A stretch of 64,000 bases of DNA from an uncultured Bacteroidales bacterium (GTDB lineage Bacteria; Bacteroidota; Bacteroidia; Bacteroidales; Paludibacteraceae). The notes under the pieces were generated by a model. The model worked only from the letters and a program-made list of their open reading frames with translations, was not told where the DNA came from and did no database searches. Both the position numbers and the translations under genes were made by a program. Positions within the stretch are counted from its first letter, which is position 1, and each line of letters opens with the position of its first letter. The stretch is taken from positions 62,001 through 126,000 of the forward strand of contig CADCEV010000005.1 of NCBI GenBank assembly GCA_902800525.1, in the 5' to 3' direction. Of the stretch, positions 1 through 64,000 are shown piece by piece.

Positions 1-1
1 G

Positions 2-790
2 AACTCGCCGGCATGGAACCTTCACCCCATGTGCTGCGAGAACCTCATCCTATGCGACCTGAACGTCCGCAACCCCTGGTATAGCCAGAACGGCGACGGT
101 GTCGATGTCGAGTCATGCAAGAACGTAGTGATCAGCCGTTGCTCCTTCGATGTCGGTGACGACGCTATCTGCATGAAGTCCGGCAAGGACAAACCCGGAC
201 GTGACCGCGGTATCCCGACGGAGAACGTGGTAGTGGATGATTGCGTGGTTTATCATGGTCACGGAGGTTTCGTTTGCGGCTCAGAGATGTCCGGCGGTAT
301 CAAGAATGTCGAAGTGCGCAATAACCTCTATATCGGTACCGATGTCGGTCTGCGCTTCAAATCAACCCGCGGACGCGGCGGTGTTGTGGAGAACATCTAC
401 ATCAACGGTGTCAACATGGTCAATATCCCGAACGAAGGTCTGCTCTTTGACCTCTTCTACGGCGGTAAAGGCGCAGGCGAGGAGACCGAAGAAGAACTCG
501 CTGCACGCATGAATGCCGAAGCTCCGCAGGTTAGCGAAGAGACACCGGCATTCAAGAATATCGTTATCGAGAACGTCAAAGGTGCGAACATCAAACGCGC
601 TATCTATTTCAATGGTCTGCCGGAGATGAAGATCCAGAATGTGACCCTCCGCAATGTGACCATGAGCGCTACCGAAGGCGCGCTCTTCCGTCAGACGAAC
701 GGTCTCGTCATTGATAACGTCAATATCAAAGCCCAAAAAGGCGAAGCTTTCTCGCTTGCTCCGACGGTAGAAAATGTTAAGATCAATTGA
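2..790 (+). CDS. Glycoside hydrolase family 28 (polygalacturonase-like), 3' part
   Basis: This frame is open from base 2 (reading NSPAWNLHPM...) to TGA at 788-790, so about 263 C-terminal residues are present and the 5' end lies outside the window. The GH28 right-handed beta-helix signatures appear in order: NGDGVDVES (the NTD-type motif), GDDAICMKSGKD (the double Asp motif), GHGGFVCGSEMSGG (the catalytic-site His), and LRFKSTRGRGG (the R-x-K substrate-binding motif). The family hydrolyses alpha-1,4 linkages in pectin or rhamnogalacturonan, usually in the periplasm or outside the cell. The following gene is a DUF4861 lipoprotein, another family found in pectin-utilisation loci, which supports this role. 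The exact substrate cannot be told. The internal ATG at 29 is not the real start, because family-conserved residues precede it. Confidence 0.93.
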   Translation, partial: NSPAWNLHPMCCENLILCDLNVRNPWYSQNGDGVDVESCKNVVISRCSFDVGDDAICMKSGKDKPGRDRGIPTENVVVDDCVVYHGHGGFVCGSEMSGGIKNVEVRNNLYIGTDVGLRFKSTRGRGGVVENIYINGVNMVNIPNEGLLFDLFYGGKGAGEETEEELAARMNAEAPQVSEETPAFKNIVIENVKGANIKRAIYFNGLPEMKIQNVTLRNVTMSATEGALFRQTNGLVIDNVNIKAQKGEAFSLAPTVENVKIN

Positions 791-817
791 TAATTGATAA
801 TTGATAATTGATAATTG
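785..817. repeat. TTGATAA tandem array between GH28 and DUF4861 genes
   Basis: Four to five copies of a TTGATAA unit run from the GH28 stop codon towards the start of the next gene. Close relatives occur at 33956-33990 and 62441-62535. The array fills almost the whole intergenic gap, so it also forms the translation-initiation context of the next gene. Confidence 0.85.
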
Positions 818-824
818 TATCGAA

Positions 825-1874
825 ATGTCTATCTATCGAAATATCGGAATATCAGTTATGGGTTTGTTACTCGCGGGTTGTAGCCCGCGGGTAGCCACCT
901 CTTTCTGGCGAATCGGCACTCCTGCAGATTCGACCAGAGAGGGCTATGCCGTCCTCTATGAGGGCAAGAAAATGCGTCATTGCTACCCTATCACGGAATG
1001 GAAAACAACCGATGAGAAAGAGGACGTCTATCATTCGCTCCACCACCATGGTGTAGCCGTTGAGTCCGAACTCATGGCGTATCGCATCTATTTCGACAAG
1101 AAACAGACCATCGATCCTTATTGCAAACGCAAGCCTCAGCTCGAACTTGCCAAATCATATTGGTACCCCAACGACAGTCTGTTAGCCGAAGGATACGGCG
1201 ATGATATTCTCCGCGTCTCCGGCACTGTTGGTGTCGGTACGGTCAAGTACTGGAACGGCAAAAAGATGGTTCATTTCGAGAATGTCGGCGAGCGCAGCGA
1301 GCGTATCGTTCGCCAGACAAAGAATAGTGCCACGATAGAGGTCGCTATCAAAGATTGGAAGCCATCAAACCTTCAAACTAACGGACAAAGTCCGTCAAAC
1401 TCTCAAACAAGCGAAGCTAAACATGGTCTGGACCTCTCCGTCCAATATACCATGCAAGCCGGTCACCGCGATATGCGCTGCGATGTCTTCTGCTCTTCTC
1501 CCGTTGAAGGCCTTTGTACCGGCGTGCAGACGATCCCTGCTAAGGGAGGAAAAGACACCATTACTATTATTCTCCCCAACGGTGTTTTGTTAGCATCTTG
1601 GGGAACAGATTGGCCGGTGAACGACTCGACTAAGTACGCCAAAGAGACCGTCGGTCTCGGTGTCTTCATCCCTCATCCCTATGCCGGCAGTCCCGTCCAC
1701 GACAAGCAGAACAACCTCTGTCTACTAAATCCCCTTCCCTTTAGGGAGGGGTCAGGGGTAGGCCTTCATTTCTACCTCACCTGTTGCGGTGCCACCAAAG
1801 AAAACCACTCCGTAACAACAACTGCCGAGGAGTGGTTCGCCTATCTCCGCCGTTGGGCAAAGAAACTCAAATAA
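825..1874 (+). CDS. DUF4861 family lipoprotein
   Basis: A protein of about 349 aa with a short signal peptide ending in a lipobox (LLLAGC, Cys about residue 19), so it is probably membrane-anchored. The body reads as a DUF4861 protein (for example VESELMAYRIYFDKKQTID and SYWYPNDSLLAEGYGDD), a family found beside pectin and rhamnogalacturonan enzymes. Its molecular role is not established. ATG 825 is preferred because ATG 858 would leave no signal peptide. It lies 34 bp after the GH28 stop and is probably co-transcribed. Three stretches look like inserted repeats: a hairpin at the lipobox (868-893), a polar Ser/Asn/Gln segment (1361-1415), and a GC-rich repeat read as NPLPFREGSGVG (1728-1762). 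All keep the frame open. Confidence 0.8.
   Translation: MSIYRNIGISVMGLLLAGCSPRVATSFWRIGTPADSTREGYAVLYEGKKMRHCYPITEWKTTDEKEDVYHSLHHHGVAVESELMAYRIYFDKKQTIDPYCKRKPQLELAKSYWYPNDSLLAEGYGDDILRVSGTVGVGTVKYWNGKKMVHFENVGERSERIVRQTKNSATIEVAIKDWKPSNLQTNGQSPSNSQTSEAKHGLDLSVQYTMQAGHRDMRCDVFCSSPVEGLCTGVQTIPAKGGKDTITIILPNGVLLASWGTDWPVNDSTKYAKETVGLGVFIPHPYAGSPVHDKQNNLCLLNPLPFREGSGVGLHFYLTCCGATKENHSVTTTAEEWFAYLRRWAKKLK
868..893. repeat. Small perfect hairpin coding the lipobox region
   Basis: The stem CGCGGG/CCCGCG, extended outward by TAC/GTA with one G-T pair, encloses the loop TTGTAG. Read in frame it encodes part of LLLAGCSPRVA, so the lipobox cysteine codon sits inside the hairpin. It resembles other short hairpins in the window (26920-26934, 26964-26981, 53090-53106, 53123-53140, 60639-60655). 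Confidence 0.6.
1361..1415 (+). repeat. Low-complexity in-frame insert in the DUF4861 gene
   Basis: Repeated TCAAAC-type units with an internal ACGGACAAAGTCCGT palindrome give a Ser/Asn/Gln-rich stretch between otherwise conserved strands. It looks like intergenic-type repeat DNA that stayed in frame. Confidence 0.5.
1728..1762 (+). repeat. GC-rich CCCTTC...GGGTAGG repeat inside a gene
   Basis: The core CCCTT(C)CCTTTAGGG is followed by AGGGG and GGGGTAGG. The same element, with a few changes, lies at 50526-50560 and 61928-61960, and a shorter variant at 26838-26868. Here it is read as NPLPFREGSGVG. Confidence 0.75.
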
Positions 1875-1878
1875 GAGA

Positions 1879-1989
1879 CTATTTCTTGATAACTAATTGG
1901 ATCTCTAATCCAAGCACGTCAGTTACTTTAGTAAGCGTCTCAAGCGATGGTGATTTTGAGCCGCGTTCTATTGACACTATCGTGTTAAA
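1879..1989 (-). pseudogene. 3' remnant of an XRE/HipB-like HTH antitoxin
   Basis: The minus strand reads FNTIVSIERGSKSPSLETL and then TKVTDVLGLEIQLVIKK and a stop. This is the second half of a Cro/CI-type helix-turn-helix domain: recognition-helix end, the SxIERGxxSPSLxTL core, and a short C-tail. About 30 N-terminal residues and the start codon are missing, and an in-frame TGA lies just upstream. No toxin partner is present. The gene is convergent with the DUF4861 gene and ends 5 bp from it. Its promoter and two palindromic operators are still present upstream, so it looks like an internally deleted autoregulated antitoxin gene. Such domains occur in HipB and HigA antitoxins and in stand-alone repressors; which it was cannot be told. 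Confidence 0.75.
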
Positions 1990-2008
1990 TCACACTATTT
2001 TGTGATTT
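1987..2008. promoter_or_regulatory. Palindromic operator 1 of the HTH remnant
   Basis: Perfect 8-bp half-sites AAATCACA and TGTGATTT are separated by 6 bp. The site overlaps the predicted transcription start of the minus-strand promoter. The same half-sites and spacing recur at 2047-2070, as expected for a dimeric XRE repressor. Confidence 0.65.
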
Positions 2009-2014
2009 TGGGAA

Positions 2015-2045
2015 CAAAGGTACAACTTTTTTTGACATAAACAAG
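2015..2045 (-). promoter_or_regulatory. Bacteroidota promoter of the HTH remnant
   Basis: On the minus strand, CTTGTT is followed after 17 bp by TACCTTTG, the standard -33/-7 arrangement. Operator palindromes lie on both sides. Confidence 0.7.
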
Positions 2046-2046
2046 A

Positions 2047-2070
2047 AAAATCACAAAATAATGTGATTTT
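2047..2070. promoter_or_regulatory. Palindromic operator 2 of the HTH remnant
   Basis: Perfect 9-bp half-sites AAAATCACA and TGTGATTTT with a 6-bp spacer, immediately upstream of the -33 box. It matches operator 1, so the promoter is bracketed by two copies of one binding site. Confidence 0.65.
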
Positions 2071-2095
2071 CCTCTGATTTTACGCCTTTGCAGCG

Positions 2096-2152
2096 TTATT
2101 TGTTTGGATTTTGTCCGAAAATGACAAATTATTTGTTTGGATTTTGTCCGAA
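2096..2152. repeat. Two direct repeats of a 24-bp unit (core GGATTTTGTCCGAA)
   Basis: Identical 24-bp units start at 2096 and 2129, 33 bp apart. The first runs into GTCCGAAAATGACA, which resembles the TGCCGAAAATGTG motifs at 47163-47210 and, inverted, 52403-52454. No coding function is seen. Confidence 0.7.
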
Positions 2153-2175
2153 TGTCAACTTCCTCTCTTCCGTGA

Positions 2176-2766
2176 TTAGCATTCCGGTAGCTCTTTTTTC
2201 CCTTTCCGGACTTTGAAGATGCCATATGTCATCGCCAGCGCGAACATCATCACCAACACGTCCATGCCATCACCTACTGGGCAATGACAATAATCGCCGT
2301 CTTTTGCGCAATAACAGTCATCTTCATATTCGCATCCACATACTGAGCAGTATATATTATCTTCATCCTGTACCCAATTGCACTCTTGGCAATGTTCTCC
2401 ATTTGGTTTAAATGGAGTAACAATTTTCCTCGGTCCAGATTTCCATGCTGAAGATTGCGTTTGTGCGGCCGTTATACCGCCATATACATTCGATGCTGCG
2501 GTATAAAATCCCTGTACATTAGCTACCGGTTTATAAACAGAAGTGCTCACTACATTATTGCTCCGCAATCCACTATAGCTATACGAACTTCCTGTCCGCA
2601 TAGCCATAGCCGATGTACCGGTTCTCATGCTACTCGTTGAACGCATTGACACAGACGGCATTTGCGCGCTGCGATGCGATGAACTGTGTGTGAATATCTG
2701 CGCGACGCTCACGCGGGGCATAAACAGACATAACAAACAGACTAATTTCAATACCCTTATTTTCAT
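2176..2766 (-). CDS. Secreted Ser-rich, Cys-rich protein with C-terminal membrane helix
   Basis: A 196-aa protein of unknown function. It has a signal peptide (about residues 1-22), then a Ser/Arg/Met-rich stretch. A compact Cys-rich segment follows (about 125-165; CQECNWVQDEDNIYCSVCGC and further Cys pairs) that could bind metal or form disulfides. A hydrophobic helix (DVLVMMFALAMTYGIFKV) ends in the basic tail RKGKK. That layout, PVGDG plus helix plus basic residues, resembles short C-terminal sorting anchors seen in Bacteroidota. Its start lies 2 bp after the stop of the 2376-aa protein, so the two are almost certainly co-transcribed and translationally coupled. This suggests a partner or processing role, which is inference. 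Confidence 0.6.
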   Translation of the reverse strand: MKIRVLKLVCLLCLFMPRVSVAQIFTHSSSHRSAQMPSVSMRSTSSMRTGTSAMAMRTGSSYSYSGLRSNNVVSTSVYKPVANVQGFYTAASNVYGGITAAQTQSSAWKSGPRKIVTPFKPNGEHCQECNWVQDEDNIYCSVCGCEYEDDCYCAKDGDYCHCPVGDGMDVLVMMFALAMTYGIFKVRKGKKELPEC

Positions 2767-2768
2767 CT

Positions 2769-5700
2769 TTATTGTACTCTTTGGCCCAAACTATTATATT
2801 TCAGGCCGTTCTTCAGGATATACACCGTATTATCCTTAATATATTTAGTTACTGTTTTATCACTTTTTGCACTTTCTACGCCGGTTGATACGCCGTGGTC
2901 TTCTTGCGAACCTACAATCTCGAATCGACCCTCAACCTCCATATCGATGAACTCAAGACTGATTGCCTTGCCTTCTTCAATAAGGTACTTGTCGCCTGTC
3001 AGGTTATCCACGAAGTACAGAACATGGTTGCTCTCCACATGGCTGAAAACCAATTGGCAAGTGTCAATTTCTCCGGCGCGGATACCGATCTTCGTGCCGC
3101 GCATATCGTCTGTTGCATCAACCGCCAATTCGCGATCTTCGATTGCATAGATAGCACTCCGGCCTTCTACAGCCTTCTTCGGTGCATCGTAGCCGTTCTC
3201 GTAAGATTTGTCATAAGAATCACTCTCTAATAGATACAGTTCGTCTTTTCCAAACGCATCAATCATCGTGATACTCATACGACCTGTCAAGGACTCATTA
3301 ACGGCTTTCTGCTGCACTTTCAAAGGCTTGTTGTCTTGAGTGCCTTCCCAAACAAGGCGCTCGTAATCAAGCCTCAGCGTAGTTGCTGCATCAGTATGAA
3401 CGAAGAATGCTTGCATAGACGGAATCACGCGTTGAACGCTACTCGGCAAACTTCCCAAAGTCGCTACAGGAACTTCGATATAACTATCCTCACGTGCGTC
3501 CCACAGATAAATGGTGGCATCTGCACCGTTGAAATCTTCAACCGTCAAACGGGTTATATCTATCGGAGCAGCAAAACTATTCGCTACCATATTCCATCCC
3601 TTCAAATTGTGCTCGGCTCCGCTGGTATAATCCAAATCGATTTCTACCGTTCCGCGGTTCTGGACTAACGGACCATTAAAGGTCATCTTAAATCCTTCTG
3701 CGTTTCTGTACTGAGAAGTGGCATAGCCCACAAATGGCTTCAAAATTAGATTCCTACGGTCATTTACCCATTTGCCCAGATCTTCATGCCAGCTCTCAAC
3801 CATACTTTTCGGGAATGCTGTTTTTGCAGCATAACCTTCAACTGCTACAGGTACACCCACGTACTGCCAATAATCGTCTCCACTGTCACCAAGCACGTCC
3901 TTATACCCCACCGAGAACAGCTCGATAGTAGCCTCCGGCATCTCGCCTTCATAGTCCGGCGAGAAGCGGATGTATGCCGTCTGACCTCTTTCGCCATCAC
4001 CGTCATCTTCCAGTTTGGCTTTTAGGATCAGGTTTTCTTTGGTGGCATTGGTAATACCGCCGTCGCCGATGGTCAGACCGCCGGTAGGAGCGATGGTAAC
4101 CGTTGCTCCCTCATCAATATCCAGACTCTTCGCTGCAATCTCATGGGAAATCTCGATATTCGTTTGTATTAATACGTGGGTATCTGCGTCCGGTTGTACA
4201 TTGTTTTCCCAGTTGGAAGCCAAATTCCAACCTCCCTCGGCATTATTAGTCAGCACACAGCCTTTTTCTACATGAACGGTCGCTGTACCGGAAGCGCTGA
4301 GATAGTTCGCGCTGTTCGGCGTAAAAGTATAGGCTAATACATGGTCACCGGCAGTATATTTGGCGGTAGTGGCATCCAGTGCTGCATCCCATGTACATAC
4401 GCCCGGCGTGCCGTCGTTGGTCAGAACCGACTGTGACAGGGTCTGATAGCTGGCTATGTCGCTTGCCGTTACGCTCAGAACCGGCGCTGCCTGATTTACG
4501 ACGATAGACACTTCAAAATCCACAGCGTTGTATTGATCGCTTTCCGTTGGAGTGAAACGGACTGTGGCGCTTGTCGGGTTTCCGGCATCCAGAATTGCCT
4601 CGCCGTTCAGCCATGCGTATGTTCCCTTTACTTCTACGCTCGGCACTTTGACGGTATCGGTTGCGGTAAGCGTTCCACTGAGTTCCGAGGTACTCAATGC
4701 CGCTCCGTAAGTGATAGCGGAAGCAGTAAGAGTATGTTCTATTGCCGGAGAGAATTTCTGTACTTCCACCTCTACATCCATGCGAACGACATTGTAATAA
4801 TTGGTGTTGCTCGGAGTGAAGAGTACTGTTCTTGAGAATGTTCCGGCAGTATTCATTGCCTCGCTTCCGTTTTCCCAGGTAAAGATACCTTCTACCTCAT
4901 TACCGTTCGATGTAGCCGCACCGCCGGACAAAGTAGCATTATCCAGCAACTTGCCCTTCTTGATCGCCGCTGCTGTCGGAGCCGTTACCTCCGGCGTGAA
5001 CTTCTTGATCGTCAGCGCTTTAGCTACCGGTGTTGCCGCCGAGAAGGTCTCGTTTCCGTCTTGCTGAGCCGTGATAGTCACCTCACCGCCGCAAACGATC
5101 TTCAGCTTATTATCTTCGTCCACATACGCGATGGATGCGTTCGAACTCGTATAACGAACGGCTAAGCGGCTACTTGCAGAAGCATCAAACGTGATATCAG
5201 CATCGCAGTATATCTCTGTTTCCGAGAAGTTCCATGTGATCGTCTGAGCATCTTTGTTGACCGGCACAAGCACATTACAGGTCGTGGTGTTGTACCAATT
5301 GGTATTTTCCGGCGTGAAGACAACGGTGTAACCGCTGTTAAAGCGATCGACGGATGTTGCCGGAGTCTGCCATGTGAACGTACCTGCAACCGATGCCTCG
5401 CCACCTGTCAAATCCACATCTGCCAATGTCGCAGGGATAGAAACGGTCTCTGCGGTAGGAATAACGGTTATCTCCGGCGTCACGCGCGAGATAATATAGG
5501 TGCGTGTTGTTTCAGTAGCGCCATAGTTGGCGTTTCCGGCTTGCGAAGCGGTGACGGTTATCGTACCGGCTTGGTAGATACGCAACGCCCAAGTGCCGTC
5601 GCCTTTCTGATAAGCCTCAGCCGTTGCATTATCCGAAGAAGAGAAAGATACCGGCAATTCACTGGTAGCCGTAGCAGCCAAGGCGACCTCATCCGTCGTA

Positions 5701-8700
5701 TTCACACTCACGGTTGAAGCAACATTCCAACTGATGGTTTGGGACAACTTGCTCACTGTTGCAGAAATAGGTATCTCCAGGCGTTGATCCTTATTGGAGA
5801 GAACGATTGCGTTATTTTCTGTGCCTTCCGTTTTGCCGATGCAGCGCACGGATACTAATGCTCCCTGAACCGTTTCTCCGCAGTTCTCTCCCAGCGTCTG
5901 GGTCATGACTGTGAACTGCGTACTCGGATTTTTCAGCTCTACATCCAGTGTACCTGTCAGGTTCGAATAGTTGACACTGATCTGCTGCATTTCTACCTGA
6001 CCAACTTCCATTCGCGAGAAATCGGTGGCATTCTCGTCTAACTCAAGGTATTTCGCCTGCGTCACCTGTACGTTTTTGATTCTACGCGTAAGGGTGGAAC
6101 CGAAGTTGGCGGCAAACTTCACCTTGGTCGTTTTGCGGTTGAGCGAAATAGCGCCAAAGTTCTTAAAATCCGTATCTAACCCCATGTCAGACCTTATCTC
6201 ATGCCAATCCTTGTCATAATACTCATAGATCCACAGACCATGTATTGCTGCCGTTTGTCTGCGGGCAGTGAAAGAGAGAGTGCGCGGTTCTCCGTTGATG
6301 ACATAAACCTCGTTGTCAATAGTGTGCAGCACTCTTTCATCGGCGTCATCCAAAACCAGCGGATTGCATCCTGCATCCGGATTACGGACAATCAGCTTCA
6401 TCGTTTTGCTCAAACCTACGTATTCCGCGTCTCCGGCTTGCGTGGCTGTAATCGTTCCGCGGCCCCACCCTGTTATGGTGAGAGTATTGCCGCTTACAGA
6501 AGCAAACGCACGGGCAGCAGCGTCCAAACTATAGGTGATCGGCAACGTATTATCCGCATCCGAATAAGCGGTTAACGTAACCGTCTTGGTCTGATTATTC
6601 TCGCGTTTCACATTCAGCAAACGGTCATTCCATACAATGTGTTGCACTTTCTTGTCGGTCACAATCACCTCGATTGTGTCGCGGATAGAAGCCCACTTCG
6701 TATCTCCGGCCTGATATGCGAACACACGGGTCGTGCCTTCTTTCAAACCGGTTATCTCATTGCCGTTGCTTACGCTGACCACCGTTGCATCTTCTGCGGT
6801 CAATACCACATCCAGCTGACTCGTTGCAGTTGCTGCATCCGGGATAAGGATGTTTCTATTAACCGGCGATACTTCATCGCTCCAGATGATTTGCTGTACA
6901 GCTTTTTCCGTAGAACCTGTCAATGTGACATTTGCGGTCTTGCCATCAGCACTCTCGATATGAAGCGTCGCTGTATGCGAACCCTCTACATCGTGTTTGT
7001 AACTAACCTCAATTGTTTTCGAACCAAAGCGGTCCAACGCAGCGTCGCTGATGGTGTTGTCTCCCTCTTTGATTTGGAAACGATCGGCATTGGCTCCTTG
7101 CAAAGTAATCGTACAGGACTGCACGCTATACCAATCTACATCTATATCCCGAACGGTCGGGTTATTTCCCATATAGCGCATTCCGTAAGCGACAGACGCA
7201 GGAGCTTCTATTCCCGTACGTGCGGTAATGGTCAACCCACCAAAAGTTCCGGTTGTGTTCTTATTCATTGAATTGGCGCCATCGAACTCCAGTTTCAGGA
7301 ACTTTGCTGCCGCGGGAATTTCATCTTCGTGTAATACATCTTCCTCATCTTGCGTATATGAAGCAAAAAGCATATACGAGCCAGACTGATTATTCTCTGA
7401 CCAATACAAGTTATAAGTTCTATCTACCCATGCATCAGAAGAAGGCGTAAACTTGACTGATTTTGCGACACCGGTAAAGGCATACACAGTAGTCTGGTCT
7501 TTTTTCAGAGTAACATTTCCGATGTTATACTGCACATGGTTCGCCGGCTGCGACACCGTAATAGTCTTGGTCAGATTAGTAGAAGCCGCATTCCATTTAT
7601 AGTTCCCCTGCTGCGAGAGTGTGAATGTGACATTGCCGGACTTGTTGTACACCTCAATCGAACCATCTACATAGTCCGCTACCGTCGGATTATTGGAAGT
7701 AACCGAATATTCAATATCTTCGTTCGTAGAAGAAACAACTTCATTGATACGTGCGCCCCATAAATAGTTATCATTCAAATGCCAAGTAATAACCGGCGTT
7801 TTCTTTCTTACCGTAAGAGCTGCCGTGATAGTATCGCCTGTCCAATAAGCATTAGCAGGCATACGAATACTCAATGTCGCATTTCCGTCTTTCTTGGCAC
7901 GCCATTTGCCGTCCACAAAACGAACCACCTCTTCGTTGTCAGAAACAATTGTTACATCGGCGAACGGGTGTCCATCTACCGGAGAGGTCACAATACTATA
8001 CGCGCCCTCGGTTGTTACAGAGTCCTCTACCTCGCAGGTAATGCCGTTCAAAGTAGTAGCCAACTTTACCGGATGTTTTTTCACATTCACCGTCACGTAC
8101 CCTGTGTGACCAAAGATTGTATCGTTTCCGGCTTGTGAGAAAGTCAGATTGGTTGTACCAAAAGCAGTTGCTGTAATCACACCGGTGTGCGTGCTGCTGT
8201 TATGGGCATATGTGACATACGAAGGATTATTCGGTTTGGTAAACGTTGCTTCTGTGTTATCGATGTTCTCAAACGAAACAGTGGCAGTCTGACCAATAAG
8301 CAGATCAATCGTTGCTGTTGCGCCGTCTGCGATGACATTGCCGTTCAACTTAAACACCGGGCTCTTCTTCGGCTCAATGAGATAGTCGTGGTAAGAACTT
8401 CCTTCCAAATAGAAATCCGTCTCAGCCGTAGTAACGCTAATCCGCGCATCTTGATTCGTGGTAAAACCGGTAGTCGGGACACGAACCGTAGTACCATCTA
8501 CTACGGCAGCAGTCGTACTGTCAGAAGAATACGTATAACTCAATCCCCCTACATTCGCGCCATTATACTGTGCCTGCGCCAAATTCGTCAACACTGCTCC
8601 CGAATAAATATGATTGAACGTCCGCCAAACAAATGTCGGAGTACGTTTGTTTACTTTAACAGTAAAATCAGCCGTCTTTCTATTATATTGACCTGTTTGA

Positions 8701-9899
8701 GATGAAGTAGCAGTTATATAATAGGTCTTGGCTTCGGTTGCATAGAACGTATTACCGCTAATCGAACCATTCGTATTATTCTTTCCCTCAGTAAAGGCAT
8801 AACTGATCGTTCCATTACCCGTATAAGCCGTCTTCAAACTATTCAAATCCAAAGTCACCTTATCCGTAGTACTATTTACCGAAACATCTACCGATCCATT
8901 GTCATATGTCAACGTCGGATCCAAACGATTTACTGTAATGGTAAAGTCATTACTCCATGCAGATTCTGTATGACAATTATTCTCTGCATTAATCTTTGCG
9001 TGAATCTTATACGTACCGGCCTCTGTCGCATAGAAATTATCTCCCGACATCACACCCTTATTATTCGGATTCGACGAGAACGCATAATTCCAATAACTTC
9101 CAAAGTGATCCTTTGTCGTAAATACCTTATAGCCTACCGTCGTCGGATTTGCCGTATTTGCAGGCAATGTCACATTTACCGTTTCTGTTGTCTTGCTTAA
9201 TCCCGGAGCCTCAGGCGTAATGGTAAAAGTTATAGAAATATCCTCTAAATAAAACTCCACATCATCATGATAACTCGTTCCTCCAAACAACTTGCTATGT
9301 CCCGTACATCTATTTTCGATCGTTAACTCTATACCATTCGAAAGACCATTAGAATTACTTGCAGAAAAAGACGTATTACTTCCTACAACATTATTAATTT
9401 TCTTACTCTCCCCATTAAACGTTGCATACATTTCTTCTTTTGCAGAGTAAGCACGAGTACCAAAGGAAATATTTGTCACCTTAATACCACATCCACTATT
9501 TGTAGACCAGGTAAACTTGAAAGTACGAGAAGAATTATGATCTAACTGACCCAATTGGTATGCAGTAGTAACACCTCCCGCATAGCTAATAGAATGGCTA
9601 TCTTTCGATTCAAAAGTAAATGTCGCATGGTTGCCTCCCATTACTATTTTACCACCTTGCACATCATCGCTCGAGTTCTTCGAAGATGCTGTATTTCCCC
9701 ATACTTCGCTATTCCATCCACCTAAAACAAGCAGCAGAATGGCTACGAGCGCCGTACGAGACAGATACGAGACACATACGGGACGATAGAGGGAGAAGTT
9801 TATCTCTCGGTCTTCGCTCGGTCTTCGCTCGGTCTTCGCTCGGTCAATTACAGTAGCGTATAGCCAATTAATTATAGTTTTCATATTCATCTTTTTCAT
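2769..9899 (-). CDS. 2376-aa secreted multi-Ig-like surface protein with sorting tail
   Basis: A very large exported protein. The signal peptide is displaced: about 45 residues precede the hydrophobic core (TALVAILLLVLGG). Residues of about 80-230 form a first beta-sandwich, followed by many repeated Ig-like modules. Two types recur: BIG2-like units starting Q-x-I-x-W and ending ITAxQxGNxxY, and units of the form TPxVTxxP...LxGGxAxVxGxFxW...VxFTPxxxxxY. From about residue 1880 comes an NLASNW-type region and a C-terminal module, ending in KYIKDNTVYILKNGLKYNSL, the tail shared with other proteins here. The role is probably adhesive or structural at the surface; no enzyme motif was seen. The only in-frame ATGs lie upstream of an 11-bp repeat (9808-9845), so expression could switch. 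The 196-aa gene follows directly. Confidence 0.8.
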   Translation of the reverse strand: MKKMNMKTIINWLYATVIDRAKTERRPSEDREINFSLYRPVCVSYLSRTALVAILLLVLGGWNSEVWGNTASSKNSSDDVQGGKIVMGGNHATFTFESKDSHSISYAGGVTTAYQLGQLDHNSSRTFKFTWSTNSGCGIKVTNISFGTRAYSAKEEMYATFNGESKKINNVVGSNTSFSASNSNGLSNGIELTIENRCTGHSKLFGGTSYHDDVEFYLEDISITFTITPEAPGLSKTTETVNVTLPANTANPTTVGYKVFTTKDHFGSYWNYAFSSNPNNKGVMSGDNFYATEAGTYKIHAKINAENNCHTESAWSNDFTITVNRLDPTLTYDNGSVDVSVNSTTDKVTLDLNSLKTAYTGNGTISYAFTEGKNNTNGSISGNTFYATEAKTYYITATSSQTGQYNRKTADFTVKVNKRTPTFVWRTFNHIYSGAVLTNLAQAQYNGANVGGLSYTYSSDSTTAAVVDGTTVRVPTTGFTTNQDARISVTTAETDFYLEGSSYHDYLIEPKKSPVFKLNGNVIADGATATIDLLIGQTATVSFENIDNTEATFTKPNNPSYVTYAHNSSTHTGVITATAFGTTNLTFSQAGNDTIFGHTGYVTVNVKKHPVKLATTLNGITCEVEDSVTTEGAYSIVTSPVDGHPFADVTIVSDNEEVVRFVDGKWRAKKDGNATLSIRMPANAYWTGDTITAALTVRKKTPVITWHLNDNYLWGARINEVVSSTNEDIEYSVTSNNPTVADYVDGSIEVYNKSGNVTFTLSQQGNYKWNAASTNLTKTITVSQPANHVQYNIGNVTLKKDQTTVYAFTGVAKSVKFTPSSDAWVDRTYNLYWSENNQSGSYMLFASYTQDEEDVLHEDEIPAAAKFLKLEFDGANSMNKNTTGTFGGLTITARTGIEAPASVAYGMRYMGNNPTVRDIDVDWYSVQSCTITLQGANADRFQIKEGDNTISDAALDRFGSKTIEVSYKHDVEGSHTATLHIESADGKTANVTLTGSTEKAVQQIIWSDEVSPVNRNILIPDAATATSQLDVVLTAEDATVVSVSNGNEITGLKEGTTRVFAYQAGDTKWASIRDTIEVIVTDKKVQHIVWNDRLLNVKRENNQTKTVTLTAYSDADNTLPITYSLDAAARAFASVSGNTLTITGWGRGTITATQAGDAEYVGLSKTMKLIVRNPDAGCNPLVLDDADERVLHTIDNEVYVINGEPRTLSFTARRQTAAIHGLWIYEYYDKDWHEIRSDMGLDTDFKNFGAISLNRKTTKVKFAANFGSTLTRRIKNVQVTQAKYLELDENATDFSRMEVGQVEMQQISVNYSNLTGTLDVELKNPSTQFTVMTQTLGENCGETVQGALVSVRCIGKTEGTENNAIVLSNKDQRLEIPISATVSKLSQTISWNVASTVSVNTTDEVALAATATSELPVSFSSSDNATAEAYQKGDGTWALRIYQAGTITVTASQAGNANYGATETTRTYIISRVTPEITVIPTAETVSIPATLADVDLTGGEASVAGTFTWQTPATSVDRFNSGYTVVFTPENTNWYNTTTCNVLVPVNKDAQTITWNFSETEIYCDADITFDASASSRLAVRYTSSNASIAYVDEDNKLKIVCGGEVTITAQQDGNETFSAATPVAKALTIKKFTPEVTAPTAAAIKKGKLLDNATLSGGAATSNGNEVEGIFTWENGSEAMNTAGTFSRTVLFTPSNTNYYNVVRMDVEVEVQKFSPAIEHTLTASAITYGAALSTSELSGTLTATDTVKVPSVEVKGTYAWLNGEAILDAGNPTSATVRFTPTESDQYNAVDFEVSIVVNQAAPVLSVTASDIASYQTLSQSVLTNDGTPGVCTWDAALDATTAKYTAGDHVLAYTFTPNSANYLSASGTATVHVEKGCVLTNNAEGGWNLASNWENNVQPDADTHVLIQTNIEISHEIAAKSLDIDEGATVTIAPTGGLTIGDGGITNATKENLILKAKLEDDGDGERGQTAYIRFSPDYEGEMPEATIELFSVGYKDVLGDSGDDYWQYVGVPVAVEGYAAKTAFPKSMVESWHEDLGKWVNDRRNLILKPFVGYATSQYRNAEGFKMTFNGPLVQNRGTVEIDLDYTSGAEHNLKGWNMVANSFAAPIDITRLTVEDFNGADATIYLWDAREDSYIEVPVATLGSLPSSVQRVIPSMQAFFVHTDAATTLRLDYERLVWEGTQDNKPLKVQQKAVNESLTGRMSITMIDAFGKDELYLLESDSYDKSYENGYDAPKKAVEGRSAIYAIEDRELAVDATDDMRGTKIGIRAGEIDTCQLVFSHVESNHVLYFVDNLTGDKYLIEEGKAISLEFIDMEVEGRFEIVGSQEDHGVSTGVESAKSDKTVTKYIKDNTVYILKNGLKYNSLGQRVQ
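9808..9845. repeat. 11-bp tandem repeat between start codon and signal peptide
   Basis: Three full copies of CGGTCTTCGCT plus five bases (plus-strand reading) lie inside the N-terminal coding region of the 2376-aa gene. Eleven is not a multiple of three, so gain or loss of one unit shifts the frame. No in-frame ATG, GTG or TTG is seen between the repeat and the hydrophobic core. Confidence 0.85.
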
Positions 9900-9959
9900 A
9901 TCTTATTATTCTTTTTATGTGTTAAAGTCTATTTTAGTTCATTTTGCCAACTCGACTTT

Positions 9960-10125
9960 GCAAAATGTACGATTTTTAAGATTTTGCTAATCATTTGTGG
10001 CACTTTGTAGCCAAAAAAGCGTGCAAAGTTAATATAATTCTTTGAATTATGCAAATTTTTCTCGCGTATATACGCGCGAATAATAATAAGGTGTAGCCGT
10101 TTCTTAATAATTGGACATTTTATGT
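9960..10125. repeat. Upstream region homologous to 17185-17345
   Basis: The leader and promoter-upstream DNA of the 2376-aa gene resembles that of the 2020-aa gene almost base for base in parts, for example AATAATAATAAGGTGTAGCC followed by GTTTCTTAATAATTG in both. Conservation reaches well upstream of the -33 box, pointing to duplication or a shared regulator site. No gene lies in the 9900-10200 gap. Confidence 0.75.
10024..10055 (-). promoter_or_regulatory. Promoter of the 2376-aa surface protein gene
   Basis: On the minus strand, TTTGCA is followed after 18 bp by TAACTTTG. The 5' leader is about 120 nt. Confidence 0.75.
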
Positions 10126-10149
10126 TTTATAACACATCACAAAATAAAA

Positions 10150-10173
10150 GAGATGTGCCTTCCGACACATCTC
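10150..10173 (-). terminator. Rho-independent terminator after the PIN toxin gene
   Basis: Perfect stem GAGATGTG/CACATCTC with loop CCTTCCGA. On the minus strand it is followed by TTTTATTT. The same stem and loop occur at 10987-11010. Confidence 0.8.
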
Positions 10174-10200
10174 CTATTATGTTTTCCGCTACTACAAATA

Positions 10201-10614
10201 TCACATATTATTCAAAATAGCCACAAACTCATCTAAATTAGCGACCTCCACCGGAGGAAAATCTATTTCTTTGAGTATATCAAAATGCTTATCTTCCGTT
10301 ACAATATATCTGGCACCACAAGCCAATGCGCAATCCACAAATTTGTTATCATCCGGATCTGCCTCAATGATGCCGTAACGAAAAAATGTCTCTACGCGTT
10401 TCACATGTTCGCAGTTCAGCAAAGTATTGATGAGAAGATTCGCTAACTGTTCATTATGAAAACAGTCGATTACTTTCTCCTGATATTCATATAATATATC
10501 TTCCGTTACACATAGTGTGTAAGCTCCCTCTATCAGCTTATCCCACACAACACGAAGCGGCTTTTGGGTAAATGCCACTTGAAGAACCACATTGGAATCG
10601 AGAACGATATTCAT
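10201..10614 (-). CDS. PIN-domain ribonuclease toxin
   Basis: A 137-aa protein of the PIN family of toxin components. The fold signatures are an N-terminal MNIVLDSNVV (first catalytic Asp) and a C-terminal DPDDNKFVDCALACGARYIV followed by TEDKHFD, giving the acidic cluster that binds the metal. PIN toxins cleave RNA until neutralised by the partner antitoxin. The partner is encoded immediately upstream, 1 bp away, and the pair has its own promoter and terminator. The module sits between two giant surface-protein genes. Which RNA it cuts cannot be told. Confidence 0.88.
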   Translation of the reverse strand: MNIVLDSNVVLQVAFTQKPLRVVWDKLIEGAYTLCVTEDILYEYQEKVIDCFHNEQLANLLINTLLNCEHVKRVETFFRYGIIEADPDDNKFVDCALACGARYIVTEDKHFDILKEIDFPPVEVANLDEFVAILNNM

Positions 10615-10615
10615 A

Positions 10616-10852
10616 TCAGTATGCGGTGCGGTAATGAGTTGCTGCTCCTTGTGCTACTTTTTCTTCTGTCAATTCGCCATTTGCAAACATAGTAGCCTTC
10701 ATATTTTCAAACTCACTCAGGTAGAATTGCTCCAGAGCTTTTTTGAGCCGCAACTCTGCTTCCTCAGATGTATTGAAGTTCAGCATGCTAACCAAATGCC
10801 GTTGCATCGGGTTTAGTCCATGAGTTCTTTGTTGTTGCATTGCAGTAACCAT
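10616..10852 (-). CDS. Antitoxin of the PIN module
   Basis: A 78-aa protein from ATG 10852, preceded by GAAAGGA at a good distance. The ATG at 10909 lies upstream of the promoter -7 box and is not used. The sequence (MVTAMQQQRTHGLNPMQRHL, then a Glu/Leu-rich helix through EEAELRLKKALEQFYLSEF) is what is expected of a small helical antitoxin. No classic DNA-binding motif is obvious, so its family is not certain. It ends 1 bp before the PIN start, the usual antitoxin-first order. Confidence 0.75.
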   Translation of the reverse strand: MVTAMQQQRTHGLNPMQRHLVSMLNFNTSEEAELRLKKALEQFYLSEFENMKATMFANGELTEEKVAQGAATHYRTAY

Positions 10853-10878
10853 AAATATCCTTTCTTCAATTTTGCGTG

Positions 10879-10910
10879 CAAAATTACAACAATTTTTTGA
10901 AATACACAAG
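10879..10910 (-). promoter_or_regulatory. Promoter of the PIN toxin-antitoxin module
   Basis: Minus-strand CTTGTG followed after 18 bp by TAATTTTG. The leader is about 20 nt, which rules out the ATG at 10909. Confidence 0.7.
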
Positions 10911-10986
10911 TTTTTTTTGTTTTTTCGTCAAAAATTAGCAACAATTACCCAAAATTTCTCATAGTCGATAAATTAACCAACAAAAA

Positions 10987-11010
10987 GAGATGTGCCTTCC
11001 GACACATCTC
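10987..11010 (-). terminator. Terminator after the 2020-aa surface protein gene
   Basis: Stem GAGATGTG/CACATCTC with loop CCTTCCGA, then TTTTTG on the minus strand. The stem and loop are identical to the terminator at 10150-10173. Confidence 0.8.
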
Positions 11011-11035
11011 TTTCTATTTACGATAAGCAGTTTTT

Positions 11036-14000
11036 TTACTTCACCAGAAGACCGGAAGGAGTATAGGTCTTGTCTCCACGGATGATGAAGAGTTGACCGT
11101 CACGGATGATCTTAACCGCCTTTGCGCCTGCTTCTACGTTCTCGCAACCGGTAGTAGGATCTACCACTGTACGCGTGTCAACGATCACAAAGGTCTTCGA
11201 AGAAGCAACCGGCTGATAGGTCTCGTTTCCTGCCTGAACAGCGGTGATAACTACGGTGCCTGCTGACAGCGGAGATAAGCGGAACTCACCGTCTCCTACA
11301 TCATAAACAGAAGCCACCGTATTATCCGAGCTAACGAGTTCAATATTCATTTCGGTCCACTCGTCATTATATTGTGTCCACACATTGATACGAATCGTCT
11401 GATCCTCGAAGTCTTTCATATCAATCACATCGCCTTCCGTATAGTTTTCGCCAAATTCCCAATATATATGCTGTTTCAAGCGGGTATCCCCCGGCTCAAT
11501 AGGATCGATATCGACTGCCGCCAAAATGGTCAGCTTCTGTTGAACAGGCTCAGCAGCTGCATAATTCGTTGTGCCTTCTTGTTTAGCGGTAATTGTCACC
11601 TCACCGGAAGCCAGGGCGTGCAGCTGATTCTCCTCGTCAATATAAGCGATTGTAGGATCAGAGCTCTCAATGGTCACCTCCAGACCGGAAGATGCGATCG
11701 GAGTTAACTGGAGAGGCGCACTGCCTGCTTTGATTTCCGTCAGTTCTTGCGTCCAGCTGATAGTCTGAGTCGCTTTGGAAATGGATACACGGATCGGCTC
11801 ATCCACATTCAGATCGCTGTGGTTCTCATCGCCGATGACCTTATAATATACCGTGTACTCACCGGCGTCAACGCCTGTCGGCACATTGGTACTCCAGTTC
11901 TCGTTATCCAGCGAATATTGCATTTCTCCGTCCTTCGTTTCGCCGGCTACCACCAACTCTTGCGCCGAACCGTCATAAGACATATGCTCTTTAGCCACAG
12001 GAGCTTTAGCGGTCACAGCGGCACCGATTACGGTCAGTTTGCCGGGTACAAAGACGATTTGATAATTATCGGAGCTCAAACCGCTCGGAACGATCTCATA
12101 TTCGCCTACAGGCATGCCGGCTTCATATCCGCACGCGAAGGTCAGTTCACCGCCGAGCACTGCTGCTGTCTCTTCCAGCACGAAGCCTTGATAAGCAACG
12201 GTGTACTCGGGAGCTGCTTCGCCGAAACGTCCTTCTTTGTTTTCAGCGGTAATGGTCAGTTGTGTCTTGACTACCGTTACATTCACTTCGGTTTCTACAG
12301 CGTTGTAGTTATCTGCATCCGTCGGAGTAAATACCACCGTTTGCGCGCTCTCGCCTACTGTCAGCACTTTCTCGCCTTCTTTCCATGTGAATGCGCCATC
12401 AACGCTTGCGGCACCGTTGCTCAATACGGAGACTTTGAGAGAGTCGCCATAGGTCAACTCGCCTGCTTTAGGCTGACCGGTTATGGTCGGAGTTGCTTTG
12501 GCTACCGTCAGCGAAACGAGTGTTTCTACCGGCGAATAGAGTTCCAAATCTTCCGGAGTGAATACCACGGAGTAATCATTCGTGCCGGCGAGAAGCGGAG
12601 TTGTGTTATCTTTCCATGCGAAAGAACCGGTTATGTTCGCGCTACCGCCTTGCAGCGTCACATCCTCCAGAGTCATGCCATACACAGGATTTTCCACAAC
12701 CGGTTCGGGTTTGTCAATTACGCGTGCCAGTACATTCGTTACCGTTACGCTTACCATCTGCTCTACCGGTTTGTAGTTGTCATCCGCAGGGGTGAAGACA
12801 ACCAGACGTTCATAGGTGCCGGCTTTGATACGGCTCTCAGACGGGTTCTTCCATGCGAATGTACCTTCCACGTTAGCTTCGCCGCCTGTCAGTATAGCAT
12901 CGCCCAGACTCTGCGCAATGGTCATCTCGCCTGCGGTCGGCCATTGGGTGACGGTCGGTGTTGCTTTCTCTACGCGCACACTGACAATCGTAGTGGATGT
13001 TGCATAAATGCCGTCCTGCTCAGGAACAAAGATCACATTATAGTTCGGCGTACCTGCTGCCGGTTTGGTTTCCGGGGTCTCCCATTGGAACGTACCGGCT
13101 ACGGTAGCTTCTCCGCCCGTCAGCGCCGATTCACTCAGCGACTGACCATAGACGATCGTTGCTGCAAAAGGAGCGGTGGTGACAGAGGTAGATACTTTGT
13201 TGATAACGATAGTCTTTCCTACCGAAGGAGCCGCATTGTATTTCTCGTTTCCTTCTTGCACGGCGGTGATTGTCACCTCGCCTGCTTTGAGAATAACCAA
13301 CTTACCTGCTTCTACATAAGCCACTGCACTGTCGGAGCTAAGGAAAGATACCTCCAAACCGCTGGAAGCGGTAGTTGCAACGGCTATCTCATCGGTAGCA
13401 AGAGCCTCAGCGGGCAGATCGAAGTCGCTGATCGACTGATTCAGACCCTTGGTAACAAGGCGTACAGGTATCTCAATAGTAGTAGGCTGTGCCTTACCAT
13501 CGGTAATAACAATCGTATCTTTGTATTCCTGATTTTTCGCAGAAGGCGTGAAGTTGACGGTGAACACATCGTCGCCGTAAGAGCCGCATCCTTCGCCCAG
13601 CGTTGCGCTGCTCAAGTTCAACAGACCTTGTTTGGTAGAGAGGGTCATCAGGTCGATGTTGGAGTGACTGACGGTAATGTCTTTCTGCCAAACGGTATAG
13701 GTCTCAGCCTCTTGATCCACAGAAGCCACATCCGCACGCATGAATTTCTTGCGCGAAACCTGAATATTGCTGATCGTGTGATCGGTACCCGACTCAATAG
13801 TAGAGAAACGCACTTTGGTAGCAGACTCGTCAATAGCGATATTTCCTGATCCAGTATCACCTGTACCCACAACTTTGTTATACACTTCATACCAATCCCA
13901 TGAGTTGTCAATGCAAGCATATTGCTCTACCTTCAACGGGGCATAACTCGGAGCTGTTCCCCAAAGAGCGGATTTCGTGCCGTGTTTTGCTGTGAAGGTC

Positions 14001-17000
14001 AATATTGCCGGAATACCACTGAGTCCGTACTCTTTTGAGTTGTTTTTGAGAGTCAAAGAGCCTTGCGACAGTGCTTTTTCGTTACATTGGGATGCAGGAT
14101 TGCGAACAATGACATAGTTGTTCTGCGATACTGCAAGCCATTCTACACCTTCTGTATCCGTATATCCGCCTTGCGTAGCCGTGATAGTAGTCTCACCCTC
14201 GCCCACTACGGTCAGGATGTTACCCTCTATTTTCACTACATTCGCGTTAGCAGAAGTATAAGTGATCTCACCACCGCTGGTAGCAGTTGCATTCAATTCC
14301 ACCGATCCGCTGGTTGTCAACAGGCCATAGAGGTTTTGATCCCATGTAATCGTTTGTTTACGGAGATCGGTTACCGTAAATTGCTTTGTGCTGCTAACTT
14401 CCTCATATTCAGCATCACCGGCCTGATAAGCTGTGATATTCGCTGTACCGATGGTTTTCGCTAACAGAGCCGTATCGGCTACCACCTCTATCACGTCGGT
14501 GTTATCCGAGACATAGGTAATACGCTCGCCGTTGGTTGCAGTAGCCAAAATCGCAATGACACTATCCGGATACTGTTCACCGATATTCATTGCAAAACCG
14601 GTTGCTGCCAAATCACTGTTCCATGTGATTGTTTGAGGACGCTTGGTAGTGGTAGCTTTGACATGAATAGTTTTATCGTAAGCGGCTGTTCCGTTGCTGA
14701 TTGTTATATTACCTTCGTTGACACCGACTTCCTCTGTATGGGTATATTTGATTTCCAACTGCTGCGTGCCATAGGTATCAAAGTTCGCAAAAACAGAAGG
14801 ATTTACAGTAAAACGAGGGTTGTCGCATGTCACTGAAAGAGGAGCAATATTGCACCAGTTAACCAAAGTGGTCTGACTTACCTCGCCGGAGTTTATGACA
14901 GCTGAGCCGAAATCTATATCTTTTGATTCCGGGTCATCGACATATTTCAACTCTGTAACTTTGATGTTTTTATACAAAGCGCCATAGTTTGCATGGAGGT
15001 GGAAACGGATATATCGGGTTGTTTTCTTTAATTGTTTCGTCCAATTTTTCCAATTGTCTTTATCCAATTCCTGATCATTCCAAACGGCAGACCATGTTTT
15101 ACCATCCGCACTCTCATCGACATAGAGGAAATACAGTTGACCTTCTACCGTTGATCCTCCTACTGTTGTAGCTGTCATCTTATTCCAGCCGTTGTCGCGG
15201 TAGATAAACTTCGAGCTGAAAGACAGCTTGTCCGGAACACCTTCAAACTTGAATGTTACATACTTATCATCCCAGTTTGATACTCCTTCTAACCATCCAT
15301 TATATCCGCCGACGCAGAAACCTTCATCTCCTTTCCAGGAATAGTCTCCGCTCGAACCGGATTTGAGGTTGTTGAACGTAGATTCGGATGTAATGGATAT
15401 AGGTAAGTGGTTATTATTGGCAGTAACTGTGAGGCTGAAATCTACGGATTTAGCCTGATAAGTATCTGTTTCTGCCAATGTAGCGCGATAAACAGCTGTA
15501 CCTTCTGCACCTGCAGTAAGTACTCCGTTCACATAGGATGCATACTGTCCACCGCTGACATTAGTAACTACAACCTCAGCATCAGATTCTTTTTCAAAGG
15601 CTACAGTAACGGAAGCTCCACGACCTACCGACAAACTGGTGCGTGCAGTATTATTCATCAAGACGGTCAGAGACGGAGTTTTCTTGCTGACAACGATCTC
15701 GTAGGTTTCTTCGCGCGCATCAATGCTGTTAGTCTGTGCTTGCGAAACGGTCATTGTTGTTGTGCCGGGAGCAACTGCGGTAATGATACCCGTGCTTCCG
15801 TCATAAGAAACAATACCTTCCGGCGCAAACGAGATATTCACACCGTCCACATGAGCGAGCGAAAGCGTTGCCGTTTGCTCCAGTTCCAAGGCTGTCTTAT
15901 CAAGCGAGAACTCCGGCTGATAACGAGTTACATTGAAGGTATAAGTCTTGCTGGCAGCGAAGATGTCATCGTTCTCCGCCTGCGATACGGTAATGGTCGT
16001 GCTACCCGCGTGCAGAGCAGTGAAAGTCAGCACATTACCGTCGCGAACAACGCCCATCACATCATCCGTAGTTGCTTTAACCGTAAAATCACCGTTCAAT
16101 CCGTCACTGACATTGGTTAGATTGATGGAAACGACATCATCTACTTTTAAGTCGTTTTCACCCTCTGCACATCCGTTCTCTGCAAAAACAGGGGTCTCTT
16201 TGGACCACACGGAGAAGTTTGTCTCCAATACCGCCGAATTGAAATAGGTGTTACCTGCTTGCCTTACGGTAATTTTAGCAGTACCCGGTGCAATCGCTTC
16301 CAGATACTCGCCTTTAATAGCAATCACCGCCTCGTCGTCCGACTCATAACTAAATTCTGCCAGTTCCGAAGTGGAAGAAACGACAATCGGTTGAAGCGTA
16401 CCCTTTGCCATATTGAACTGCATTCCTTCACCCCAACTGATGGTCTGATCTTCCGGATGCAACGTCCAATGTGCATAGAGTGTATGGTGATCGGCGGTAG
16501 TAACAGTAGTTGTTGCCTCTACTTTCGTGCCGCCTTCTGCTTCTGTAAACCATCCTACGAAATCATAGAAACGGCGTGCATTGGGCGTTGGTAAAGTGCC
16601 ATATGTAGCATCGTATGTTACTGATTTGCTCGATGTGGAGACACTGCTTCCATTCGCATCAAATGAAACAGTATAACTGAGAGGGACAAAAATACCCGCG
16701 TAATAGGAATTTTGAGCTCCTACACCTGTAGCACTTTGTACAACACTTTGACCTTGAGATGTAAGATTGCTTGAGTTGTTTACCACAGTCTTATTATTAT
16801 AATTTGATTCACTTGTCTTATACCAATTACTGAATTTATATCCGCTTTTGGCTTTATAAAATAGGTAGAAGGTTTTGTTGCCTGAACTACCAAAACCACC
16901 TTGCTCTTTATGGTCTTGTGTTAATGTATACGAACCGGGAGCTGAATTAGAAGTAGCGACGTACACGTAACCACCCTTTTGTGGGGATGAATACACATAT

Positions 17001-17098
17001 ACGTGTGCTTGTCCTGCCCATACATTGACACTCAATGACGCAAATGCAAAGAGTAAAAATAGATGTTTAAAAAAATTAGTAGTCTTTTTCATATTCAT
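11036..17098 (-). CDS. 2020-aa secreted Ig-like/MBG surface protein with sorting tail
   Basis: The signal peptide is clear (KHLFLLFAFASLSVNVWA). At about residues 139-213 is an InlB-type B-repeat (YTVSFDANGSSV...FVGWF...LYAHW). Many BIG2-like modules follow (Q-x-I-x-W ... ITAxQ), with a domain around 560-730 that resembles a beta-sandwich, then a series of xFxWxxP...VxFTPE modules and an MBG-type domain at about 1613-1690 (LTITAENKEGRFGEAAPEYT). The last residues, KIIRDGQLFIIRGDKTYTPS, form the shared C-terminal tail. It is probably a surface or adhesive protein. It has its own promoter and terminator. A long open frame on the opposite strand (11747-13849) is a shadow of this compositionally regular gene. 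ATG 17092 is an alternative start. Confidence 0.82.
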   Translation of the reverse strand: MNMKKTTNFFKHLFLLFAFASLSVNVWAGQAHVYVYSSPQKGGYVYVATSNSAPGSYTLTQDHKEQGGFGSSGNKTFYLFYKAKSGYKFSNWYKTSESNYNNKTVVNNSSNLTSQGQSVVQSATGVGAQNSYYAGIFVPLSYTVSFDANGSSVSTSSKSVTYDATYGTLPTPNARRFYDFVGWFTEAEGGTKVEATTTVTTADHHTLYAHWTLHPEDQTISWGEGMQFNMAKGTLQPIVVSSTSELAEFSYESDDEAVIAIKGEYLEAIAPGTAKITVRQAGNTYFNSAVLETNFSVWSKETPVFAENGCAEGENDLKVDDVVSINLTNVSDGLNGDFTVKATTDDVMGVVRDGNVLTFTALHAGSTTITVSQAENDDIFAASKTYTFNVTRYQPEFSLDKTALELEQTATLSLAHVDGVNISFAPEGIVSYDGSTGIITAVAPGTTTMTVSQAQTNSIDAREETYEIVVSKKTPSLTVLMNNTARTSLSVGRGASVTVAFEKESDAEVVVTNVSGGQYASYVNGVLTAGAEGTAVYRATLAETDTYQAKSVDFSLTVTANNNHLPISITSESTFNNLKSGSSGDYSWKGDEGFCVGGYNGWLEGVSNWDDKYVTFKFEGVPDKLSFSSKFIYRDNGWNKMTATTVGGSTVEGQLYFLYVDESADGKTWSAVWNDQELDKDNWKNWTKQLKKTTRYIRFHLHANYGALYKNIKVTELKYVDDPESKDIDFGSAVINSGEVSQTTLVNWCNIAPLSVTCDNPRFTVNPSVFANFDTYGTQQLEIKYTHTEEVGVNEGNITISNGTAAYDKTIHVKATTTKRPQTITWNSDLAATGFAMNIGEQYPDSVIAILATATNGERITYVSDNTDVIEVVADTALLAKTIGTANITAYQAGDAEYEEVSSTKQFTVTDLRKQTITWDQNLYGLLTTSGSVELNATATSGGEITYTSANANVVKIEGNILTVVGEGETTITATQGGYTDTEGVEWLAVSQNNYVIVRNPASQCNEKALSQGSLTLKNNSKEYGLSGIPAILTFTAKHGTKSALWGTAPSYAPLKVEQYACIDNSWDWYEVYNKVVGTGDTGSGNIAIDESATKVRFSTIESGTDHTISNIQVSRKKFMRADVASVDQEAETYTVWQKDITVSHSNIDLMTLSTKQGLLNLSSATLGEGCGSYGDDVFTVNFTPSAKNQEYKDTIVITDGKAQPTTIEIPVRLVTKGLNQSISDFDLPAEALATDEIAVATTASSGLEVSFLSSDSAVAYVEAGKLVILKAGEVTITAVQEGNEKYNAAPSVGKTIVINKVSTSVTTAPFAATIVYGQSLSESALTGGEATVAGTFQWETPETKPAAGTPNYNVIFVPEQDGIYATSTTIVSVRVEKATPTVTQWPTAGEMTIAQSLGDAILTGGEANVEGTFAWKNPSESRIKAGTYERLVVFTPADDNYKPVEQMVSVTVTNVLARVIDKPEPVVENPVYGMTLEDVTLQGGSANITGSFAWKDNTTPLLAGTNDYSVVFTPEDLELYSPVETLVSLTVAKATPTITGQPKAGELTYGDSLKVSVLSNGAASVDGAFTWKEGEKVLTVGESAQTVVFTPTDADNYNAVETEVNVTVVKTQLTITAENKEGRFGEAAPEYTVAYQGFVLEETAAVLGGELTFACGYEAGMPVGEYEIVPSGLSSDNYQIVFVPGKLTVIGAAVTAKAPVAKEHMSYDGSAQELVVAGETKDGEMQYSLDNENWSTNVPTGVDAGEYTVYYKVIGDENHSDLNVDEPIRVSISKATQTISWTQELTEIKAGSAPLQLTPIASSGLEVTIESSDPTIAYIDEENQLHALASGEVTITAKQEGTTNYAAAEPVQQKLTILAAVDIDPIEPGDTRLKQHIYWEFGENYTEGDVIDMKDFEDQTIRINVWTQYNDEWTEMNIELVSSDNTVASVYDVGDGEFRLSPLSAGTVVITAVQAGNETYQPVASSKTFVIVDTRTVVDPTTGCENVEAGAKAVKIIRDGQLFIIRGDKTYTPSGLLVK

Positions 17099-17184
17099 AT
17101 AATTTATATTTTCAATTTTATAATAATTTATTTTCTATCTTTTGGCTTTTGCGGGCGGAGAGCGCATTGCAAAGTATATATAGC

Positions 17185-17345
17185 AAAATGCACGTTTTTT
17201 AAGGTTTTGAGCAATATTTGGTGCTCAGCAAGCCCGAAAAAGCGTGCAAAATTAATATTAATCTTTGAATTGTGCAAATTTTTGACCCCTTTACGCGTGC
17301 GAATAATAATAAGGTGTAGCCGTTTCTTAATAATTGACCTGTTTT
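17185..17345. repeat. Upstream region homologous to 9960-10125
   Basis: Leader, promoter and upstream DNA shared with the 2376-aa gene. The matched blocks include AAAAAGCGTGCAAA and AATAATAATAAGGTGTAGCC. The region holds no gene; small open frames across it are not supported. Confidence 0.75.
17247..17278 (-). promoter_or_regulatory. Promoter of the 2020-aa surface protein gene
   Basis: Minus-strand TTTGCA, 18 bp, then TAATTTTG. The leader is about 145 nt. Confidence 0.72.
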
Positions 17346-17449
17346 TATGTTCTACAACATCTAAATAAAGAGCAAAGGTACAAAGGTCAAGGAACATAGT
17401 ACTGAAGTACAATGCACACAGAAGAAGTTCGTTGATCCGAAGAGAGAAA

Positions 17450-18007
17450 TTATTCTGCTACGTAACGGAAACAATTGGGACAGGGATCGGTTTCGTAGGT
17501 TATTTGGAAGATAGAAATGCAGTTATATTTAGTGGAACTGGCGTTCACTATTTTGACGGCATACGTACCCGGTCCGGAAGAAAAAGCAGCAGTGACCAAG
17601 TTAGTATATTTACTGAGTTCCTCCTCCGACAATTGTGTCCAAGTTCGCGCATCGGAAGAGATAAAGATATTCATTCCGGCATTTGATGCATCAGTCGTAT
17701 AATAATAAATCTGTAGCCCTTTTAAATCCTCTATTGCCGGAGTAATAATCACAGAATCACCTTTTTGAGAAAGATTAAGGCTAATTACTGACCCGTACTT
17801 GCAATCACCTCCAAAGACTGCATTAGCATAACAGTTATACACCAAAGGCAGCGTGCCGCTAACCGTTGCCGTTTTATTGGAATTGGAAAAAGCGATTGTC
17901 TTTTGAGTATTGAGCACATGGAACTCATGATCATAACTAATCACTGCCGCGCGGCAAAGGGTTGTTGCCGTAAAAACAAAAAGAAGAGATAATATACTGC
18001 GTTTCAT
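17450..18007 (-). CDS. Secreted hypothetical protein, 185 aa
   Basis: I do not recognise the family. From ATG 18007 the protein has a signal peptide (MKRSILSLLFVFTATTLCRA). A beta-rich domain follows, with a stretch (GLQIYYYTTDASNAGMNIFI, then SSDARTWTQL) resembling a carbohydrate-binding or discoidin-like beta-sandwich. It ends CPNCFRYVAE and lacks the shared sorting tail. The upstream ATG at 18085 is excluded because the promoter -7 box (18016-18023) lies downstream of it. The promoter is only 8 bp from the chosen start, so the mRNA may be nearly leaderless. It is divergent from the 1099-aa protein gene. Confidence 0.6.
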   Translation of the reverse strand: MKRSILSLLFVFTATTLCRAAVISYDHEFHVLNTQKTIAFSNSNKTATVSGTLPLVYNCYANAVFGGDCKYGSVISLNLSQKGDSVIITPAIEDLKGLQIYYYTTDASNAGMNIFISSDARTWTQLSEEELSKYTNLVTAAFSSGPGTYAVKIVNASSTKYNCISIFQITYETDPCPNCFRYVAE

Positions 18008-18015
18008 AATGGGTG

Positions 18016-18048
18016 CAAAAGTACTGCTTTTTTTCCGAATAACCAAAT
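18016..18048 (-). promoter_or_regulatory. Promoter of the 185-aa secreted protein
   Basis: Minus-strand TTATTTGG then TACTTTTG at 18016-18023. The ATG begins 8 bp after the -7 box, implying almost no 5' leader. Confidence 0.6.
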
Positions 18049-18103
18049 AAATGAGCATTTTTTGACGTTTTTTGTTAAAAATCATATATTTTATGCGTAA
18101 TTA

Positions 18104-18135
18104 TTTGCGTATATGCGAGAAAAGTATTATCTTTG
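18104..18135 (+). promoter_or_regulatory. Promoter of the 1099-aa secreted protein
   Basis: TTTGCG, 18 bp, TATCTTTG. The downstream leader (GCACTCGGTTTGCAAAATG...) resembles the leader at 21890-21920. Confidence 0.75.
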
Positions 18136-18210
18136 CACTCGGTTTGCAAAATGAAGTTAGCAAAACGCTATAAAAACCAATCTTTTATTTAACTAAAAAC
18201 ACAAAAGACC

Positions 18211-21200
18211 ATGAAAAAGATTTTCACATTAGCAATTGCCGTTCTGGCAAGTTTGGGTATGTGGGCACAGACAGTTAATCATTCTTATTCATTTGATTCT
18301 GCGGATGAATTGAATAAGTTTGTCTATACTGCTGGCGACAACTCTGATGAATGGGGTATAAAAACGGCCAAAAGCCAAGTTGACCCTCGTGATGGCGGTT
18401 TTTTACAGTACAAAAACGCAAAATCAGCCAAAACAGCTACTTTTGTAACAAAAGATTCATTTAACGAGATTTCAAATATTTCGTTTTACGTTGCAAGTTC
18501 AGACAAAGGAAAAACACAGATAAAGATTGAAATTAGCCCCAAAGCAGATTTCTCGTCAGACATAACCGAGGTTGTCAATGCTACAGGAGGCTTGACTGGT
18601 TTAGGAATTTCTTCACCGTCAAACAACACATGGTATCCCGTAAATTTAGAAGTAAATAAGGCAAGTGGTTATGTTCGTTTCACGATGACAGCAAGTAGTA
18701 GCGGGAAATATTGGTCGTATGATGATCTCGTCATTGTTTCCGCCCCGGCTTGCACCGCACCGGAGAAGGAACTGGTACTGAAAGCAGACAAAGAGGTTAT
18801 ATACGTGGGCGATGAGGTTACATTCACTACCGAAGGCGGTAACGGTAACCCGGTTACCATCGTGGGCGCTAACGGCAATGTGATCACGGACAAGTGGACA
18901 GCAGTGGAAGGCAAACATAAATTCCTGGCATCGCAAGAGGCTGCAGGTGACGTTTGCGCACAAGAGTCATTCTTAGAATTGACCGTTCTGACCAAGAACC
19001 CTGTAACTGCTGTTACTATTGATGGTCCGAAAGAGGCATATGTGGGAGAAGAGTTGGTTTATACCGCAACTGCGGCAAACGCAGCTCAATACGCATGGTT
19101 AGTAGATGGCATAGATGCCAACACCAACGCCGCTGAGTTCAAATACACCGCAGTAGAAGGCGAACACAGCATCGTCTGCAAGGCGCGCAACGACTTCAAC
19201 GCCACGGATGAATGGATTGCATCTGAGCCTATTGCTGTGAAAGTAAGCAAAGTAGAAGGCGCGCTCATTCACTATGATTTGACAGGCAAAAACGGAAGCG
19301 TAACCATCGCTGCTGATGCCAAGAATATTATTGGCGGTACAGCAGATCAAAACACCGAAACCAGTGCAAAAGGTCCGGAGGGTGACAAAGGATACAAATT
19401 AGGTAGCGCAGGCCATTACGTTTCTTTGACGTTAGCAAGCGGTTCTTTCCAAGTTGATGATGTAGTACGCGTTTATGCTGTTCCCGAGAAAGATAACGTT
19501 CTTCCGACATTAGTTATCACAAGCGACAAAGAGGGAACAGACACCATCGGTATTGCTACCGATCTGACCAACGAGACCTCCAAACCGGCAGAGATCGTTC
19601 TGACCAAGGGTGCAGCTACCGTTTATTTGTCTCGTCCGACGAAAGCACACCAGAACCCGGTTGTAAAATACATTGAGGTAGTTCGCCCGGAGCAGAAAGA
19701 GATCGACCATGTTGTTATTTCGCTTTCGAATGTACAGATAGAGGGTAAAGACATCAGTGCTGAGAATCTGGCGACATTGCGTTCTGCACACAAATTAGCG
19801 TTGACCGACAAGTGCCCGGCTGCTCCGACAGTTACCTTCTTCGAGCAAACCGAGACCTACTATGTAGATGAGGCTACGCCGAAGACTACCGTTAAGAAAA
19901 TCAACGTAGTAGCCGTTGAAACGACTATTGACGAGAAACCTGCATGGGAAGCAAAGGCTACCGTTAACGAGATTGAATACACCGTTACCTTAGAAAAAGT
20001 AGCAGCTGTAACCATCACGTATATGTACGGCGAGACCAAACTCGGCGAGGAGATTGTAGCGTTAGGCGGCAAGGCCGCAGAGAATGCCAAATACGAGTCA
20101 CAGCCGTTGGCAGAGTTCGGAGGTTGGTATCGCGAGAGCACATTGGAGAACGCTATTGATTTGGCGAACGAAGTGATTAATGCAGACATCACCGTTTATG
20201 CCAAGTTCGAGACCGCATATGCCAAATCCGTCAATATCGAGCAATGGATATTGGATAACGGCCAGAACAATGCCGCATTCAAAGCCCTTCTTCTGGAGCG
20301 CGGATATGCGTACGAGAACATCGACCAGTTGGATTCGCTCGATGACAGCAAGAGTGCCCGTAACGAACCGTATCTGGGTCTGAAGTTGAAGAAGAAAGGC
20401 GCCAAGATCGGTTGTTACCTCAAGAAAGGCGAGGATGCCATCAAGGTTAAATTCGGTAATGTAGCCGACTCGCTCACAATCGGTGTCAACGGTGAATACA
20501 GAACCTTGAGCAAAGAAGACGCATTAGCAACCTTGTGGTTAGGCGTCAATCCGGCTATTGACCGTTATGTAGAGATTATTACCACTACCGACAAGACCAT
20601 TGTTATCAAGCAGATCATGATCAATGAGGATATTGCAGAGGTTGTTCTGCCGGACAAGGCAACTTATGTGGCTACTTGCGATTCTACCGTAGTAAATGGT
20701 ACTATCTCGATAAACGGCGAGACATCTTGGAAAGGTCACCAAGGCGACACCGTTGTCGTTACTTATCAACCCGCTATCGGCTACCAACTGGATAATATCA
20801 CGGTGGACGGCAAGGCTATTACGCCTGAAGAGGGACTGTACTACTTCATCATGCCGGCTAAGAACGTAACGGTTTCCGCTACCTTCAAAGAGGCTGATCC
20901 GATCGTTCCTCCTACCAGATACGCCATCACCATTGCTGAGATGCAGAACGGTACCGTAACGGCTGACAAAGAATATGCTTCTGCAACCGAACTCGTTACA
21001 CTGACCGTTACTCCGGCAGAGGGCTACAAAGTGGCAGATGTCAAAGTGAACGGCGTTTCGCTTAACCCGACAAATAACACGTATTCATTCGAAATGCCGG
21101 AAGAGGATGTAACGATCACCGCTACCTTCGAGCCTGCTCAGGAAGCTATGAAGTATCTGGTAACGATTGCTGAACTGGAGAACGGATCAATCCGTTTTGC

Positions 21201-21510
21201 TGACCTCGACAACGATGATCACAAATACTATGAAGGTGATTTGGTACATCTGATCATCATTCCTGCTGAAGGATACAAACTCGTTAGCGCCAATGCCGGC
21301 AATGAAGCACTGCAGCCGGACGAGAACGGTAACTGCTCGTTCAGAATGCCGGGTCAGGATGTAACCGTTAGCGCTACCTTCGAGCCGGAGAGCCAGGGTA
21401 TTGAGGATGCGAACATCACTAAGAAGGCAGTAAAAGTCATCCGTGACGGTCAAGTGCTGATCATCCGTGACGGCAAGATGTTCAACGCCCTCGGTGCAGA
21501 GGTGAAATAA
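18211..21510 (+). CDS. 1099-aa secreted protein with InlB-type repeats and sorting tail
   Basis: The signal peptide is MKKIFTLAIAVLASLGMWAQ. The N-terminal ~170 residues look like a beta-sandwich (SYSFDSADELNKF ... YWSYDDLVI). PKD/Ig-like modules follow (for example YVGEELVYTATAANAAQYAW). A B-repeat-like module lies around 610-670 (ITYMYGETKLGEEIVALGGK ... FGGWYRES). Near the C-terminus are three divergent InlB B-repeats of about 75 aa, each ending in FxMPxxxVTxxATF. The final residues KVIRDGQVLIIRDGKMFNAL are the shared tail. No catalytic motif was seen, so a surface-exposed binding or structural role is inferred. It has its own promoter and a strong terminator at 21552-21582. Confidence 0.82.
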   Translation: MKKIFTLAIAVLASLGMWAQTVNHSYSFDSADELNKFVYTAGDNSDEWGIKTAKSQVDPRDGGFLQYKNAKSAKTATFVTKDSFNEISNISFYVASSDKGKTQIKIEISPKADFSSDITEVVNATGGLTGLGISSPSNNTWYPVNLEVNKASGYVRFTMTASSSGKYWSYDDLVIVSAPACTAPEKELVLKADKEVIYVGDEVTFTTEGGNGNPVTIVGANGNVITDKWTAVEGKHKFLASQEAAGDVCAQESFLELTVLTKNPVTAVTIDGPKEAYVGEELVYTATAANAAQYAWLVDGIDANTNAAEFKYTAVEGEHSIVCKARNDFNATDEWIASEPIAVKVSKVEGALIHYDLTGKNGSVTIAADAKNIIGGTADQNTETSAKGPEGDKGYKLGSAGHYVSLTLASGSFQVDDVVRVYAVPEKDNVLPTLVITSDKEGTDTIGIATDLTNETSKPAEIVLTKGAATVYLSRPTKAHQNPVVKYIEVVRPEQKEIDHVVISLSNVQIEGKDISAENLATLRSAHKLALTDKCPAAPTVTFFEQTETYYVDEATPKTTVKKINVVAVETTIDEKPAWEAKATVNEIEYTVTLEKVAAVTITYMYGETKLGEEIVALGGKAAENAKYESQPLAEFGGWYRESTLENAIDLANEVINADITVYAKFETAYAKSVNIEQWILDNGQNNAAFKALLLERGYAYENIDQLDSLDDSKSARNEPYLGLKLKKKGAKIGCYLKKGEDAIKVKFGNVADSLTIGVNGEYRTLSKEDALATLWLGVNPAIDRYVEIITTTDKTIVIKQIMINEDIAEVVLPDKATYVATCDSTVVNGTISINGETSWKGHQGDTVVVTYQPAIGYQLDNITVDGKAITPEEGLYYFIMPAKNVTVSATFKEADPIVPPTRYAITIAEMQNGTVTADKEYASATELVTLTVTPAEGYKVADVKVNGVSLNPTNNTYSFEMPEEDVTITATFEPAQEAMKYLVTIAELENGSIRFADLDNDDHKYYEGDLVHLIIIPAEGYKLVSANAGNEALQPDENGNCSFRMPGQDVTVSATFEPESQGIEDANITKKAVKVIRDGQVLIIRDGKMFNALGAEVK

Positions 21511-21551
21511 GACACCTTATACATACTGCGCATCGCGCATGAGAAGAAAGG

Positions 21552-21582
21552 CAGCTCCGCAGCAATGCGGGGCTGTTTTTTC
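21552..21582 (+). terminator. Terminator after the 1099-aa gene
   Basis: Stem CAGCTCCGCA/TGCGGGGCTG with a GCAA loop and one T-G pair, then seven T. A near copy follows the DUF2442 gene at 25758-25785. Confidence 0.88.
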
Positions 21583-21859
21583 ATTAAGTCAAAAATTATC
21601 AAAAATGTTCCAAAAATTATTTATTGTTCACGAATTTAACAAATTAAACTAATTTTTCCCAGTTGGTGATATTTAGTAAACCAAAAAAGCGTTTCGTTTC
21701 ACTTCACTCTCAAAAAATATAAAACGGCGAATTATACGAATCAAACGAATTATTTTTTCTTTTCGGACCATAGTGACCAAGAAATCCTATGTATTGCACG
21801 AGGGAAAGTGGTGTAAATTGACGAAAAAGGTAGAAAATTTGAAGTTTTTGCCCAAAATA
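21583..21859. other. Non-coding spacer with degenerate TTCACGAATTAAAC repeats
   Basis: No gene is supported. The stretch carries variants of a GTTCACGAATTnAACnAATTAAAC motif and GCGAATTATACGAATCAAAC. The same kinds of sequence recur at 25020-25170. A block TTTCCCAGTTGGTGATATTT followed by AGTAAACCAA resembles 52701-52733, just upstream of inverted-repeat element A. Confidence 0.5.
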
Positions 21860-21891
21860 CTTGCATATATGCGCGAAAAGTTGTAACTTTG
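21860..21891 (+). promoter_or_regulatory. Promoter reading into HEPN, MNT and the 681-aa gene
   Basis: CTTGCA, 18 bp, TAACTTTG. The sequence after it matches the leader of the 1099-aa gene, so this was probably the original promoter of the 681-aa surface protein before the HEPN/MNT pair came to lie between them. Confidence 0.7.
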
Positions 21892-21913
21892 CACTCGATT
21901 TGCAAAGTGGAGA

Positions 21914-21944
21914 TAGCAAATAGTTCATAAAACTATTATAAAAA
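21914..21944 (+). repeat. Left 31-bp direct repeat flanking HEPN/MNT
   Basis: Exactly identical to 22644-22674. It begins TAGCAAATAGTTCATAAAAC and contains the small inverted repeat ATAGTT/AACTAT. The two copies bracket the HEPN and MNT genes. Confidence 0.85.
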
Positions 21945-21964
21945 ACCATTTTTTTGATAAAAGA

Positions 21965-22357
21965 ATGACCCGGGAAGAAAAAGTACAATATTGGTTAGAC
22001 ATCGCAAATTACGATCTGGAGACTGCCGAAGATTTGTATAAATCACAAAGATGGCTATATGTTGCTTTTATGTGTCATCAGGTGATTGAAAAAACGCTAA
22101 AAGCATATTGGTCCGCCAAGAGGGAAGATATACCGCCTTATATTCATAATCATAAGCGTTTAGCGGAAGGTTGCGGGCTATATGGAGAACTATCTGATGA
22201 ACAGAAAGATTTTATCAATGCCATTTCTACATACAATATTCAGGCTCGTTACCCGGAATATAAGGAACAATTGGCACGCGTATTAACCGCCTCAACCTGC
22301 AGATATTTAATAGACACCACAAAAGAACTTCAATCATGGATAAAGCAGAAGCTATAG
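21965..22357 (+). CDS. HEPN-domain protein (putative toxin of a HEPN/MNT pair)
   Basis: A 130-aa all-helical protein of the PF05168-type HEPN family: MTREEKVQYWLDIANYDLET, then WLYVAFMCHQVIEKTLKAYW, IPPYIHNHKRLAE, and YNIQARYPEY near the end. HEPN proteins paired with a minimal nucleotidyltransferase act as toxin-antitoxin pairs in several studied systems, where the HEPN protein is an RNase and the MNT partner modifies it. The RNxxxH motif of the HepT branch is not obvious, so nuclease activity is uncertain. The MNT gene overlaps its 3' end by 22 bp. It starts 20 bp after the left 31-bp repeat. Confidence 0.88.
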   Translation: MTREEKVQYWLDIANYDLETAEDLYKSQRWLYVAFMCHQVIEKTLKAYWSAKREDIPPYIHNHKRLAEGCGLYGELSDEQKDFINAISTYNIQARYPEYKEQLARVLTASTCRYLIDTTKELQSWIKQKL

Positions 22358-22635
22358 AATTAGTCAAGCAATACAAAGAAGTCATTCTACCTCGTTTGAA
22401 CAATGAAGCAGAAGTGTATATGTATGGTTCGTATAGCAAAGGGACTCAGCGCCCGGAGAGCGACATAGATGTAGCGGTCATTATTCCGTCTGCCGGAGAA
22501 GATTGGTTCTCTCTAACGAAGGGATTATGGCACGATGTAGATAAAGTAAGTTTGCTGATAGAGCCTGTACTGATAGAGAAATCTCACCCCTCTCCATTGT
22601 ACGAGGATGTCATCCGAACAGGAATAGCAGTATAA
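22336..22635 (+). CDS. Minimal nucleotidyltransferase (MNT, putative antitoxin)
   Basis: A 99-aa protein with the polymerase-beta-like nucleotidyltransferase signature GSYSKGTQRPESDIDVAV (GS...SDID). MNT antitoxins can transfer AMP to their HEPN partner. The start overlaps the HEPN gene by 22 bp, so the two are translated together. The protein ends EDVIRTGIAV shortly before the right-hand 31-bp repeat. The partnership is inferred from domain pairing. Confidence 0.88.
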   Translation: MDKAEAIELVKQYKEVILPRLNNEAEVYMYGSYSKGTQRPESDIDVAVIIPSAGEDWFSLTKGLWHDVDKVSLLIEPVLIEKSHPSPLYEDVIRTGIAV

Positions 22636-22643
22636 CAGATAAA

Positions 22644-22674
22644 TAGCAAATAGTTCATAAAACTATTATAAAAA
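22644..22674 (+). repeat. Right 31-bp direct repeat, in the leader of the 681-aa gene
   Basis: Identical to 21914-21944. After it the leader continues to the ATG at 22714 as in the leader of the 1099-aa gene. Confidence 0.85.
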
Positions 22675-22713
22675 CCAATTTTTTCGTTTAACAAATTAAA
22701 ACACAAAAAACAC

Positions 22714-24759
22714 ATGAAAAAAATCTTTACATTAGCCGCTGCCATTTTGGCAAGCTTCAGCTTGTGGGCAGCAGATCCGACACTTCCTACGGATGCTATT
22801 CCTTCTACGGCTTATGATGCGACAGTCAAAGAAGCCAACTTGTATGCAATTACAGATGAAGTTTCTGGCGGAAAGCAGTATTTCGTGTATGATCTTGACA
22901 CCATTCGTACACAAATGAAAGCTAACAAAGTCACATGGATTAAAGGACCAAAGAACGATGGTGGCAACTCTGCTGGCACTATTTCGTTTGCAGATGGACT
23001 TTCCGATGCTGATAAGTTTGGTTTTAACACTACATGGAATCGTGCATGGGGTATTAACAATGGTCGCTATGCAGGTATTCGTGTAACCAAATGTGCCGAG
23101 TTTGCAGCACTGACAAAGTCAAACGGCACAAAAGATGGCAAAACCCTCTACATGCATGTATTTGTGAAAAATGCTGATAGCTGGGATTTCGTTGAAACTA
23201 TTGGTGACAACGTTTACAACAGCAGCAAGTACTATGTTCTAAAAGCCACTTTGGACAACACGAAAGAGTATGTTATCTTGTTGACATCTGGAGCTGGCAG
23301 TAACTGTCTGACTGCACAAATCCGTTTTGCAAGTGCGTATTGCTACGATCCGGAGTTTACTGTGCCTAAAGGCGGAACCGGCTTCGTGGGCGATCCTATC
23401 GACCTTGCCATTACTTCGAAAAACAACAGCAAACCGGTTAATTATGCAGTCACTGTTGATGGTGAAACAGGTGTGTCTGGTACAGATTATTCCTTCAATG
23501 TAAGTCCAGGTCTAGTCCAAGCTACACCGCTTAAAGCCGGAACGTTTGTTATCACATTCTCTCAAGCATCAGATGGTACTTACTGTGCTGCAGAAGAGTC
23601 TGCAACTTTCGTAATCAGCGCAAAGACTCCTGTTACTTCGTTCGAAATTGATGCTCCGGCAACAGCTCACGTCGGCGAAGAAGTTACAATCGAGTTGAAG
23701 AACTTTGATGCCGCTCCGACCTCGATTGTATGGTATGATGGAGAATTTAATGAAATCACAGCCGCAAACGGAAAGACCTCATATACATTCACTCCAGAAG
23801 CTACTGGTAAGTATGGATTCCAAATTACTGCATGGAATGAATTTAACGAACTGAACGAAGAAGCTTTCAATCATACCGAAATTAAGGTAGTAGTCGGCAC
23901 TGATGCTTCGTTGAGCGACCTGAAAGTTAACGGCGCTACACTTGGTGATTTTGCAGCTGACAAATATGAATACGCAATTGGCGAGTTCGGCGTTTACGAG
24001 GCTATCAATGTCACCGCCACCGCTGCAGATGCTCCGTATGCAACCGTAGAAGTTGTTGATGATAAAGCAGGTACAATCACTGTAACCGTTACCGCTGAGG
24101 ATAAAACAACTACCCAAAACTATGTTATGACCTATACCCGCAAAGCAGCTACAGAGCTCGTTGCTATCAACGAAAGCACAACTTGGGATTGGACAGAGAC
24201 AGGAGAAACTGCTGATTTACAACTCAGTGATGCTACCATGCCGAAAAAGACGGAAGAATTCAACTTCGCAGATCTCTTGAAAAATCCGGGAGAGAATTTC
24301 AAAGCTGCTTCGCTCGAAGGTATTATGGAATACGTATATCGCAAGCAAAGTGATTATAAATTCTGCCAAGGTACTCAATTACGTTTTGTCACTACTGTTG
24401 CTGGTAAATTGGAGGTTGTATATTCCAACACGGGAACTCGTAGTAAAGAAACAGAACGCCGTTTCCTCGTTGTAAACGGAAAATCTTATGGAGAAGGAAC
24501 GATGAACGCAACTCCAGTTACTACCTCTAACATTGCGGTAGTTGCAGGAGAAGTTGTAATTTCCAGTATCATTAACGATGGTAAAGAAACTGCGTCCATG
24601 CTTCGCTTCAATAAGGTTGTTTTCACCAAGGATGATTCTTCTACCGCTTTGGATAACACCGAGGCAGAGGTTAAGGCTGTGAAGGTGGTTCGCGACGGTC
24701 AACTCCTCATCTTGAAGAACGGTGTTCTCTATAACGCACAAGGCGCTGTAGTAAAATAA
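22714..24759 (+). CDS. 681-aa secreted protein with cadherin-like domain and sorting tail
   Basis: The signal peptide is MKKIFTLAAAILASFSLWAA, nearly identical to that of the 1099-aa protein. An N-terminal beta-rich domain, Ig/BIG-like modules (AHVGEEVTIELKNFDAAPTS) and a cadherin-like beta-sandwich at about 395-475 (LSDLKVNGATLGDFAADKYE ... TTTQNYVMTYTR) follow. A final beta domain precedes the shared tail KVVRDGQLLILKNGVLYNAQ. No enzymatic residues were recognised. It has no promoter immediately upstream and is probably read from 21860, through HEPN and MNT. It therefore shares a transcript with the toxin pair, unless an unseen promoter lies in the 78-bp gap. Confidence 0.8.
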   Translation: MKKIFTLAAAILASFSLWAADPTLPTDAIPSTAYDATVKEANLYAITDEVSGGKQYFVYDLDTIRTQMKANKVTWIKGPKNDGGNSAGTISFADGLSDADKFGFNTTWNRAWGINNGRYAGIRVTKCAEFAALTKSNGTKDGKTLYMHVFVKNADSWDFVETIGDNVYNSSKYYVLKATLDNTKEYVILLTSGAGSNCLTAQIRFASAYCYDPEFTVPKGGTGFVGDPIDLAITSKNNSKPVNYAVTVDGETGVSGTDYSFNVSPGLVQATPLKAGTFVITFSQASDGTYCAAEESATFVISAKTPVTSFEIDAPATAHVGEEVTIELKNFDAAPTSIVWYDGEFNEITAANGKTSYTFTPEATGKYGFQITAWNEFNELNEEAFNHTEIKVVVGTDASLSDLKVNGATLGDFAADKYEYAIGEFGVYEAINVTATAADAPYATVEVVDDKAGTITVTVTAEDKTTTQNYVMTYTRKAATELVAINESTTWDWTETGETADLQLSDATMPKKTEEFNFADLLKNPGENFKAASLEGIMEYVYRKQSDYKFCQGTQLRFVTTVAGKLEVVYSNTGTRSKETERRFLVVNGKSYGEGTMNATPVTTSNIAVVAGEVVISSIINDGKETASMLRFNKVVFTKDDSSTALDNTEAEVKAVKVVRDGQLLILKNGVLYNAQGAVVK

Positions 24760-24791
24760 GAACCCTTCTTAACGCTTCGGCGTAAATTCAG

Positions 24792-24823
24792 AAATGGCAT
24801 TCACTTCGGTGGGTGCCATTTTT
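24792..24823 (+). terminator. Terminator after the 681-aa gene
   Basis: Stem AAATGGCA/TGCCATTT with inner CAC/GTG around a TTCG loop, followed by a T-run. Confidence 0.82.
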
Positions 24824-24883
24824 GTATGCCCCGCGGTCTGTGAGGGTACAGGGAGGGGTGTAGCTATTAGTATACGACTAACC

Positions 24884-24950
24884 CGACAATAACCTAATAA
24901 TAACCTAATAATAACCTAATAATAACCCAATAATATCCTAATAAAGATCC
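24884..24950. repeat. Tandem AATAACCTAAT repeat
   Basis: About five 11-bp copies, the last ones degenerate (AATAACCCAAT, AATATCCTAAT). Non-coding. Confidence 0.8.
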
Positions 24951-25196
24951 AATCATGCACAAGAAGAAAAGGGGAAAAAAAGACAGAAGAAAGGGATTAG
25001 TCCAAAATGTTCCAATAGTAATTCACGAATTAAACGAATAAGCGAATTATTCTTGGGGTTCACAAAGGACACAAAGGAAACAGAATACGCGCTATCAGAG
25101 GTAGCGCGCACAGAACACCGGGAATGGCTATAATAAGACAAATTTATGTTCACAGATTAAGCAAATTAAACAAATTGAACAAAAATGGAAAAAATA
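24951..25196. other. Non-coding spacer with ACGAATTAAAC-type repeats
   Basis: No gene is supported upstream of the DUF4160 promoter. The stretch contains TTCACGAATTAAACGAATAA, a GTTCACAAAGGACACAAAGG segment and the hairpin GCGCTATCAGAGGTAGCGC. The sequence type matches 21583-21859. Confidence 0.5.
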
Positions 25197-25228
25197 TTTG
25201 CATATTCCAAAATTTATTACTACCTTTG
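25197..25228 (+). promoter_or_regulatory. Promoter of the DUF4160/DUF2442 pair
   Basis: TTTGCA, 18 bp, TACCTTTG. It fixes the DUF4160 start at 25253, because the open frame upstream is not transcribed. Confidence 0.78.
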
Positions 25229-25252
25229 CACCGAAATTGGAAAGGGAAGAAA

Positions 25253-25507
25253 ATGAGTCCAACTTTTAGGAAAGAAAAAGGATATACCTTCAAAATTTAC
25301 TCCAACGAAGAGGAACGAATGCATATCCATGTTGTAAAAGAAGATAAAGAAGCAAAATTTTGGTTAGAACCAACTATTGAATTGGCATATAAGGGAGATT
25401 TCTCCCAACACGAAATAAACAAAATACAAAATATTGTAGAGATCTATGCAGACTACTTTAAAAAACAATACCAGCTCCACATCGGCAGACGTATTGATGA
25501 TCAATGA
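25253..25507 (+). CDS. DUF4160 protein
   Basis: An 84-aa protein from ATG 25253, with GGAAAGGGAAGAAA upstream as ribosome binding site. The family pattern is clear: FRKEKGYTFKIYSNEEERMH, then IHVVKEDKEAKFWLEPTIEL. DUF4160 genes are commonly found next to DUF2442 genes and are predicted, not proven, to form toxin-antitoxin pairs. The downstream DUF2442 gene overlaps by 11 bp. The ATG at 25124 is rejected because it lies upstream of the promoter. Confidence 0.85.
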   Translation: MSPTFRKEKGYTFKIYSNEEERMHIHVVKEDKEAKFWLEPTIELAYKGDFSQHEINKIQNIVEIYADYFKKQYQLHIGRRIDDQ

Positions 25508-25736
25508 CAAAGGGATCATGCTGTCTGTTCAGGGAGAGGATTATTTTCTGTCCTATAATCGGGTGCCCTGGATGCGTGATGCGACCATCAACGAAGTGTT
25601 AGATGTACGTATGAGCGGAAAGAATGCTATCGTGTGGCCTAAGTTAGATGTGGATCTGGAAATGGATTCACTCCGTCATCCGGAAAGATACCCCTTACTG
25701 ATTAAACGCAATGAATTAGATTTCGTTGCGCAGTAA
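25497..25736 (+). CDS. DUF2442 protein
   Basis: A 79-aa protein if ATG 25497 is used, which fits the family length (96 aa from ATG 25446). The body shows the DUF2442 pattern: GIMLSVQGEDYFLSYNRVPW, then a C-terminal VRMSGKNAIVWPKLDVDLEM. It is the partner of the DUF4160 gene upstream, which it overlaps. Its function is predicted only from this pairing. A terminator follows 21 bp downstream, so the two genes form a closed two-gene unit. Confidence 0.85.
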   Translation: MINDKGIMLSVQGEDYFLSYNRVPWMRDATINEVLDVRMSGKNAIVWPKLDVDLEMDSLRHPERYPLLIKRNELDFVAQ

Positions 25737-25757
25737 ATCCACGCGCGACGATATAGG

Positions 25758-25785
25758 CAGCTCCGCTGAAATGCGGGGCTGTTTT
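25758..25785 (+). terminator. Terminator after DUF2442
   Basis: Stem CAGCTCCGC/GCGGGGCTG then TTTTC. It is nearly the same hairpin as at 21552-21582. Confidence 0.82.
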
Positions 25786-25897
25786 CTTTCTGTCCAAAAT
25801 TACCCAAAATATTCCAAAATTTGTTGTAAATTCGGCCCTCCCGCACGCGGGCTCCCGCCGAAGGTACGGTCGCATTTCGCCGGGCATACGCGCTCAT

Positions 25898-26042
25898 AAA
25901 AGTGCATTTTTAAGCAAAAACGGGATAAATCCCTTCTATCGCCTATCCCGCCTATAACCTTTGTATGCAAGCATCCACGGATATAGGCGGGACAGACGAT
26001 AATAGAATAAAATTCTATTTTTTTGCTAAAAAATGCACTTTT
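25898..26042. mobile_element. 145-bp nested inverted repeat, MITE-like
   Basis: Outer arms 25898-25920 (AAAAGTGCATTTTT...) and 26018-26042 (...AAAAATGCACTTTT) are inverted copies with one or two changes. Inner arms 25936-25957 (CTATCGCCTATCCCGCCTATA) and 25982-26005 pair imperfectly. There is no coding sequence. The right end stops 1 bp before the -33 box of the downstream promoter. It may be a miniature inverted-repeat element or a large structured regulatory hairpin. No clear target duplication was found. Confidence 0.6.
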
Positions 26043-26043
26043 A

Positions 26044-26075
26044 TTTGCGTATGTGCAAAAATTGTAGTATCTTTG
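26044..26075 (+). promoter_or_regulatory. Promoter of the MlaE-like gene
   Basis: TTTGCG, 18 bp, TATCTTTG, directly abutting the inverted-repeat element. The leader is about 20 nt. Confidence 0.78.
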
Positions 26076-26098
26076 CAGACTTTTTAATTTGCGTAAGT

Positions 26099-26836
26099 AT
26101 GCATATTTTTCAACATATAGGAGAATATACCCTGCTGATGGGTCGAGTGCTGCGTCTTCCCGACCGGCAACGGATGTTTTGGAGACAGTTCAGCAGAGAG
26201 TTGGAGAAACAGGGACTTCAGTCTCTGCCGATCGTATTGCTGATCTCCGTTTTTATCGGAGCGATCCTCACTATTCAAGCCAAGATCAACACGGAAAACC
26301 CGTTGTTGCCGACGTATATCACGGGTCTGTTGACGCGCGACACCTTGCTGTTGGAGTTCTCGAGCACGATCCTCTGTCTGATCTTAGCCGGCAAAGTGGG
26401 CTCTAACATCGCCTCGGAGATAGGTACCATGCGTATCACGGAACAGATAGACGCGATGGAGATCATGGGCGTGAACAGCGCCAACTACCTCATTTTGCCG
26501 AAGATATTAGCGTTTATGACGATGATGCCGATGTTGGTGATCATCTCCACGGCGGCAGGACTGATAGGCGGTTACGGCGTCGGTGCACTGACGGATATTA
26601 TCACGATACACGACTATTTGGTGGGCGTGCAGTACGCGTTTAACCCGTATTTCGTGACGTACGCAATTATCAAAGCGTTGGTTTTTGCGTTTGTGATCAC
26701 GAGTATGAGCAGTTACTACGGCTATTATGCACGCGGAGGTGCGTTGGAAGTGGGAAAAGCGAGCACGAACGCCGTGGTGAACTCGAATATTATGATTTTG
26801 TTTCTCGACCTGATTTTGAGTAAGTTGCTGCTATAA
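26099..26836 (+). CDS. MlaE-family ABC transporter permease
   Basis: A 245-aa integral inner-membrane protein of the MlaE permease family. Several long hydrophobic segments are seen (SLPIVLLISVFIGAILTIQA, LLEFSSTILCLILAGKVGSN, ILAFMTMMPMLVIISTAAGL and others). The family signature GSNIASEIGTMRITEQIDAM, then EIMGVN, is present. MlaE-type permeases move phospholipids between the inner and outer membranes with an ATPase and an MCE-domain substrate-binding protein. The ATPase is encoded 152 bp downstream; an MCE protein is not in the window. ATG 26099 follows the promoter; the ATG at 26033 would lie upstream of it. Confidence 0.9.
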   Translation: MHIFQHIGEYTLLMGRVLRLPDRQRMFWRQFSRELEKQGLQSLPIVLLISVFIGAILTIQAKINTENPLLPTYITGLLTRDTLLLEFSSTILCLILAGKVGSNIASEIGTMRITEQIDAMEIMGVNSANYLILPKILAFMTMMPMLVIISTAAGLIGGYGVGALTDIITIHDYLVGVQYAFNPYFVTYAIIKALVFAFVITSMSSYYGYYARGGALEVGKASTNAVVNSNIMILFLDLILSKLLL

Positions 26837-26837
26837 G

Positions 26838-26868
26838 CCCCCTCAATCCCCCTGAAGGGGGAAGAGAG
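26838..26868. repeat. GC-rich CCCCCTGAAGGGGG repeat variant
   Basis: A short hairpin version of the family at 1728-1762, 50526-50560 and 61928-61960. It starts right after the MlaE-like stop codon and may act as a weak attenuator between the two genes. Confidence 0.55.
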
Positions 26869-26919
26869 GACGGGAGAGAGGGAACGGAAGAAAGATAGGG
26901 GACAGAAGAGACGCCGGAT

Positions 26920-26981
26920 AACATCCGGCACAATGGACGACGCTTAAAGTTGATATTATAAACTCGGCATGTATGCCGAGG
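26920..26981. repeat. Two small hairpins before the MlaF-like gene
   Basis: GCCGGAT-AAC-ATCCGGC (26920-26936 area) and CTCGGCAT-GT-ATGCCGAG (26964-26981). The second ends 7 bp before the next ATG and could influence ribosome access. Confidence 0.55.
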
Positions 26982-26988
26982 GTTAAAC

Positions 26989-27750
26989 ATGATTGAAGTA
27001 AAAGATATAGTTAAATCGTTTGAGGGGAATGTGGTGCTAAACCATGTGACGACTCAGATGCGGGACGGAGAGGTGAACATGATCATCGGTCAGTCCGGCT
27101 CGGGTAAGACCGTGCTGATGAAGAGTCTGATCGGCTTGCACAGCATCGATTCGGGGCAAATCTTATACGATGGCACGAATATTGCTGAGATGCAAAGTAA
27201 GGACATCCGTATGTTACACCGCCAAGTGGGCATGCTGTTCCAAGGCTCGGCGCTGTTCGACAGCATGAGCGTGATGGAGAACGTGCTGTTTCCGATGGAG
27301 ATGTTCTCCCACAAGAGCCGCGAGGAGATGCGCGAGCGGGCAGAGTTCTGTCTGCGGCGCGTGGAGATGCCGGAACGCGTGTGGCACCTCATGCCGAGCG
27401 AGATCAGCGGCGGACAACAGAAACGTGTAGCCATCGCCCGGGCGATTGTGTTAGAGCCGAAGTACCTGTTCTGCGACGAACCGAACTCGGGTCTTGACCC
27501 GCGGACGAGTCTGGTCATCGACGCGCTGATACAGGACATCACCAAGGAGTACAATATCTGCACGGTGATCAACAGCCACGACATGAACTCGATTATGGAG
27601 ATAGGCGACAACATCGTCTTCCTCAAAGGCGGCAAGAAGGAATGGCAAGGCTCGCGGCATGAGATCATGACCAGCGACAACGAGGCACTCAACGACTTCG
27701 TCTTCGCCAGCGAGTTGTTTAAGAAGATTAAGGCCGCTTCGCTTAATTGA
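26989..27750 (+). CDS. MlaF-family ABC transporter ATPase
   Basis: A 253-aa ATP-binding subunit with Walker A GQSGSGKT (about residues 36-43), Q-loop in MLFQGSALFD, signature SGGQQKR, Walker B YLFCDEPNSGLDP and H-loop INSHD. The FQGSALFDSMSV segment is typical of MlaF. It energises the MlaE-like permease encoded just upstream, for phospholipid trafficking at the inner membrane. It is read from the upstream promoter, or from one hidden in the 152-bp gap, which contains only repeats and hairpins. The stop is followed at once by a TTGACGATTG repeat array. Confidence 0.9.
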   Translation: MIEVKDIVKSFEGNVVLNHVTTQMRDGEVNMIIGQSGSGKTVLMKSLIGLHSIDSGQILYDGTNIAEMQSKDIRMLHRQVGMLFQGSALFDSMSVMENVLFPMEMFSHKSREEMRERAEFCLRRVEMPERVWHLMPSEISGGQQKRVAIARAIVLEPKYLFCDEPNSGLDPRTSLVIDALIQDITKEYNICTVINSHDMNSIMEIGDNIVFLKGGKKEWQGSRHEIMTSDNEALNDFVFASELFKKIKAASLN

Positions 27751-27882
27751 CGATTGGAGTTAATTGACGATTGGACGATTGACGAGGTACGATTGATTGA
27801 CGATTGAAGTTAATTGACGATTGAAGTTGATTGACGATTGGACGATTTATTGACAAATTTATATTATTGACGATTGATAATT
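27751..27882. repeat. TTGACGATTG repeat array
   Basis: About nine imperfect copies of TTGACGATTG, joined by GGACGA or AAGTTAA. It fills the gap between two genes. A related array lies at 31429-31573. Confidence 0.85.
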
Positions 27883-28233
27883 ATGAAGAAGATTTTAGTG
27901 GTAGCTATAGTGGCTGCGATGGCATTAGGGATACATGCGCAGGCGCAGGAGGGACGGAAGGCGGCGAAAGTGCCGGCTTATCCGGGGATCATAGAACGCG
28001 TACAACCGAACGGAGATACGCTGCGGACGTACCTGCGCGGAGACGAACGGTCACATTTCATGATGACTGAGGACGGGTGGCAAATCAAAGAGACCAAAAA
28101 CGGGTGGTACAAATACGCCAAGAAAAACAAGAAAGGCGAGATTGTAGCCAGCTGCCGGAAAGCAAAGAACGCTGACAAACGCGGGAAATGCGAAAAGAAA
28201 TGGTTAGAGAAAAGAGGAGTGAAGAGGGGATGA
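27883..28233 (+). CDS. Free-standing M6-protease propeptide-like secreted protein
   Basis: A 116-aa protein with a signal peptide (MKKILVVAIVAAMALGIHAQ) followed by VPAYPGIIERVQPNGDTLRT, YLRGDERSHFMMTEDGWQI and GWYKYAKKNKKGEIVAS. This is the prodomain pattern found at the N-terminus of secreted M6-family metalloproteases. It stops after KNADKRGKCEKKWLEKRGVK, just where the prodomain would end, and no catalytic domain follows. It may be a truncated protease gene or a stand-alone inhibitor or chaperone for the M6 protease encoded next. The in-frame ATG 9 bp upstream is equally possible. Confidence 0.6.
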   Translation: MKKILVVAIVAAMALGIHAQAQEGRKAAKVPAYPGIIERVQPNGDTLRTYLRGDERSHFMMTEDGWQIKETKNGWYKYAKKNKKGEIVASCRKAKNADKRGKCEKKWLEKRGVKRG

Positions 28234-28300
28234 CAATTCACAATTCACAATTCACAATTCACAATTCACAATTCACAATTCACAATGCACAATTGATAAT
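28234..28300. repeat. CAATTCA tandem array
   Basis: About seven copies of ACAATTCAC between two genes. It is open in the frame of the next gene, so gene prediction can extend that gene upstream through it. Confidence 0.85.
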
Positions 28301-28301
28301 T

Positions 28302-29900
28302 ATGAAGAAGATTTTGAGTATATTGATGGGATGCGCGATGACGGTGGGCGTCATGGCAGTACCGGCACGACGTGACGGGTTCGTGCGGACACAAAGTGAC
28401 GGAACAGAGATCACCGTGTACCAGCACGGCGATGAGTTATACCATTATTTTACAAACGGAGCCGGCGAATGGATCGAGCCGGACGAAAAGGGTGATTTCC
28501 GGGTAGTAGTTCCCAAGAGCGAGGAAGAGATAGCTGTTCGTCGTGCACAGAGCCGCTATGCGGAGCATGCCGCTCGCCGGGCGCAGAAAGCAGTGCAGGA
28601 AGGGCCTATCTTGTCTCCGAAAGGGGCGATTATCTTGGTTAGTTTTAACGACGTGGAGTTCTCTACCAGCAAAGAGTATATGACCAATTGGGCCATGGGC
28701 GAGAACTTCACGGAGAACGGAGCTACGGGTTCGATCAACCGCTATTTCAAAGATGTGTCCTGGGGTCAGTACGATCTGGAGTTGGATGTATTCGGTCCCG
28801 TGACGCTGAGCCGCAATGCCTCCTATTACGGTCAGAACAAATACAACGGCGACGATATGCACGCAGATGAGATGATTGTAGAGGCATGCCAATTGGCGGC
28901 AGAAACAGAAGGAGCGGATTTCAGCCAGTACGACTATGACAACGACGGAAAGGTAGATTGGATTGTAGTGATCTATGCCGGAAAAGGCGAGGCAGACGGC
29001 GGTGCTTCTTCTACCGTCTGGCCACACCAGTACGACCTGAGTTATACCGGCATGCAGTTCCAGTTACAAGGCAAGACGATCGACCATTATTGCTGTCTGA
29101 ACGAGATAGACGGCGTTACCAACGCGTCCGCCGGTATTGGTACGTTCTGCCACGAGTTCAGCCATATAATGGGTCTGCCGGATATCTATTCGACCAATAC
29201 CAGTGCGACCCATAAGACTTTAGGCCAATGGGACGTGATGGACTACGGGCCCTATAACAACGACGGCAATACGCCTCCGGCTTATTCGGCATACGAGCGT
29301 TGGTTCATGGGCTGGTTTGAACCCAAACTGCTCAAAGATACCGCCACATACGTCCTGCCGGACCTGAGCGAGGGTAAGATCGCAGGTTATATCAACAGTA
29401 CCGGCAAAGAGATAGCAGACGTAACAAGCCCGAACCCCTCTGTTTTCTATATGTTGGAGAACCGCCAGCGGCACAATTGGGATGCGTATCTGCCCGGCGA
29501 AGGACTGCTCATTACGAAAATCAATTATAACTCGTATAACTGGCGGCAAAACCGGGTGAATTACAGTTCCACGAATATGGGCATTGACCTGATGGAAGCG
29601 GACGGAAATGCACCGACTTACAATCAAAGCAGGCCTCAAAACGGCTATTTCGGCAAAGCAAAAGATGCGTTCCCCGCAGGTGCCGAATCGTTCTCCGAAG
29701 TGAGCCAATACCTGATTTCGAATATCGTGTTGGAAAACGAACAGATCAGCCTGGATTTGAACGGAGGAGAAGAACAGACCCTCGCTACGTCCTACGTATT
29801 GTCCTCGGTTACCGGCTATCAGAAAATAATGATCGACGGACAAGTCTATATCCTATACAAAGGGACAATGTACAATTTACAAGGAGCGAAGGTTAATTGA
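28302..29900 (+). CDS. Secreted M6-family metalloprotease with sorting tail
   Basis: A 532-aa protein with a signal peptide (MKKILSILMGCAMTVGVMA). A prodomain follows (TEITVYQHGDELYHYFTNGA), then the M6 (immune-inhibitor-A-like) catalytic domain with the zinc site HEFSHIMGLPD near residue 284. The N-terminal part of the domain shows GSINRYFKDVSWGQYDLE and QYDYDNDGKVDWIVVIYAGK. The C-terminus IMIDGQVYILYKGTMYNLQ is the tail shared with the giant proteins, so the same export route is inferred. ATG 28302 is chosen because the longer frame runs through a CAATTCA repeat. It degrades extracellular proteins; substrates are unknown. Confidence 0.9.
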   Translation: MKKILSILMGCAMTVGVMAVPARRDGFVRTQSDGTEITVYQHGDELYHYFTNGAGEWIEPDEKGDFRVVVPKSEEEIAVRRAQSRYAEHAARRAQKAVQEGPILSPKGAIILVSFNDVEFSTSKEYMTNWAMGENFTENGATGSINRYFKDVSWGQYDLELDVFGPVTLSRNASYYGQNKYNGDDMHADEMIVEACQLAAETEGADFSQYDYDNDGKVDWIVVIYAGKGEADGGASSTVWPHQYDLSYTGMQFQLQGKTIDHYCCLNEIDGVTNASAGIGTFCHEFSHIMGLPDIYSTNTSATHKTLGQWDVMDYGPYNNDGNTPPAYSAYERWFMGWFEPKLLKDTATYVLPDLSEGKIAGYINSTGKEIADVTSPNPSVFYMLENRQRHNWDAYLPGEGLLITKINYNSYNWRQNRVNYSSTNMGIDLMEADGNAPTYNQSRPQNGYFGKAKDAFPAGAESFSEVSQYLISNIVLENEQISLDLNGGEEQTLATSYVLSSVTGYQKIMIDGQVYILYKGTMYNLQGAKVN

Positions 29901-29913
29901 AAATTGAGAATTT

Positions 29914-30675
29914 ATGAAGATCATCAGTTATAATTTGAACGGGATACGGTCGGCGATTGGTAAGGGACTGTTGGATTGGCTGAAAAGCGAAGATCCCGAT
30001 GTGTTCTGCATTCAGGAGAGCAAAGCTCAGCCGGAACAGATCGACGTGATGGCGATGCAGGAGTTAGGCTACCACAGTTACATCCATTCGGCGGAGAAGA
30101 AAGGCTATTCAGGCGTTTGTATCTTCACCAAACAGGAGCCGGACAAGGTCGTTGTGGGTATGAATAACCCCAAATACGATCGCGAAGGACGTGTGCTGCG
30201 TGTCGATTTTGGCGACCTGACCATCGTGGATGCCTATATCCCCAGCGGTACGACCGGCGATGTAAGGCAGGATTTCAAGATGGAGTTCCTCGAGGATTTT
30301 CTGATTTGGGTGAACGAGTTGCGCAAAGAGCGTCCGAATATCGTGATCTGCGGCGACTATAACATCTGCCATAAGCCCATCGACATCAATCACCCCGAAC
30401 GGCAGATCGGCGTATCGGGCTTCCTGCCCGAAGAACGGGAGTGGATGGACCGATGGGAGGCCAGCGGTTTAGTGGATTCCTTCCGCGTGTTCGACCAAAG
30501 CGCCGAGCGATACAGCTGGTGGTCCTGGCGCGCCGGTGCACGAGCAAGAAACGTGGGTTGGAGAATTGATTATCTGTGGGTTAGCGAAAGCCTGAGAGAC
30601 CGTCTTATTGACGGTAAAATTCTCACCGAAGCCGTTCATTCCGATCACTGCCCTGTGGAACTAATTATTAATTGA
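29914..30675 (+). CDS. xth: Exodeoxyribonuclease III
   Basis: A 253-aa AP endonuclease/3' exonuclease of the ExoIII (EEP) family acting in base-excision repair. The conserved metal and catalytic residues are visible: YNLNGIRSA, the metal-binding Glu in FCIQESKAQ, the Tyr region [19 protein letters not shown], and the terminal SDHCPVE (Asp-His pair). Length is usual. It starts 13 bp after the M6 protease stop and lies 6 bp before lptB, so it may be co-transcribed with lptB. Confidence 0.95.
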
Positions 30676-30681
30676 CGATTC

Positions 30682-31428
30682 ATGGACAAACTGAGGACGG
30701 AACATTTGGTAAAGAAATACGGGAAACGGACCGTAGTGGACGATGTGTCCATTGAGCTGGAGCAAGGGGAGATTGTGGGTTTGTTGGGACCAAACGGCGC
30801 CGGTAAGACCACAACTTTCTATATGACCACAGGCTTGGTAACCGCCAATAACGGTAAGATCTACCTGAACGATCAGGACATCACCTCTTACCCGATGTAC
30901 AAACGTGCGCAGATGGGTATCGGCTATCTGCCACAAGAGGCGAGTGTGTTCCGCAAAATGACCGTGGAAGACAATATCCGCTCGGTGTTGGAATTGACCA
31001 AGTTCAGCAAAAATTATCAGGAGGAGAAGTTGGAGAGCCTGATCAAAGAGTTCAACTTGGCACACGTGCGCAAAAACCTTGGTGACCGTTTGAGCGGAGG
31101 TGAGAGACGGCGTACGGAGATCGCACGGTGTTTGGCGATAGAGCCTAAGTTCGTGATGTTGGACGAGCCTTTTGCCGGTGTCGATCCGATCGCAGTGCAG
31201 GAGATACAGGATGTTGTATGGCGGCTCAAAGACAAGAATATCGGTATTCTCATCACCGACCATAATGTGGACGAGACGCTGATGATTACCGACCGCGCGT
31301 ACCTGCTGTTTGAAGGTAAGATTCTTTTCCACGGAACACCGGAGGAGTTGGCAGCAAACCCTGTGGTACGGCAGAACTATTTGGGACGGGATTTTGAGCT
31401 CAAAAAGAAAACGAAAGCGGTTGATTGA
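30682..31428 (+). CDS. lptB: LPS export ABC transporter ATP-binding protein LptB
   Basis: A 248-aa ATPase that powers extraction of lipopolysaccharide from the inner membrane with LptF/G. Walker [11 protein letters not shown]-loop [19 protein letters not shown] (the LptB-specific stretch), signature LSGGERRR, Walker [17 protein letters not shown], and H-loop [10 protein letters not shown] all fit LptB rather than a generic transporter. The partner genes are not in the window. It lies directly after exonuclease III, and a repeat array follows its stop. Confidence 0.94.
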
Positions 31429-31573
31429 CGATTGGACGATTGACGAGGACAGTTTATTGACGATTGGACGATTGACGAGGTACGATTGATTGACGATTGA
31501 AGACGATTGGACGATTGACGAGGACAGTTTATTGACGATTGAAGATAATTGGACGATTGCAAATTATTGACGA
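31429..31573. repeat. Large TTGACGATTG repeat array
   Basis: About ten copies of ATTGACGATTG and GGACGATTGACGAGG arranged in longer units. It fills the whole gap from the lptB stop to the TTG start of the Kelch protein, and the last unit supplies that TTG. Confidence 0.85.
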
Positions 31574-32548
31574 TTGAAAAGGAAATTACACATATTATTT
31601 TTGTTAGCGGCGGGGATGTGCGCATGTACGAACGTGGAGAAACGGGATGTAACGGTGCATGCATGTGCGGCAATGCCAAGCGGCAGGGCGAGTGCTTGCG
31701 CATGCGTATGCGATGGGAAAGCATACGTGTTCAGCGGCAGAGACCAAAAGGGCACTTATCTCAATGATTTATGGGAATACGACCCGGTGACGGACAGTTG
31801 GAAAGACTTAGGCAGTAGCCCCATGAAAGCGCGAGTCAATGCCATCATGACGGCTTATGACGGTAAAATCTATGCCGGTTTAGGCTATTCGGCGCTACGC
31901 GCGTACAACGATAGTGCGTACCAGAGAGATTGGTGGGAATATACGCCGCAGACGGGGGTTTGGAAGCGGTTGGCGGACTATCCTTCGCAGCATACCGTCA
32001 AGCCGATTTGTGTAACAGACGGCAATGCCGTGTATGTTTTATACGGATGCGGACACAGCCAGCAGAGCGATGTATGGCAATACACGATTGCTTCCGGTCA
32101 ATGGCAAATCCTCCCTCGCGACCCCCAACAACACCCCAATGCTTTCGGTTGCACCGGTACGATGTTTCAAGGGGTAGCATATTTAGGCACGGGTTTTAAC
32201 GCGCACAACTTGACCCATTGGTGGCGCATTACGTTGCCGGAGGACGAATGGCACGCTTGTGCATCGTTGCCGGGCAAAGGCAGAGAATTCAGCGCCTGCA
32301 CCGCCGGAAAGGAACATATTTACCTTTTCGGAGGCAGGTTTTTTGCCGGCGAGATGACCGGAGGAGAGATTTTTGATACTTTCATGCGCTATTCGCCGGA
32401 TAAAGACCGATGGGAATGGTGCGGTACCATGCCTTGCGGCCGTGCGGAAAACCAAATTGCTTTCACTATCGGCGGAAAGGCTTATTTCGGTTTGGGAGAA
32501 AACGAGAAGGGAGAAACAATCAATCAGTTATACCGCATTGAGGAGTAA
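31574..32548 (+). CDS. Kelch-repeat lipoprotein (NanM-like)
   Basis: A 324-aa beta-propeller protein. The N-terminus (MKRKLHILFLLAAGMCAC) is a signal peptide with a likely lipidated Cys. Kelch modules are visible: GKAYVFSGRDQKGTYLNDLW then YDPVTDSWKDL, DGKIYAGLGY ... WWEYTPQTGVWKRL, AVYVLYGCGHSQQSDVWQY, and IYLFGGRF ... RYSPDKDRWEW. N-acetylneuraminate epimerases have this architecture, but no diagnostic residues were checked, so function stays open. The start is TTG at 31574, inside the last TTGACGATTG repeat unit; no ATG precedes the signal peptide. Its 3' end overlaps the next gene by 11 bp. Confidence 0.78.
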   Translation: MKRKLHILFLLAAGMCACTNVEKRDVTVHACAAMPSGRASACACVCDGKAYVFSGRDQKGTYLNDLWEYDPVTDSWKDLGSSPMKARVNAIMTAYDGKIYAGLGYSALRAYNDSAYQRDWWEYTPQTGVWKRLADYPSQHTVKPICVTDGNAVYVLYGCGHSQQSDVWQYTIASGQWQILPRDPQQHPNAFGCTGTMFQGVAYLGTGFNAHNLTHWWRITLPEDEWHACASLPGKGREFSACTAGKEHIYLFGGRFFAGEMTGGEIFDTFMRYSPDKDRWEWCGTMPCGRAENQIAFTIGGKAYFGLGENEKGETINQLYRIEE

Positions 32549-33959
32549 ATTAGCACATATCATTTTGTTACTGGTAGCGTCCGTTCCGCTGTATGCCTGG
32601 AACTGGTGGCCGTTACCGATGGCCGAACCGGACACGTGCCGGGACAGTTTGCTCTATGTGGGAGCTGTTCGTGCTGTCAGTTCGAGCGGCGGTCAAGCCC
32701 CGAGTCTATTATGGCACAACACGAACGGCGAGATCTCGTCAATGCCTCACAGCGCTACCATCAGCGCAGGTATTATCAAGCCCGCCACCAGGCCGAGCCG
32801 ATGGTTCGACTATGATTTCGGCGTAGTGCTGAGCGGTCGTTTCGGCGGCGGTTATGGTATGCCGAGCGATATTACGGGTTTCTTCAATGAACTATACGCG
32901 CACACGCGCTTATATATAGTAGATATCACCGCCGGTATCAAGCCGCAGTATTGGGGTGCCGGGGATGCGGAGTTGAGCAGCGGAAGTTTGCTTTTCTCCA
33001 ACAACGCGCATCCTCTTCCGCGGATCAGCATCGGCTTTGAACGCTGGACACCGATCCCGGGTCTGTTCGGGTATGTGGAAGTGAAAGGCGGTTTGACTCA
33101 TTCCTGGGCAGGAGACAAGTCCGAAGTAGTATCCGGTACGCTCATTCACCATAAATATATCGGCGGACGAATAGGCGGCAAGTTGCCGGTGAACATCAGT
33201 TATGAGTTTCACCACGCGGCTCAATGGGGCGGCTATTCGACCGTATATGGCGATTTAGGCAATGATTGGAATGCCTACAAAACCACGTTTATGGCACGCT
33301 CGGGAGGATCGATGGCAAATGACCAATTGAATGCGCAAGGCAACCATATATGTTTCCAACAATTAGCGCTGGACGTCAAAGGCAAAGGCTGGAAAGTAAG
33401 CGCCTACTGGCAGATCATCCAGGAAGACGGACCGATAGAGCGTATCGGCAAGACCATGAACAAGCCGGATGGTTTATGGGGCGTCAGTGCCGTACAAAAC
33501 CGGTGGCCGTTTATTGAGGGCGTGACGTATGAGTTTCTGAACACCACCGATCAATCCGGTCCCTTCCATGACCGAGATGGTGTGGTGTTTGGAGGAAGAG
33601 ACAACTATTATAGTAACGGCATATACAAGCAAGGCTGGAGTTATTTCGGACGCATCATCGGTTCACCGCTGCTGACTTTGAGCAATAACCGCGTGAGGGC
33701 TCATCATGCAGGCATTCGGGGAGATATATACGGGTTCAAATATCGTGTTATGGTTAACCACGCCGAGAACTACGGGCTATACACAGCCCCCGCGCGGAGT
33801 AGCAACACCGCTATTCTATTGGAGGTAAAAAAACACGTCAAAGAGGCTTGGGGTTTGGATTTCGGGTTTAGTATAGCCGGTGATTTCGGCAGCCAATACG
33901 GCAATGCGTTCGGAGCGATGATCTGTATAAGCAAAAGAGGGGTGATATGTGATTGGTAA
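32538..33959 (+). CDS. Wzi-family capsule assembly outer-membrane barrel
   Basis: About 473 aa. The open frame reaches back to 32373, but the signal peptide (RSKLAHIILLLVASVPLYAW) begins at TTG 32538, which overlaps the previous gene by 11 bp; that start is preferred. The body shows the Wzi family pattern: ISAGIIKPATRPSRWFDYDF, LYIVDITAGIKPQYWGAGD, SNNAHPLPRISIGFERW, and alternating barrel strands to the C-terminus. Wzi proteins bind capsule or surface polysaccharide at the outer membrane. It stands beside glycan-biosynthesis genes, which fits. Confidence 0.85.
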   Translation: MRSKLAHIILLLVASVPLYAWNWWPLPMAEPDTCRDSLLYVGAVRAVSSSGGQAPSLLWHNTNGEISSMPHSATISAGIIKPATRPSRWFDYDFGVVLSGRFGGGYGMPSDITGFFNELYAHTRLYIVDITAGIKPQYWGAGDAELSSGSLLFSNNAHPLPRISIGFERWTPIPGLFGYVEVKGGLTHSWAGDKSEVVSGTLIHHKYIGGRIGGKLPVNISYEFHHAAQWGGYSTVYGDLGNDWNAYKTTFMARSGGSMANDQLNAQGNHICFQQLALDVKGKGWKVSAYWQIIQEDGPIERIGKTMNKPDGLWGVSAVQNRWPFIEGVTYEFLNTTDQSGPFHDRDGVVFGGRDNYYSNGIYKQGWSYFGRIIGSPLLTLSNNRVRAHHAGIRGDIYGFKYRVMVNHAENYGLYTAPARSSNTAILLEVKKHVKEAWGLDFGFSIAGDFGSQYGNAFGAMICISKRGVICDW

Positions 33960-33990
33960 TTGATAATTGATAATTGATAATTGATAATTG
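33956..33990. repeat. TTGATAA tandem array
   Basis: About four TTGATAA units between the Wzi-like gene and the DUF4254 gene, the same family as 785-817. Confidence 0.8.
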
Positions 33991-33997
33991 AATAAAT

Positions 33998-34600
33998 ATG
34001 AATTTTGTAGAGAAAAGTAATCAGATCTTTGCGCAGGCGGTAAGGGATTATCACAAGACCGACCATGTGGATGCACCCATTAACAATCCGTTTGAGGCAG
34101 GGATTATTGAGCATGATTTGTATCTGAAGAACTGGATCGACACCGTTCAGTGGCATTTGGAGGATATAATCCGTGACCCGCATATAGACCCGGTAGAGGC
34201 ATTAGCGCTCAAACGCAGGATCGATAAAAGCAATCAAGACCGCACAGACTTAGTGGAACGCATTGACAGCTATTTCTGGGAGTTGTTCCATGCCGTTCAG
34301 CCGCAGCCTAATGCCCGTATCAATACAGAAAGTCCGGCTTGGTCAATAGACCGGCTCAGTATTCTGCATGTCAAACTATGGCACATGCAGGAACAAGTGG
34401 ATCGCACGGACGTGAGCGCAGAGCAACATGAGAAATGCGTAGCGAAGATGGCGGTGCTCCAAGAGCAATTAGGCGACATGACCACTTCAATCAGCCAACT
34501 CTTGGAGGACTATCAAGCAGGCGTGCGCATTATGAAAGTCTATCGCCAGATGAAGATGTACAATGATCCGACGCTGAATCCTGTGCTGTATAAAAAGTGA
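33998..34600 (+). CDS. DUF4254 protein
   Basis: A 200-aa, mostly alpha-helical soluble protein: VRDYHKTDHVDAPINNPF, LEDIIRDPHIDPVEALALKR, NQDRTDLVERIDSYFW, SPAWSIDRLSILHVKLWHM. DUF4254 genes are regularly found just before a GT9 heptosyltransferase-like gene in Bacteroidota, as here, which suggests a role in LPS-core synthesis or regulation. No catalytic residues are known to me. Its stop overlaps the GTG start of the next gene (GTGA). Confidence 0.88.
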   Translation: MNFVEKSNQIFAQAVRDYHKTDHVDAPINNPFEAGIIEHDLYLKNWIDTVQWHLEDIIRDPHIDPVEALALKRRIDKSNQDRTDLVERIDSYFWELFHAVQPQPNARINTESPAWSIDRLSILHVKLWHMQEQVDRTDVSAEQHEKCVAKMAVLQEQLGDMTTSISQLLEDYQAGVRIMKVYRQMKMYNDPTLNPVLYKK

Positions 34601-35541
34601 AAAGAGCCTTGGTCATACGGTTTTCGGCATTAGGGGATGTGGCAATGGTAGCTCCCATAGTGCGGAGGGCGGCGGAACAAAATCCGGAGGTGGAGTTTAC
34701 CGTTCTGTCGCAGGGACGTATGGCGGATCTGTTTGCCGGAATGCCAGAGAATGTGGTCTTTTACGGTGTGGATCTCAAGAAACAATCCCTTCGTGAAATA
34801 GTAGCAGGGTTAGGGAGGTTTGAGTTAGTAGCCGACCTGCACGACGTTTGGCGGAGCCGCTATATACGGATAGCCATGCGGCTGAAAGGGGCTCGCGTCA
34901 GAACAATCCGGAAGGGGCGCATTGAACGCTTTTTGCTTACCCGTCATTTACGAACGCAGACTTTGAAACACACTACTGTTCGCTATGCCGAGGTACTACA
35001 GCGCTTAGGGCTGTCAGTTTCAGACCTGAAGGCACCACTTCAAACAACAGGGGAAGGCGTTGGCATTGCACCATTTGCGGCACATAAAGGGAAAATCTAT
35101 CCGTTAGAGCGAATGGAGGAGGTAGTAAGGCTGCTAAGTGAGAGCGGGGAGCGCGTGGTTCTTTTCGGTGGAGGCAAGAAAGAGCAGGAACTGCTGGAAA
35201 CCTGGGCAAAGAAGTACAAGGGAGTTGAATCCATCGCCGGCAAGTACCGTCTGGCTGAGGAGATGGAAATCATGCGCGGAATGCGGGTCATGGTGAGCAT
35301 GGACAGCGCGAATATGCATTTGGCCTCTCTCGTGGGGACACGGGTAGTGTCTGTTTGGGGGGCTACTCATCCAAAAGCCGGGTTCCTGGGATTCGGACAA
35401 AGAGAGGAGGACTGTATTCAGCGGGATTTAAAATGCAGGCCTTGCTCCATTTACGGAAACAAGAAATGTCAGTTCGGCGACTATCGGTGCTTAGATATAT
35501 CACCAGAGGTGATTGAGTTAAGAGTTAAGAGTGAAGAGTGA
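34597..35541 (+). CDS. Glycosyltransferase family 9 (heptosyltransferase-like)
   Basis: A 314-aa GT-B enzyme that adds a sugar, usually heptose, to the LPS inner core at the cytoplasmic membrane. Signatures: N-terminal RFSALGDVAMVAPIVRRA, the nucleotide-sugar region GVGIAPFAAHKGKIYPLERM, and SMDSANMHLASLVGTRVVSV then WGATHPKAGFLGF. A C-terminal Cys cluster (CRPCSIYGNKKCQFGDYRC) is present. The start is GTG, overlapping the DUF4254 stop by 4 bp; the end lies 4 bp before the ATG of the next gene. It belongs to an operon of LPS-core genes. Confidence 0.92.
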   Translation: MKRALVIRFSALGDVAMVAPIVRRAAEQNPEVEFTVLSQGRMADLFAGMPENVVFYGVDLKKQSLREIVAGLGRFELVADLHDVWRSRYIRIAMRLKGARVRTIRKGRIERFLLTRHLRTQTLKHTTVRYAEVLQRLGLSVSDLKAPLQTTGEGVGIAPFAAHKGKIYPLERMEEVVRLLSESGERVVLFGGGKKEQELLETWAKKYKGVESIAGKYRLAEEMEIMRGMRVMVSMDSANMHLASLVGTRVVSVWGATHPKAGFLGFGQREEDCIQRDLKCRPCSIYGNKKCQFGDYRCLDISPEVIELRVKSEE

Positions 35542-35545
35542 CCGG

Positions 35546-37081
35546 ATGAAGATTGTAGTGAATAGTGCATATGAATCGCTGAGGGAATGGATGTGCTCCA
35601 TTCCTGCTCTCTTTTCGCAGACAGGCGAAGTGATTTATGATGCACGAAACCAGATCCGTTTAATGCGTGCGCCGGATGGCACAGAAGTATGCGTCAAACG
35701 CTTTCATACACCTCGTTTCTTCAATCGTTTGAGTTATTCATTTTTTCGTTCCCCAAAAGCCCAGCGGGCATACGAAAATGCAATAAGTTTGCTGGCCTTG
35801 GGAATAGCGACACCGGCTCCTATCGGTTATATTCTATGTGGAGACAGGCTCTTAGAAGAGTCTTATCTCATTACTAAAAAGAGCCGCTGCGGGCATACTT
35901 TTTATGAATTCCGAAATGGTGAGATAGCCGGGAAAGAGTCTTTAATCGAAGCCTTTGCCACATTTGCGGCTCAGATGCATACAAAAGGCGTGTTGCATTT
36001 GGATTTTTCACCGGGAAACATATTATTCGATTATGAGAATGAACATTGGCGGTTTGAAGTGGTGGATATTAACCGTCTCCGGTGGGGAGCTGTCTCTTTG
36101 AAAGAAGGTTGCGCTAATTTCTGCCGCTTATGGGGTAAAACGGATTTTTACGAAGTATTAGCTCCTGCATACGCCCGCGCGAGACAAGCAGACGAGGCGG
36201 AATGTCTGAAGATGATTTTACAAGCTCGGAAACAATTTTGGGCACACCATTACCATGAGCATTTTGTGACGGATGATACGTTCTCCGTCGGGGTTATAAT
36301 CTCCACGTATAATCATCCGGAATGGTTAGAAAAAGTGTTCTGGGGTCTGAAAAACCAGATTCATCCGGCAGGAGAGATTATCATTGCGGACGATGGTTCG
36401 GACGAACGCACGCGAGCTCTCATTCGCCGCTATCAATCGAGTTTGCCACTGAAACATGTGTGGCATGAGGACAAAGGTTTTCGCAAGACCACTATTCTTA
36501 ACAAGGCAGTTATGGAGGCTCGGAGTGAGTATCTCATATTTATGGATCAGGACCTCATTCCCCGTGAAGATTTTATCAGTCAGCATTACCGACATGCCCA
36601 ACGCGGACATTTTGTTTCCGGAGGAGCTATCTTGCTGCCGGAGGAATTGAGTGAAGCTATCACGGAAGAGGATATTCGCAGCGGCAATGCATTCCGTATC
36701 TCATGGCTACGGAAACATGGCATGCCGTGGAATTGGAAGATGAGCAAACTATGGAAGAATGAATTCGTATGCCGGCTGATGAACAAGCTCACACCTGCCA
36801 ATGCCAGTTGGAACGGCGGCAATGCCTCTACATGGCGAGAATATATCTTGAACGCCAAAGGTTTTGACACTCGTATGCGTTACGGAGCCGAAGACCGGGA
36901 GTTTGGTCAGCGGTTAGAGAATGCCGGAATCACCGGCCTCCAATTACGATACGGGACACCCTTGCTGCACCTCTATCACCAGCGGCCTTACCGCAATGAG
37001 GAGGATTGGCTTCGCAATAAACAAATCTGGGAAGCTACCCGAAAAGAACATCTTACCACTACAAAGTACGGACTTATATGA
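35546..37081 (+). CDS. Fusion of LPS-kinase-like domain and GT2 glycosyltransferase
   Basis: A 511-aa two-domain protein. Residues of about 1-235 look like the lipopolysaccharide kinase (Kdo/InaA) fold: CVKRFHTPRFFNRLSYSFFR, the catalytic loop VLHLDFSPGNILFD, and the metal-binding Asp in VVDINRLRW. Residues of about 245-510 form a GT-A family 2 enzyme: GVIISTYNHPEWLEKVFWGL, IIIADDGSDERT, WHEDKGFRKTTILNKAV, FMDQDLIPR and a C-terminal GAEDREFGQRLENAG. It could phosphorylate and glycosylate the LPS core in one polypeptide; this is inference. ATG 35546 is preferred over GTG 35531. Its stop overlaps the next ATG. Confidence 0.85.
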   Translation: MKIVVNSAYESLREWMCSIPALFSQTGEVIYDARNQIRLMRAPDGTEVCVKRFHTPRFFNRLSYSFFRSPKAQRAYENAISLLALGIATPAPIGYILCGDRLLEESYLITKKSRCGHTFYEFRNGEIAGKESLIEAFATFAAQMHTKGVLHLDFSPGNILFDYENEHWRFEVVDINRLRWGAVSLKEGCANFCRLWGKTDFYEVLAPAYARARQADEAECLKMILQARKQFWAHHYHEHFVTDDTFSVGVIISTYNHPEWLEKVFWGLKNQIHPAGEIIIADDGSDERTRALIRRYQSSLPLKHVWHEDKGFRKTTILNKAVMEARSEYLIFMDQDLIPREDFISQHYRHAQRGHFVSGGAILLPEELSEAITEEDIRSGNAFRISWLRKHGMPWNWKMSKLWKNEFVCRLMNKLTPANASWNGGNASTWREYILNAKGFDTRMRYGAEDREFGQRLENAGITGLQLRYGTPLLHLYHQRPYRNEEDWLRNKQIWEATRKEHLTTTKYGLI

Positions 37082-37848
37082 AAGCAAGCCTGATTATATC
37101 GGTTTATAAGAATACGGTTGCCCTCCAAGCTATTTTGGACAGTCTGATCCGCCAAACAGAGCAAGATTTCGAAGTGATTATCTCCGAGGACGGTCAGGAT
37201 CCGGCTATGGCATCGTTCATTCAGTCCTACCCCTTTCGCTGGCCTATGCAACATTTGACACAGGAAGATAAGGGGTGGAGGAAAGAGCGTATTCTTAACC
37301 GTTCTGTAGTAGCCGCACGAACTGATTGGCTGGTTTTTATTGACGGAGACTGCGTGTTGCACCCTCGTTTTATGGAATACCATATCCGATATCAGCAGCG
37401 TGGGGTTATGTTAGCAGGAAAGCGTATCAAACTCAGCCCTAAGTTGAGCGAGCGCATGATTAAAGGCGAAAAGATTCATTTTTTCCCATATCTCTTTTGG
37501 CATAGAGGGTGCCGCTTTGTAGAGGAGGCTTTTTTCTGTCAATGGGCAGAGCGTTTCCGCAGACCCGTGAAGCACTTGGTGGGCAGTAATATGTCGATGA
37601 GCCGGACGGATTTGATGGCCATCAACGGCTTTGACGAGAACTACACCTTACCGGCTACCGGAGAGGACTACGATATCGAATGGCGAATGATTGCCAATGG
37701 ATGCAAAATAGTCTCGCTCAGAAACCTTGCCGTACAATACCATTTGTACCACAAGGAGAATTGGCAGAACCACGACGAGAACTCCATCTACTGCGCACAG
37801 ATGCAGGCACTCAATAAAATCTACTGCGAGAAAGGGATACAGCAATGA
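37078..37848 (+). CDS. Family 2 glycosyltransferase
   Basis: A 256-aa GT-A enzyme: SLIISVYKNTVALQAILDSL, FEVIISEDGQD, the donor-site motif FIDGDCVLHPRF, and GFDENYTLPATGEDYDIEW with the catalytic-base region. It shares the HLTQEDKGWRKERILNRSV element with both neighbours, so the three are related by duplication. It overlaps both neighbouring genes by 4 bp (ATGA) and is translated with them. It probably adds a sugar to the LPS core or O-unit. Confidence 0.92.
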   Translation: MKASLIISVYKNTVALQAILDSLIRQTEQDFEVIISEDGQDPAMASFIQSYPFRWPMQHLTQEDKGWRKERILNRSVVAARTDWLVFIDGDCVLHPRFMEYHIRYQQRGVMLAGKRIKLSPKLSERMIKGEKIHFFPYLFWHRGCRFVEEAFFCQWAERFRRPVKHLVGSNMSMSRTDLMAINGFDENYTLPATGEDYDIEWRMIANGCKIVSLRNLAVQYHLYHKENWQNHDENSIYCAQMQALNKIYCEKGIQQ

Positions 37849-38681
37849 CGAAAGCAAGTATTATCATCGGTTTTTATAACAAGATTGAGTTGTTGGAGAA
37901 GATTCTGGAGGCATTGCGTCTTCAGACCATGACTGATTTTGAGGTGGTTATTGCGGACGACGGCAGCAAAGCAGAGGTAGTAGAAGCGATTGGCAAGCTT
38001 CAAGCCGTTTCACCTTTTCCCATCACGCATGTATGGCATGAAGACAAAGGTTGGCGAAAGAACAGTATTTTGAATAAAGCTGTGACGGCTGCACAAGGTG
38101 AATACTTGATTTTTATCGACGGAGATTGCATTCCAGAGCCGCATTTTGTGGAGGAACATTATAGCGAGCGCCAGAAAAAGATGGTTTTAAGCGGAAGGCG
38201 TATATTGATGGGTCCCCAAGGGACGACATATTTGCTATCCCGGCCGTTAAGCCGACGGAGCTTCGGATTCGGACTTCTTTGGGCATTGCTCAAAGACACG
38301 TTTCATGGCCATAAAACACGGATGGAGCATATGCTTCATGTCCGTACACCATGGCTGCGAAAGCTGCTAACGCGAGACTACGAGCGCTTTATATTAGGTT
38401 GCAATTTCTCGATGTTCAAAGAGGATTTAATCGCCGTAAACGGCTTTGACGAACGATTTTCATATCCGGGCTACGGAGAAGACATCGACCTATGGTATCG
38501 TTTGGGCAGAGCCGGCGTACGCACATTCTCGCGTCGGGGTCTGCTCATCGAGTATCATTGTTACCACCAGCGGTTTGACACCAATTATGCGCCAAACCAA
38601 GAATTACTACGGCGCAACAATGAAGAGGGCGTTACGCGCACGCCTTATGGGATTGCGCAAGAGAGTACCACAACAAGGTGA
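37845..38681 (+). CDS. Family 2 glycosyltransferase
   Basis: A 278-aa paralogue of the previous enzyme: SIIIGFYNKIELLEKILEAL, FEVVIADDGSKAEV, HVWHEDKGWRKNSILNKAV, FIDGDCIPEPHF, and GFDERFSYPGYGEDIDLWYR. It is the last gene of the plus-strand glycan operon. Its last 50 bp overlap the 3' end of the convergent O-antigen ligase gene; both reading frames stay open there. No terminator can fit between them. Confidence 0.92.
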   Translation: MTKASIIIGFYNKIELLEKILEALRLQTMTDFEVVIADDGSKAEVVEAIGKLQAVSPFPITHVWHEDKGWRKNSILNKAVTAAQGEYLIFIDGDCIPEPHFVEEHYSERQKKMVLSGRRILMGPQGTTYLLSRPLSRRSFGFGLLWALLKDTFHGHKTRMEHMLHVRTPWLRKLLTRDYERFILGCNFSMFKEDLIAVNGFDERFSYPGYGEDIDLWYRLGRAGVRTFSRRGLLIEYHCYHQRFDTNYAPNQELLRRNNEEGVTRTPYGIAQESTTTR

Positions 38682-39897
38682 GCAACGGTAGCCAAAGGGT
38701 AAGCAGGAAGGCACCAAAAGACTCCATCATCGCCTGCATGCCGAATGCTCCTATTGTTGCAGCCAAGAACCAGGTATCTTTTCCGACAGGCGAACAGATA
38801 ACAGGTAGAATCAGGCAGAGAAGCAATATCGCGCAGCCCACCAAGCCCGACTCCATCGCCGTTTCCAAAAACGCATTATGAGGGTGCATGGACTGATAAT
38901 TAATTTCCCCGTTTTCATAAACCGGTGCTGTTACTTGATACTCCAATGTATAATGGGAATAATAGTCCACATTGTTATTACCGCGTGTGATTAGTTCCTG
39001 CCGCGCCGAGCTGACTCCATGACCGAACAGTGGTTTTTCTTTGATAATCTCCACCGCCACCGGCCAAATATACTTACGTGGATTTTCCTTCATGGATGTT
39101 TCTTGAAAGCGAGGGTTGACATTATAGATCAACAATCCGGCACAAAGCGCTACCACACCCATACTCAGCAGTCCCCATTGACGATGCAATACGGCATATA
39201 CCATAGGCAGGAATACGAGTATCAGCACCAACGTCAGTTGTCCGATTCGTCCTTCGGACAAAGCAATCAGCGCCGCCGCATTCAACATCAACAGGCCCAT
39301 AACAATCTTTGTCCATCGTTTAGAAGGCACCCGCATGATAAACCAAAAGCCGAAGACGAGGGCGATATTACAATAAAGATTCACCCCCATATGGCTGTGT
39401 ACGCGCTGTATGCGGAGTAGATATGCTTCTTTCAGCCAATCAGAAAAACAAGCCGCTTCCGAGCCTCTCATGCCCCATAAAAGCATGCCGGAGACCACCA
39501 TGCAAGAAACCATCATCACCCACGGTATATACTTTAATTTCACAGGATTTTTGATCTCCATCAATCCCATCAGCCCCACACAAAGGAACGGGAAATAGCC
39601 ATCTAATTTCGCATCATACAAGCTTGTATGGGAGGGTGCAAAGAGTTGGCGGAGAGGAAGACAGAGATAGAAGAGCAGGAAGAAGAGGTACGGCCATTTA
39701 TCCCTGCTCCAAGTCCAACCAGACCAGCGACGATTGACCGCATAGTCCATAAAAAAGCCTGCCGCATATATATACAACCCTATACGCTGAAGCGCACTAT
39801 AATAAAACGGAAGTGAGAAAACAACCATCATCAATCCCGCCATAGGGATGTATGCCACTATCGTTTTCAGGCTATCTATGAGTTTCTTTTCCATCAT
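38632..39897 (-). CDS. O-antigen ligase/polymerase family membrane protein
   Basis: A 421-aa polytopic membrane protein with about 10-12 hydrophobic helices and a large periplasmic loop. The Wzy_C/WaaL motif is recognisable: EKPLFGHGVSSARQELITRG, then SMHPHNAFLETAMESGLVG. It would join O-antigen or related glycan to the lipid A core, or polymerise O-units, at the periplasmic face. It is last in a minus-strand operon; its ATG overlaps the stop of the barrel gene upstream by 4 bp. Its 3' end overlaps the convergent GT2 gene by 50 bp. Confidence 0.86.
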   Translation of the reverse strand: MMEKKLIDSLKTIVAYIPMAGLMMVVFSLPFYYSALQRIGLYIYAAGFFMDYAVNRRWSGWTWSRDKWPYLFFLLFYLCLPLRQLFAPSHTSLYDAKLDGYFPFLCVGLMGLMEIKNPVKLKYIPWVMMVSCMVVSGMLLWGMRGSEAACFSDWLKEAYLLRIQRVHSHMGVNLYCNIALVFGFWFIMRVPSKRWTKIVMGLLMLNAAALIALSEGRIGQLTLVLILVFLPMVYAVLHRQWGLLSMGVVALCAGLLIYNVNPRFQETSMKENPRKYIWPVAVEIIKEKPLFGHGVSSARQELITRGNNNVDYYSHYTLEYQVTAPVYENGEINYQSMHPHNAFLETAMESGLVGCAILLLCLILPVICSPVGKDTWFLAATIGAFGMQAMMESFGAFLLTLWLPLLTLLWYSLAQSHKACA

Positions 39898-42335
39898 TTG
39901 TTCGTTTTATCTTTTTCCAATCCAACCGAGCAAGTAAGCATCAATCCGCGCGGAGTACAAAGACTGAGAGGGGTTCGTTTGCCCGTGAAGTCACTGCCGG
40001 TAGCACCGTCATAGAACATACAATATTCGTTGAGTTCCGTAGCGAAATCCCATATGTTATAGCATATCGCCTGCACAGAGAAGGGCACGCCTTGAATGAG
40101 ACCGCGGTATTTGAGACGCAGGTCAAAATTGAAGAACGAGTCCGTGCGTTTTCCGAAATTACCATCCACCACATTGATACCCCGGCTGTAACCGTTATAG
40201 AGAACCGCCTGCGAATATCCGGCGGCGTCGGTATCTATGTACATCCGGTAATTGGAGAACGGAATGCCGTCGCGGAACTTGCCGGAGAGGGAGAGTTGCC
40301 AATTCTCGGTGATGTTCACGCCTAACTGCAAGCGAGCTATATACGCGCGATCCTGATTCAAGCGCCCGAGCGAACGGATACCGTCGTTTTTCTGTCCTTC
40401 GTTGGTAGCCACGAGCAGACGGTTCGGATCCGCCAAGGACTCATCGAGCATGTTGATATCTTCCGTTTGCACGCTGTTTCCCAGAGCCGAAGGACCGGAG
40501 AGGCATTCACTTTGCCAACTGAAAGAGACAAAAACCTTGCGACCGTTATAGGTATATTTGACCACGTTGGACACGAATACCGGCGAATCCCAGATACCCG
40601 TTCCTGTTTTCGGGGCGGCTACCACTTCGTAATAGCGTTCCTGCGGTTTCATCCGATAGACGCCGTTAACGGCTTCATAACTATCCGCCGACTCGGGTGC
40701 CAAGGCAACCGACCAAGTGTTGTAATATTTCTTGAAGGAAGAAAGAATGCTGATCTCATGCCGCCCGATGGTAAAGACAATCGGTACATCCACCGCCACG
40801 TATTGAGGCTGGCGCAGATTTTTCGAGAGGCGGTGATACTTGCCGCCGGTGGTGGTCAGCAAGGTGTTGGTGCCTGCGAAAAAGACCTCGCCGGAGAGAT
40901 AGTCATCGCTCAGGAAACGCACTTGGTCATACGTATAAGGAATGCGGAAATTCGCGACGATGAGGTCCATACGAAACCACTTGACGGGCTCAATATGTAT
41001 ATCCGCTTTCGCTTCCCACGAAGGCGTAACGACAGACTTGCTTCGAAGAAGCAGACCGTCCAAGGTAGCCGAGATCGAACCGCTGAGTTGCAACCAAGGC
41101 AGCACCGGATAGGAAGCTTCGACGGAAACGGTGTTCTCTAACATGCCGGCGGAGAAAGCCTGCGTATTCCAGCGATAATCATAGAGAGGCATAGGTGACA
41201 TATTAGCGCCATGAAGATAGACCTCGTTACTCCAAGAGCGTTGCATAGGCGCAAAAGAGAGGAAGGAGTTATACGCATCCACATGGAGCTTCAGCCACGG
41301 AAGGATCGGATAGCGATAATCCACTGCCCAATTGAGTTCGTGGGTATGGCCGTCCGGATACCAGGGAGCTAAGGACTCGCCGTCTATATCCAATATATTG
41401 CGGCTGAAATCCAAACGGCGGTGTTGGTCGCGTTTGAGGGCATAGGTCAGACCGGTGGTCAGGTCGCCTTGCTCCGACCAATGTTTGTTGCCGTAAAAGG
41501 AAAAGGAGTGATTCAGTTGACGCGCGGCTTCGTTTTCATTATAGCCGAACTCACTATAGCCGTCCGCGCGGTAACCGGCTCGAAGAATATATGACAACCG
41601 GTCAAACGCTGCATTTGGAGCCACCGGCAGTTGTCCGTCCAACTGCACATGGTAATAATCGGCGTCGTACGTACCCGCTATGCCGGTGTGGTCGTAACGC
41701 AACTGGCGTCGCACGCCGTAAGCGGCTGAGAGATGCTGGGTATAAGTGCGTCCGTTCACAGGAATCGAATAGACCACATCGGCGTTTCCGGCTCCCACAG
41801 TGTGCCGGCGGTTTTTCAGCGGACGGTTGTCTTCCAGACGCTTGATCGCCGAATTACCCTCCTGTATCTCTTGCAGCCATTTGGCGGAATAACTATATCC
41901 GCCCACATTGCCGCCTTGCCCCGATAGGCGGACATGCGAAGCACGCACCGTGTCCGGGGTCCAGTACATCGCACCGCGGTTGTAGTCAATCGCCATCGAA
42001 TGAGCGTACATATCCGGGGTATAAAAAGCATCGCCGGCAGTAACACGGCTGTCCAAACGGAAATGGTTGAGGTAATACCTGTTCCAGCGATAGGAGTTGC
42101 CGTTCAGAGAGACAATCAGCGGTTCGGGGGCTGTCCAATCGCCCGTGGTCTCGGATTGATAGACCGACACATCGCTGTTATTATCCAGATAATGCTTCAA
42201 GTCACCCCATTGATACCATTCCCTGAACCACTCGCTGCTCACGGTGTCTATACCGTTATTCACCGCCGCGAAAGAGAAGAGGCAATGAAAAACGAAGACG
42301 GAAAGGACGATACCTCCTCTCCACCAATGAGCCAT
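39894..42335 (-). CDS. Large outer-membrane beta-barrel protein
   Basis: An 813-aa protein with a signal peptide (MAHWWRGGIVLSVFVFHCLF). The body has many amphipathic strands typical of an outer-membrane barrel, for example FNFDLRLKYRGLIQGVPFSV and a C-terminal RGLMLTCSVGLEKD. It resembles the barrel part of TonB-dependent receptors, but I see no plug domain or TonB box, so the transporter role is uncertain. ATG 42335 is chosen; an in-frame TTG at 42356 is an alternative. It lies between another barrel and the O-antigen ligase in one operon, so surface-glycan export or attachment is a reasonable guess. Confidence 0.7.
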   Translation of the reverse strand: MAHWWRGGIVLSVFVFHCLFSFAAVNNGIDTVSSEWFREWYQWGDLKHYLDNNSDVSVYQSETTGDWTAPEPLIVSLNGNSYRWNRYYLNHFRLDSRVTAGDAFYTPDMYAHSMAIDYNRGAMYWTPDTVRASHVRLSGQGGNVGGYSYSAKWLQEIQEGNSAIKRLEDNRPLKNRRHTVGAGNADVVYSIPVNGRTYTQHLSAAYGVRRQLRYDHTGIAGTYDADYYHVQLDGQLPVAPNAAFDRLSYILRAGYRADGYSEFGYNENEAARQLNHSFSFYGNKHWSEQGDLTTGLTYALKRDQHRRLDFSRNILDIDGESLAPWYPDGHTHELNWAVDYRYPILPWLKLHVDAYNSFLSFAPMQRSWSNEVYLHGANMSPMPLYDYRWNTQAFSAGMLENTVSVEASYPVLPWLQLSGSISATLDGLLLRSKSVVTPSWEAKADIHIEPVKWFRMDLIVANFRIPYTYDQVRFLSDDYLSGEVFFAGTNTLLTTTGGKYHRLSKNLRQPQYVAVDVPIVFTIGRHEISILSSFKKYYNTWSVALAPESADSYEAVNGVYRMKPQERYYEVVAAPKTGTGIWDSPVFVSNVVKYTYNGRKVFVSFSWQSECLSGPSALGNSVQTEDINMLDESLADPNRLLVATNEGQKNDGIRSLGRLNQDRAYIARLQLGVNITENWQLSLSGKFRDGIPFSNYRMYIDTDAAGYSQAVLYNGYSRGINVVDGNFGKRTDSFFNFDLRLKYRGLIQGVPFSVQAICYNIWDFATELNEYCMFYDGATGSDFTGKRTPLSLCTPRGLMLTCSVGLEKDKTNK

Positions 42336-42373
42336 ATGTATTCGTTTATACGGCAATTTTTAATTCGTAATTT

Positions 42374-43216
42374 TTAATTTTTATTTTTTAATATCTCAAT
42401 TTGGTACGCCAGACCGACACGGACTTGGTGGAAAGGATAATCCATGATACCGTATTGGTATTGCACAAAGGGTTCGAAGCCTTTGATACGTCCGGCGGCG
42501 CGGAACTTAATGACCATCGGTGCATCGCCGTACTTCTCCCAGCCGACATAGCCCCCCCACTCCGCCAGGAAGGAGCAATAAGGGTGATTCATTTTCGCTT
42601 GCAAGCCGTACATCACCGCATCGTTCTGGCGCGCGTTAGCCGTCTGCCAACATAGGAAACCGACCGAACCCGCAAAACGCAGTTCAAAATCCTTGATAGA
42701 AACAGACTTGCCGATGGAAGCATCGAAGAAATAGCCCGGACAATCATAGTGCCGCAAACGGGAGAACTGCTCGCCGCTGGCTGTTTTGACACCAACGCGG
42801 ATTGTCATTTGCGGGATATATTTCGCTTTATGAGGAGCGAACCACGAATGATGCAGAACCTGTATATCCGTGGAGAGATAGACATCTCCTGCTCCACTGC
42901 CGGTACCGTCTGCCTGACTATACCATTCATATACCGGCATCCAGACAGAGAGATTTGCCCAGCGCGTGAACAAAGGGACGTGCACGCGCGCGAACAAATC
43001 AGCCGTACGGCTCTTGTTATAGCCGAAATAGCCGTCAGCCGCCAGCTCCAAACGTAATTGCGAATAGGTCAGACCGTCCGACATCTCCGGCACAGGAAAA
43101 GCATTGGGACCAAAGAACGCCGGAGCTACACCGGTCGGTGTGAAAGCAGAGACGACCGTAGAGCATACCAAAAGGAAAGCGGACAAACTATATTTAAGCG
43201 CGGAAGGTAAAGACAT
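42374..43216 (-). CDS. Outer-membrane beta-barrel protein, 280 aa
   Basis: The signal peptide is MSLPSALKYSLSAFLLVCST plus VVSA. The mature part, LTYSQLRLELAADGYFGYNK, MPVYEWYSQADGTGSGAGDV and a terminal HQVRVGLAYQIEIL, has the alternating strand pattern of a small barrel. I do not recognise a named family. Its start overlaps the end of the GtrA gene by 23 bp and it ends 38 bp before the next barrel, so it is part of the same operon. Confidence 0.65.
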   Translation of the reverse strand: MSLPSALKYSLSAFLLVCSTVVSAFTPTGVAPAFFGPNAFPVPEMSDGLTYSQLRLELAADGYFGYNKSRTADLFARVHVPLFTRWANLSVWMPVYEWYSQADGTGSGAGDVYLSTDIQVLHHSWFAPHKAKYIPQMTIRVGVKTASGEQFSRLRHYDCPGYFFDASIGKSVSIKDFELRFAGSVGFLCWQTANARQNDAVMYGLQAKMNHPYCSFLAEWGGYVGWEKYGDAPMVIKFRAAGRIKGFEPFVQYQYGIMDYPFHQVRVGLAYQIEILKNKN

Positions 43217-43589
43217 AATTCATTGTAAAATTCCAAATAGTAACCACACCGATGGCGATGAGTTTACTGAGATAAAAATTCCATTTCAGCCTGCCGTGCA
43301 GAAGATAGATCACGAGGTTATTGATCCCTAATCCCACTACGGCGATGAGGAAGAATGAGAGGTACTCACGAGCGACTGCTTCGCTTTGGCTTTGAAAAGT
43401 CCAAAGCCGGTTCCAGATATAATTGTTGGTAGCGGCAGTAACGAAACCAAGGGAGTTGCTGATATATTTGTTCCACCGCAGTTTTTCCTTACAAAACCAC
43501 GTGATACCGAAGTCCACCACCATTCCGCTTGCGCCGACGATACCAAAGCGGATGAAACGCAGCACTATAGTCCAAAAGGCATTATTCAT
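43194..43589 (-). CDS. GtrA-family membrane protein
   Basis: A 131-aa protein with four hydrophobic helices and the GtrA signature FIRFGIVGASGMVVDFGITW near the N-terminus. GtrA proteins are thought to flip or hold polyprenyl-linked sugars for periplasmic glycosyltransferases. The upstream gene is exactly such an enzyme (GT39-like), overlapping by 8 bp, so the two likely work as a flippase-transferase pair. Confidence 0.9.
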   Translation of the reverse strand: MNNAFWTIVLRFIRFGIVGASGMVVDFGITWFCKEKLRWNKYISNSLGFVTAATNNYIWNRLWTFQSQSEAVAREYLSFFLIAVVGLGINNLVIYLLHGRLKWNFYLSKLIAIGVVTIWNFTMNYVFTFRA

Positions 43590-44886
43590 ACAAGTCCTCC
43601 TCGGTCAGATGGTCGGTCAGATAGACTTGTCCCTTGCGGCGCACACAAGCCGGTTTCCCAATCAGCGCACGCTCCAGATGCAGCAAGTCGAATTGGGTAT
43701 AGCGGTCATTCGCCGAACGGACTAACACCGCCTCGTCGTCATAATAAAAGCGGTACAACGAGGCATGTTGGAACGATCCGTCAAAGACGACCGGTCTGCC
43801 TTGTGCCTCTTCATGCAGGTGCGCATAAAAGGGCTGTTTGTTAGCTAAACCGGTTCGCGCAGGAAGGATATTGAGCATCAACACAAGCCGTGCGACCAGC
43901 ACCAAGCCCACACAGACGCCCAAAGCAATCCGGAGTCCTTTGCGATCCACGATCGGTTCGTCCATGAGCAAAAGGATTGCAGGAATAGAAGTGACCATCG
44001 TCCAATGCGGCTCTACATGCCCTCGGAAAGCGGAGAGGAAGAAAAAGAGCTGGAAACCCAAGATCGTTATGGCCAACGACCGGCGGTAAGGGTCTTCATT
44101 CCGCCATTGGCGCACGCTGACCCAGATCATCAGACCCCAAACAACCGGATTAAAGACCGCCCATTGGTTCGGGAAGAACTCTAACGAATAGAGCGGCTCA
44201 TAAGCCGTGGAGCGGGAAACGAGATGATAGGTGATGGACGGAAAATGATTAGCGTACTGCCACCATAGATGCGGGATCATCAGCGCCGCCGCCAGGCCCA
44301 CCGCCGTCCACGCCTTGCCGTCACGCAAGAGCCGCCAGTTACCTAACACCGCAAAACCGATCACCAGCACCGCCATGTATTTGCTATACATCATGCCCGC
44401 CATACTAAGCCCCAACAAAACCGCCATGGACCAGCTATGCTCATCGGTGAAACGGCGGTAAGCATAGTAGAAAAGGGAGGCAAAGAAAAGCAGAGGTGCG
44501 TCGGGAGTCGTCATAAACCCGTACGCACAAAACATAGGCAGAGAGGCGGAGAGGAGTATAAATTTGAGATTGGAGATTGGAGATTTGAGATTGATTGTTT
44601 TCCAAACGACATAGACCGTAGCCATATGCAATAAAACGGTGACAAGCCTGACACTCAGATTCTTGAGTATCAAGCTTGTAGCCGGTATGAGAGAGGCGCT
44701 GAGTGCTGTCATCAGTCCCACCATAGGCGGATGATCGAAATATCCCCAGGAAAGGAACTGACCATAGAGGCGGTAATAGGCTTCGTCCGCATGGATCTCG
44801 CAGCACATGGCGCATAGCAAATCCAACACCCCCCAGATCAGGAGCAGCACCCAAAATGGCTTACTATATGTCCTCTCAGCAATCAA
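43582..44886 (-). CDS. GT39/ArnT-like membrane glycosyltransferase
   Basis: A 434-aa polytopic membrane enzyme of the PMT_2 (GT-C) type, using a polyprenyl-phosphate sugar on the periplasmic side. The first periplasmic loop has the expected acidic motif [20 protein letters not shown] then [10 protein letters not shown]. The acceptor may be lipid A, O-antigen or protein; this cannot be told. It begins 4 bp inside the 3' end of dnaJ and overlaps GtrA by 8 bp. A repeat of TTTGAGATTGGAGA type (44563-44596) is read as [11 protein letters not shown] between two helices. Confidence 0.88.
44563..44596. repeat. TTGGAGATT-type repeat inside the GT39 gene
   Basis: Three units of AGATTGGAGATT/TGAGATT in a loop-coding part of the gene. 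The reading frame stays open and gives [11 protein letters not shown]. Confidence 0.65.
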
Positions 44887-46049
44887 AATCCGAACAGGTT
44901 TCTAAAGAAATTCTTCTTGTCCGCCGAGCCGGGCACAACGTTCGGGCTGTCTTGCAACTGCTCGATCAGTTTGCGTTCGTCCTTGCTCAGTTTCTCCGGG
45001 ATATAAACGCCCACGTTAATGAGCAGATCGCCTGTGCCGTAGTTCCTGCCGTATTGGTCGATACGCGGCAGACCTTTTCCTCGCATACGCAGCACTTTAC
45101 CCGGTTGCGTACCCGGAGTGATTGTGATCTTCACATCGCCCGTGAGAGTCGGGATCTGCACTTGTCCGCCCAAAACGGCTGTCGGCATATCCAACAGGAG
45201 GTTGTAGATCAGGTCGCTGTCCTGACGGACGAAATCCTTGTGCTCTTCCTCTTCGATGAGAACGAGCAGATCACCCGGCACTCCGCCTCGCGGCGCCGCA
45301 TTGCCTTTTCCTTGAACGGTCAACTGCATACCTCCTGCTACGCCGGCAGGGATAGTGATGGTGATGATCTCCTCATCGCGCACTACACCTTGACCGCCGC
45401 ATTTCGGACATTTGTTCTTGATGATCGTTCCTTCGCCGCCACAGGTTTCGCATTCAGCCTGTACTTGCATCATGCCGAATATACCACGTTGCTGACGGAT
45501 GACGCGTCCCGAGCCTTTACAGGTAGGACAAGTCTCCGTGCGCCCGTCGGCAGAGCCCGAACCGTTACAGTCCTTACACTGCACGAGTTTGCGCACTTTG
45601 ATCTTTTTCTCGCAGCCCGTAGCTATCTCCTCGAGGGTCAGATGCACTTTGACGCGCATGTCCGAACCTCTGCGGACACGCTGGCCGCCACGACCGCCGC
45701 GACCGCCCATGAACATCTCTCCTAAGTCGCCCAAATCGAAACCTGCGCCTTGGAAAATATCACCGAAATGGGAGAATATATCTTCCATCGACATACCGCC
45801 TCCGCTAAAGCCGCCTGCTCCGCCCATACCGGCAAAGCCGTATTGGTCATAACGCTGACGTTTTTGCGGATCCGAAAGCACTTCATAGGCCTCAGCAGCC
45901 TCTTTGAATTTCTCCTCGGCTTCCTTATCGCCCGGGTTCTTATCCGGGTGATACTGTATCGCTTTTTTGCGGTACGCCTTCTTTATTTCCTCAGCGGTAG
46001 CGGTCTTCGGGACCTCTAACACTTCATAATAATCTCTTTTATCTGCCAT
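44883..46049 (-). CDS. dnaJ: Chaperone DnaJ
   Basis: A 388-aa full-length DnaJ: J-domain with the HPD motif ([10 protein letters not shown]), Gly/Phe-rich region, and four zinc-binding CxxCxGxG motifs ([32 protein letters not shown]), then the C-terminal substrate domain. It stimulates DnaK and works with the GrpE encoded upstream. ATG 46049 ([12 protein letters not shown]) is the true start; the open frame to 46283 runs through a repeat. The GT39 gene begins in its last codons, an unusual link between a heat-shock chaperone and cell-envelope genes. Confidence 0.96.
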
Positions 46050-46213
46050 AAAACTATTTACGATTTTACGATTTACGATTTTACGATTTATTGACAAATA
46101 GCCGCTTCGCGGAATTGACGATTTATGGTGATGATCTACCTTTCTAGGCGGAAGCCGCTCTTCCCGTTCCGTCGGGAAGACGCTCCGCGTCATTCGTCCG
46201 ATCGTCAATTTCT
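46050..46213. other. grpE-dnaJ spacer with repeats and a hairpin
   Basis: Units of TTTACGATTTTACGA lie next to the dnaJ start (46056-46092), with a TTGACGATTTATGG variant beyond. The hairpin CTTCCCG-TTCCGT-CGGGAAG sits at about 46160-46181. No gene. Confidence 0.65.
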
Positions 46214-46792
46214 CTATTCTCCCACCACTACTTTGGCGAAACGGATCACTTTTTCGCCTAACTTGTAGCCTTTTTGCGTACAATCAATCACTTTGCCTTT
46301 CTTGTCCTCGCCGGCGGCAAAAGTAGTTACCGCCTCATGCTCGTCGGTATTGAAGTCTGCATCCTCGGTCTCGATGGCATGTACGTCCTGCTTGTCGAGG
46401 AAAGTGATAAACTTCTGCTGGATAAGTTTGATTCCTTCGCGCACAGCGTCGATGTCATTCGTTTTGTCCATCACCGCTATCGCGCGCTCAAAATCGTCCA
46501 CGAGCGGCAACATCTCTTTGAAGATCCGTTCGCCGGCTGTAGCCATCAGTTCCAGTTTCTCTTTGTTGGTACGACGGCGGTAGTTGTCGAACTCTGCCAT
46601 CATACGCAAGTTCTTGTCCTCCAGCTCCGCAATGCGTTCCTCCGCCTTTGCCAACTGCTCTTCCGCCGTGGGCTCTTGACTTGCCTGCTCTTCCGTTGCC
46701 TCGTTGGACTCATTGGACTCATTCACTTCATTCTGAGTCTCTTCGTTAAGCAGCTCTGCTGCCTCATTTTCTATCTTTTCTTCTTCTTTCAT
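46214..46792 (-). CDS. grpE: Nucleotide exchange factor GrpE
   Basis: A 192-aa GrpE: long acidic N-terminal tail (Glu/Asn-rich), coiled coil, and the conserved head [20 protein letters not shown] ... GVKLI-type helix ([20 protein letters not shown]) and C-terminal [12 protein letters not shown]. It drives ADP release from DnaK. It is first in the unit with dnaJ and has a clear promoter at 46873-46904. Confidence 0.95.
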
Positions 46793-46872
46793 AGTGCATA
46801 ATTTTACAATTTGTGTATGTCAAAACCTATGCCATAGCGGGCAATTCTGCCATTTTGTCATACATTTGGGTG

Positions 46873-46904
46873 CAAAGGTACAACAAAAATTGCATATATG
46901 CAAA
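46873..46904 (-). promoter_or_regulatory. Promoter of grpE-dnaJ
   Basis: Minus-strand TTTGCA, 18 bp, TACCTTTG, with a leader of about 75 nt. No heat-shock operator such as CIRCE was recognised. Confidence 0.8.
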
Positions 46905-47018
46905 CATTCCGGCATTTTTTTTATAAAAAAAGCGATTTAGTGCGATTATTAGGATATAGGACGGCGGCTCAATGAGTTCCGGGGCGTGTTCTTTGTACTT
47001 TAATTGTTCCTTCGTACC

Positions 47019-47072
47019 TTATTTGTCCCTTTGTACATTGTAGATCTTGTCACCTCGGAGGATGATTTTGCA
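47019..47072 (-). pseudogene. Orphan C-terminal sorting-tail remnant
   Basis: The minus strand reads CKIILRGDKIYNVQRDK and a stop. This matches the tail of the giant surface proteins (compare LFIIRGDKTYTPSG and LILRGEKVYTLTG). No gene body precedes it: only AT-rich DNA and a plus-strand promoter. It looks like the last codons of a deleted surface-protein gene. A related palindromic sequence (GGCGGCTCAATGAGTTCCGG) lies just downstream at 46963-46982. Confidence 0.55.
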
Positions 47073-47098
47073 GTAAAATATTAAAAAGTTTTAAAATA

Positions 47099-47130
47099 TT
47101 TGCATATATCAGAAAAAAGTAGTACCTTTG
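47099..47130 (+). promoter_or_regulatory. Orphan plus-strand promoter
   Basis: TTTGCA, 18 bp, TACCTTTG: a full-consensus promoter with no gene of normal size downstream before the convergent ATPase gene. Confidence 0.72.
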
Positions 47131-47135
47131 CAGCG

Positions 47136-47290
47136 GATTTTGTGATTTTATGACAAAATTTTATGCCGAAAATGTGATTTTAAGGCGAATTTTCATGCCG
47201 AAAATGTGATAAAAACTATGCAACTGCTTGAAAGAAAGAGCGTAGCAAACACACGGGCGACTCATTACCTTGAGCCGCCCGTGTGATTTG
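47136..47290 (+). ncRNA. Candidate small RNA (about 150 nt)
   Basis: Transcription from the promoter at 47099-47130 would run about 150 nt to the strong hairpin 47250-47285. The transcript contains two copies of ATGCCGAAAATGTGAT (47163-47178, 47195-47210). Tiny frames of 19 and 22 codons (47152, 47218) are open but unsupported. The transcript is inferred from a promoter-hairpin layout only; it could also be a decayed gene leader. Confidence 0.4.
47250..47285. terminator. Strong bidirectional hairpin between candidate sRNA and ATPase gene
   Basis: Ten-bp perfect stem CACACGGGCG/CGCCCGTGTG with an inner CTCA/TGAG stem. It can end the minus-strand ATPase transcript and the plus-strand orphan transcript. 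Related, weaker forms are at 46963-46982 and 48687-48716. Confidence 0.75.
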
Positions 47291-47335
47291 TACTTGGTAC
47301 TTAGTCACTTGGTCATTTTACCAGGCCGTTACGGC

Positions 47336-48547
47336 TTATAACTTATTCATGCTCAGGAAATGACGCAAATGGATGTGTTTTATTCCTTCTACATCAGAAA
47401 TAGAATTGAGCGGATTCATTGAAATGACCATCTTCGGATAGTTGTTTTTGATAGCTTGCAGATTTCCAAACTCTCTCTTCTCGGTCTCTTCGTCAGCTAT
47501 CAAATAGGCTACTTGTATATATATGGTCTCTTCTCCTTTCTCTGCCACAAAATCAATCTCCGCATTTCGTAATTGCCCGACATGCACGGTATAACCAAGC
47601 CTCAGCAGATGCAGATACACGGCATTCTCAATCCGCTTCTCAATATCATTCGTTTGACGCGTACGAACAAGTTTATTGCGTATTCCCAAGTCCTCGAAAT
47701 AGTACTTATCATTGCTCTCTAACAGTTGTTTGCCATGAATGTCGTACCGCTGAACCCGATAGGTGAGATATGCATTGCAAAGGTATTTGAGGTAATTCTG
47801 AATAATAACCGAAGAAAGATTCTCTCCCTGCGAACGAAGGTATTTCATGATCGAGTTAGGAGAAACCAACTTGCCGATAGTGTCGCTCACAAAACGGCTG
47901 AGATTGATAAACGAGGTGACATTCCGAATCTGTTCGCGTTGCACAATATCTTTCAACACGACGGTATCATAAACGCTTTGGATATAGTTCTTTATCTGCT
48001 CCGTATGTTCCAGACCAATAAGCCGTAAATACGGCAGACCGCCCCACAGGAGGTATTTCTCCAAGGCTTCATCGCTGTCCTGCAACTGATGAAAATAGAG
48101 GAACTCGGTATAACTGAGCGCGTGAATAGGTATCTCAATATACCGCGCAGCCAGCAGTGTGGACAATTCGCTACTGAGCATTTTTGCATTGCTGCCGGTT
48201 ATTACCACATCCGTTTCTGGCTGTTTGATCCAACTCCGCAACGAACGCTCGAACCCTAAAATATCTTGTATCTCGTCTATGAGGATATAGTTGTGTTTGC
48301 CTTGCGCGATATGAGCGGATAGGTACGCGTTCAACTCCTCATGCGTGGTGATTGCATCAAACGCAGCATCTTCCTTGTCAATATAGATGATATTGGCATT
48401 AGGATCTGCTTGTTTCTCTTGCGCCAATAAACGCAGGCACATACTCTTTCCAACACGGCGTTGCCCCGTAAGAACGATGATGATTTGTTTGCCGAGCCAT
48501 TGAGTGATTGCTTGCGTGTAGTACTCTCTGTGTAATAGTTCTTCCAT
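47336..48547 (-). CDS. AAA ATPase with DUF4143 domain
   Basis: A 403-aa protein of the AAA_14/DUF4143 family. Walker A is GQRRVGKS, Walker B YILIDEIQDI, with sensor ITGSNAKML. The C-terminal DUF4143 part contains KYYFEDLGIRNKLV and the nuclease-like motif AEIDFVAEKGEETIYIQVAY. The family is very abundant in Bacteroidota, its role is unknown, and it is often found singly in accessory DNA. ATG 48547 is placed by the promoter at 48571-48602; the ATG at 48613 lies upstream of it. It has its own promoter and terminator. Confidence 0.9.
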   Translation of the reverse strand: MEELLHREYYTQAITQWLGKQIIIVLTGQRRVGKSMCLRLLAQEKQADPNANIIYIDKEDAAFDAITTHEELNAYLSAHIAQGKHNYILIDEIQDILGFERSLRSWIKQPETDVVITGSNAKMLSSELSTLLAARYIEIPIHALSYTEFLYFHQLQDSDEALEKYLLWGGLPYLRLIGLEHTEQIKNYIQSVYDTVVLKDIVQREQIRNVTSFINLSRFVSDTIGKLVSPNSIMKYLRSQGENLSSVIIQNYLKYLCNAYLTYRVQRYDIHGKQLLESNDKYYFEDLGIRNKLVRTRQTNDIEKRIENAVYLHLLRLGYTVHVGQLRNAEIDFVAEKGEETIYIQVAYLIADEETEKREFGNLQAIKNNYPKMVISMNPLNSISDVEGIKHIHLRHFLSMNKL

Positions 48548-48570
48548 AGTACTAATTTTAAAAATCGCTG

Positions 48571-48602
48571 CAAAGTTACAAATTTTATTTAATATATGCA
48601 AA
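48571..48602 (-). promoter_or_regulatory. Promoter of the DUF4143 ATPase gene
   Basis: Minus-strand TTTGCA, 18 bp, TAACTTTG, with a leader of about 20 nt. Confidence 0.78.
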
Positions 48603-48686
48603 TTATTTTGCAAAAATCTGAAGTATATTTAATATTTTATGTATTTTTGTCAAAAATATTAAGTATATTTACCATTAATACAATAA

Positions 48687-48716
48687 ACGGGCAACTCATT
48701 TATCGAGCCGCCTGTG
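48687..48716. repeat. Degenerate copy of the GAGCCGCC hairpin
   Basis: ACGGGCAACTCATTTATCGA followed by GCCGCCTGT: the same arrangement as 47250-47285, with decayed pairing. It lies downstream of the tail remnant at 48761-48799 on the minus strand. Confidence 0.55.
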
Positions 48717-48760
48717 TGCATCTTTTGCACTTTGTATATTGTACCTTGCCCCTTTGTACT

Positions 48761-48799
48761 TTATTTATCCTTCTCCCCGCGGAGGATGAAGAGGTGACT
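48761..48799 (-). pseudogene. Second orphan sorting-tail remnant
   Basis: The minus strand reads SHLFILRGEKDK and a stop, aligning with GQLFII-type tails, and is preceded in frame by KLRL. No gene body is found upstream. Together with the hairpin at 48687-48716 it repeats the layout of the remnant at 47019-47072. Confidence 0.5.
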
Positions 48800-48842
48800 T
48801 AACCGTAATTTAGTGCAAATTTGCACCAAATGCGGATAAATA

Positions 48843-48873
48843 TTTGCATAATTCAAACAAAATACTACCTTTG
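48843..48873 (+). promoter_or_regulatory. Second orphan plus-strand promoter
   Basis: TTTGCA, 17 bp, TACCTTTG. Downstream lie GTGTCGAAAAATGTG and a hairpin at 48976-49005, then the 3' end of a convergent gene. There is no coding region. Confidence 0.65.
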
Positions 48874-48975
48874 AAGCACATTTCTCAAAGTGTCGAAAAA
48901 TGTGCTGCAAAATTACGAAACACAAGGTTTTAGGCAGAAATGCAAAGTGATTTGAATTTTGTGCACCAAAACAAT

Positions 48976-49005
48976 GATGGAAGCACCATTACTGACACTT
49001 CCATC
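48976..49005. terminator. Hairpin downstream of the lipoprotein gene pair
   Basis: Stem GATGGAAG/CTTCCATC, 14-nt loop. It lies 27 bp beyond the stop of the 492-aa lipoprotein on the minus strand. The T-run is weak, so termination is less certain. Confidence 0.5.
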
Positions 49006-49031
49006 TTCTGTAGTTTATTTGGATCTATATA

Positions 49032-50510
49032 TCAATTCAGTCGTACCATGACGGAGATGACCTGGCCGGCGGTGGATTCGCCCGGTTTGAAGACGCGTGC
49101 TTTGCCTTTGTTCTCACCGGCTACATCTACCATGATAGTTAATTGTTTACCATTCATAGTGATAGCCGTCTTTTGGAAGGATTGGGTGCTTGGATCATAC
49201 TTGCCAAACGGTTTCTCCGTCACTATCTGTGCCTGGTAAGCATCGTATTCGCTCCAATCGATAACAACCTGTTCAGCTGCATCTTTTGATAAATCGCAGA
49301 TATAGAACGAGTGTTCATCGTTATTCATGATATAAGCGATATTATCGTAATAATCTCTTTCGTTATCCGGGTAGTAGTCCGGCAGATCCATGTGCGTGAC
49401 TTTTTTGCCTTTAGGGTCAAAGGTAAACTTCTTATTGTGGTCAAGCCATGATAGCGTTTCGGTTTTGCTAATAGGGCCGGCTACGGTCTCAATGTCCGGC
49501 AATTCTGCGAGCAATTCACCTACTTTGGCCTGAGCAACAGGCGATTCTTGCAAGTCCAAGGCATAGAAAGCAGTACCGTATCCGCGAATAACGGCAATGG
49601 CATATAGCGTACCATTGATGGAAGATACATACCAATTAGCCTCTTTATGCTCATCGCTTGTAATAGCAACAATGTCCAGCGTATTCGGGAAGAGCACTCC
49701 GGTCTTATACGTCCATCCCCATTCGCCTCCTCGATAGCCGATATCACCGCCTATGGCACCTCGGTTGTCCGGAAGAATAGATTCGAAATAGAGCGTGTTC
49801 TCATGCATCATACGTACGTTCAGGTAATCGCCTTCGTCTTTGAGTTGGTACACCATTTTGGCATCGCTATATTCGCTTATACAATACACCTCACCCTTCA
49901 TACTCTCCACAATGGTATAGATATCCGAAGGACGACGGTTTCCCGCCAGCGGATGTCCCTCAATATCGTATTCCAGATAAGGCAGAATATTGTAGTCCCA
50001 TTCAAACAGCGCACCGTCTTTGAGCCGGACAAGGAAATGTTTACTCATGAGCGGGTTGCATTTCTCTGCTAACATGCTTCGATAAGGTTCTTCTACTTGA
50101 TCGAGTTCCGGGTAATCATATCGGCAGTTATAGAGCCACAACCAATCATCTCCAATCGGATAGATATACTCCATCGCCAAGCGCATGTGAGCCTGAACCA
50201 TATCAATAATCTCGCCATTGCCACGACAATTGATGGTGTATGAGACTTCGACTAAAGTACCATCTTCCGAAACGGAATAGATGGGGTCTCTCATATCATA
50301 AACGGTGTCGCCTTCAGCAGCAGGAGCACGCCGTGGCGCATTTTGTGCATCAGAATTGATAGAAGCTAAGGCAAGCGCGTTAACTCCGTCCAAGTGCATA
50401 CGTTTGAACTCCAGTTCTTTGAGTTTTCCGCTCCCACCACCGCCCTGGCAGGAAGTCATGCCTATTGCAACCACTACGATCGCAAGGGCGTATAAGAAAT
50501 AACGTTTCAT
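49032..50510 (-). CDS. Lipoprotein, 492 aa, paralogue of its neighbour
   Basis: The signal peptide ends in the lipobox MTSC (Cys 21) followed by QGGGGSGK, so it is likely lipidated. The protein has repeated aromatic beta strands (DDWLWLYNCRYDYPEL, VSSINGTLYAIAVIRGYG) that suggest a propeller-like fold. I do not recognise a family. It ends ENKGKARVFKPGESTAGQVI then SVMVRLN, shared almost exactly with the gene upstream; the two arose by tandem duplication. It lacks the sorting tail of the giant proteins. Transcription may continue from the upstream copy. Confidence 0.68.
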   Translation of the reverse strand: MKRYFLYALAIVVVAIGMTSCQGGGGSGKLKELEFKRMHLDGVNALALASINSDAQNAPRRAPAAEGDTVYDMRDPIYSVSEDGTLVEVSYTINCRGNGEIIDMVQAHMRLAMEYIYPIGDDWLWLYNCRYDYPELDQVEEPYRSMLAEKCNPLMSKHFLVRLKDGALFEWDYNILPYLEYDIEGHPLAGNRRPSDIYTIVESMKGEVYCISEYSDAKMVYQLKDEGDYLNVRMMHENTLYFESILPDNRGAIGGDIGYRGGEWGWTYKTGVLFPNTLDIVAITSDEHKEANWYVSSINGTLYAIAVIRGYGTAFYALDLQESPVAQAKVGELLAELPDIETVAGPISKTETLSWLDHNKKFTFDPKGKKVTHMDLPDYYPDNERDYYDNIAYIMNNDEHSFYICDLSKDAAEQVVIDWSEYDAYQAQIVTEKPFGKYDPSTQSFQKTAITMNGKQLTIMVDVAGENKGKARVFKPGESTAGQVISVMVRLN

Positions 50511-50525
50511 AATATCTAATCTTTT

Positions 50526-50560
50526 CTCCCTTCCTTTCAGGGAAGGGTTGGGGTTAGGCT
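50526..50560. repeat. GC-rich CCCTTC...GGGTTAGG repeat
   Basis: CTCCCTTCCTTTCAGGGAAG then GGTTGGGGTTAGG. It lies between the two lipoprotein genes, same family as 1728-1762 and 61928-61960. Confidence 0.75.
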
Positions 50561-50565
50561 TATAT

Positions 50566-52095
50566 TTAATTCAATCTTACCATGACGGAGATAACTTGTC
50601 CGGCAGTATTCTCTCCTTCGCGGAAAACAACGGCTTTGCCTTTATTCTCACCTGAGACATAGATATAGATATTCAGCGTTGTGCCATCCGTCAACATGAG
50701 AGATGATTTGAACGATTGCGTATTGGGATCGTAGCTGATAGAACCGCTCTTGCCGGGAACAATCTTCATCAGATATTCAGCCAAAGCGCTGTAATCAATG
50801 GTCACTTCCTCGGCGGCATCTTTCGATAGGTCGCAGATATAGAACGAACTCGGCAGCGGGTTTTGCGGGTCGTCTACGGAATAGGCTATGCCGTCATAAT
50901 AATTATTCTCATCGCCGGGATAGTGTGCAGGCAGCACACGTTTGGCAACGGTCTTGGCTATCGGGTCAACAGAATAGATGGCATTGCCTTGCCACCACGT
51001 CATGACAGACGTTTTATAAGGTCTCTTGAACGGGTATGTGGCAGTGGGAGTCCATAATATCTGTTGAAGTGATTCGGCCGTTGTTTTACCCAAATTAACA
51101 AGTACATCTGTTGCAATCCACATATCCTGTGGATCTGTGATATGCTCAATGGCTAATAACGCAGCATCTGTGACATACATATCTTCGGTATATTTGAAAC
51201 CGATAGCATATAATGTATTGTTTATGCTGACCAAATGGAAATTGCCATAGGGCTCTTTCCCTTCTTCTGTTTTGGACCAAACCAATTGGGTTTCACCCGG
51301 CTTGTCAGGAAAAATGAATGCGCCCTGTTCGTAGATAATAGAGCCGAATATGCCACGGCTGTCGGGGAGCAGACATTCAGCTGGTTGCGTACTGTTAAGC
51401 ATATTCACTACATTCAGGTAGTCGCCTTTGTCCTCCAATTTATAGACTCTTCCGTAATAATCATCCAAGCCACCCATAGAAGGGCATGTGAACAAGTCTT
51501 TGCCCATTATTTCCACTTCGCCATACACATCGCTCTGGCGCCAATAGCCACGACCACGTTGCGGGCGACCTTGTTCGCGTGACCACTCAAAGAGTGCACC
51601 ATCAGACCTGCGGACAAGGAAATTCGACTCAAACCCAGCGTGCATCAAATTACGAATCTGTCCTTTAAGTGGCTCTTTGACTTCATCTATACCCGGGTAG
51701 TCGTACTCGCAGTTGACGAGCCAGAGCCATTCGTTACCAATCGCGTAGATGTACTGCGCTTTGAGGCGCATGTTCGCCTTGATCATATCCACGATTTCAC
51801 CGTTACCGACCACCTCGATGGTATAGTGTACTTCTACCAACGTGCCATCCTCGGAAACCGTAAAAATAGGATTGGAGATATTATACTCCGGATCTCCCTC
51901 ATCCATCAATGCCGCAGGCATGCGCGCCGGTGCGTTCTGTTGATTGCTACCATCTGAAGCTAACGCCAGTGCTTTTGCACCTGCGATATCCATCCGCTTG
52001 AACTGCATGGAGCTGACTTTGCCACCTCCATTTTCGCAAGAGACGAGCATTCCGATTGCTGCAATCAGCAATGCTAAAATTGAGTACTTTCTCAT
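50566..52095 (-). CDS. Lipoprotein, 509 aa, paralogue of its neighbour
   Basis: The lipobox is LVSC (Cys 20) followed by ENGGGK. Like the downstream copy, it begins its mature part with SSMQFKRMDIAGAKALALAS, has the strand NEWLWLVNCEYDYPGIDEVK, and ends ENKGKAVVFREGENTAGQVI plus SVMVRLN. Overall divergence is considerable, so the duplication is not recent. The function is unknown; a surface-exposed or periplasmic lipoprotein is inferred. No clear promoter was found in the 63 bp before it and the hairpin at 52112-52135; it may be read from the promoter at 52349. Confidence 0.68.
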   Translation of the reverse strand: MRKYSILALLIAAIGMLVSCENGGGKVSSMQFKRMDIAGAKALALASDGSNQQNAPARMPAALMDEGDPEYNISNPIFTVSEDGTLVEVHYTIEVVGNGEIVDMIKANMRLKAQYIYAIGNEWLWLVNCEYDYPGIDEVKEPLKGQIRNLMHAGFESNFLVRRSDGALFEWSREQGRPQRGRGYWRQSDVYGEVEIMGKDLFTCPSMGGLDDYYGRVYKLEDKGDYLNVVNMLNSTQPAECLLPDSRGIFGSIIYEQGAFIFPDKPGETQLVWSKTEEGKEPYGNFHLVSINNTLYAIGFKYTEDMYVTDAALLAIEHITDPQDMWIATDVLVNLGKTTAESLQQILWTPTATYPFKRPYKTSVMTWWQGNAIYSVDPIAKTVAKRVLPAHYPGDENNYYDGIAYSVDDPQNPLPSSFYICDLSKDAAEEVTIDYSALAEYLMKIVPGKSGSISYDPNTQSFKSSLMLTDGTTLNIYIYVSGENKGKAVVFREGENTAGQVISVMVRLN

Positions 52096-52158
52096 AATTG
52101 TATTATTTGGTTCCGGCTCTTACACCTTTGCCGGTCTTGGTTTTTGCATATATACATG

Positions 52159-52197
52159 AAAAAGCGCGGGCTTTCTTCGCGCAACGCTTTGCGCTTT
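52159..52197 (-). terminator. Terminator after the 33-codon gene
   Basis: Stem AAAGCGC/GCGCTTT around a GC-rich loop, ending in TTTTT on the minus strand. It closes the small transcription unit starting at 52349. Confidence 0.6.
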
Positions 52198-52205
52198 ATG
52201 ATCGG

Positions 52206-52307
52206 TCAAGATTGGCCGATATTTTTCTGTACATTATGCATGCGCTGCATAAAACGAGTAGCGTCCTCACCATATAAAATCGGGGTTTCTGCAATAGGTC
52301 GTGCCAT
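52206..52307 (-). CDS. 33-aa protein, probably truncated antitoxin-like gene
   Basis: The reading frame is MARPIAETPILYGEDATRFM then QRMHNVQKNIGQS and a stop. AAGGAG lies 11 bp before the ATG, a good promoter is at 52349-52380 and a terminator at 52159-52197. The opening resembles small Bacteroidota proteins beginning MxRPIxxTPxLxGxDAxRF that, as I recall, often precede an acetyltransferase gene in a toxin-antitoxin-like pair. Those are usually longer (50-60 aa), and no partner gene is here, so this is likely a truncated relic. It is too short for normal gene calling. Confidence 0.55.
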   Translation of the reverse strand: MARPIAETPILYGEDATRFMQRMHNVQKNIGQS

Positions 52308-52348
52308 AGTTTTGGTCTCCTTTTTAGTTATCTTTGCAAATTTGACTG

Positions 52349-52380
52349 CAAAGATACTATTTTTTTTTGAGTCATACAAA
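52349..52380 (-). promoter_or_regulatory. Promoter of the 33-codon gene
   Basis: Minus-strand TTTGTA, 18 bp, TATCTTTG, with a leader of about 35 nt including AAGGAG. Confidence 0.7.
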
Positions 52381-52402
52381 TAAAAGTACTATTTTTGTGT
52401 AA

Positions 52403-52454
52403 TTTTACACATTTTCGGCACTATATTTTGTGATTTTTACACATTTTCGGCACT
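52403..52454. repeat. Two direct repeats of TTTTACACATTTTCGGCACT
   Basis: Copies at 52403-52422 and 52435-52454, exact over 20 bp. In inverted form they contain the GCCGAAAATGTG core found at 47163-47210. They lie just upstream of the 33-codon gene's promoter. Confidence 0.75.
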
Positions 52455-52456
52455 CA

Positions 52457-52747
52457 CGCCCCGAGCAGAAAACGAAGAGGGAAGGACGCGCTCGCGGAAC
52501 TCACGCGCACAGAGATGAACTTGACAAAGACCCTACAGTGAGGTCGCGGGGAGGTCGCGGGGATATCGCGGGTTCAACAGGTAATTGTTAATTGACGATT
52601 AGACGATTGACGATTTTATGATTATTCTTAGCCCCGTGGGTACGATTTTTTCACGAAGGGCACAAAGGGAACGAAGAACCAACCGCGAGTACGAGTTACT
52701 TTTCCCGGTAGTTGATTTTTAGTAAATAAACCAAGATAAACCTAAAT
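52457..52747. other. Non-coding accessory spacer
   Basis: No gene is supported. It contains tandem GAGGTCGCGGGGAGGTCGCG units (52541-52571), a TTGACGATT repeat (52589-52615), a CACGAAGGGCACAAAGGGAA stretch, and a GTAGTTGATTTTTAGTAAAT block (52709-52728) resembling 21665-21683. Confidence 0.55.
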
Positions 52748-52835
52748 GGCGGACGGCGGACAAGCGGACACCCTTACTCACACACGCGTGTGGGTGTATG
52801 TATTTTACAGAAAGGGTGTCCGCACGTCCGCCCGG
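52748..52835. repeat. Inverted-repeat element, copy A (GCGGAC arms)
   Basis: The left arm has three GCGGAC units then ACACCCTT. The centre is CTCACACACGCGTGTGGGTG followed by TATGTATTTTACAG. The right arm is AAGGGTGT then two GTCCGC units. The arms pair over about 20 bp. The centre is nearly identical in copy B, while the arms differ in a compensating way. Confidence 0.82.
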
Positions 52836-53147
52836 TCTACCCTTTTCCCTCTATATTCCTCTACCGTTTTCGTTTGGATCGTGGTAGTGACTTTGTTTCT
52901 ACTTTCATTTTGTTTATATTGTTTGAATTTGTTTAATTTTTTATCAATTATCCGGAGGCTTCCTCTCCAAATCGTATCGATTACCCTCCCCTTACGGGTC
53001 AATCCCGCGACCATCTCGCGACCATTACGGACGTCTACGTCACGTCTCTTTCCTCTCTTTTTCCCTTTCCTCATCTCCGTCCAATATTGCCGGATCTTAT
53101 CCGGCTATCCCTTCTTGATAGTTCCGCCGATTGCCAATCGGCATTCA
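52836..53147. other. Non-coding DNA between elements A and B
   Basis: Open frames of 89 and 135 codons cross it but lack initiation signals and look like chance. It holds an inverted counterpart of the GGTCGCG tandem repeat (CGCGACCATCTCGCGACCAT, 53007-53026) and two small hairpins, GCCGGAT-CTT-ATCCGGC (53088-53104 area) and GCCGATTG-CCAATCGGC (53125-53141 area). Confidence 0.55.
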
Positions 53148-53254
53148 GGCTGACGGCTGACAGGCTGACACCCTTTTTTATAAACTAAACTCACACACGC
53201 GTGCGGGTGTATGTATTTTACGGAAAGGGTGTCAGCCGTCAGCCTGTCAGCCCG
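53148..53254. repeat. Inverted-repeat element, copy B (GCTGAC arms)
   Basis: The left arm has three GGCTGAC units then ACACCCTTTT. The centre is ACTCACACACGCGTGCGGGT followed by GTATGTATTTTACGG. The right arm is AAAGGGTGT then three GTCAGCC units. The arms pair over more than 25 bp. Compared with copy A the unit changes from GCGGAC to GCTGAC on the left and from GTCCGC to GTCAGC on the right, so pairing is kept. Confidence 0.85.
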
Positions 53255-53320
53255 ATTTTTTTCGCAGCATATTAATATTGCACTAATTTGCTATTTTTTT
53301 ATCGGACAGTAATAATAAAG

Positions 53321-53354
53321 AAACAGGCACCGACCATTGCGGTGGTGCCTGTTT
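53321..53354 (-). terminator. Terminator after the 2327-aa gene
   Basis: Stem AAACAGGCACC/GGTGCCTGTTT, 11 bp, perfect, followed on the minus strand by CTTTATTATT. Confidence 0.87.
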
Positions 53355-53426
53355 ACATGTTACGTTGCTCTTTGGGATAACCAATTGAGCAGAGATTTTG
53401 TACTTGGGACATTGTTCCTTTGTCCT

Positions 53427-56400
53427 TTATTTGGCTTCTTGACCTGTTAAGGTATATACCTTCTCCCCGCGAAGGATGAGGATTTGTCCGTCAATGAGCA
53501 CCTTGGTACATGGTACTTGGTCACGTTGTACATTCTCCAAGCCTTGCTCTGCGCTACGACGATCCACCACGTTGGAGCGTCCTGTGAGGTTAGCCGCAGG
53601 AACTCTATTGGTGTTCGTTGCAGGAGCGTTAGCCGCAGCGGGAAGGACATACTCAATCGCATAGTACGGCAGGTTGTCATCCGGTGTCTGGTCGGTGTAC
53701 GAAGTATTGGATGCTGCCACGGTAGCTATCTGTGCGAGCGAAGCGGGTGTAGCGCCTCGTAGGATGTTGTACGACGCAATCGATGCTCCTTCGTAGGCAT
53801 TCCAGATAAGGTTGAAAGTGCCGTCCATGACCCCTCGGCTGATGGTGAGGTGTACAGTCTTGTGGATAGCGGAAGCCGGTGACTCATTGCCGCTCTCTGT
53901 CACACCGGTGATACGATAGCGCTCGGCTTTCTGCGTAGCGTCGGAGTTGGCGTCCGTGAAGGAACCGGAAGAAGCCGCCGAACCGATATACTCGAACTCA
54001 TTGAGCATCGCGCCTTCCTTATAGACGTTGATCGTTGCGAAGGTAGCTACGTTGCTCCATGAGACTTGATTATGCCCGTCGGCATCGGTCGTCACGAGCG
54101 TCAGCGTCGGTATGTTCGTGGACGGCTTGACGGTCACAATGCCCTCATAAGACCCTTGACAACCGGTAGGTGTCGTGAAGACAAATTTCAGTTGCACCGT
54201 CTCGTCGCAGAGCGATGTCTTGCCGCTCACCTGTTGTGCCGTAATAGACAGCCCATTCGCCGTCAGACGCTTGTCGTAGTAAATCATGACACCGATATAG
54301 AGCACACCGTTTGCGTCCACTTCGTGCCACTCGTCGTCGTCATTAATCTTCGCGTACCACATGCCCGTTACACCTTCGGGTACCTCCGCCGTAGCCGGTG
54401 TACCTTCGTACAACTCGTTCGACACATAAACCGGCAGTTCATACGGATCTTCTATGTCTATTGTGTCCGTATAGACCATGCTTCCCAAGGTAAGCGTAAC
54501 ACCTTTTTTGCCACCTGTCTGCCAATAAACGGTGTACGGACCAAAGCCGCTGCCGTCCTTGACTACAGCGCCGTCGAAGTCCCAGACAGGTGCGTCGGTT
54601 GTCTCCGCACCGTGATACGAGATACTCGTGTAGTACCATGCGCAGGCGGAGTGCTCCAACTCTATCGGATTGCGCTCCACGGGAACGGTGAGCGTCGGTG
54701 AGAAGAGCGACATTTTGTTCTGGTTGTCGATGGCTTGCAAGGCTATCTCGTACGTGCCGTTGGAGAGTGCCGACATCGGAATGAGGAACCGCGTGGCGTT
54801 GATGTAGTTATAGCCGGGGATATACATTGCTTGGTCGTTTCCGCCGTTCTGCGGGCTAAACAGATACGTACTTGCCCCCTGTAACTTCATACTCAGGTTA
54901 TAGCGCATCAGCACCGCCGGTGTGTGGTCATCGACTGCTGCATCCCAGGTCAGCAACAAACCGGCCTCCGTCATCGTTGCTTGGATATTTGTCGGCGCAG
55001 CCGGACGCTCGTCCGCTACAGCTATAACCGGATAGAGTTGCTCATTGGCGTACAAATAATGTTTGCCTTGTGCCAAGTACAGATCCTTGACACCCGATAG
55101 GTTGACTGTCTCTGTGGCTTCCGGTATCAGCATTCCGTGGTTTAACAAGCCTTCCGCACCCATATACCATACATAGATGTCGAACACCGTCTCAATCTCT
55201 GACGGCATAGGAGACACAATATCCAAGTAACCGTTGTTGTCCACATCCGAGAGTACAAACTCATCATTGTATAAGTGCTTATGGGTACTGTTGGGCAATA
55301 CCTCTTTGGTAAAGCTCTGGTTGCCATTGTTCCAAAGGACGTAGCTGCACAATTCCCGATCCGTATTATTATCATCTACTTCTTCAATAGCAATCAAATC
55401 CGGATAACCGTCGCCGTTCAAGTCCTCCAATGCCGTGAACGTAGTTATCTGGATGGCCTCCGGGAACGGAATGTTATGCTGCTCATAGACGCCATTACCG
55501 CGGTTGTAGAATACCGGTAATTCCGTTTCCGTGTTCGAACTGGTTCGGTACCCGAGTCCTGCTATGTCTGCAAATCCGTCGTGGTCGAAGTCTTTGATGA
55601 ATATATATTGATTCCCTTGCTGTAGCATTTTGTGGAACTGATTCGCATCGCCGATGATGGTAAAGTCCTCGTTTCCAATGGTACCATCGTCGTTGAAGTG
55701 GATGATCTTCGTCTCTATGTCCTTGCCGTTAGGAGCTGTCGTATTCAGCACACATTCCTCGAAGCCGACATGCTGCATATCACTCTTGAGTGAGAAATAA
55801 TTATACGTTGTATAATTGGTATAACGATATCCCAAGAAGTACGGCAGACGCTCATTATCGTATTCCTTGGCTGTCAGTGCCGATGCTGCCGGGTCATGGA
55901 GCAAGTGGGCGTACGATTGCCCTGATCTCGAATAGATATGATACAACAAGTCCACATGTCCGTCTCTATTCCAGTCGTACCAACGTACATATTCCGGACT
56001 CGTTGATTCGCCGTCCGCTAACAAGCCGGAGTTCCACATACCGACTGCCTGCTTGAAGAGCTCCGTGGTGTCGCCTTCATAAACAACGGTATTGAGACCA
56101 TCCAAGAGACCATCGTAGGTGTAGTCCACCAACGGATAGCGGAGAATATTTTTCTGTACGTCAGTCAATGCAATTGCCGAGTCCACTGCTGCCGGTGTTA
56201 CGGACAACACCACGGATGCGGAATCTTTCGCTCCGTCCGGCATGGTCACGATATGTGTGATGGTCTTGTAACCACCTGTCGGGAAGCGGAGCACGAGGTA
56301 CGTACTATCTTTTACCAGTTCACCGTCTTCGTAACGCCAGCTGTGCGTATAACCTTCCGGTATGGCCGTATAGTGCACCTCTACCGTCTCGTTCAGACTA

Positions 56401-59400
56401 ATCCGGCTGCGCGAGAGACTGATTGCTACCGGCACTGCCGTGTGCGCGACGGTAGCTTCTTCCGACCATACCGAACCTGCATGTTGCGCGTCGATGGCTT
56501 GCACCGCTACATAAACGGTTGCAGGCGCATAGGTACGCAAATCGATGGTATAGGAGTGTGCTTTGCCCATATTGCCGTCCAGGCAGTTACGGCGTGTACC
56601 GTCTGCGTTCGCATGCGCCGCAAGGATGTCATTGCCGCCGGCCGTCGTGCCGATACGAAGTGCATAGGTCAAATCGGCTTGTGCGGTATGGCTGTCGGAA
56701 CCGTTGCCCCAGGTAACTGTCAGCAGACCATTGTTGTACTGCAGACTCGGAGCTGCCGGTGCTGTCGGACGCTCATTCGCAGCCACTGCCGGAACAGGAT
56801 ATATTTCGGTTGTTCCGTTAGCTAAGGCTATATCAGTATAATCATATGTGTACCACACGCGTGTCGTACCATTACCATCCAAATCCTCCGCATTGAGGTG
56901 CAGCCGATACGAGTTACGCGGATAACGGAGTACACTACCGTTATTTTGCACCCATACGGTAAGATTAGATGACCATCCACTTGGGAACTCCGGTTCATAG
57001 AGTTTCTGCGGAGCGGCAAAGGTATTGTTTGCACTACCGCGAAGCCATACTACTTCCGGCATTTCCGCGTAGTTAGCAGTATAAGTATCGCCACAAGTCT
57101 TACATGGAGGAGTCAGTACTAAGTTGCCGCGAATAGCCAAGAGGTCGTAATAGCCGTCGCCATCTATATCTTGACACGTCGAGAACCACAACGGATTGTC
57201 TGTGCCATAGTTCTGCTCGTTCTGCTTGGTGAAATGTCCCTGACCGTCATTAATAAAATAGCAGGTATAAGAAACGTTGCTGTTGTAGAACGCCGAGAAA
57301 GTTACTAACAAATCTATATCGCCGTCTTTATCGAAGTCCTTGCAATAAACAACATCATCCACCATTCCGGTGCTTTGCAATGCCGTGGTCACATAGTCCT
57401 GCGTCGTCGGGTTGTAGATAGCTACCGTCAGTGCTTCGCTCGGCAGCACAAAATCCGTCAGGCCGTCGTTATTGAGGTCGGTCAGAATAACATGTGCACC
57501 CATCGACTTCCATTCCCACTGACCATTGCCTTTGTTGATATAGAGCATGCCGGTTTTTTCGTTCACCAAGTCCGTGAGACCGTCGCCGTTCAAGTCGATA
57601 GCCGTCATCGGCAAGTCAAACCGGTTGCCGATACTTGGCGCTTGGCGCACACCGGCTTGCGACGGAGTTGAACTCACAAACTTCATGGCCTCAATACTGA
57701 ACGAACCGTCTGCCGACTGATAAGCGATCTGTCCGTAAGGCGAAGGTGTGTTGTTCTTCAAGAGCAGATAATCTAATCGACCGTCATTGTTCAGGTCTAA
57801 ATTGGTAATCGCGAATGCTCCGAGTTCCAACGAATAAGCATCGTTTTGGCTCATCCATAACTGCGTAGCGGTGGCGAACTCTGGCTTGCCGTCTCGGTTC
57901 ACATCTTCAATATTCAGGATACGGGTGTCGGCCGAGTATCCTAATGAATCTACAAACGTATATTGAACCATCGTATCCTGCGGCATAAAGCCCTCCGCAA
58001 GAGAGGTTGTGCTAACGATACTCAAGTCCTCCTTATTTGTAACTATCCATTCAACGGAAGAAATTTGTTCTTCTACATGATAACTCTTGACGCTCAGATT
58101 TGCCACTTGCTTCTTGCCGTCGCCGTTGAAGTCATATACCGCCTGTGCGTCCGGCATCGTCAGATACACCATGTTCTCGCGGTTCGTGCCGTTCTTTTGA
58201 TAGAGCAGATAGCCGTCCTTAAGACCCCATAGTTCGTTGCCGTTTATTCTTCGTTTTCCATATTGTCCGTAAACCACTAATGTATCACCATTCTGTATCT
58301 GTGCTGTGTGGAAGAAGGGCGTTCCGTTTAAACCTAAAGAATGAAGTATCTTAAGTGCTGCTCCGTTATTTGCATAAGCCGAATCATTCAGATAGAACGA
58401 TAAGGTACCGTCTTCGTCTATATGGGATGCCATGATATACGTGGAAATACCCTTCACCGCATAGAACTCGCCTTCCTGTACTTGGGTTGAGCGCCATTGT
58501 TCTAATGTCAGTATATCCGGATTATTCCAGTCTATATCATACACCGCTTTGATCGTCACGTCCTCCGTGATATTGGTTAACTCGTGATCCCATCCAACGA
58601 AAACATAAAATTTCTCTATCGGTGCCTCAGGGGCAGTTACATTGCCGCCTGCGAGCACACGGCTCTTTTGCAGCACATTGCCGTCAATGCCCACAAACGT
58701 AACCGTTACATACCCGGCTACCTCTTCATAGACCGGATGCACCTCGATAAACGGATTGTCTCCACCGAGGTTGGTAAGACTTGTGTCCCAGCCGATGAAC
58801 TGATAACCCGTTTCTGTCATGTCCTTAGGAGCGGTAGCATTGCCGCCGCGCGCTACTGTCTCGCGCTTAATCTCCTCGCCATGAATGTTATAGAAAATAA
58901 CGGTATATTCCGTCAACTGGCGGCACTCTATGCGATAAGCACATATTTGATAACTTGCATCCGGCATATCCCAACGCAGGGAGTCGGTGTATCCTGTCCA
59001 ATGCACATACAATCCGTCTTGTTCTACCACTCCACTGCTCCATGTAGCGGCTGCCAGATTAGCAGCGTTACTCTCATAACGACATAGAATAGTCAAATTA
59101 TTAAAGGGCTCTGCAGCTTTGAGACACTGGTAACCGCTATAGATAAGAAGTCTGTTTTGATATGTCACCCCGTCTATCACTATAGGGTCTTCACCTATGC
59201 CCCCGCCTTCATAATAGTCGCTATAGATAGTATAGTCGCCCTTGGTAGCTTGCGGCACTCTCCACGTGCCATATTGCTCACTCCATTCGTCGATGGTGTA
59301 ATTCAGTAAATTCCGATGAACAGGATGAATTTCCAGATCCGCGAGTACATCGGTAAACTCCTGATCCCAACCGCCGAAACACTCGTCGTCTATTAGGGGA

Positions 59401-60410
59401 GCAGTGGCACTACCGCCCAATGGCACTTGTTCGGTCTTGGCTATATTGCCGCTGAAATCATAGAAGGTCACCGTGGCGTGGTTGTCCGTACTATCGGAGA
59501 TGATAGTAACTCCTGCGAGAGGTGCTCCGTAGCCGGAGGTGAAGACTACCTGTGCGGCATCTCCCGTCCAGATGGCGGTACTGATGTGTCTTCCCCAGTC
59601 ATTTTCTCCTAACTCCAATTGGCCGGTGGAACAGGAGGACTTGGGATTGTCCATTTCGAGCCAATTTTCCGCAACATACGTACCTGCAAAGGTCAGGATG
59701 ATCTTTCGTATTTTGTATGGAGCTGTGACGGTGAGGGTGCTCATCCTGAAAAGATAGACGGAATTGTCCTGAAAACTCGGTTGTTGTCCCTCCAAGCCCT
59801 TCTCAAAAATAATCAGCTTGTCATCCACAGCAAATCCGATAGAATCCATCAGACCTGTCGGCCACTCGTCCCAAGGATTGTCCTCTTGCCATTGCGCTAC
59901 ATATGCAGGTATATCCAATACCGTCGTGTCGTTGTAACTGAGAGAAGGATCTACCGGCGGCTCTGAGAAGGTGACAGAGAATCCCACAAAGCCTTCCATG
60001 GCTGAGAACGTGACATTCAGGCTCTCTTCTGTGCCCGTCCAAGTTACAGTTGCGCCTTGGTTAGCAGCCGTCCCTCCGCTCCATGCGGCGTTCGTGAGGT
60101 TCGCCGCCATGGTTGCGGTGTACATCGTGAACTCTGCCTGATTCAGTTGCTTCCCTTTGGGAATAACAATCGTCATCGAGTTGCCGGAAACAGCAGCTAC
60201 TGCACTATACTGCGCGTTGTAACTCGGAGCACTGGTTCCCGTGCCTTGTGCAAAAGTAACGGTCACGCCGTCCTTGGTGTAGTCGGTCACTGCATCCCCG
60301 TTCTGGAGGCTCTTTGCCGTCGCCCATTCAGAGGCTGTGAAACTGATTGTTTGCGCCTGCATCGCGACCACCATCAGCAGTGCGAATGTCATGATAATTG
60401 ACTTTTTCAT
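53427..60410 (-). CDS. 2327-aa secreted FG-GAP/InlB-repeat protein with sorting tail
   Basis: The signal peptide is MKKSIIMTFALLMVVAMQAQ. Three InlB-type B-repeats lie at about 309-360, 505-565 and 570-630 (each with GGxxTAP ... GWD). From about 830 come FG-GAP/VCBS-type calcium-binding motifs (DVNRDGKPEF, DLNNDGRLDYL, DLNGDGLTDLV, DKDGDIDLLV). Fibronectin-III-like domains at about 1207 and 1803 share the opening ERPxAPxxxxxxxxxGLLxxTW. A second FG-GAP block lies near 1500-1720, and a further FnIII-like region near 2150-2260. It ends KVLIDGQILILRGEKVYTL, the shared tail. The FG-GAP strands suggest two beta-propeller-like parts. An exported surface protein is likely; the ligand is unknown. It has its own promoter and terminator. 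Confidence 0.83.
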   Translation of the reverse strand: MKKSIIMTFALLMVVAMQAQTISFTASEWATAKSLQNGDAVTDYTKDGVTVTFAQGTGTSAPSYNAQYSAVAAVSGNSMTIVIPKGKQLNQAEFTMYTATMAANLTNAAWSGGTAANQGATVTWTGTEESLNVTFSAMEGFVGFSVTFSEPPVDPSLSYNDTTVLDIPAYVAQWQEDNPWDEWPTGLMDSIGFAVDDKLIIFEKGLEGQQPSFQDNSVYLFRMSTLTVTAPYKIRKIILTFAGTYVAENWLEMDNPKSSCSTGQLELGENDWGRHISTAIWTGDAAQVVFTSGYGAPLAGVTIISDSTDNHATVTFYDFSGNIAKTEQVPLGGSATAPLIDDECFGGWDQEFTDVLADLEIHPVHRNLLNYTIDEWSEQYGTWRVPQATKGDYTIYSDYYEGGGIGEDPIVIDGVTYQNRLLIYSGYQCLKAAEPFNNLTILCRYESNAANLAAATWSSGVVEQDGLYVHWTGYTDSLRWDMPDASYQICAYRIECRQLTEYTVIFYNIHGEEIKRETVARGGNATAPKDMTETGYQFIGWDTSLTNLGGDNPFIEVHPVYEEVAGYVTVTFVGIDGNVLQKSRVLAGGNVTAPEAPIEKFYVFVGWDHELTNITEDVTIKAVYDIDWNNPDILTLEQWRSTQVQEGEFYAVKGISTYIMASHIDEDGTLSFYLNDSAYANNGAALKILHSLGLNGTPFFHTAQIQNGDTLVVYGQYGKRRINGNELWGLKDGYLLYQKNGTNRENMVYLTMPDAQAVYDFNGDGKKQVANLSVKSYHVEEQISSVEWIVTNKEDLSIVSTTSLAEGFMPQDTMVQYTFVDSLGYSADTRILNIEDVNRDGKPEFATATQLWMSQNDAYSLELGAFAITNLDLNNDGRLDYLLLKNNTPSPYGQIAYQSADGSFSIEAMKFVSSTPSQAGVRQAPSIGNRFDLPMTAIDLNGDGLTDLVNEKTGMLYINKGNGQWEWKSMGAHVILTDLNNDGLTDFVLPSEALTVAIYNPTTQDYVTTALQSTGMVDDVVYCKDFDKDGDIDLLVTFSAFYNSNVSYTCYFINDGQGHFTKQNEQNYGTDNPLWFSTCQDIDGDGYYDLLAIRGNLVLTPPCKTCGDTYTANYAEMPEVVWLRGSANNTFAAPQKLYEPEFPSGWSSNLTVWVQNNGSVLRYPRNSYRLHLNAEDLDGNGTTRVWYTYDYTDIALANGTTEIYPVPAVAANERPTAPAAPSLQYNNGLLTVTWGNGSDSHTAQADLTYALRIGTTAGGNDILAAHANADGTRRNCLDGNMGKAHSYTIDLRTYAPATVYVAVQAIDAQHAGSVWSEEATVAHTAVPVAISLSRSRISLNETVEVHYTAIPEGYTHSWRYEDGELVKDSTYLVLRFPTGGYKTITHIVTMPDGAKDSASVVLSVTPAAVDSAIALTDVQKNILRYPLVDYTYDGLLDGLNTVVYEGDTTELFKQAVGMWNSGLLADGESTSPEYVRWYDWNRDGHVDLLYHIYSRSGQSYAHLLHDPAASALTAKEYDNERLPYFLGYRYTNYTTYNYFSLKSDMQHVGFEECVLNTTAPNGKDIETKIIHFNDDGTIGNEDFTIIGDANQFHKMLQQGNQYIFIKDFDHDGFADIAGLGYRTSSNTETELPVFYNRGNGVYEQHNIPFPEAIQITTFTALEDLNGDGYPDLIAIEEVDDNNTDRELCSYVLWNNGNQSFTKEVLPNSTHKHLYNDEFVLSDVDNNGYLDIVSPMPSEIETVFDIYVWYMGAEGLLNHGMLIPEATETVNLSGVKDLYLAQGKHYLYANEQLYPVIAVADERPAAPTNIQATMTEAGLLLTWDAAVDDHTPAVLMRYNLSMKLQGASTYLFSPQNGGNDQAMYIPGYNYINATRFLIPMSALSNGTYEIALQAIDNQNKMSLFSPTLTVPVERNPIELEHSACAWYYTSISYHGAETTDAPVWDFDGAVVKDGSGFGPYTVYWQTGGKKGVTLTLGSMVYTDTIDIEDPYELPVYVSNELYEGTPATAEVPEGVTGMWYAKINDDDEWHEVDANGVLYIGVMIYYDKRLTANGLSITAQQVSGKTSLCDETVQLKFVFTTPTGCQGSYEGIVTVKPSTNIPTLTLVTTDADGHNQVSWSNVATFATINVYKEGAMLNEFEYIGSAASSGSFTDANSDATQKAERYRITGVTESGNESPASAIHKTVHLTISRGVMDGTFNLIWNAYEGASIASYNILRGATPASLAQIATVAASNTSYTDQTPDDNLPYYAIEYVLPAAANAPATNTNRVPAANLTGRSNVVDRRSAEQGLENVQRDQVPCTKVLIDGQILILRGEKVYTLTGQEAK

Positions 60411-60540
60411 AAATGAAAATATTTTATGTGAATTGTATTTTCCTTAGAATCAATTGTTTCGGCTTATTACGCTTTTCTATAGCAAACAATGGGGTCTGTT
60501 TTTCTTTCTATTATAAGTAGTTCAACATTGATTTTCGGTG

Positions 60541-60572
60541 CAAAGATACTACAAATTTTACACATACGCAAA
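60541..60572 (-). promoter_or_regulatory. Promoter of the 2327-aa gene
   Basis: Minus-strand TTTGCG, 18 bp, TATCTTTG, with a leader of about 125 nt. Confidence 0.78.
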
Positions 60573-60638
60573 CATTCGGGCATTTTTTTTGAAAAAAAGA
60601 GATTTATCGCGATTTTGCACGTGCTGAATGGTTAAGAA

Positions 60639-60655
60639 CCCGCATACAATGCGGG
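60639..60655 (-). terminator. Small hairpin after ruvB
   Basis: CCCGCAT-ACA-ATGCGGG, perfect 7-bp stem, 29 bp beyond the ruvB stop. The T-run is poor; it also belongs to the small-hairpin family seen elsewhere in the window. Confidence 0.5.
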
Positions 60656-60683
60656 GGAATGAACATACGGAAAGCCGGATGTA

Positions 60684-61697
60684 TCAAAACATAGACTGCT
60701 GGCCGTCGGGGGAGAGGATGGTTTTGCCGAGATGGCGGTACGCCAGTTCGGTAGCTTCGCGGCCACGAGGAGTACGTTTGATGAAACCCTCTTTGATGAG
60801 GTAAGGCTCATAGACATCTTCGATCGTGCCGGCATCCTCGCCCATGGCGGTAGCGATGGTGGTCAGTCCGACAGGTCCGCCACGGAACTTATCGATGATG
60901 GTAACGAGCAGTTTGTTGTCGATCTGGTCGAGACCGAAAGTATCTATGTTGAGTGCTTCGAGGGCGTATTGGGCTATTTCGAGGTCGATTGTACCGTTTC
61001 CTTTGACTTGTGCAAAATCGCGCACACGGCGGAGTAGTGCGTTCGCGATACGGGGCGTACCACGGCTACGACGAGCTATCTCTCCTGCGGCTTTGGAGTT
61101 GATCTCCACGCCGAGCAGTCCTGCTGAGCGTTTGACGATCCCGGCAAGGATGTCAGCATCGTAGTATTCGAGGTGGCAGTTGATACCAAAACGTGCGCGT
61201 AGCGGCGAGGTCAAGAGTCCCGAACGGGTCGTTGCTCCGATGAGGGTGAAATGGTTCAAGTCGATCTGGATCGTGCGCGCCGAAGGACCCTTATCTATCA
61301 TAATATCAATGCGATAATCCTCCATTGCCGAATAGAGATACTCTTCGACAATAGGCGAAAGACGATGGATCTCGTCGATGAAAAGGACATCGTTGGGTTC
61401 GAGGGAAGTGAGCAGTCCGGCGAGGTCGCCGGGTTTATCGAGTACAGGTCCGGAAGTGACTTTGAAGCCGACGCCCAATTCGTTGGCGATGATGTTAGAG
61501 AGGGTTGTTTTGCCGAGTCCCGGAGGTCCAAAGAGGAGGACATGGTCCAAGGATTCGTGGCGCATTTTAGCTGCCTCGACGAAGATCTTGAGGTTCGAAG
61601 TGACTTTGCTCTGTCCTGCAAAGTCCGCGAAGCACAAGGGACGCAAGGCGTTATCCTGCTCTTTCTCGTTCATTTGGTTTCGGATATCGAAGTCCAT
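60684..61697 (-). CDS. ruvB: Holliday junction helicase RuvB
   Basis: A 337-aa full-length RuvB: Walker [10 protein letters not shown], Walker [13 protein letters not shown], sensor [19 protein letters not shown], arginine finger and C-terminal winged-helix ([20 protein letters not shown]). It drives branch migration with RuvA, which is not in the window. ATG 61697 (MDFDIRNQ) is right; the frame open to 61877 runs through repeat DNA. It follows the ABC ATPase gene after a 62-bp repeat-filled gap and may be co-transcribed. Confidence 0.96.
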
Positions 61698-61759
61698 AAT
61701 AGTTGATAGTTGAAAGTTGATAGTTAAAAGAAGTCGCCTAGTTTTAAGTCGTTTAGTTA

Positions 61760-62467
61760 TTAAGTTATTAAGTTGCCAGTTGTTGCGGCATGGAAGAGGG
61801 CTTCCAGATCGTCTATTTCGTTGATCATCTTGTCGGCTTTGATCGTGCCGTGGTCCAAAATGATGACGCGGTCGCACATCTCCCGCACTTCCTGCATGAT
61901 GTGGGTGGAGAGGATGATAGAAGGAAGCCTACCCCCATCCCCTCCCTGAAGGGAAGGGAGTTTGGAAAGATTCTTGATGAGGGCACGAATCTCGATGAGT
62001 TGGTTAGGGTCGAGACCGGTGGTGGGTTCATCAAGAATGAGCAGTTCGGGGTTGCCGATTAGGGCTTGCGCCAAGCCGACACGCTGGCGATAGCCTTTGC
62101 TCAGTTCGCGAATATGTTTGTGCCGCTCGGGCGTGAGACCTACAAGATCTATAAGATCATTTACGATTTGACAATTTGCGATTTGACGATTGGTCAGCCC
62201 CGCCATGAACTCAAGGTATTCGGTGACGTACATCTCCTCATAAAGAGGATTATTCTCCGGCAGATATCCGATAGATGCGGGCACAGAGACTGTACCGCTG
62301 TCGGGTTTCCAAAGCCCCATGAGGATCTTCATGAGCGTCGATTTGCCGGCACCGTTTGGACCCAACAAACCTACCACCTGTCCGGCAGGGATCTCCAAAG
62401 TGACATCATTCAGTACTCGTTGCGAGCCGAAAGACTTGTTAATATGTTGGCAATTGATAATTGACAA
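61760..62467 (-). CDS. ABC transporter ATP-binding protein (GldA-like)
   Basis: About 235 aa from TTG 62467. Walker [11 protein letters not shown]-loop [16 protein letters not shown], signature [10 protein letters not shown], Walker [17 protein letters not shown] and H-loop STHIM are all present. The YLPENNPLY stretch resembles GldA-type ATPases of Bacteroidota. The start is uncertain: the promoter at 62554-62585 excludes ATG 62584, and the candidates are TTG 62467 or 62512. Two repeat-derived insertions lie in frame: [12 protein letters not shown] (62160-62196) and [15 protein letters not shown] (61928-61960), the latter just before the H-loop. No permease gene is adjacent. Confidence 0.78.
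61928..61960 (-). repeat. GC-rich CCCTTC...GGGTAGG repeat inside the ABC gene
   Basis: On the minus strand CTCCCTTCCCTTCAGGGAGG then GGATGGGGGTAGG, closely matching 1728-1762. Here it is read in another frame, as [13 protein letters not shown]. Confidence 0.78.
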
Positions 62468-62535
62468 TTGATAATTCTTATCTCGCTTCGCTCGAACGAT
62501 TATTTTCGACAAGCGAAAATCTTGATAATTGATAA
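62441..62535. repeat. TTGATAA/TTGACAA repeats around the ABC gene start
   Basis: Units TTGATAATTGACAATTGATA and a later TTGATAATTGATAATTTTAT flank a CTCGCTTCGCTCGAACG segment. The start codon of the ABC ATPase (TTG) lies within them. Confidence 0.7.
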
Positions 62536-62553
62536 TTTTATTAAATTGGAGTG

Positions 62554-62585
62554 CAAAGGTAGTAAAAAAAATTGATATACGCAAA
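62554..62585 (-). promoter_or_regulatory. Promoter of the ABC ATPase gene
   Basis: Minus-strand TTTGCG, 18 bp, TACCTTTG. Its position shows that the coding region must start below 62550. Confidence 0.75.
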
Positions 62586-62620
62586 TAAATCTAAAAAAAA
62601 TAACGAAAAACGTGCGCGGA

Positions 62621-62652
62621 CTTGTGTATATGCGAAAAAATTTGTAACTTTG
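62621..62652 (+). promoter_or_regulatory. Promoter of the SpoIIE-type phosphatase gene
   Basis: CTTGTG, 18 bp, TAACTTTG. The ATG follows only 9 bp after the -7 box, so the mRNA leader is very short. Confidence 0.7.
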
Positions 62653-62661
62653 CGCCCGATT

Positions 62662-64000
62662 ATGAAAACGAAACATCTACCTATCGTATCTGCGCTATTC
62701 CTGGTGATCGCCATGACCATTCAGTTTGTGGTGTCTTATCAATGGGAAAAAAAGCGTGTATTGGAGCACATCGACTATGAGATGGAGTTAGCGCAGAAAG
62801 ATTTTATCTTCGAGATTTATGACATTCAAGATGCCGGTGAAGAGATGGTTGATTTCCTCAACCGTCGTCTGGATAATCCGGAGGCAATTCTTCGTCACAC
62901 GAATACGATAGTAAGGCGTTTTCCTGACGTAATGTCCTGTTATGTCAGTTTCCGTCCGTGTTACTATAACGACAGCGATTATTGGTATTGTCCAGCCTCA
63001 TGGCGGGTTGGAGACAGTATTGTCACCACTTTGTATGGCGACAAGGAGCACGATTATTTCCAAAGGAAATGGTACAAAGGCGCTATTCAGAGCGAGAAAG
63101 GTCTCTATTGGAGCCAAGCCTATCAGGACGAGGATTTCAACGATCCTATCTGCACACACTCCATCCGATTCGAGAAAGACAGCGACTTTGTCTGCGTGAT
63201 AGGATTGGATTTCAGTCTGCTATGGGTGAACAAGATGCTGAATGATATCAAGCCGTTTGACGATGCCTATTGCAAGCTGATGAGTTCCGACGGGAGTATG
63301 GTTTTAGCCACGGATGAGAGCTTGGAACATAATACCAAACTTTTGAAAAAGTCCGATTGGATCATCAGTTCGGTCATGTTATCGCCGGTAGATATGCGTT
63401 TGGAGATCGGTGTACCGAAGCATCATCTGTTGGAAAGCGTCTGGAAGAAATCGCTGATCACATTAGGCGTATTGCTGATAGGTATTCTGGTAGCCGGTTT
63501 GCTGATCCGTCTCATCCGTCGTGATCAGGCTGCTTTTGCACGCGTGGAGACAGAAAACAAACTGATGGAACGCGAGATGCACATCGCCAGCACAATCCAA
63601 ATGGGAATCCTTAGAAAAGGTCAACGTAGCAACGTGAAAGGCGACAAATGGACGGACGCAATGTTGCAAGCCGCGTTGGTTCCGATGCAAGAAGTGGGAG
63701 GCGACCTGTACGACTATTTCCGGAAAGGGGATGATTTGTTCTTTATTATCGGCGACGTGAGCGGCAAGAGTGTACCGGCCGCAATGTTCATGAGTGCTAC
63801 GGTCAACCTGTTCCGCTCGGCGGTAAGGCGACTGCAATCGCCGAAAGCGATCATGGAAGATATGAACGCCGTGCTGAGCGACAACAACCCCAGTATGATG
63901 TTCGTTACCGCCTTTATCGGCAGGCTGCATATCCCGACAGGCGAATTGCTCTATTGCAACGCCGGGCACCTGGCTCCGATCGTGTATTCAACAGGGCAAA
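62662..64000 (+). CDS. Membrane SpoIIE/PP2C-family phosphatase, 5' part
   Basis: The frame is open from ATG 62662 to the window end (446 codons), so the 3' end is missing. Layout: a first membrane helix (about 8-25), an extracytoplasmic sensor region of about 230 aa resembling a Cache domain (SCYVSFRPCYYNDSDYWY ... VCVIGLDFSLLWVN), and a second helix (about 258-278, LGVLLIGILVAGLLI). A short linker leads to a PP2C-type phosphatase with EVGGDLYDYF, GDVSGKSVPAAMFM and YCNAGHLAP, which carry the metal-binding Asp residues. Such proteins sense an external signal and dephosphorylate an anti-sigma-factor antagonist. The partners are not in the window. Confidence 0.88.
   Translation, partial: MKTKHLPIVSALFLVIAMTIQFVVSYQWEKKRVLEHIDYEMELAQKDFIFEIYDIQDAGEEMVDFLNRRLDNPEAILRHTNTIVRRFPDVMSCYVSFRPCYYNDSDYWYCPASWRVGDSIVTTLYGDKEHDYFQRKWYKGAIQSEKGLYWSQAYQDEDFNDPICTHSIRFEKDSDFVCVIGLDFSLLWVNKMLNDIKPFDDAYCKLMSSDGSMVLATDESLEHNTKLLKKSDWIISSVMLSPVDMRLEIGVPKHHLLESVWKKSLITLGVLLIGILVAGLLIRLIRRDQAAFARVETENKLMEREMHIASTIQMGILRKGQRSNVKGDKWTDAMLQAALVPMQEVGGDLYDYFRKGDDLFFIIGDVSGKSVPAAMFMSATVNLFRSAVRRLQSPKAIMEDMNAVLSDNNPSMMFVTAFIGRLHIPTGELLYCNAGHLAPIVYSTGQ

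Follow-up and report, generated by a model that had tools for sequence, protein, structure and literature searches.

Two inverted-repeat elements in the genome of an uncultured Bacteroidales bacterium, here called copies A and B, are very probably orphaned replication origins of VapE-type replicons, flanked by iterons in the manner of SaPI origins. This reading is carried by the location of related elements directly behind vapE genes, their architecture, the covariation of their arms, the association of the repeated word with the C-terminal domain of the adjacent helicase, and the existence of copies that have lost the gene. Both copies lie in a stretch of 64,000 nucleotides (the window, G000:C5:62001-126000), which belongs to a 2.39-Mb assembly.

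Architecture and copies of the element

Copy A opens with a left iteron arm, GGCGGAC GGCGGAC aa GCGGAC (52748..52769; read from the sequence and from repeats D4 and I2), continues with a core (52770..52817) made up of an ACCCTT boundary, the central palindrome CTCACACACGCGTGTG (52777-52792), TATTTTAC and an AAGGGT boundary, and closes with a right iteron arm, GTCCGC ac GTCCGCC (52818..52832), that complements the left one. Copy B comprises a left arm, GGCTGAC GGCTGAC a GGCTGAC (53148..53169), a core (53170..53230; read from the sequence and from aligned copies) containing ACCCTT, TATAAA, CTCACACACGCGTGCGGGTG, TATTTTAC and AAGGGT, and a complementary right arm, GTCAGCC GTCAGCC t GTCAGCC (53231..53252). 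A core related to that of copy A recurs across 33 aligned copies.

Both elements were found in the sequence where the original prediction had placed them, and their centres are nearly identical, as it described (48 nt in common, 94% identity). The predicted complementarity of the arms was borne out (24 nt at 88% in A; 17 nt and 15 nt, each at 100%, in B), as were the GGTCGCG repeats in both orientations, which are present in the window and also lie beside further copies. Hexamer units on both sides had likewise been proposed; this holds for B, with three per side, and in part for A, with three on the left (52748-52769) and two on the right (52818-52832). Within the window, the core pattern has two matches at ≤3 mismatches, against an average of 0 over 100 dinucleotide shuffles, and folding as single-stranded DNA gave z = -6.4 for A and z = -9.2 for B, with 0 of 200 shuffles equalling either.

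A pattern search allowing ≤2 mismatches found nine full copies at six places in the same genome (two each on C2, C5 (A and B) and C20, and one each on C6, C12 and C19), with half copies additionally on C14. At ≤3 mismatches, the core pattern was found in 18 of 61 genomes, all of the same genus, with some matches at the level of the reversed-pattern control. In general, the arms on either side of a conserved core are inverted relative to each other and built from 6-9 nt units in tandem, and this unit varies among copies. The nine copies in this genome use six words (GGCGGAC, GGCTGAC, GGGTGAC, TGAACACC, ATGAGCAG and ATGACAG), which rules out a single duplication from A to B. Copies A and B are therefore not the only copies, and the arms pair in the further ones as well, two points on which the original prediction had depended. 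The core is asymmetric and occurs in both orientations relative to vapE, differing by locus (as in L149 and L148, where the origin lies behind vapE).

Covariation of the arms, initially claimed from two copies, extends to 19 aligned copies and to 68 vapE loci. Because the full MAFFT alignment mis-registers two subtypes, pair counts were limited to the ACCC subtype alone (19 of the 33 rows of alignment A2). In these 19 copies, an 11-pair inner helix was 97.6% paired, against 37-51% in slid registers; there were 19 double-change cells, against 5.9 ± 1.7 after shuffling, and the covariation score was 0.266, against 0.085, with 0 of 500 shuffles as high in either case. In the same copies, neither the count of double-changed pairs (4, reached by 33 of 500 shuffles) nor that of further pair types (6, reached by 111 of 500) was significant. 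RNAalifold on all 33 rows, an alignment that mis-registers the two subtypes, gave seven pairs, all showing one or more compensatory changes. At the 68 vapE loci, where arms were compared in fixed windows and without selection on pairing, an arm scored 6.87 with arms taken from other loci but 14.35 with its own partner, a level that 0 of 10,000 random pairings attained, and its own partner was best or tied in 41 of 68 loci and strictly best in 31 of 68.

Inverted iteron arrays at the 3′ end of vapE

In genome G034, two copies start where a frame resembling VapE, and weakly DUF3874, has its stop codon, and several 3′ ends of intact vapE genes from a protein search have the same architecture with unrelated words (e.g., GGTGTAGGT and GCTGACAGT). 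These relatives, with the same element behind a VapE helicase gene, uphold the iteron or replication-origin-like site among the options of the original prediction, whereas its structured-RNA option gained no support from the Rfam search reported below.

We scanned GTDB contigs with five VapE proteins; from the 369 relatives that this gave, the 80 best loci were retained, their record titles naming Paludibacteraceae, other Bacteroidales, Prevotella and some others. Together with seven earlier loci, these yielded 89 VapE frames (duplicates included), of which 72 had ≥150 nt downstream and 68 remained after de-duplication. Around each stop codon, a region reaching from 50 nt ahead of its first base to 253 nt past it was given a fixed inverted-repeat (IR) score with a threshold of ≥12, and frames of ≥200 codons in the same loci supplied control gene ends. 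Of the 68 vapE 3′ ends, 48 reached the threshold; of the 399 control ends, which were not de-duplicated, 20 did. Among the 20 of 68 vapE ends below 12, several have iteron-like arms by eye, a few belong to interrupted frames, and some lack any clear structure (L109, L182). Where a scored arm lies near the stop codon (47 loci), the left arm starts at a median position of 3 from the first base of the stop (range -33 to 28), the arms have 54% GC and the loop 36% GC, and the loop has a median length of 58 nt (30-91). The central hairpin is modest, being equalled by ≤2 of 50 shuffles in 15 of 47 loops, and its centre lies near the middle of the loop.

Viral contigs show the same excess: among the best 80 IMG/VR loci, 40 of 72 distinct VapE ends reached IR ≥12, against 15 of 466 other ends, in a set that retains some near-duplicates and in which some inverted repeats are not tandem, and 32 of 72 VapE ends fell below the threshold. 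Identity in these best 80 loci is ≤33%, and E < 1e-40 is reached in three alone; with the window stretch having no match in the phage collection, identification of the cassette with a known phage was rejected. At six VapE loci farther removed, from phages, plasmids and faecal records, a score of 12 was attained once, a weak case with a 12-bp repeat. Given an excess in both Bacteroidales and viral contigs and mostly negative distant loci, the architecture seems to be a broader, though not universal, property of VapE initiators.

Several features of these loci were recorded alongside. Clear inverted iteron arrays stand behind VapE on the viral or prophage contigs L265, L269, L272 and others, with four TGTCACCC units per arm in L265. 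Fewer than 150 nt follow 17 of the 89 vapE frames (L105-L192, duplicates included), as if contigs tended to break at the origin. In 36 of 45 loci, vapE has one or, often, several members of a small-protein cluster in its neighbourhood (median 103 aa; L134 9578-9889 and relatives); similarly placed small proteins of L105, L106, L108 and L109 had no Pfam match (four) or a sub-threshold one (one). A further cluster, similar to the DUF5675 protein of L106, is represented in 11 of 45 loci, and no integrase was recognised among the 14 largest neighbour-gene clusters of the 45 loci, represented by one example each. A block of vapE, origin and small gene, 2.18 kb long, is 93% identical between two genomes with unrelated flanks (L134 5995-8169, L135 5982-8157). 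Because its end is a gene stop and other cassette genes continue beyond it in L134, we rejected the block ends as boundaries of a mobile unit and read the block as a recent transfer or module exchange, claiming no boundaries.

PF05272 is present in 53 of 53 members of protein alignment A3, and DUF3874 in 31 of 53 at E ≤ 0.5 (best 1.7e-5). A Bacteroidales VapE profile finds PDB 7pds_A (‘Similar to D. nodosus vapE’) with E = 2.4e-20 over profile positions 24-292, a chain that comes from a SaPI helicase. The SaPI origin reportedly consists of two iteron sets around an AT-rich region (Ubeda et al.). A study of related helicases describes a short-iteron origin directly downstream of the SaPI helicase gene, recognised by the C-terminal domain (PMC7581432). 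In the same study, SCCmec Cch2 is a D5-type helicase whose C-terminal domain binds direct repeats behind its own gene, with three 5-nt iterons, a putative origin, and inverted repeats that are dispensable for binding (PMC7581432).

The elements reported here share with SaPI a position directly 3′ of a VapE-family helicase gene (the 48 of 68 vapE ends against 20 of 399), tandem short iterons in two sets round an AT-richer loop (GC 0.54 against 0.36 at the 47 loci), and the helicase homology captured by the match to 7pds_A. Unlike SaPI, their iteron sets are clearly arranged as an inverted repeat, in many cases enclosing a small palindrome at the centre, their words differ widely among paralogues, their hosts are Bacteroidales, and nine copies in one genome have no intact vapE alongside. 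As with Cch2, the repeats occupy the intergenic region behind the helicase gene, but the helicase is VapE-type and the units are 6-9 nt long. Iteron plasmid origins also combine tandem short repeats beside an AT-rich region with an initiator gene; in contrast to these in general, the initiator here is a VapE-domain helicase (PF05272).

A helicase gene followed by an iteron origin is of a kind already known from Staphylococcus islands. What is new, as far as our searches show, is the Bacteroidales system, its symmetric form, words that evolve with the initiator, and the scattered orphan origins; literature on the origins of Bacteroidales VapE elements was not recognised among the best full-text matches, with subscription journals mostly outside coverage. 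Found in phages and bacterial islands, vapE is often annotated just as virulence-associated or unknown, and a recognisable 3′ origin would give it a role and mark its replicons in raw sequence even after gene loss.

The iteron word and the C-terminal domain

Iteron words follow the C-terminal domain of VapE more than its helicase domain. Across 47 loci, word was associated with C-terminal distance given the helicase (partial r = 0.248, p = 0.0002), against 0.053 (p = 0.095) for the reverse test of word and helicase given the C-terminus, permutation p values that still contain shared ancestry. The corresponding values for 37 loci of the viral set were 0.417 (p = 0.0002) and, in reverse, -0.161 (p = 1.0), with the C-terminal region taken to the protein end and a few left arms overlapping the last codons, which adds some circularity. 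Among pairs at a helicase distance ≤0.1, mean iteron distance was 0.12 (8 pairs) at a C-terminal distance <0.1, 0.64 (31 pairs) at 0.1-0.2 and 0.92 (63 pairs) at 0.2-0.3, followed by 0.89 (19 pairs) and 0.64 (one pair) in the next C-terminal bins. Loci L105 and L132 illustrate the pattern, with a helicase distance of 0.01, a C-terminal distance of 0.30, and the words ATGACAG and GGCTGAC, respectively.

In intact genes, the residues before an RGW motif sort with the word: GCTGAC goes with K-x-G-[T/V]-RGW (5 intact genes), GCGGAC with K-x-R-T-RGW (3), GGTGAC with H-G-K-x-RGW (3), GAACA-C/G with KQ...RTRGW (3), and ATGACAG with CL-x-GK-x-RGW (3). A Gly/Arg difference thereby accompanies the T/G difference between the words of A and B in the intact genes examined. 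Seventeen of the 21 intact genes with a classed word match their class, none falls in another class and four fall in no class, a count that describes rather than tests, because the classes came from those same genes; moreover, the class pattern for GACCAG is one residue too short, so its four copies (two intact) count as ‘no class’. For the 20 truncated or interrupted copies, eight match, four have the wing of another class and eight fall in no class, while both copies at contig edges match. The non-fitting copies include L004 of the window's own genome, in which GCTGAC stands with KSRIRGW, and a search of the genus found no new intact gene bearing a classed word. That the C-terminal domain would recognise the iterons specifically is supported statistically by these associations; our guess, from sequence, is that this domain may be a winged helix.

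For VapE origins in general, we infer DNA binding, melting, replication and incompatibility. In an intact unit, vapE would end in, or just before, an origin composed of two inverted sets, usually of two to three short iterons each, flanking an AT-richer core of 30-91 nt that often has a small central palindrome. The C-terminal domain of VapE would bind the iterons, as the word-domain correlations and the L105/L132 pair suggest; two complexes, one per arm, might then assemble head to head, in keeping with the symmetry of the site; and, by analogy, the AT-richer core would open and the helicases load. Word and C-terminal domain would diversify together, presumably allowing several elements to share a cell free of cross-talk. 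These naturally occurring helicases, which vary chiefly in the C-terminal domain and are each paired with a word of their own, offer a ready-made test of how initiators read DNA.

Gene-less copies and competing explanations

The remark of the original prediction that the window has no Rep or primase gene fits a tblastn search with VapE and other cassette proteins, which gave 0 window matches at E ≤ 0.01. A putative remnant of the last codons of vapE (R-N-I-E-G-K-G-stop; 52838..52861, minus strand), recognised by eye against the 3′ ends of relatives, adjoins copy A; at about eight codons, with the same letters in L050, it is too short for tblastn. No vapE remnant was recognised alongside copy B. 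A pattern search over the loci also delimited a likely remnant of the cassette region downstream of an origin (52515..52587, minus strand), whose CGCGATATCC..CGCGACCTC repeats also lie downstream of the origin in the intact locus L086, and whose GGGTCTTTGTCAAGTTCAT is common to the gene-less copies L002 and L008 and near-identical in L023, L045 and L052. Repeats and pattern search further outlined a second type of origin-side region (53004..53149), with CCCGCGACCATCTCGCGACC repeats and the palindromes GCCGGATCTTATCCGGC and CGATTGCCAATCGG; it is common to copies on C6 and C20, and the palindromes also occur at G021:C62. Based on the vapE scrap and the downstream-type stretches, A and B look like two decayed cassettes of different word classes, lying next to each other and each having lost vapE. 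Palindromes GCCGGATCTTATCCGGC and GTCCGGATCGTATCCGGAC were noted downstream of several origin copies (window 53088-53149; L008 1590-1660) and are possibly a second repeat family or accessory sites.

By tblastn, none of the nine copies in this genome has an intact vapE beside it, and no other cassette-protein matches lie near them; vapE 3′ remnants adjoin the copies on C6 (70 codons), C12 (57), C19 (27) and C2 (24). An intact gene may exist on C16, because a VapE-domain frame there is cut by the contig end. Across 178 genomes of the genus, a search with the VapE C-terminus gave 87 matches in 53 genomes, of which 64 fall in frames of ≥340 aa and 20 in contig-internal frames that are short or interrupted (54-203 aa), while the remaining 3 are in short frames abutting the end of a contig. 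An order-wide search added almost nothing (additions from 2 of 393 genomes), because the genomes were drawn evenly. Read as orphaned origins, these copies would account for a family of interspersed repeats in Bacteroidales of the rumen and gut, its members being origins that are dead or silent.

The orphan copies might also be more than debris: acting as resident decoys or sites of incompatibility, they could titrate an incoming VapE with a matching C-terminus or misdirect it, with the GCGGAC/GCTGAC switch reflecting an arms race between replicons and resident origins. We consider this improbable; if it were true, the mismatches between wing and word (4 of 12 classifiable truncated copies) would represent origins rewritten after gene loss. 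Somewhat less probable still is that the arms are operators, through which VapE or a neighbouring HTH protein controls transcription, and that the site is not an origin. There is an HTH gene upstream of vapE in L106, and plasmid iteron origins often double as operators, but the element is at the 3′ end of the gene and not at its promoter (IR ≥12 is reached by 48 of 68 vapE 3′ ends but by 6 of the 83 upstream regions, a set that was not de-duplicated), and two inverted sets around an AT-richer core suit an origin better.

Movement by a transposase, as for a REPIN- or MITE-like element whose proximity to vapE is secondary, is very unlikely. REPINs are dispersed intergenic inverted repeats with several copies per genome, and the elements described here resemble them in being dispersed, inverted and multicopy (nine copies at six places in one genome), in their palindromic form and in the further palindromes of their flanks. 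However, their arms carry matched words and vary as whole words, where a transposase would need constancy, so the constant terminal inverted repeats of a MITE are absent, the outer arms differing between copies. Furthermore, no RAYT (Y1 transposase, PF01797) scored above the cut-off in the window's own genome (two weak matches below it; assembly 92.7% complete), and the excess at vapE ends holds in both Bacteroidales and viral contigs.

An RNA hairpin, as a terminator or a structured 3′ UTR of vapE, has equally little chance of being correct: terminator-like matches in both cores (4 in the stretch, against 1.1 expected) and the strong fold z-scores of A and B speak for it, but tandem units in each arm and an exchange of words with the C-terminal domain are unexpected of a terminator, the core can point either way with respect to vapE, and no Rfam family was found. 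The structured-RNA option was rejected on a search of the window that gave 0 Rfam matches at the gathering score and nothing credible at a lax threshold, the latter returning nine matches in 52400-53400, all below the gathering score and seven of them to microRNA families. Orphaned iteron-flanked origins thus remain our preferred reading of A and B. The intergenic stretch around them also holds two 32-nt units with 81% identity (52388-52451) and two ATTGACGATT-type 15-nt units (52591-52620), and elsewhere in the window the minus strand encodes RuvB (60687-61877) and a 2327-aa frame (53427-60410) with an FG-GAP repeat at the start of its scanned 667-aa C-terminal piece.
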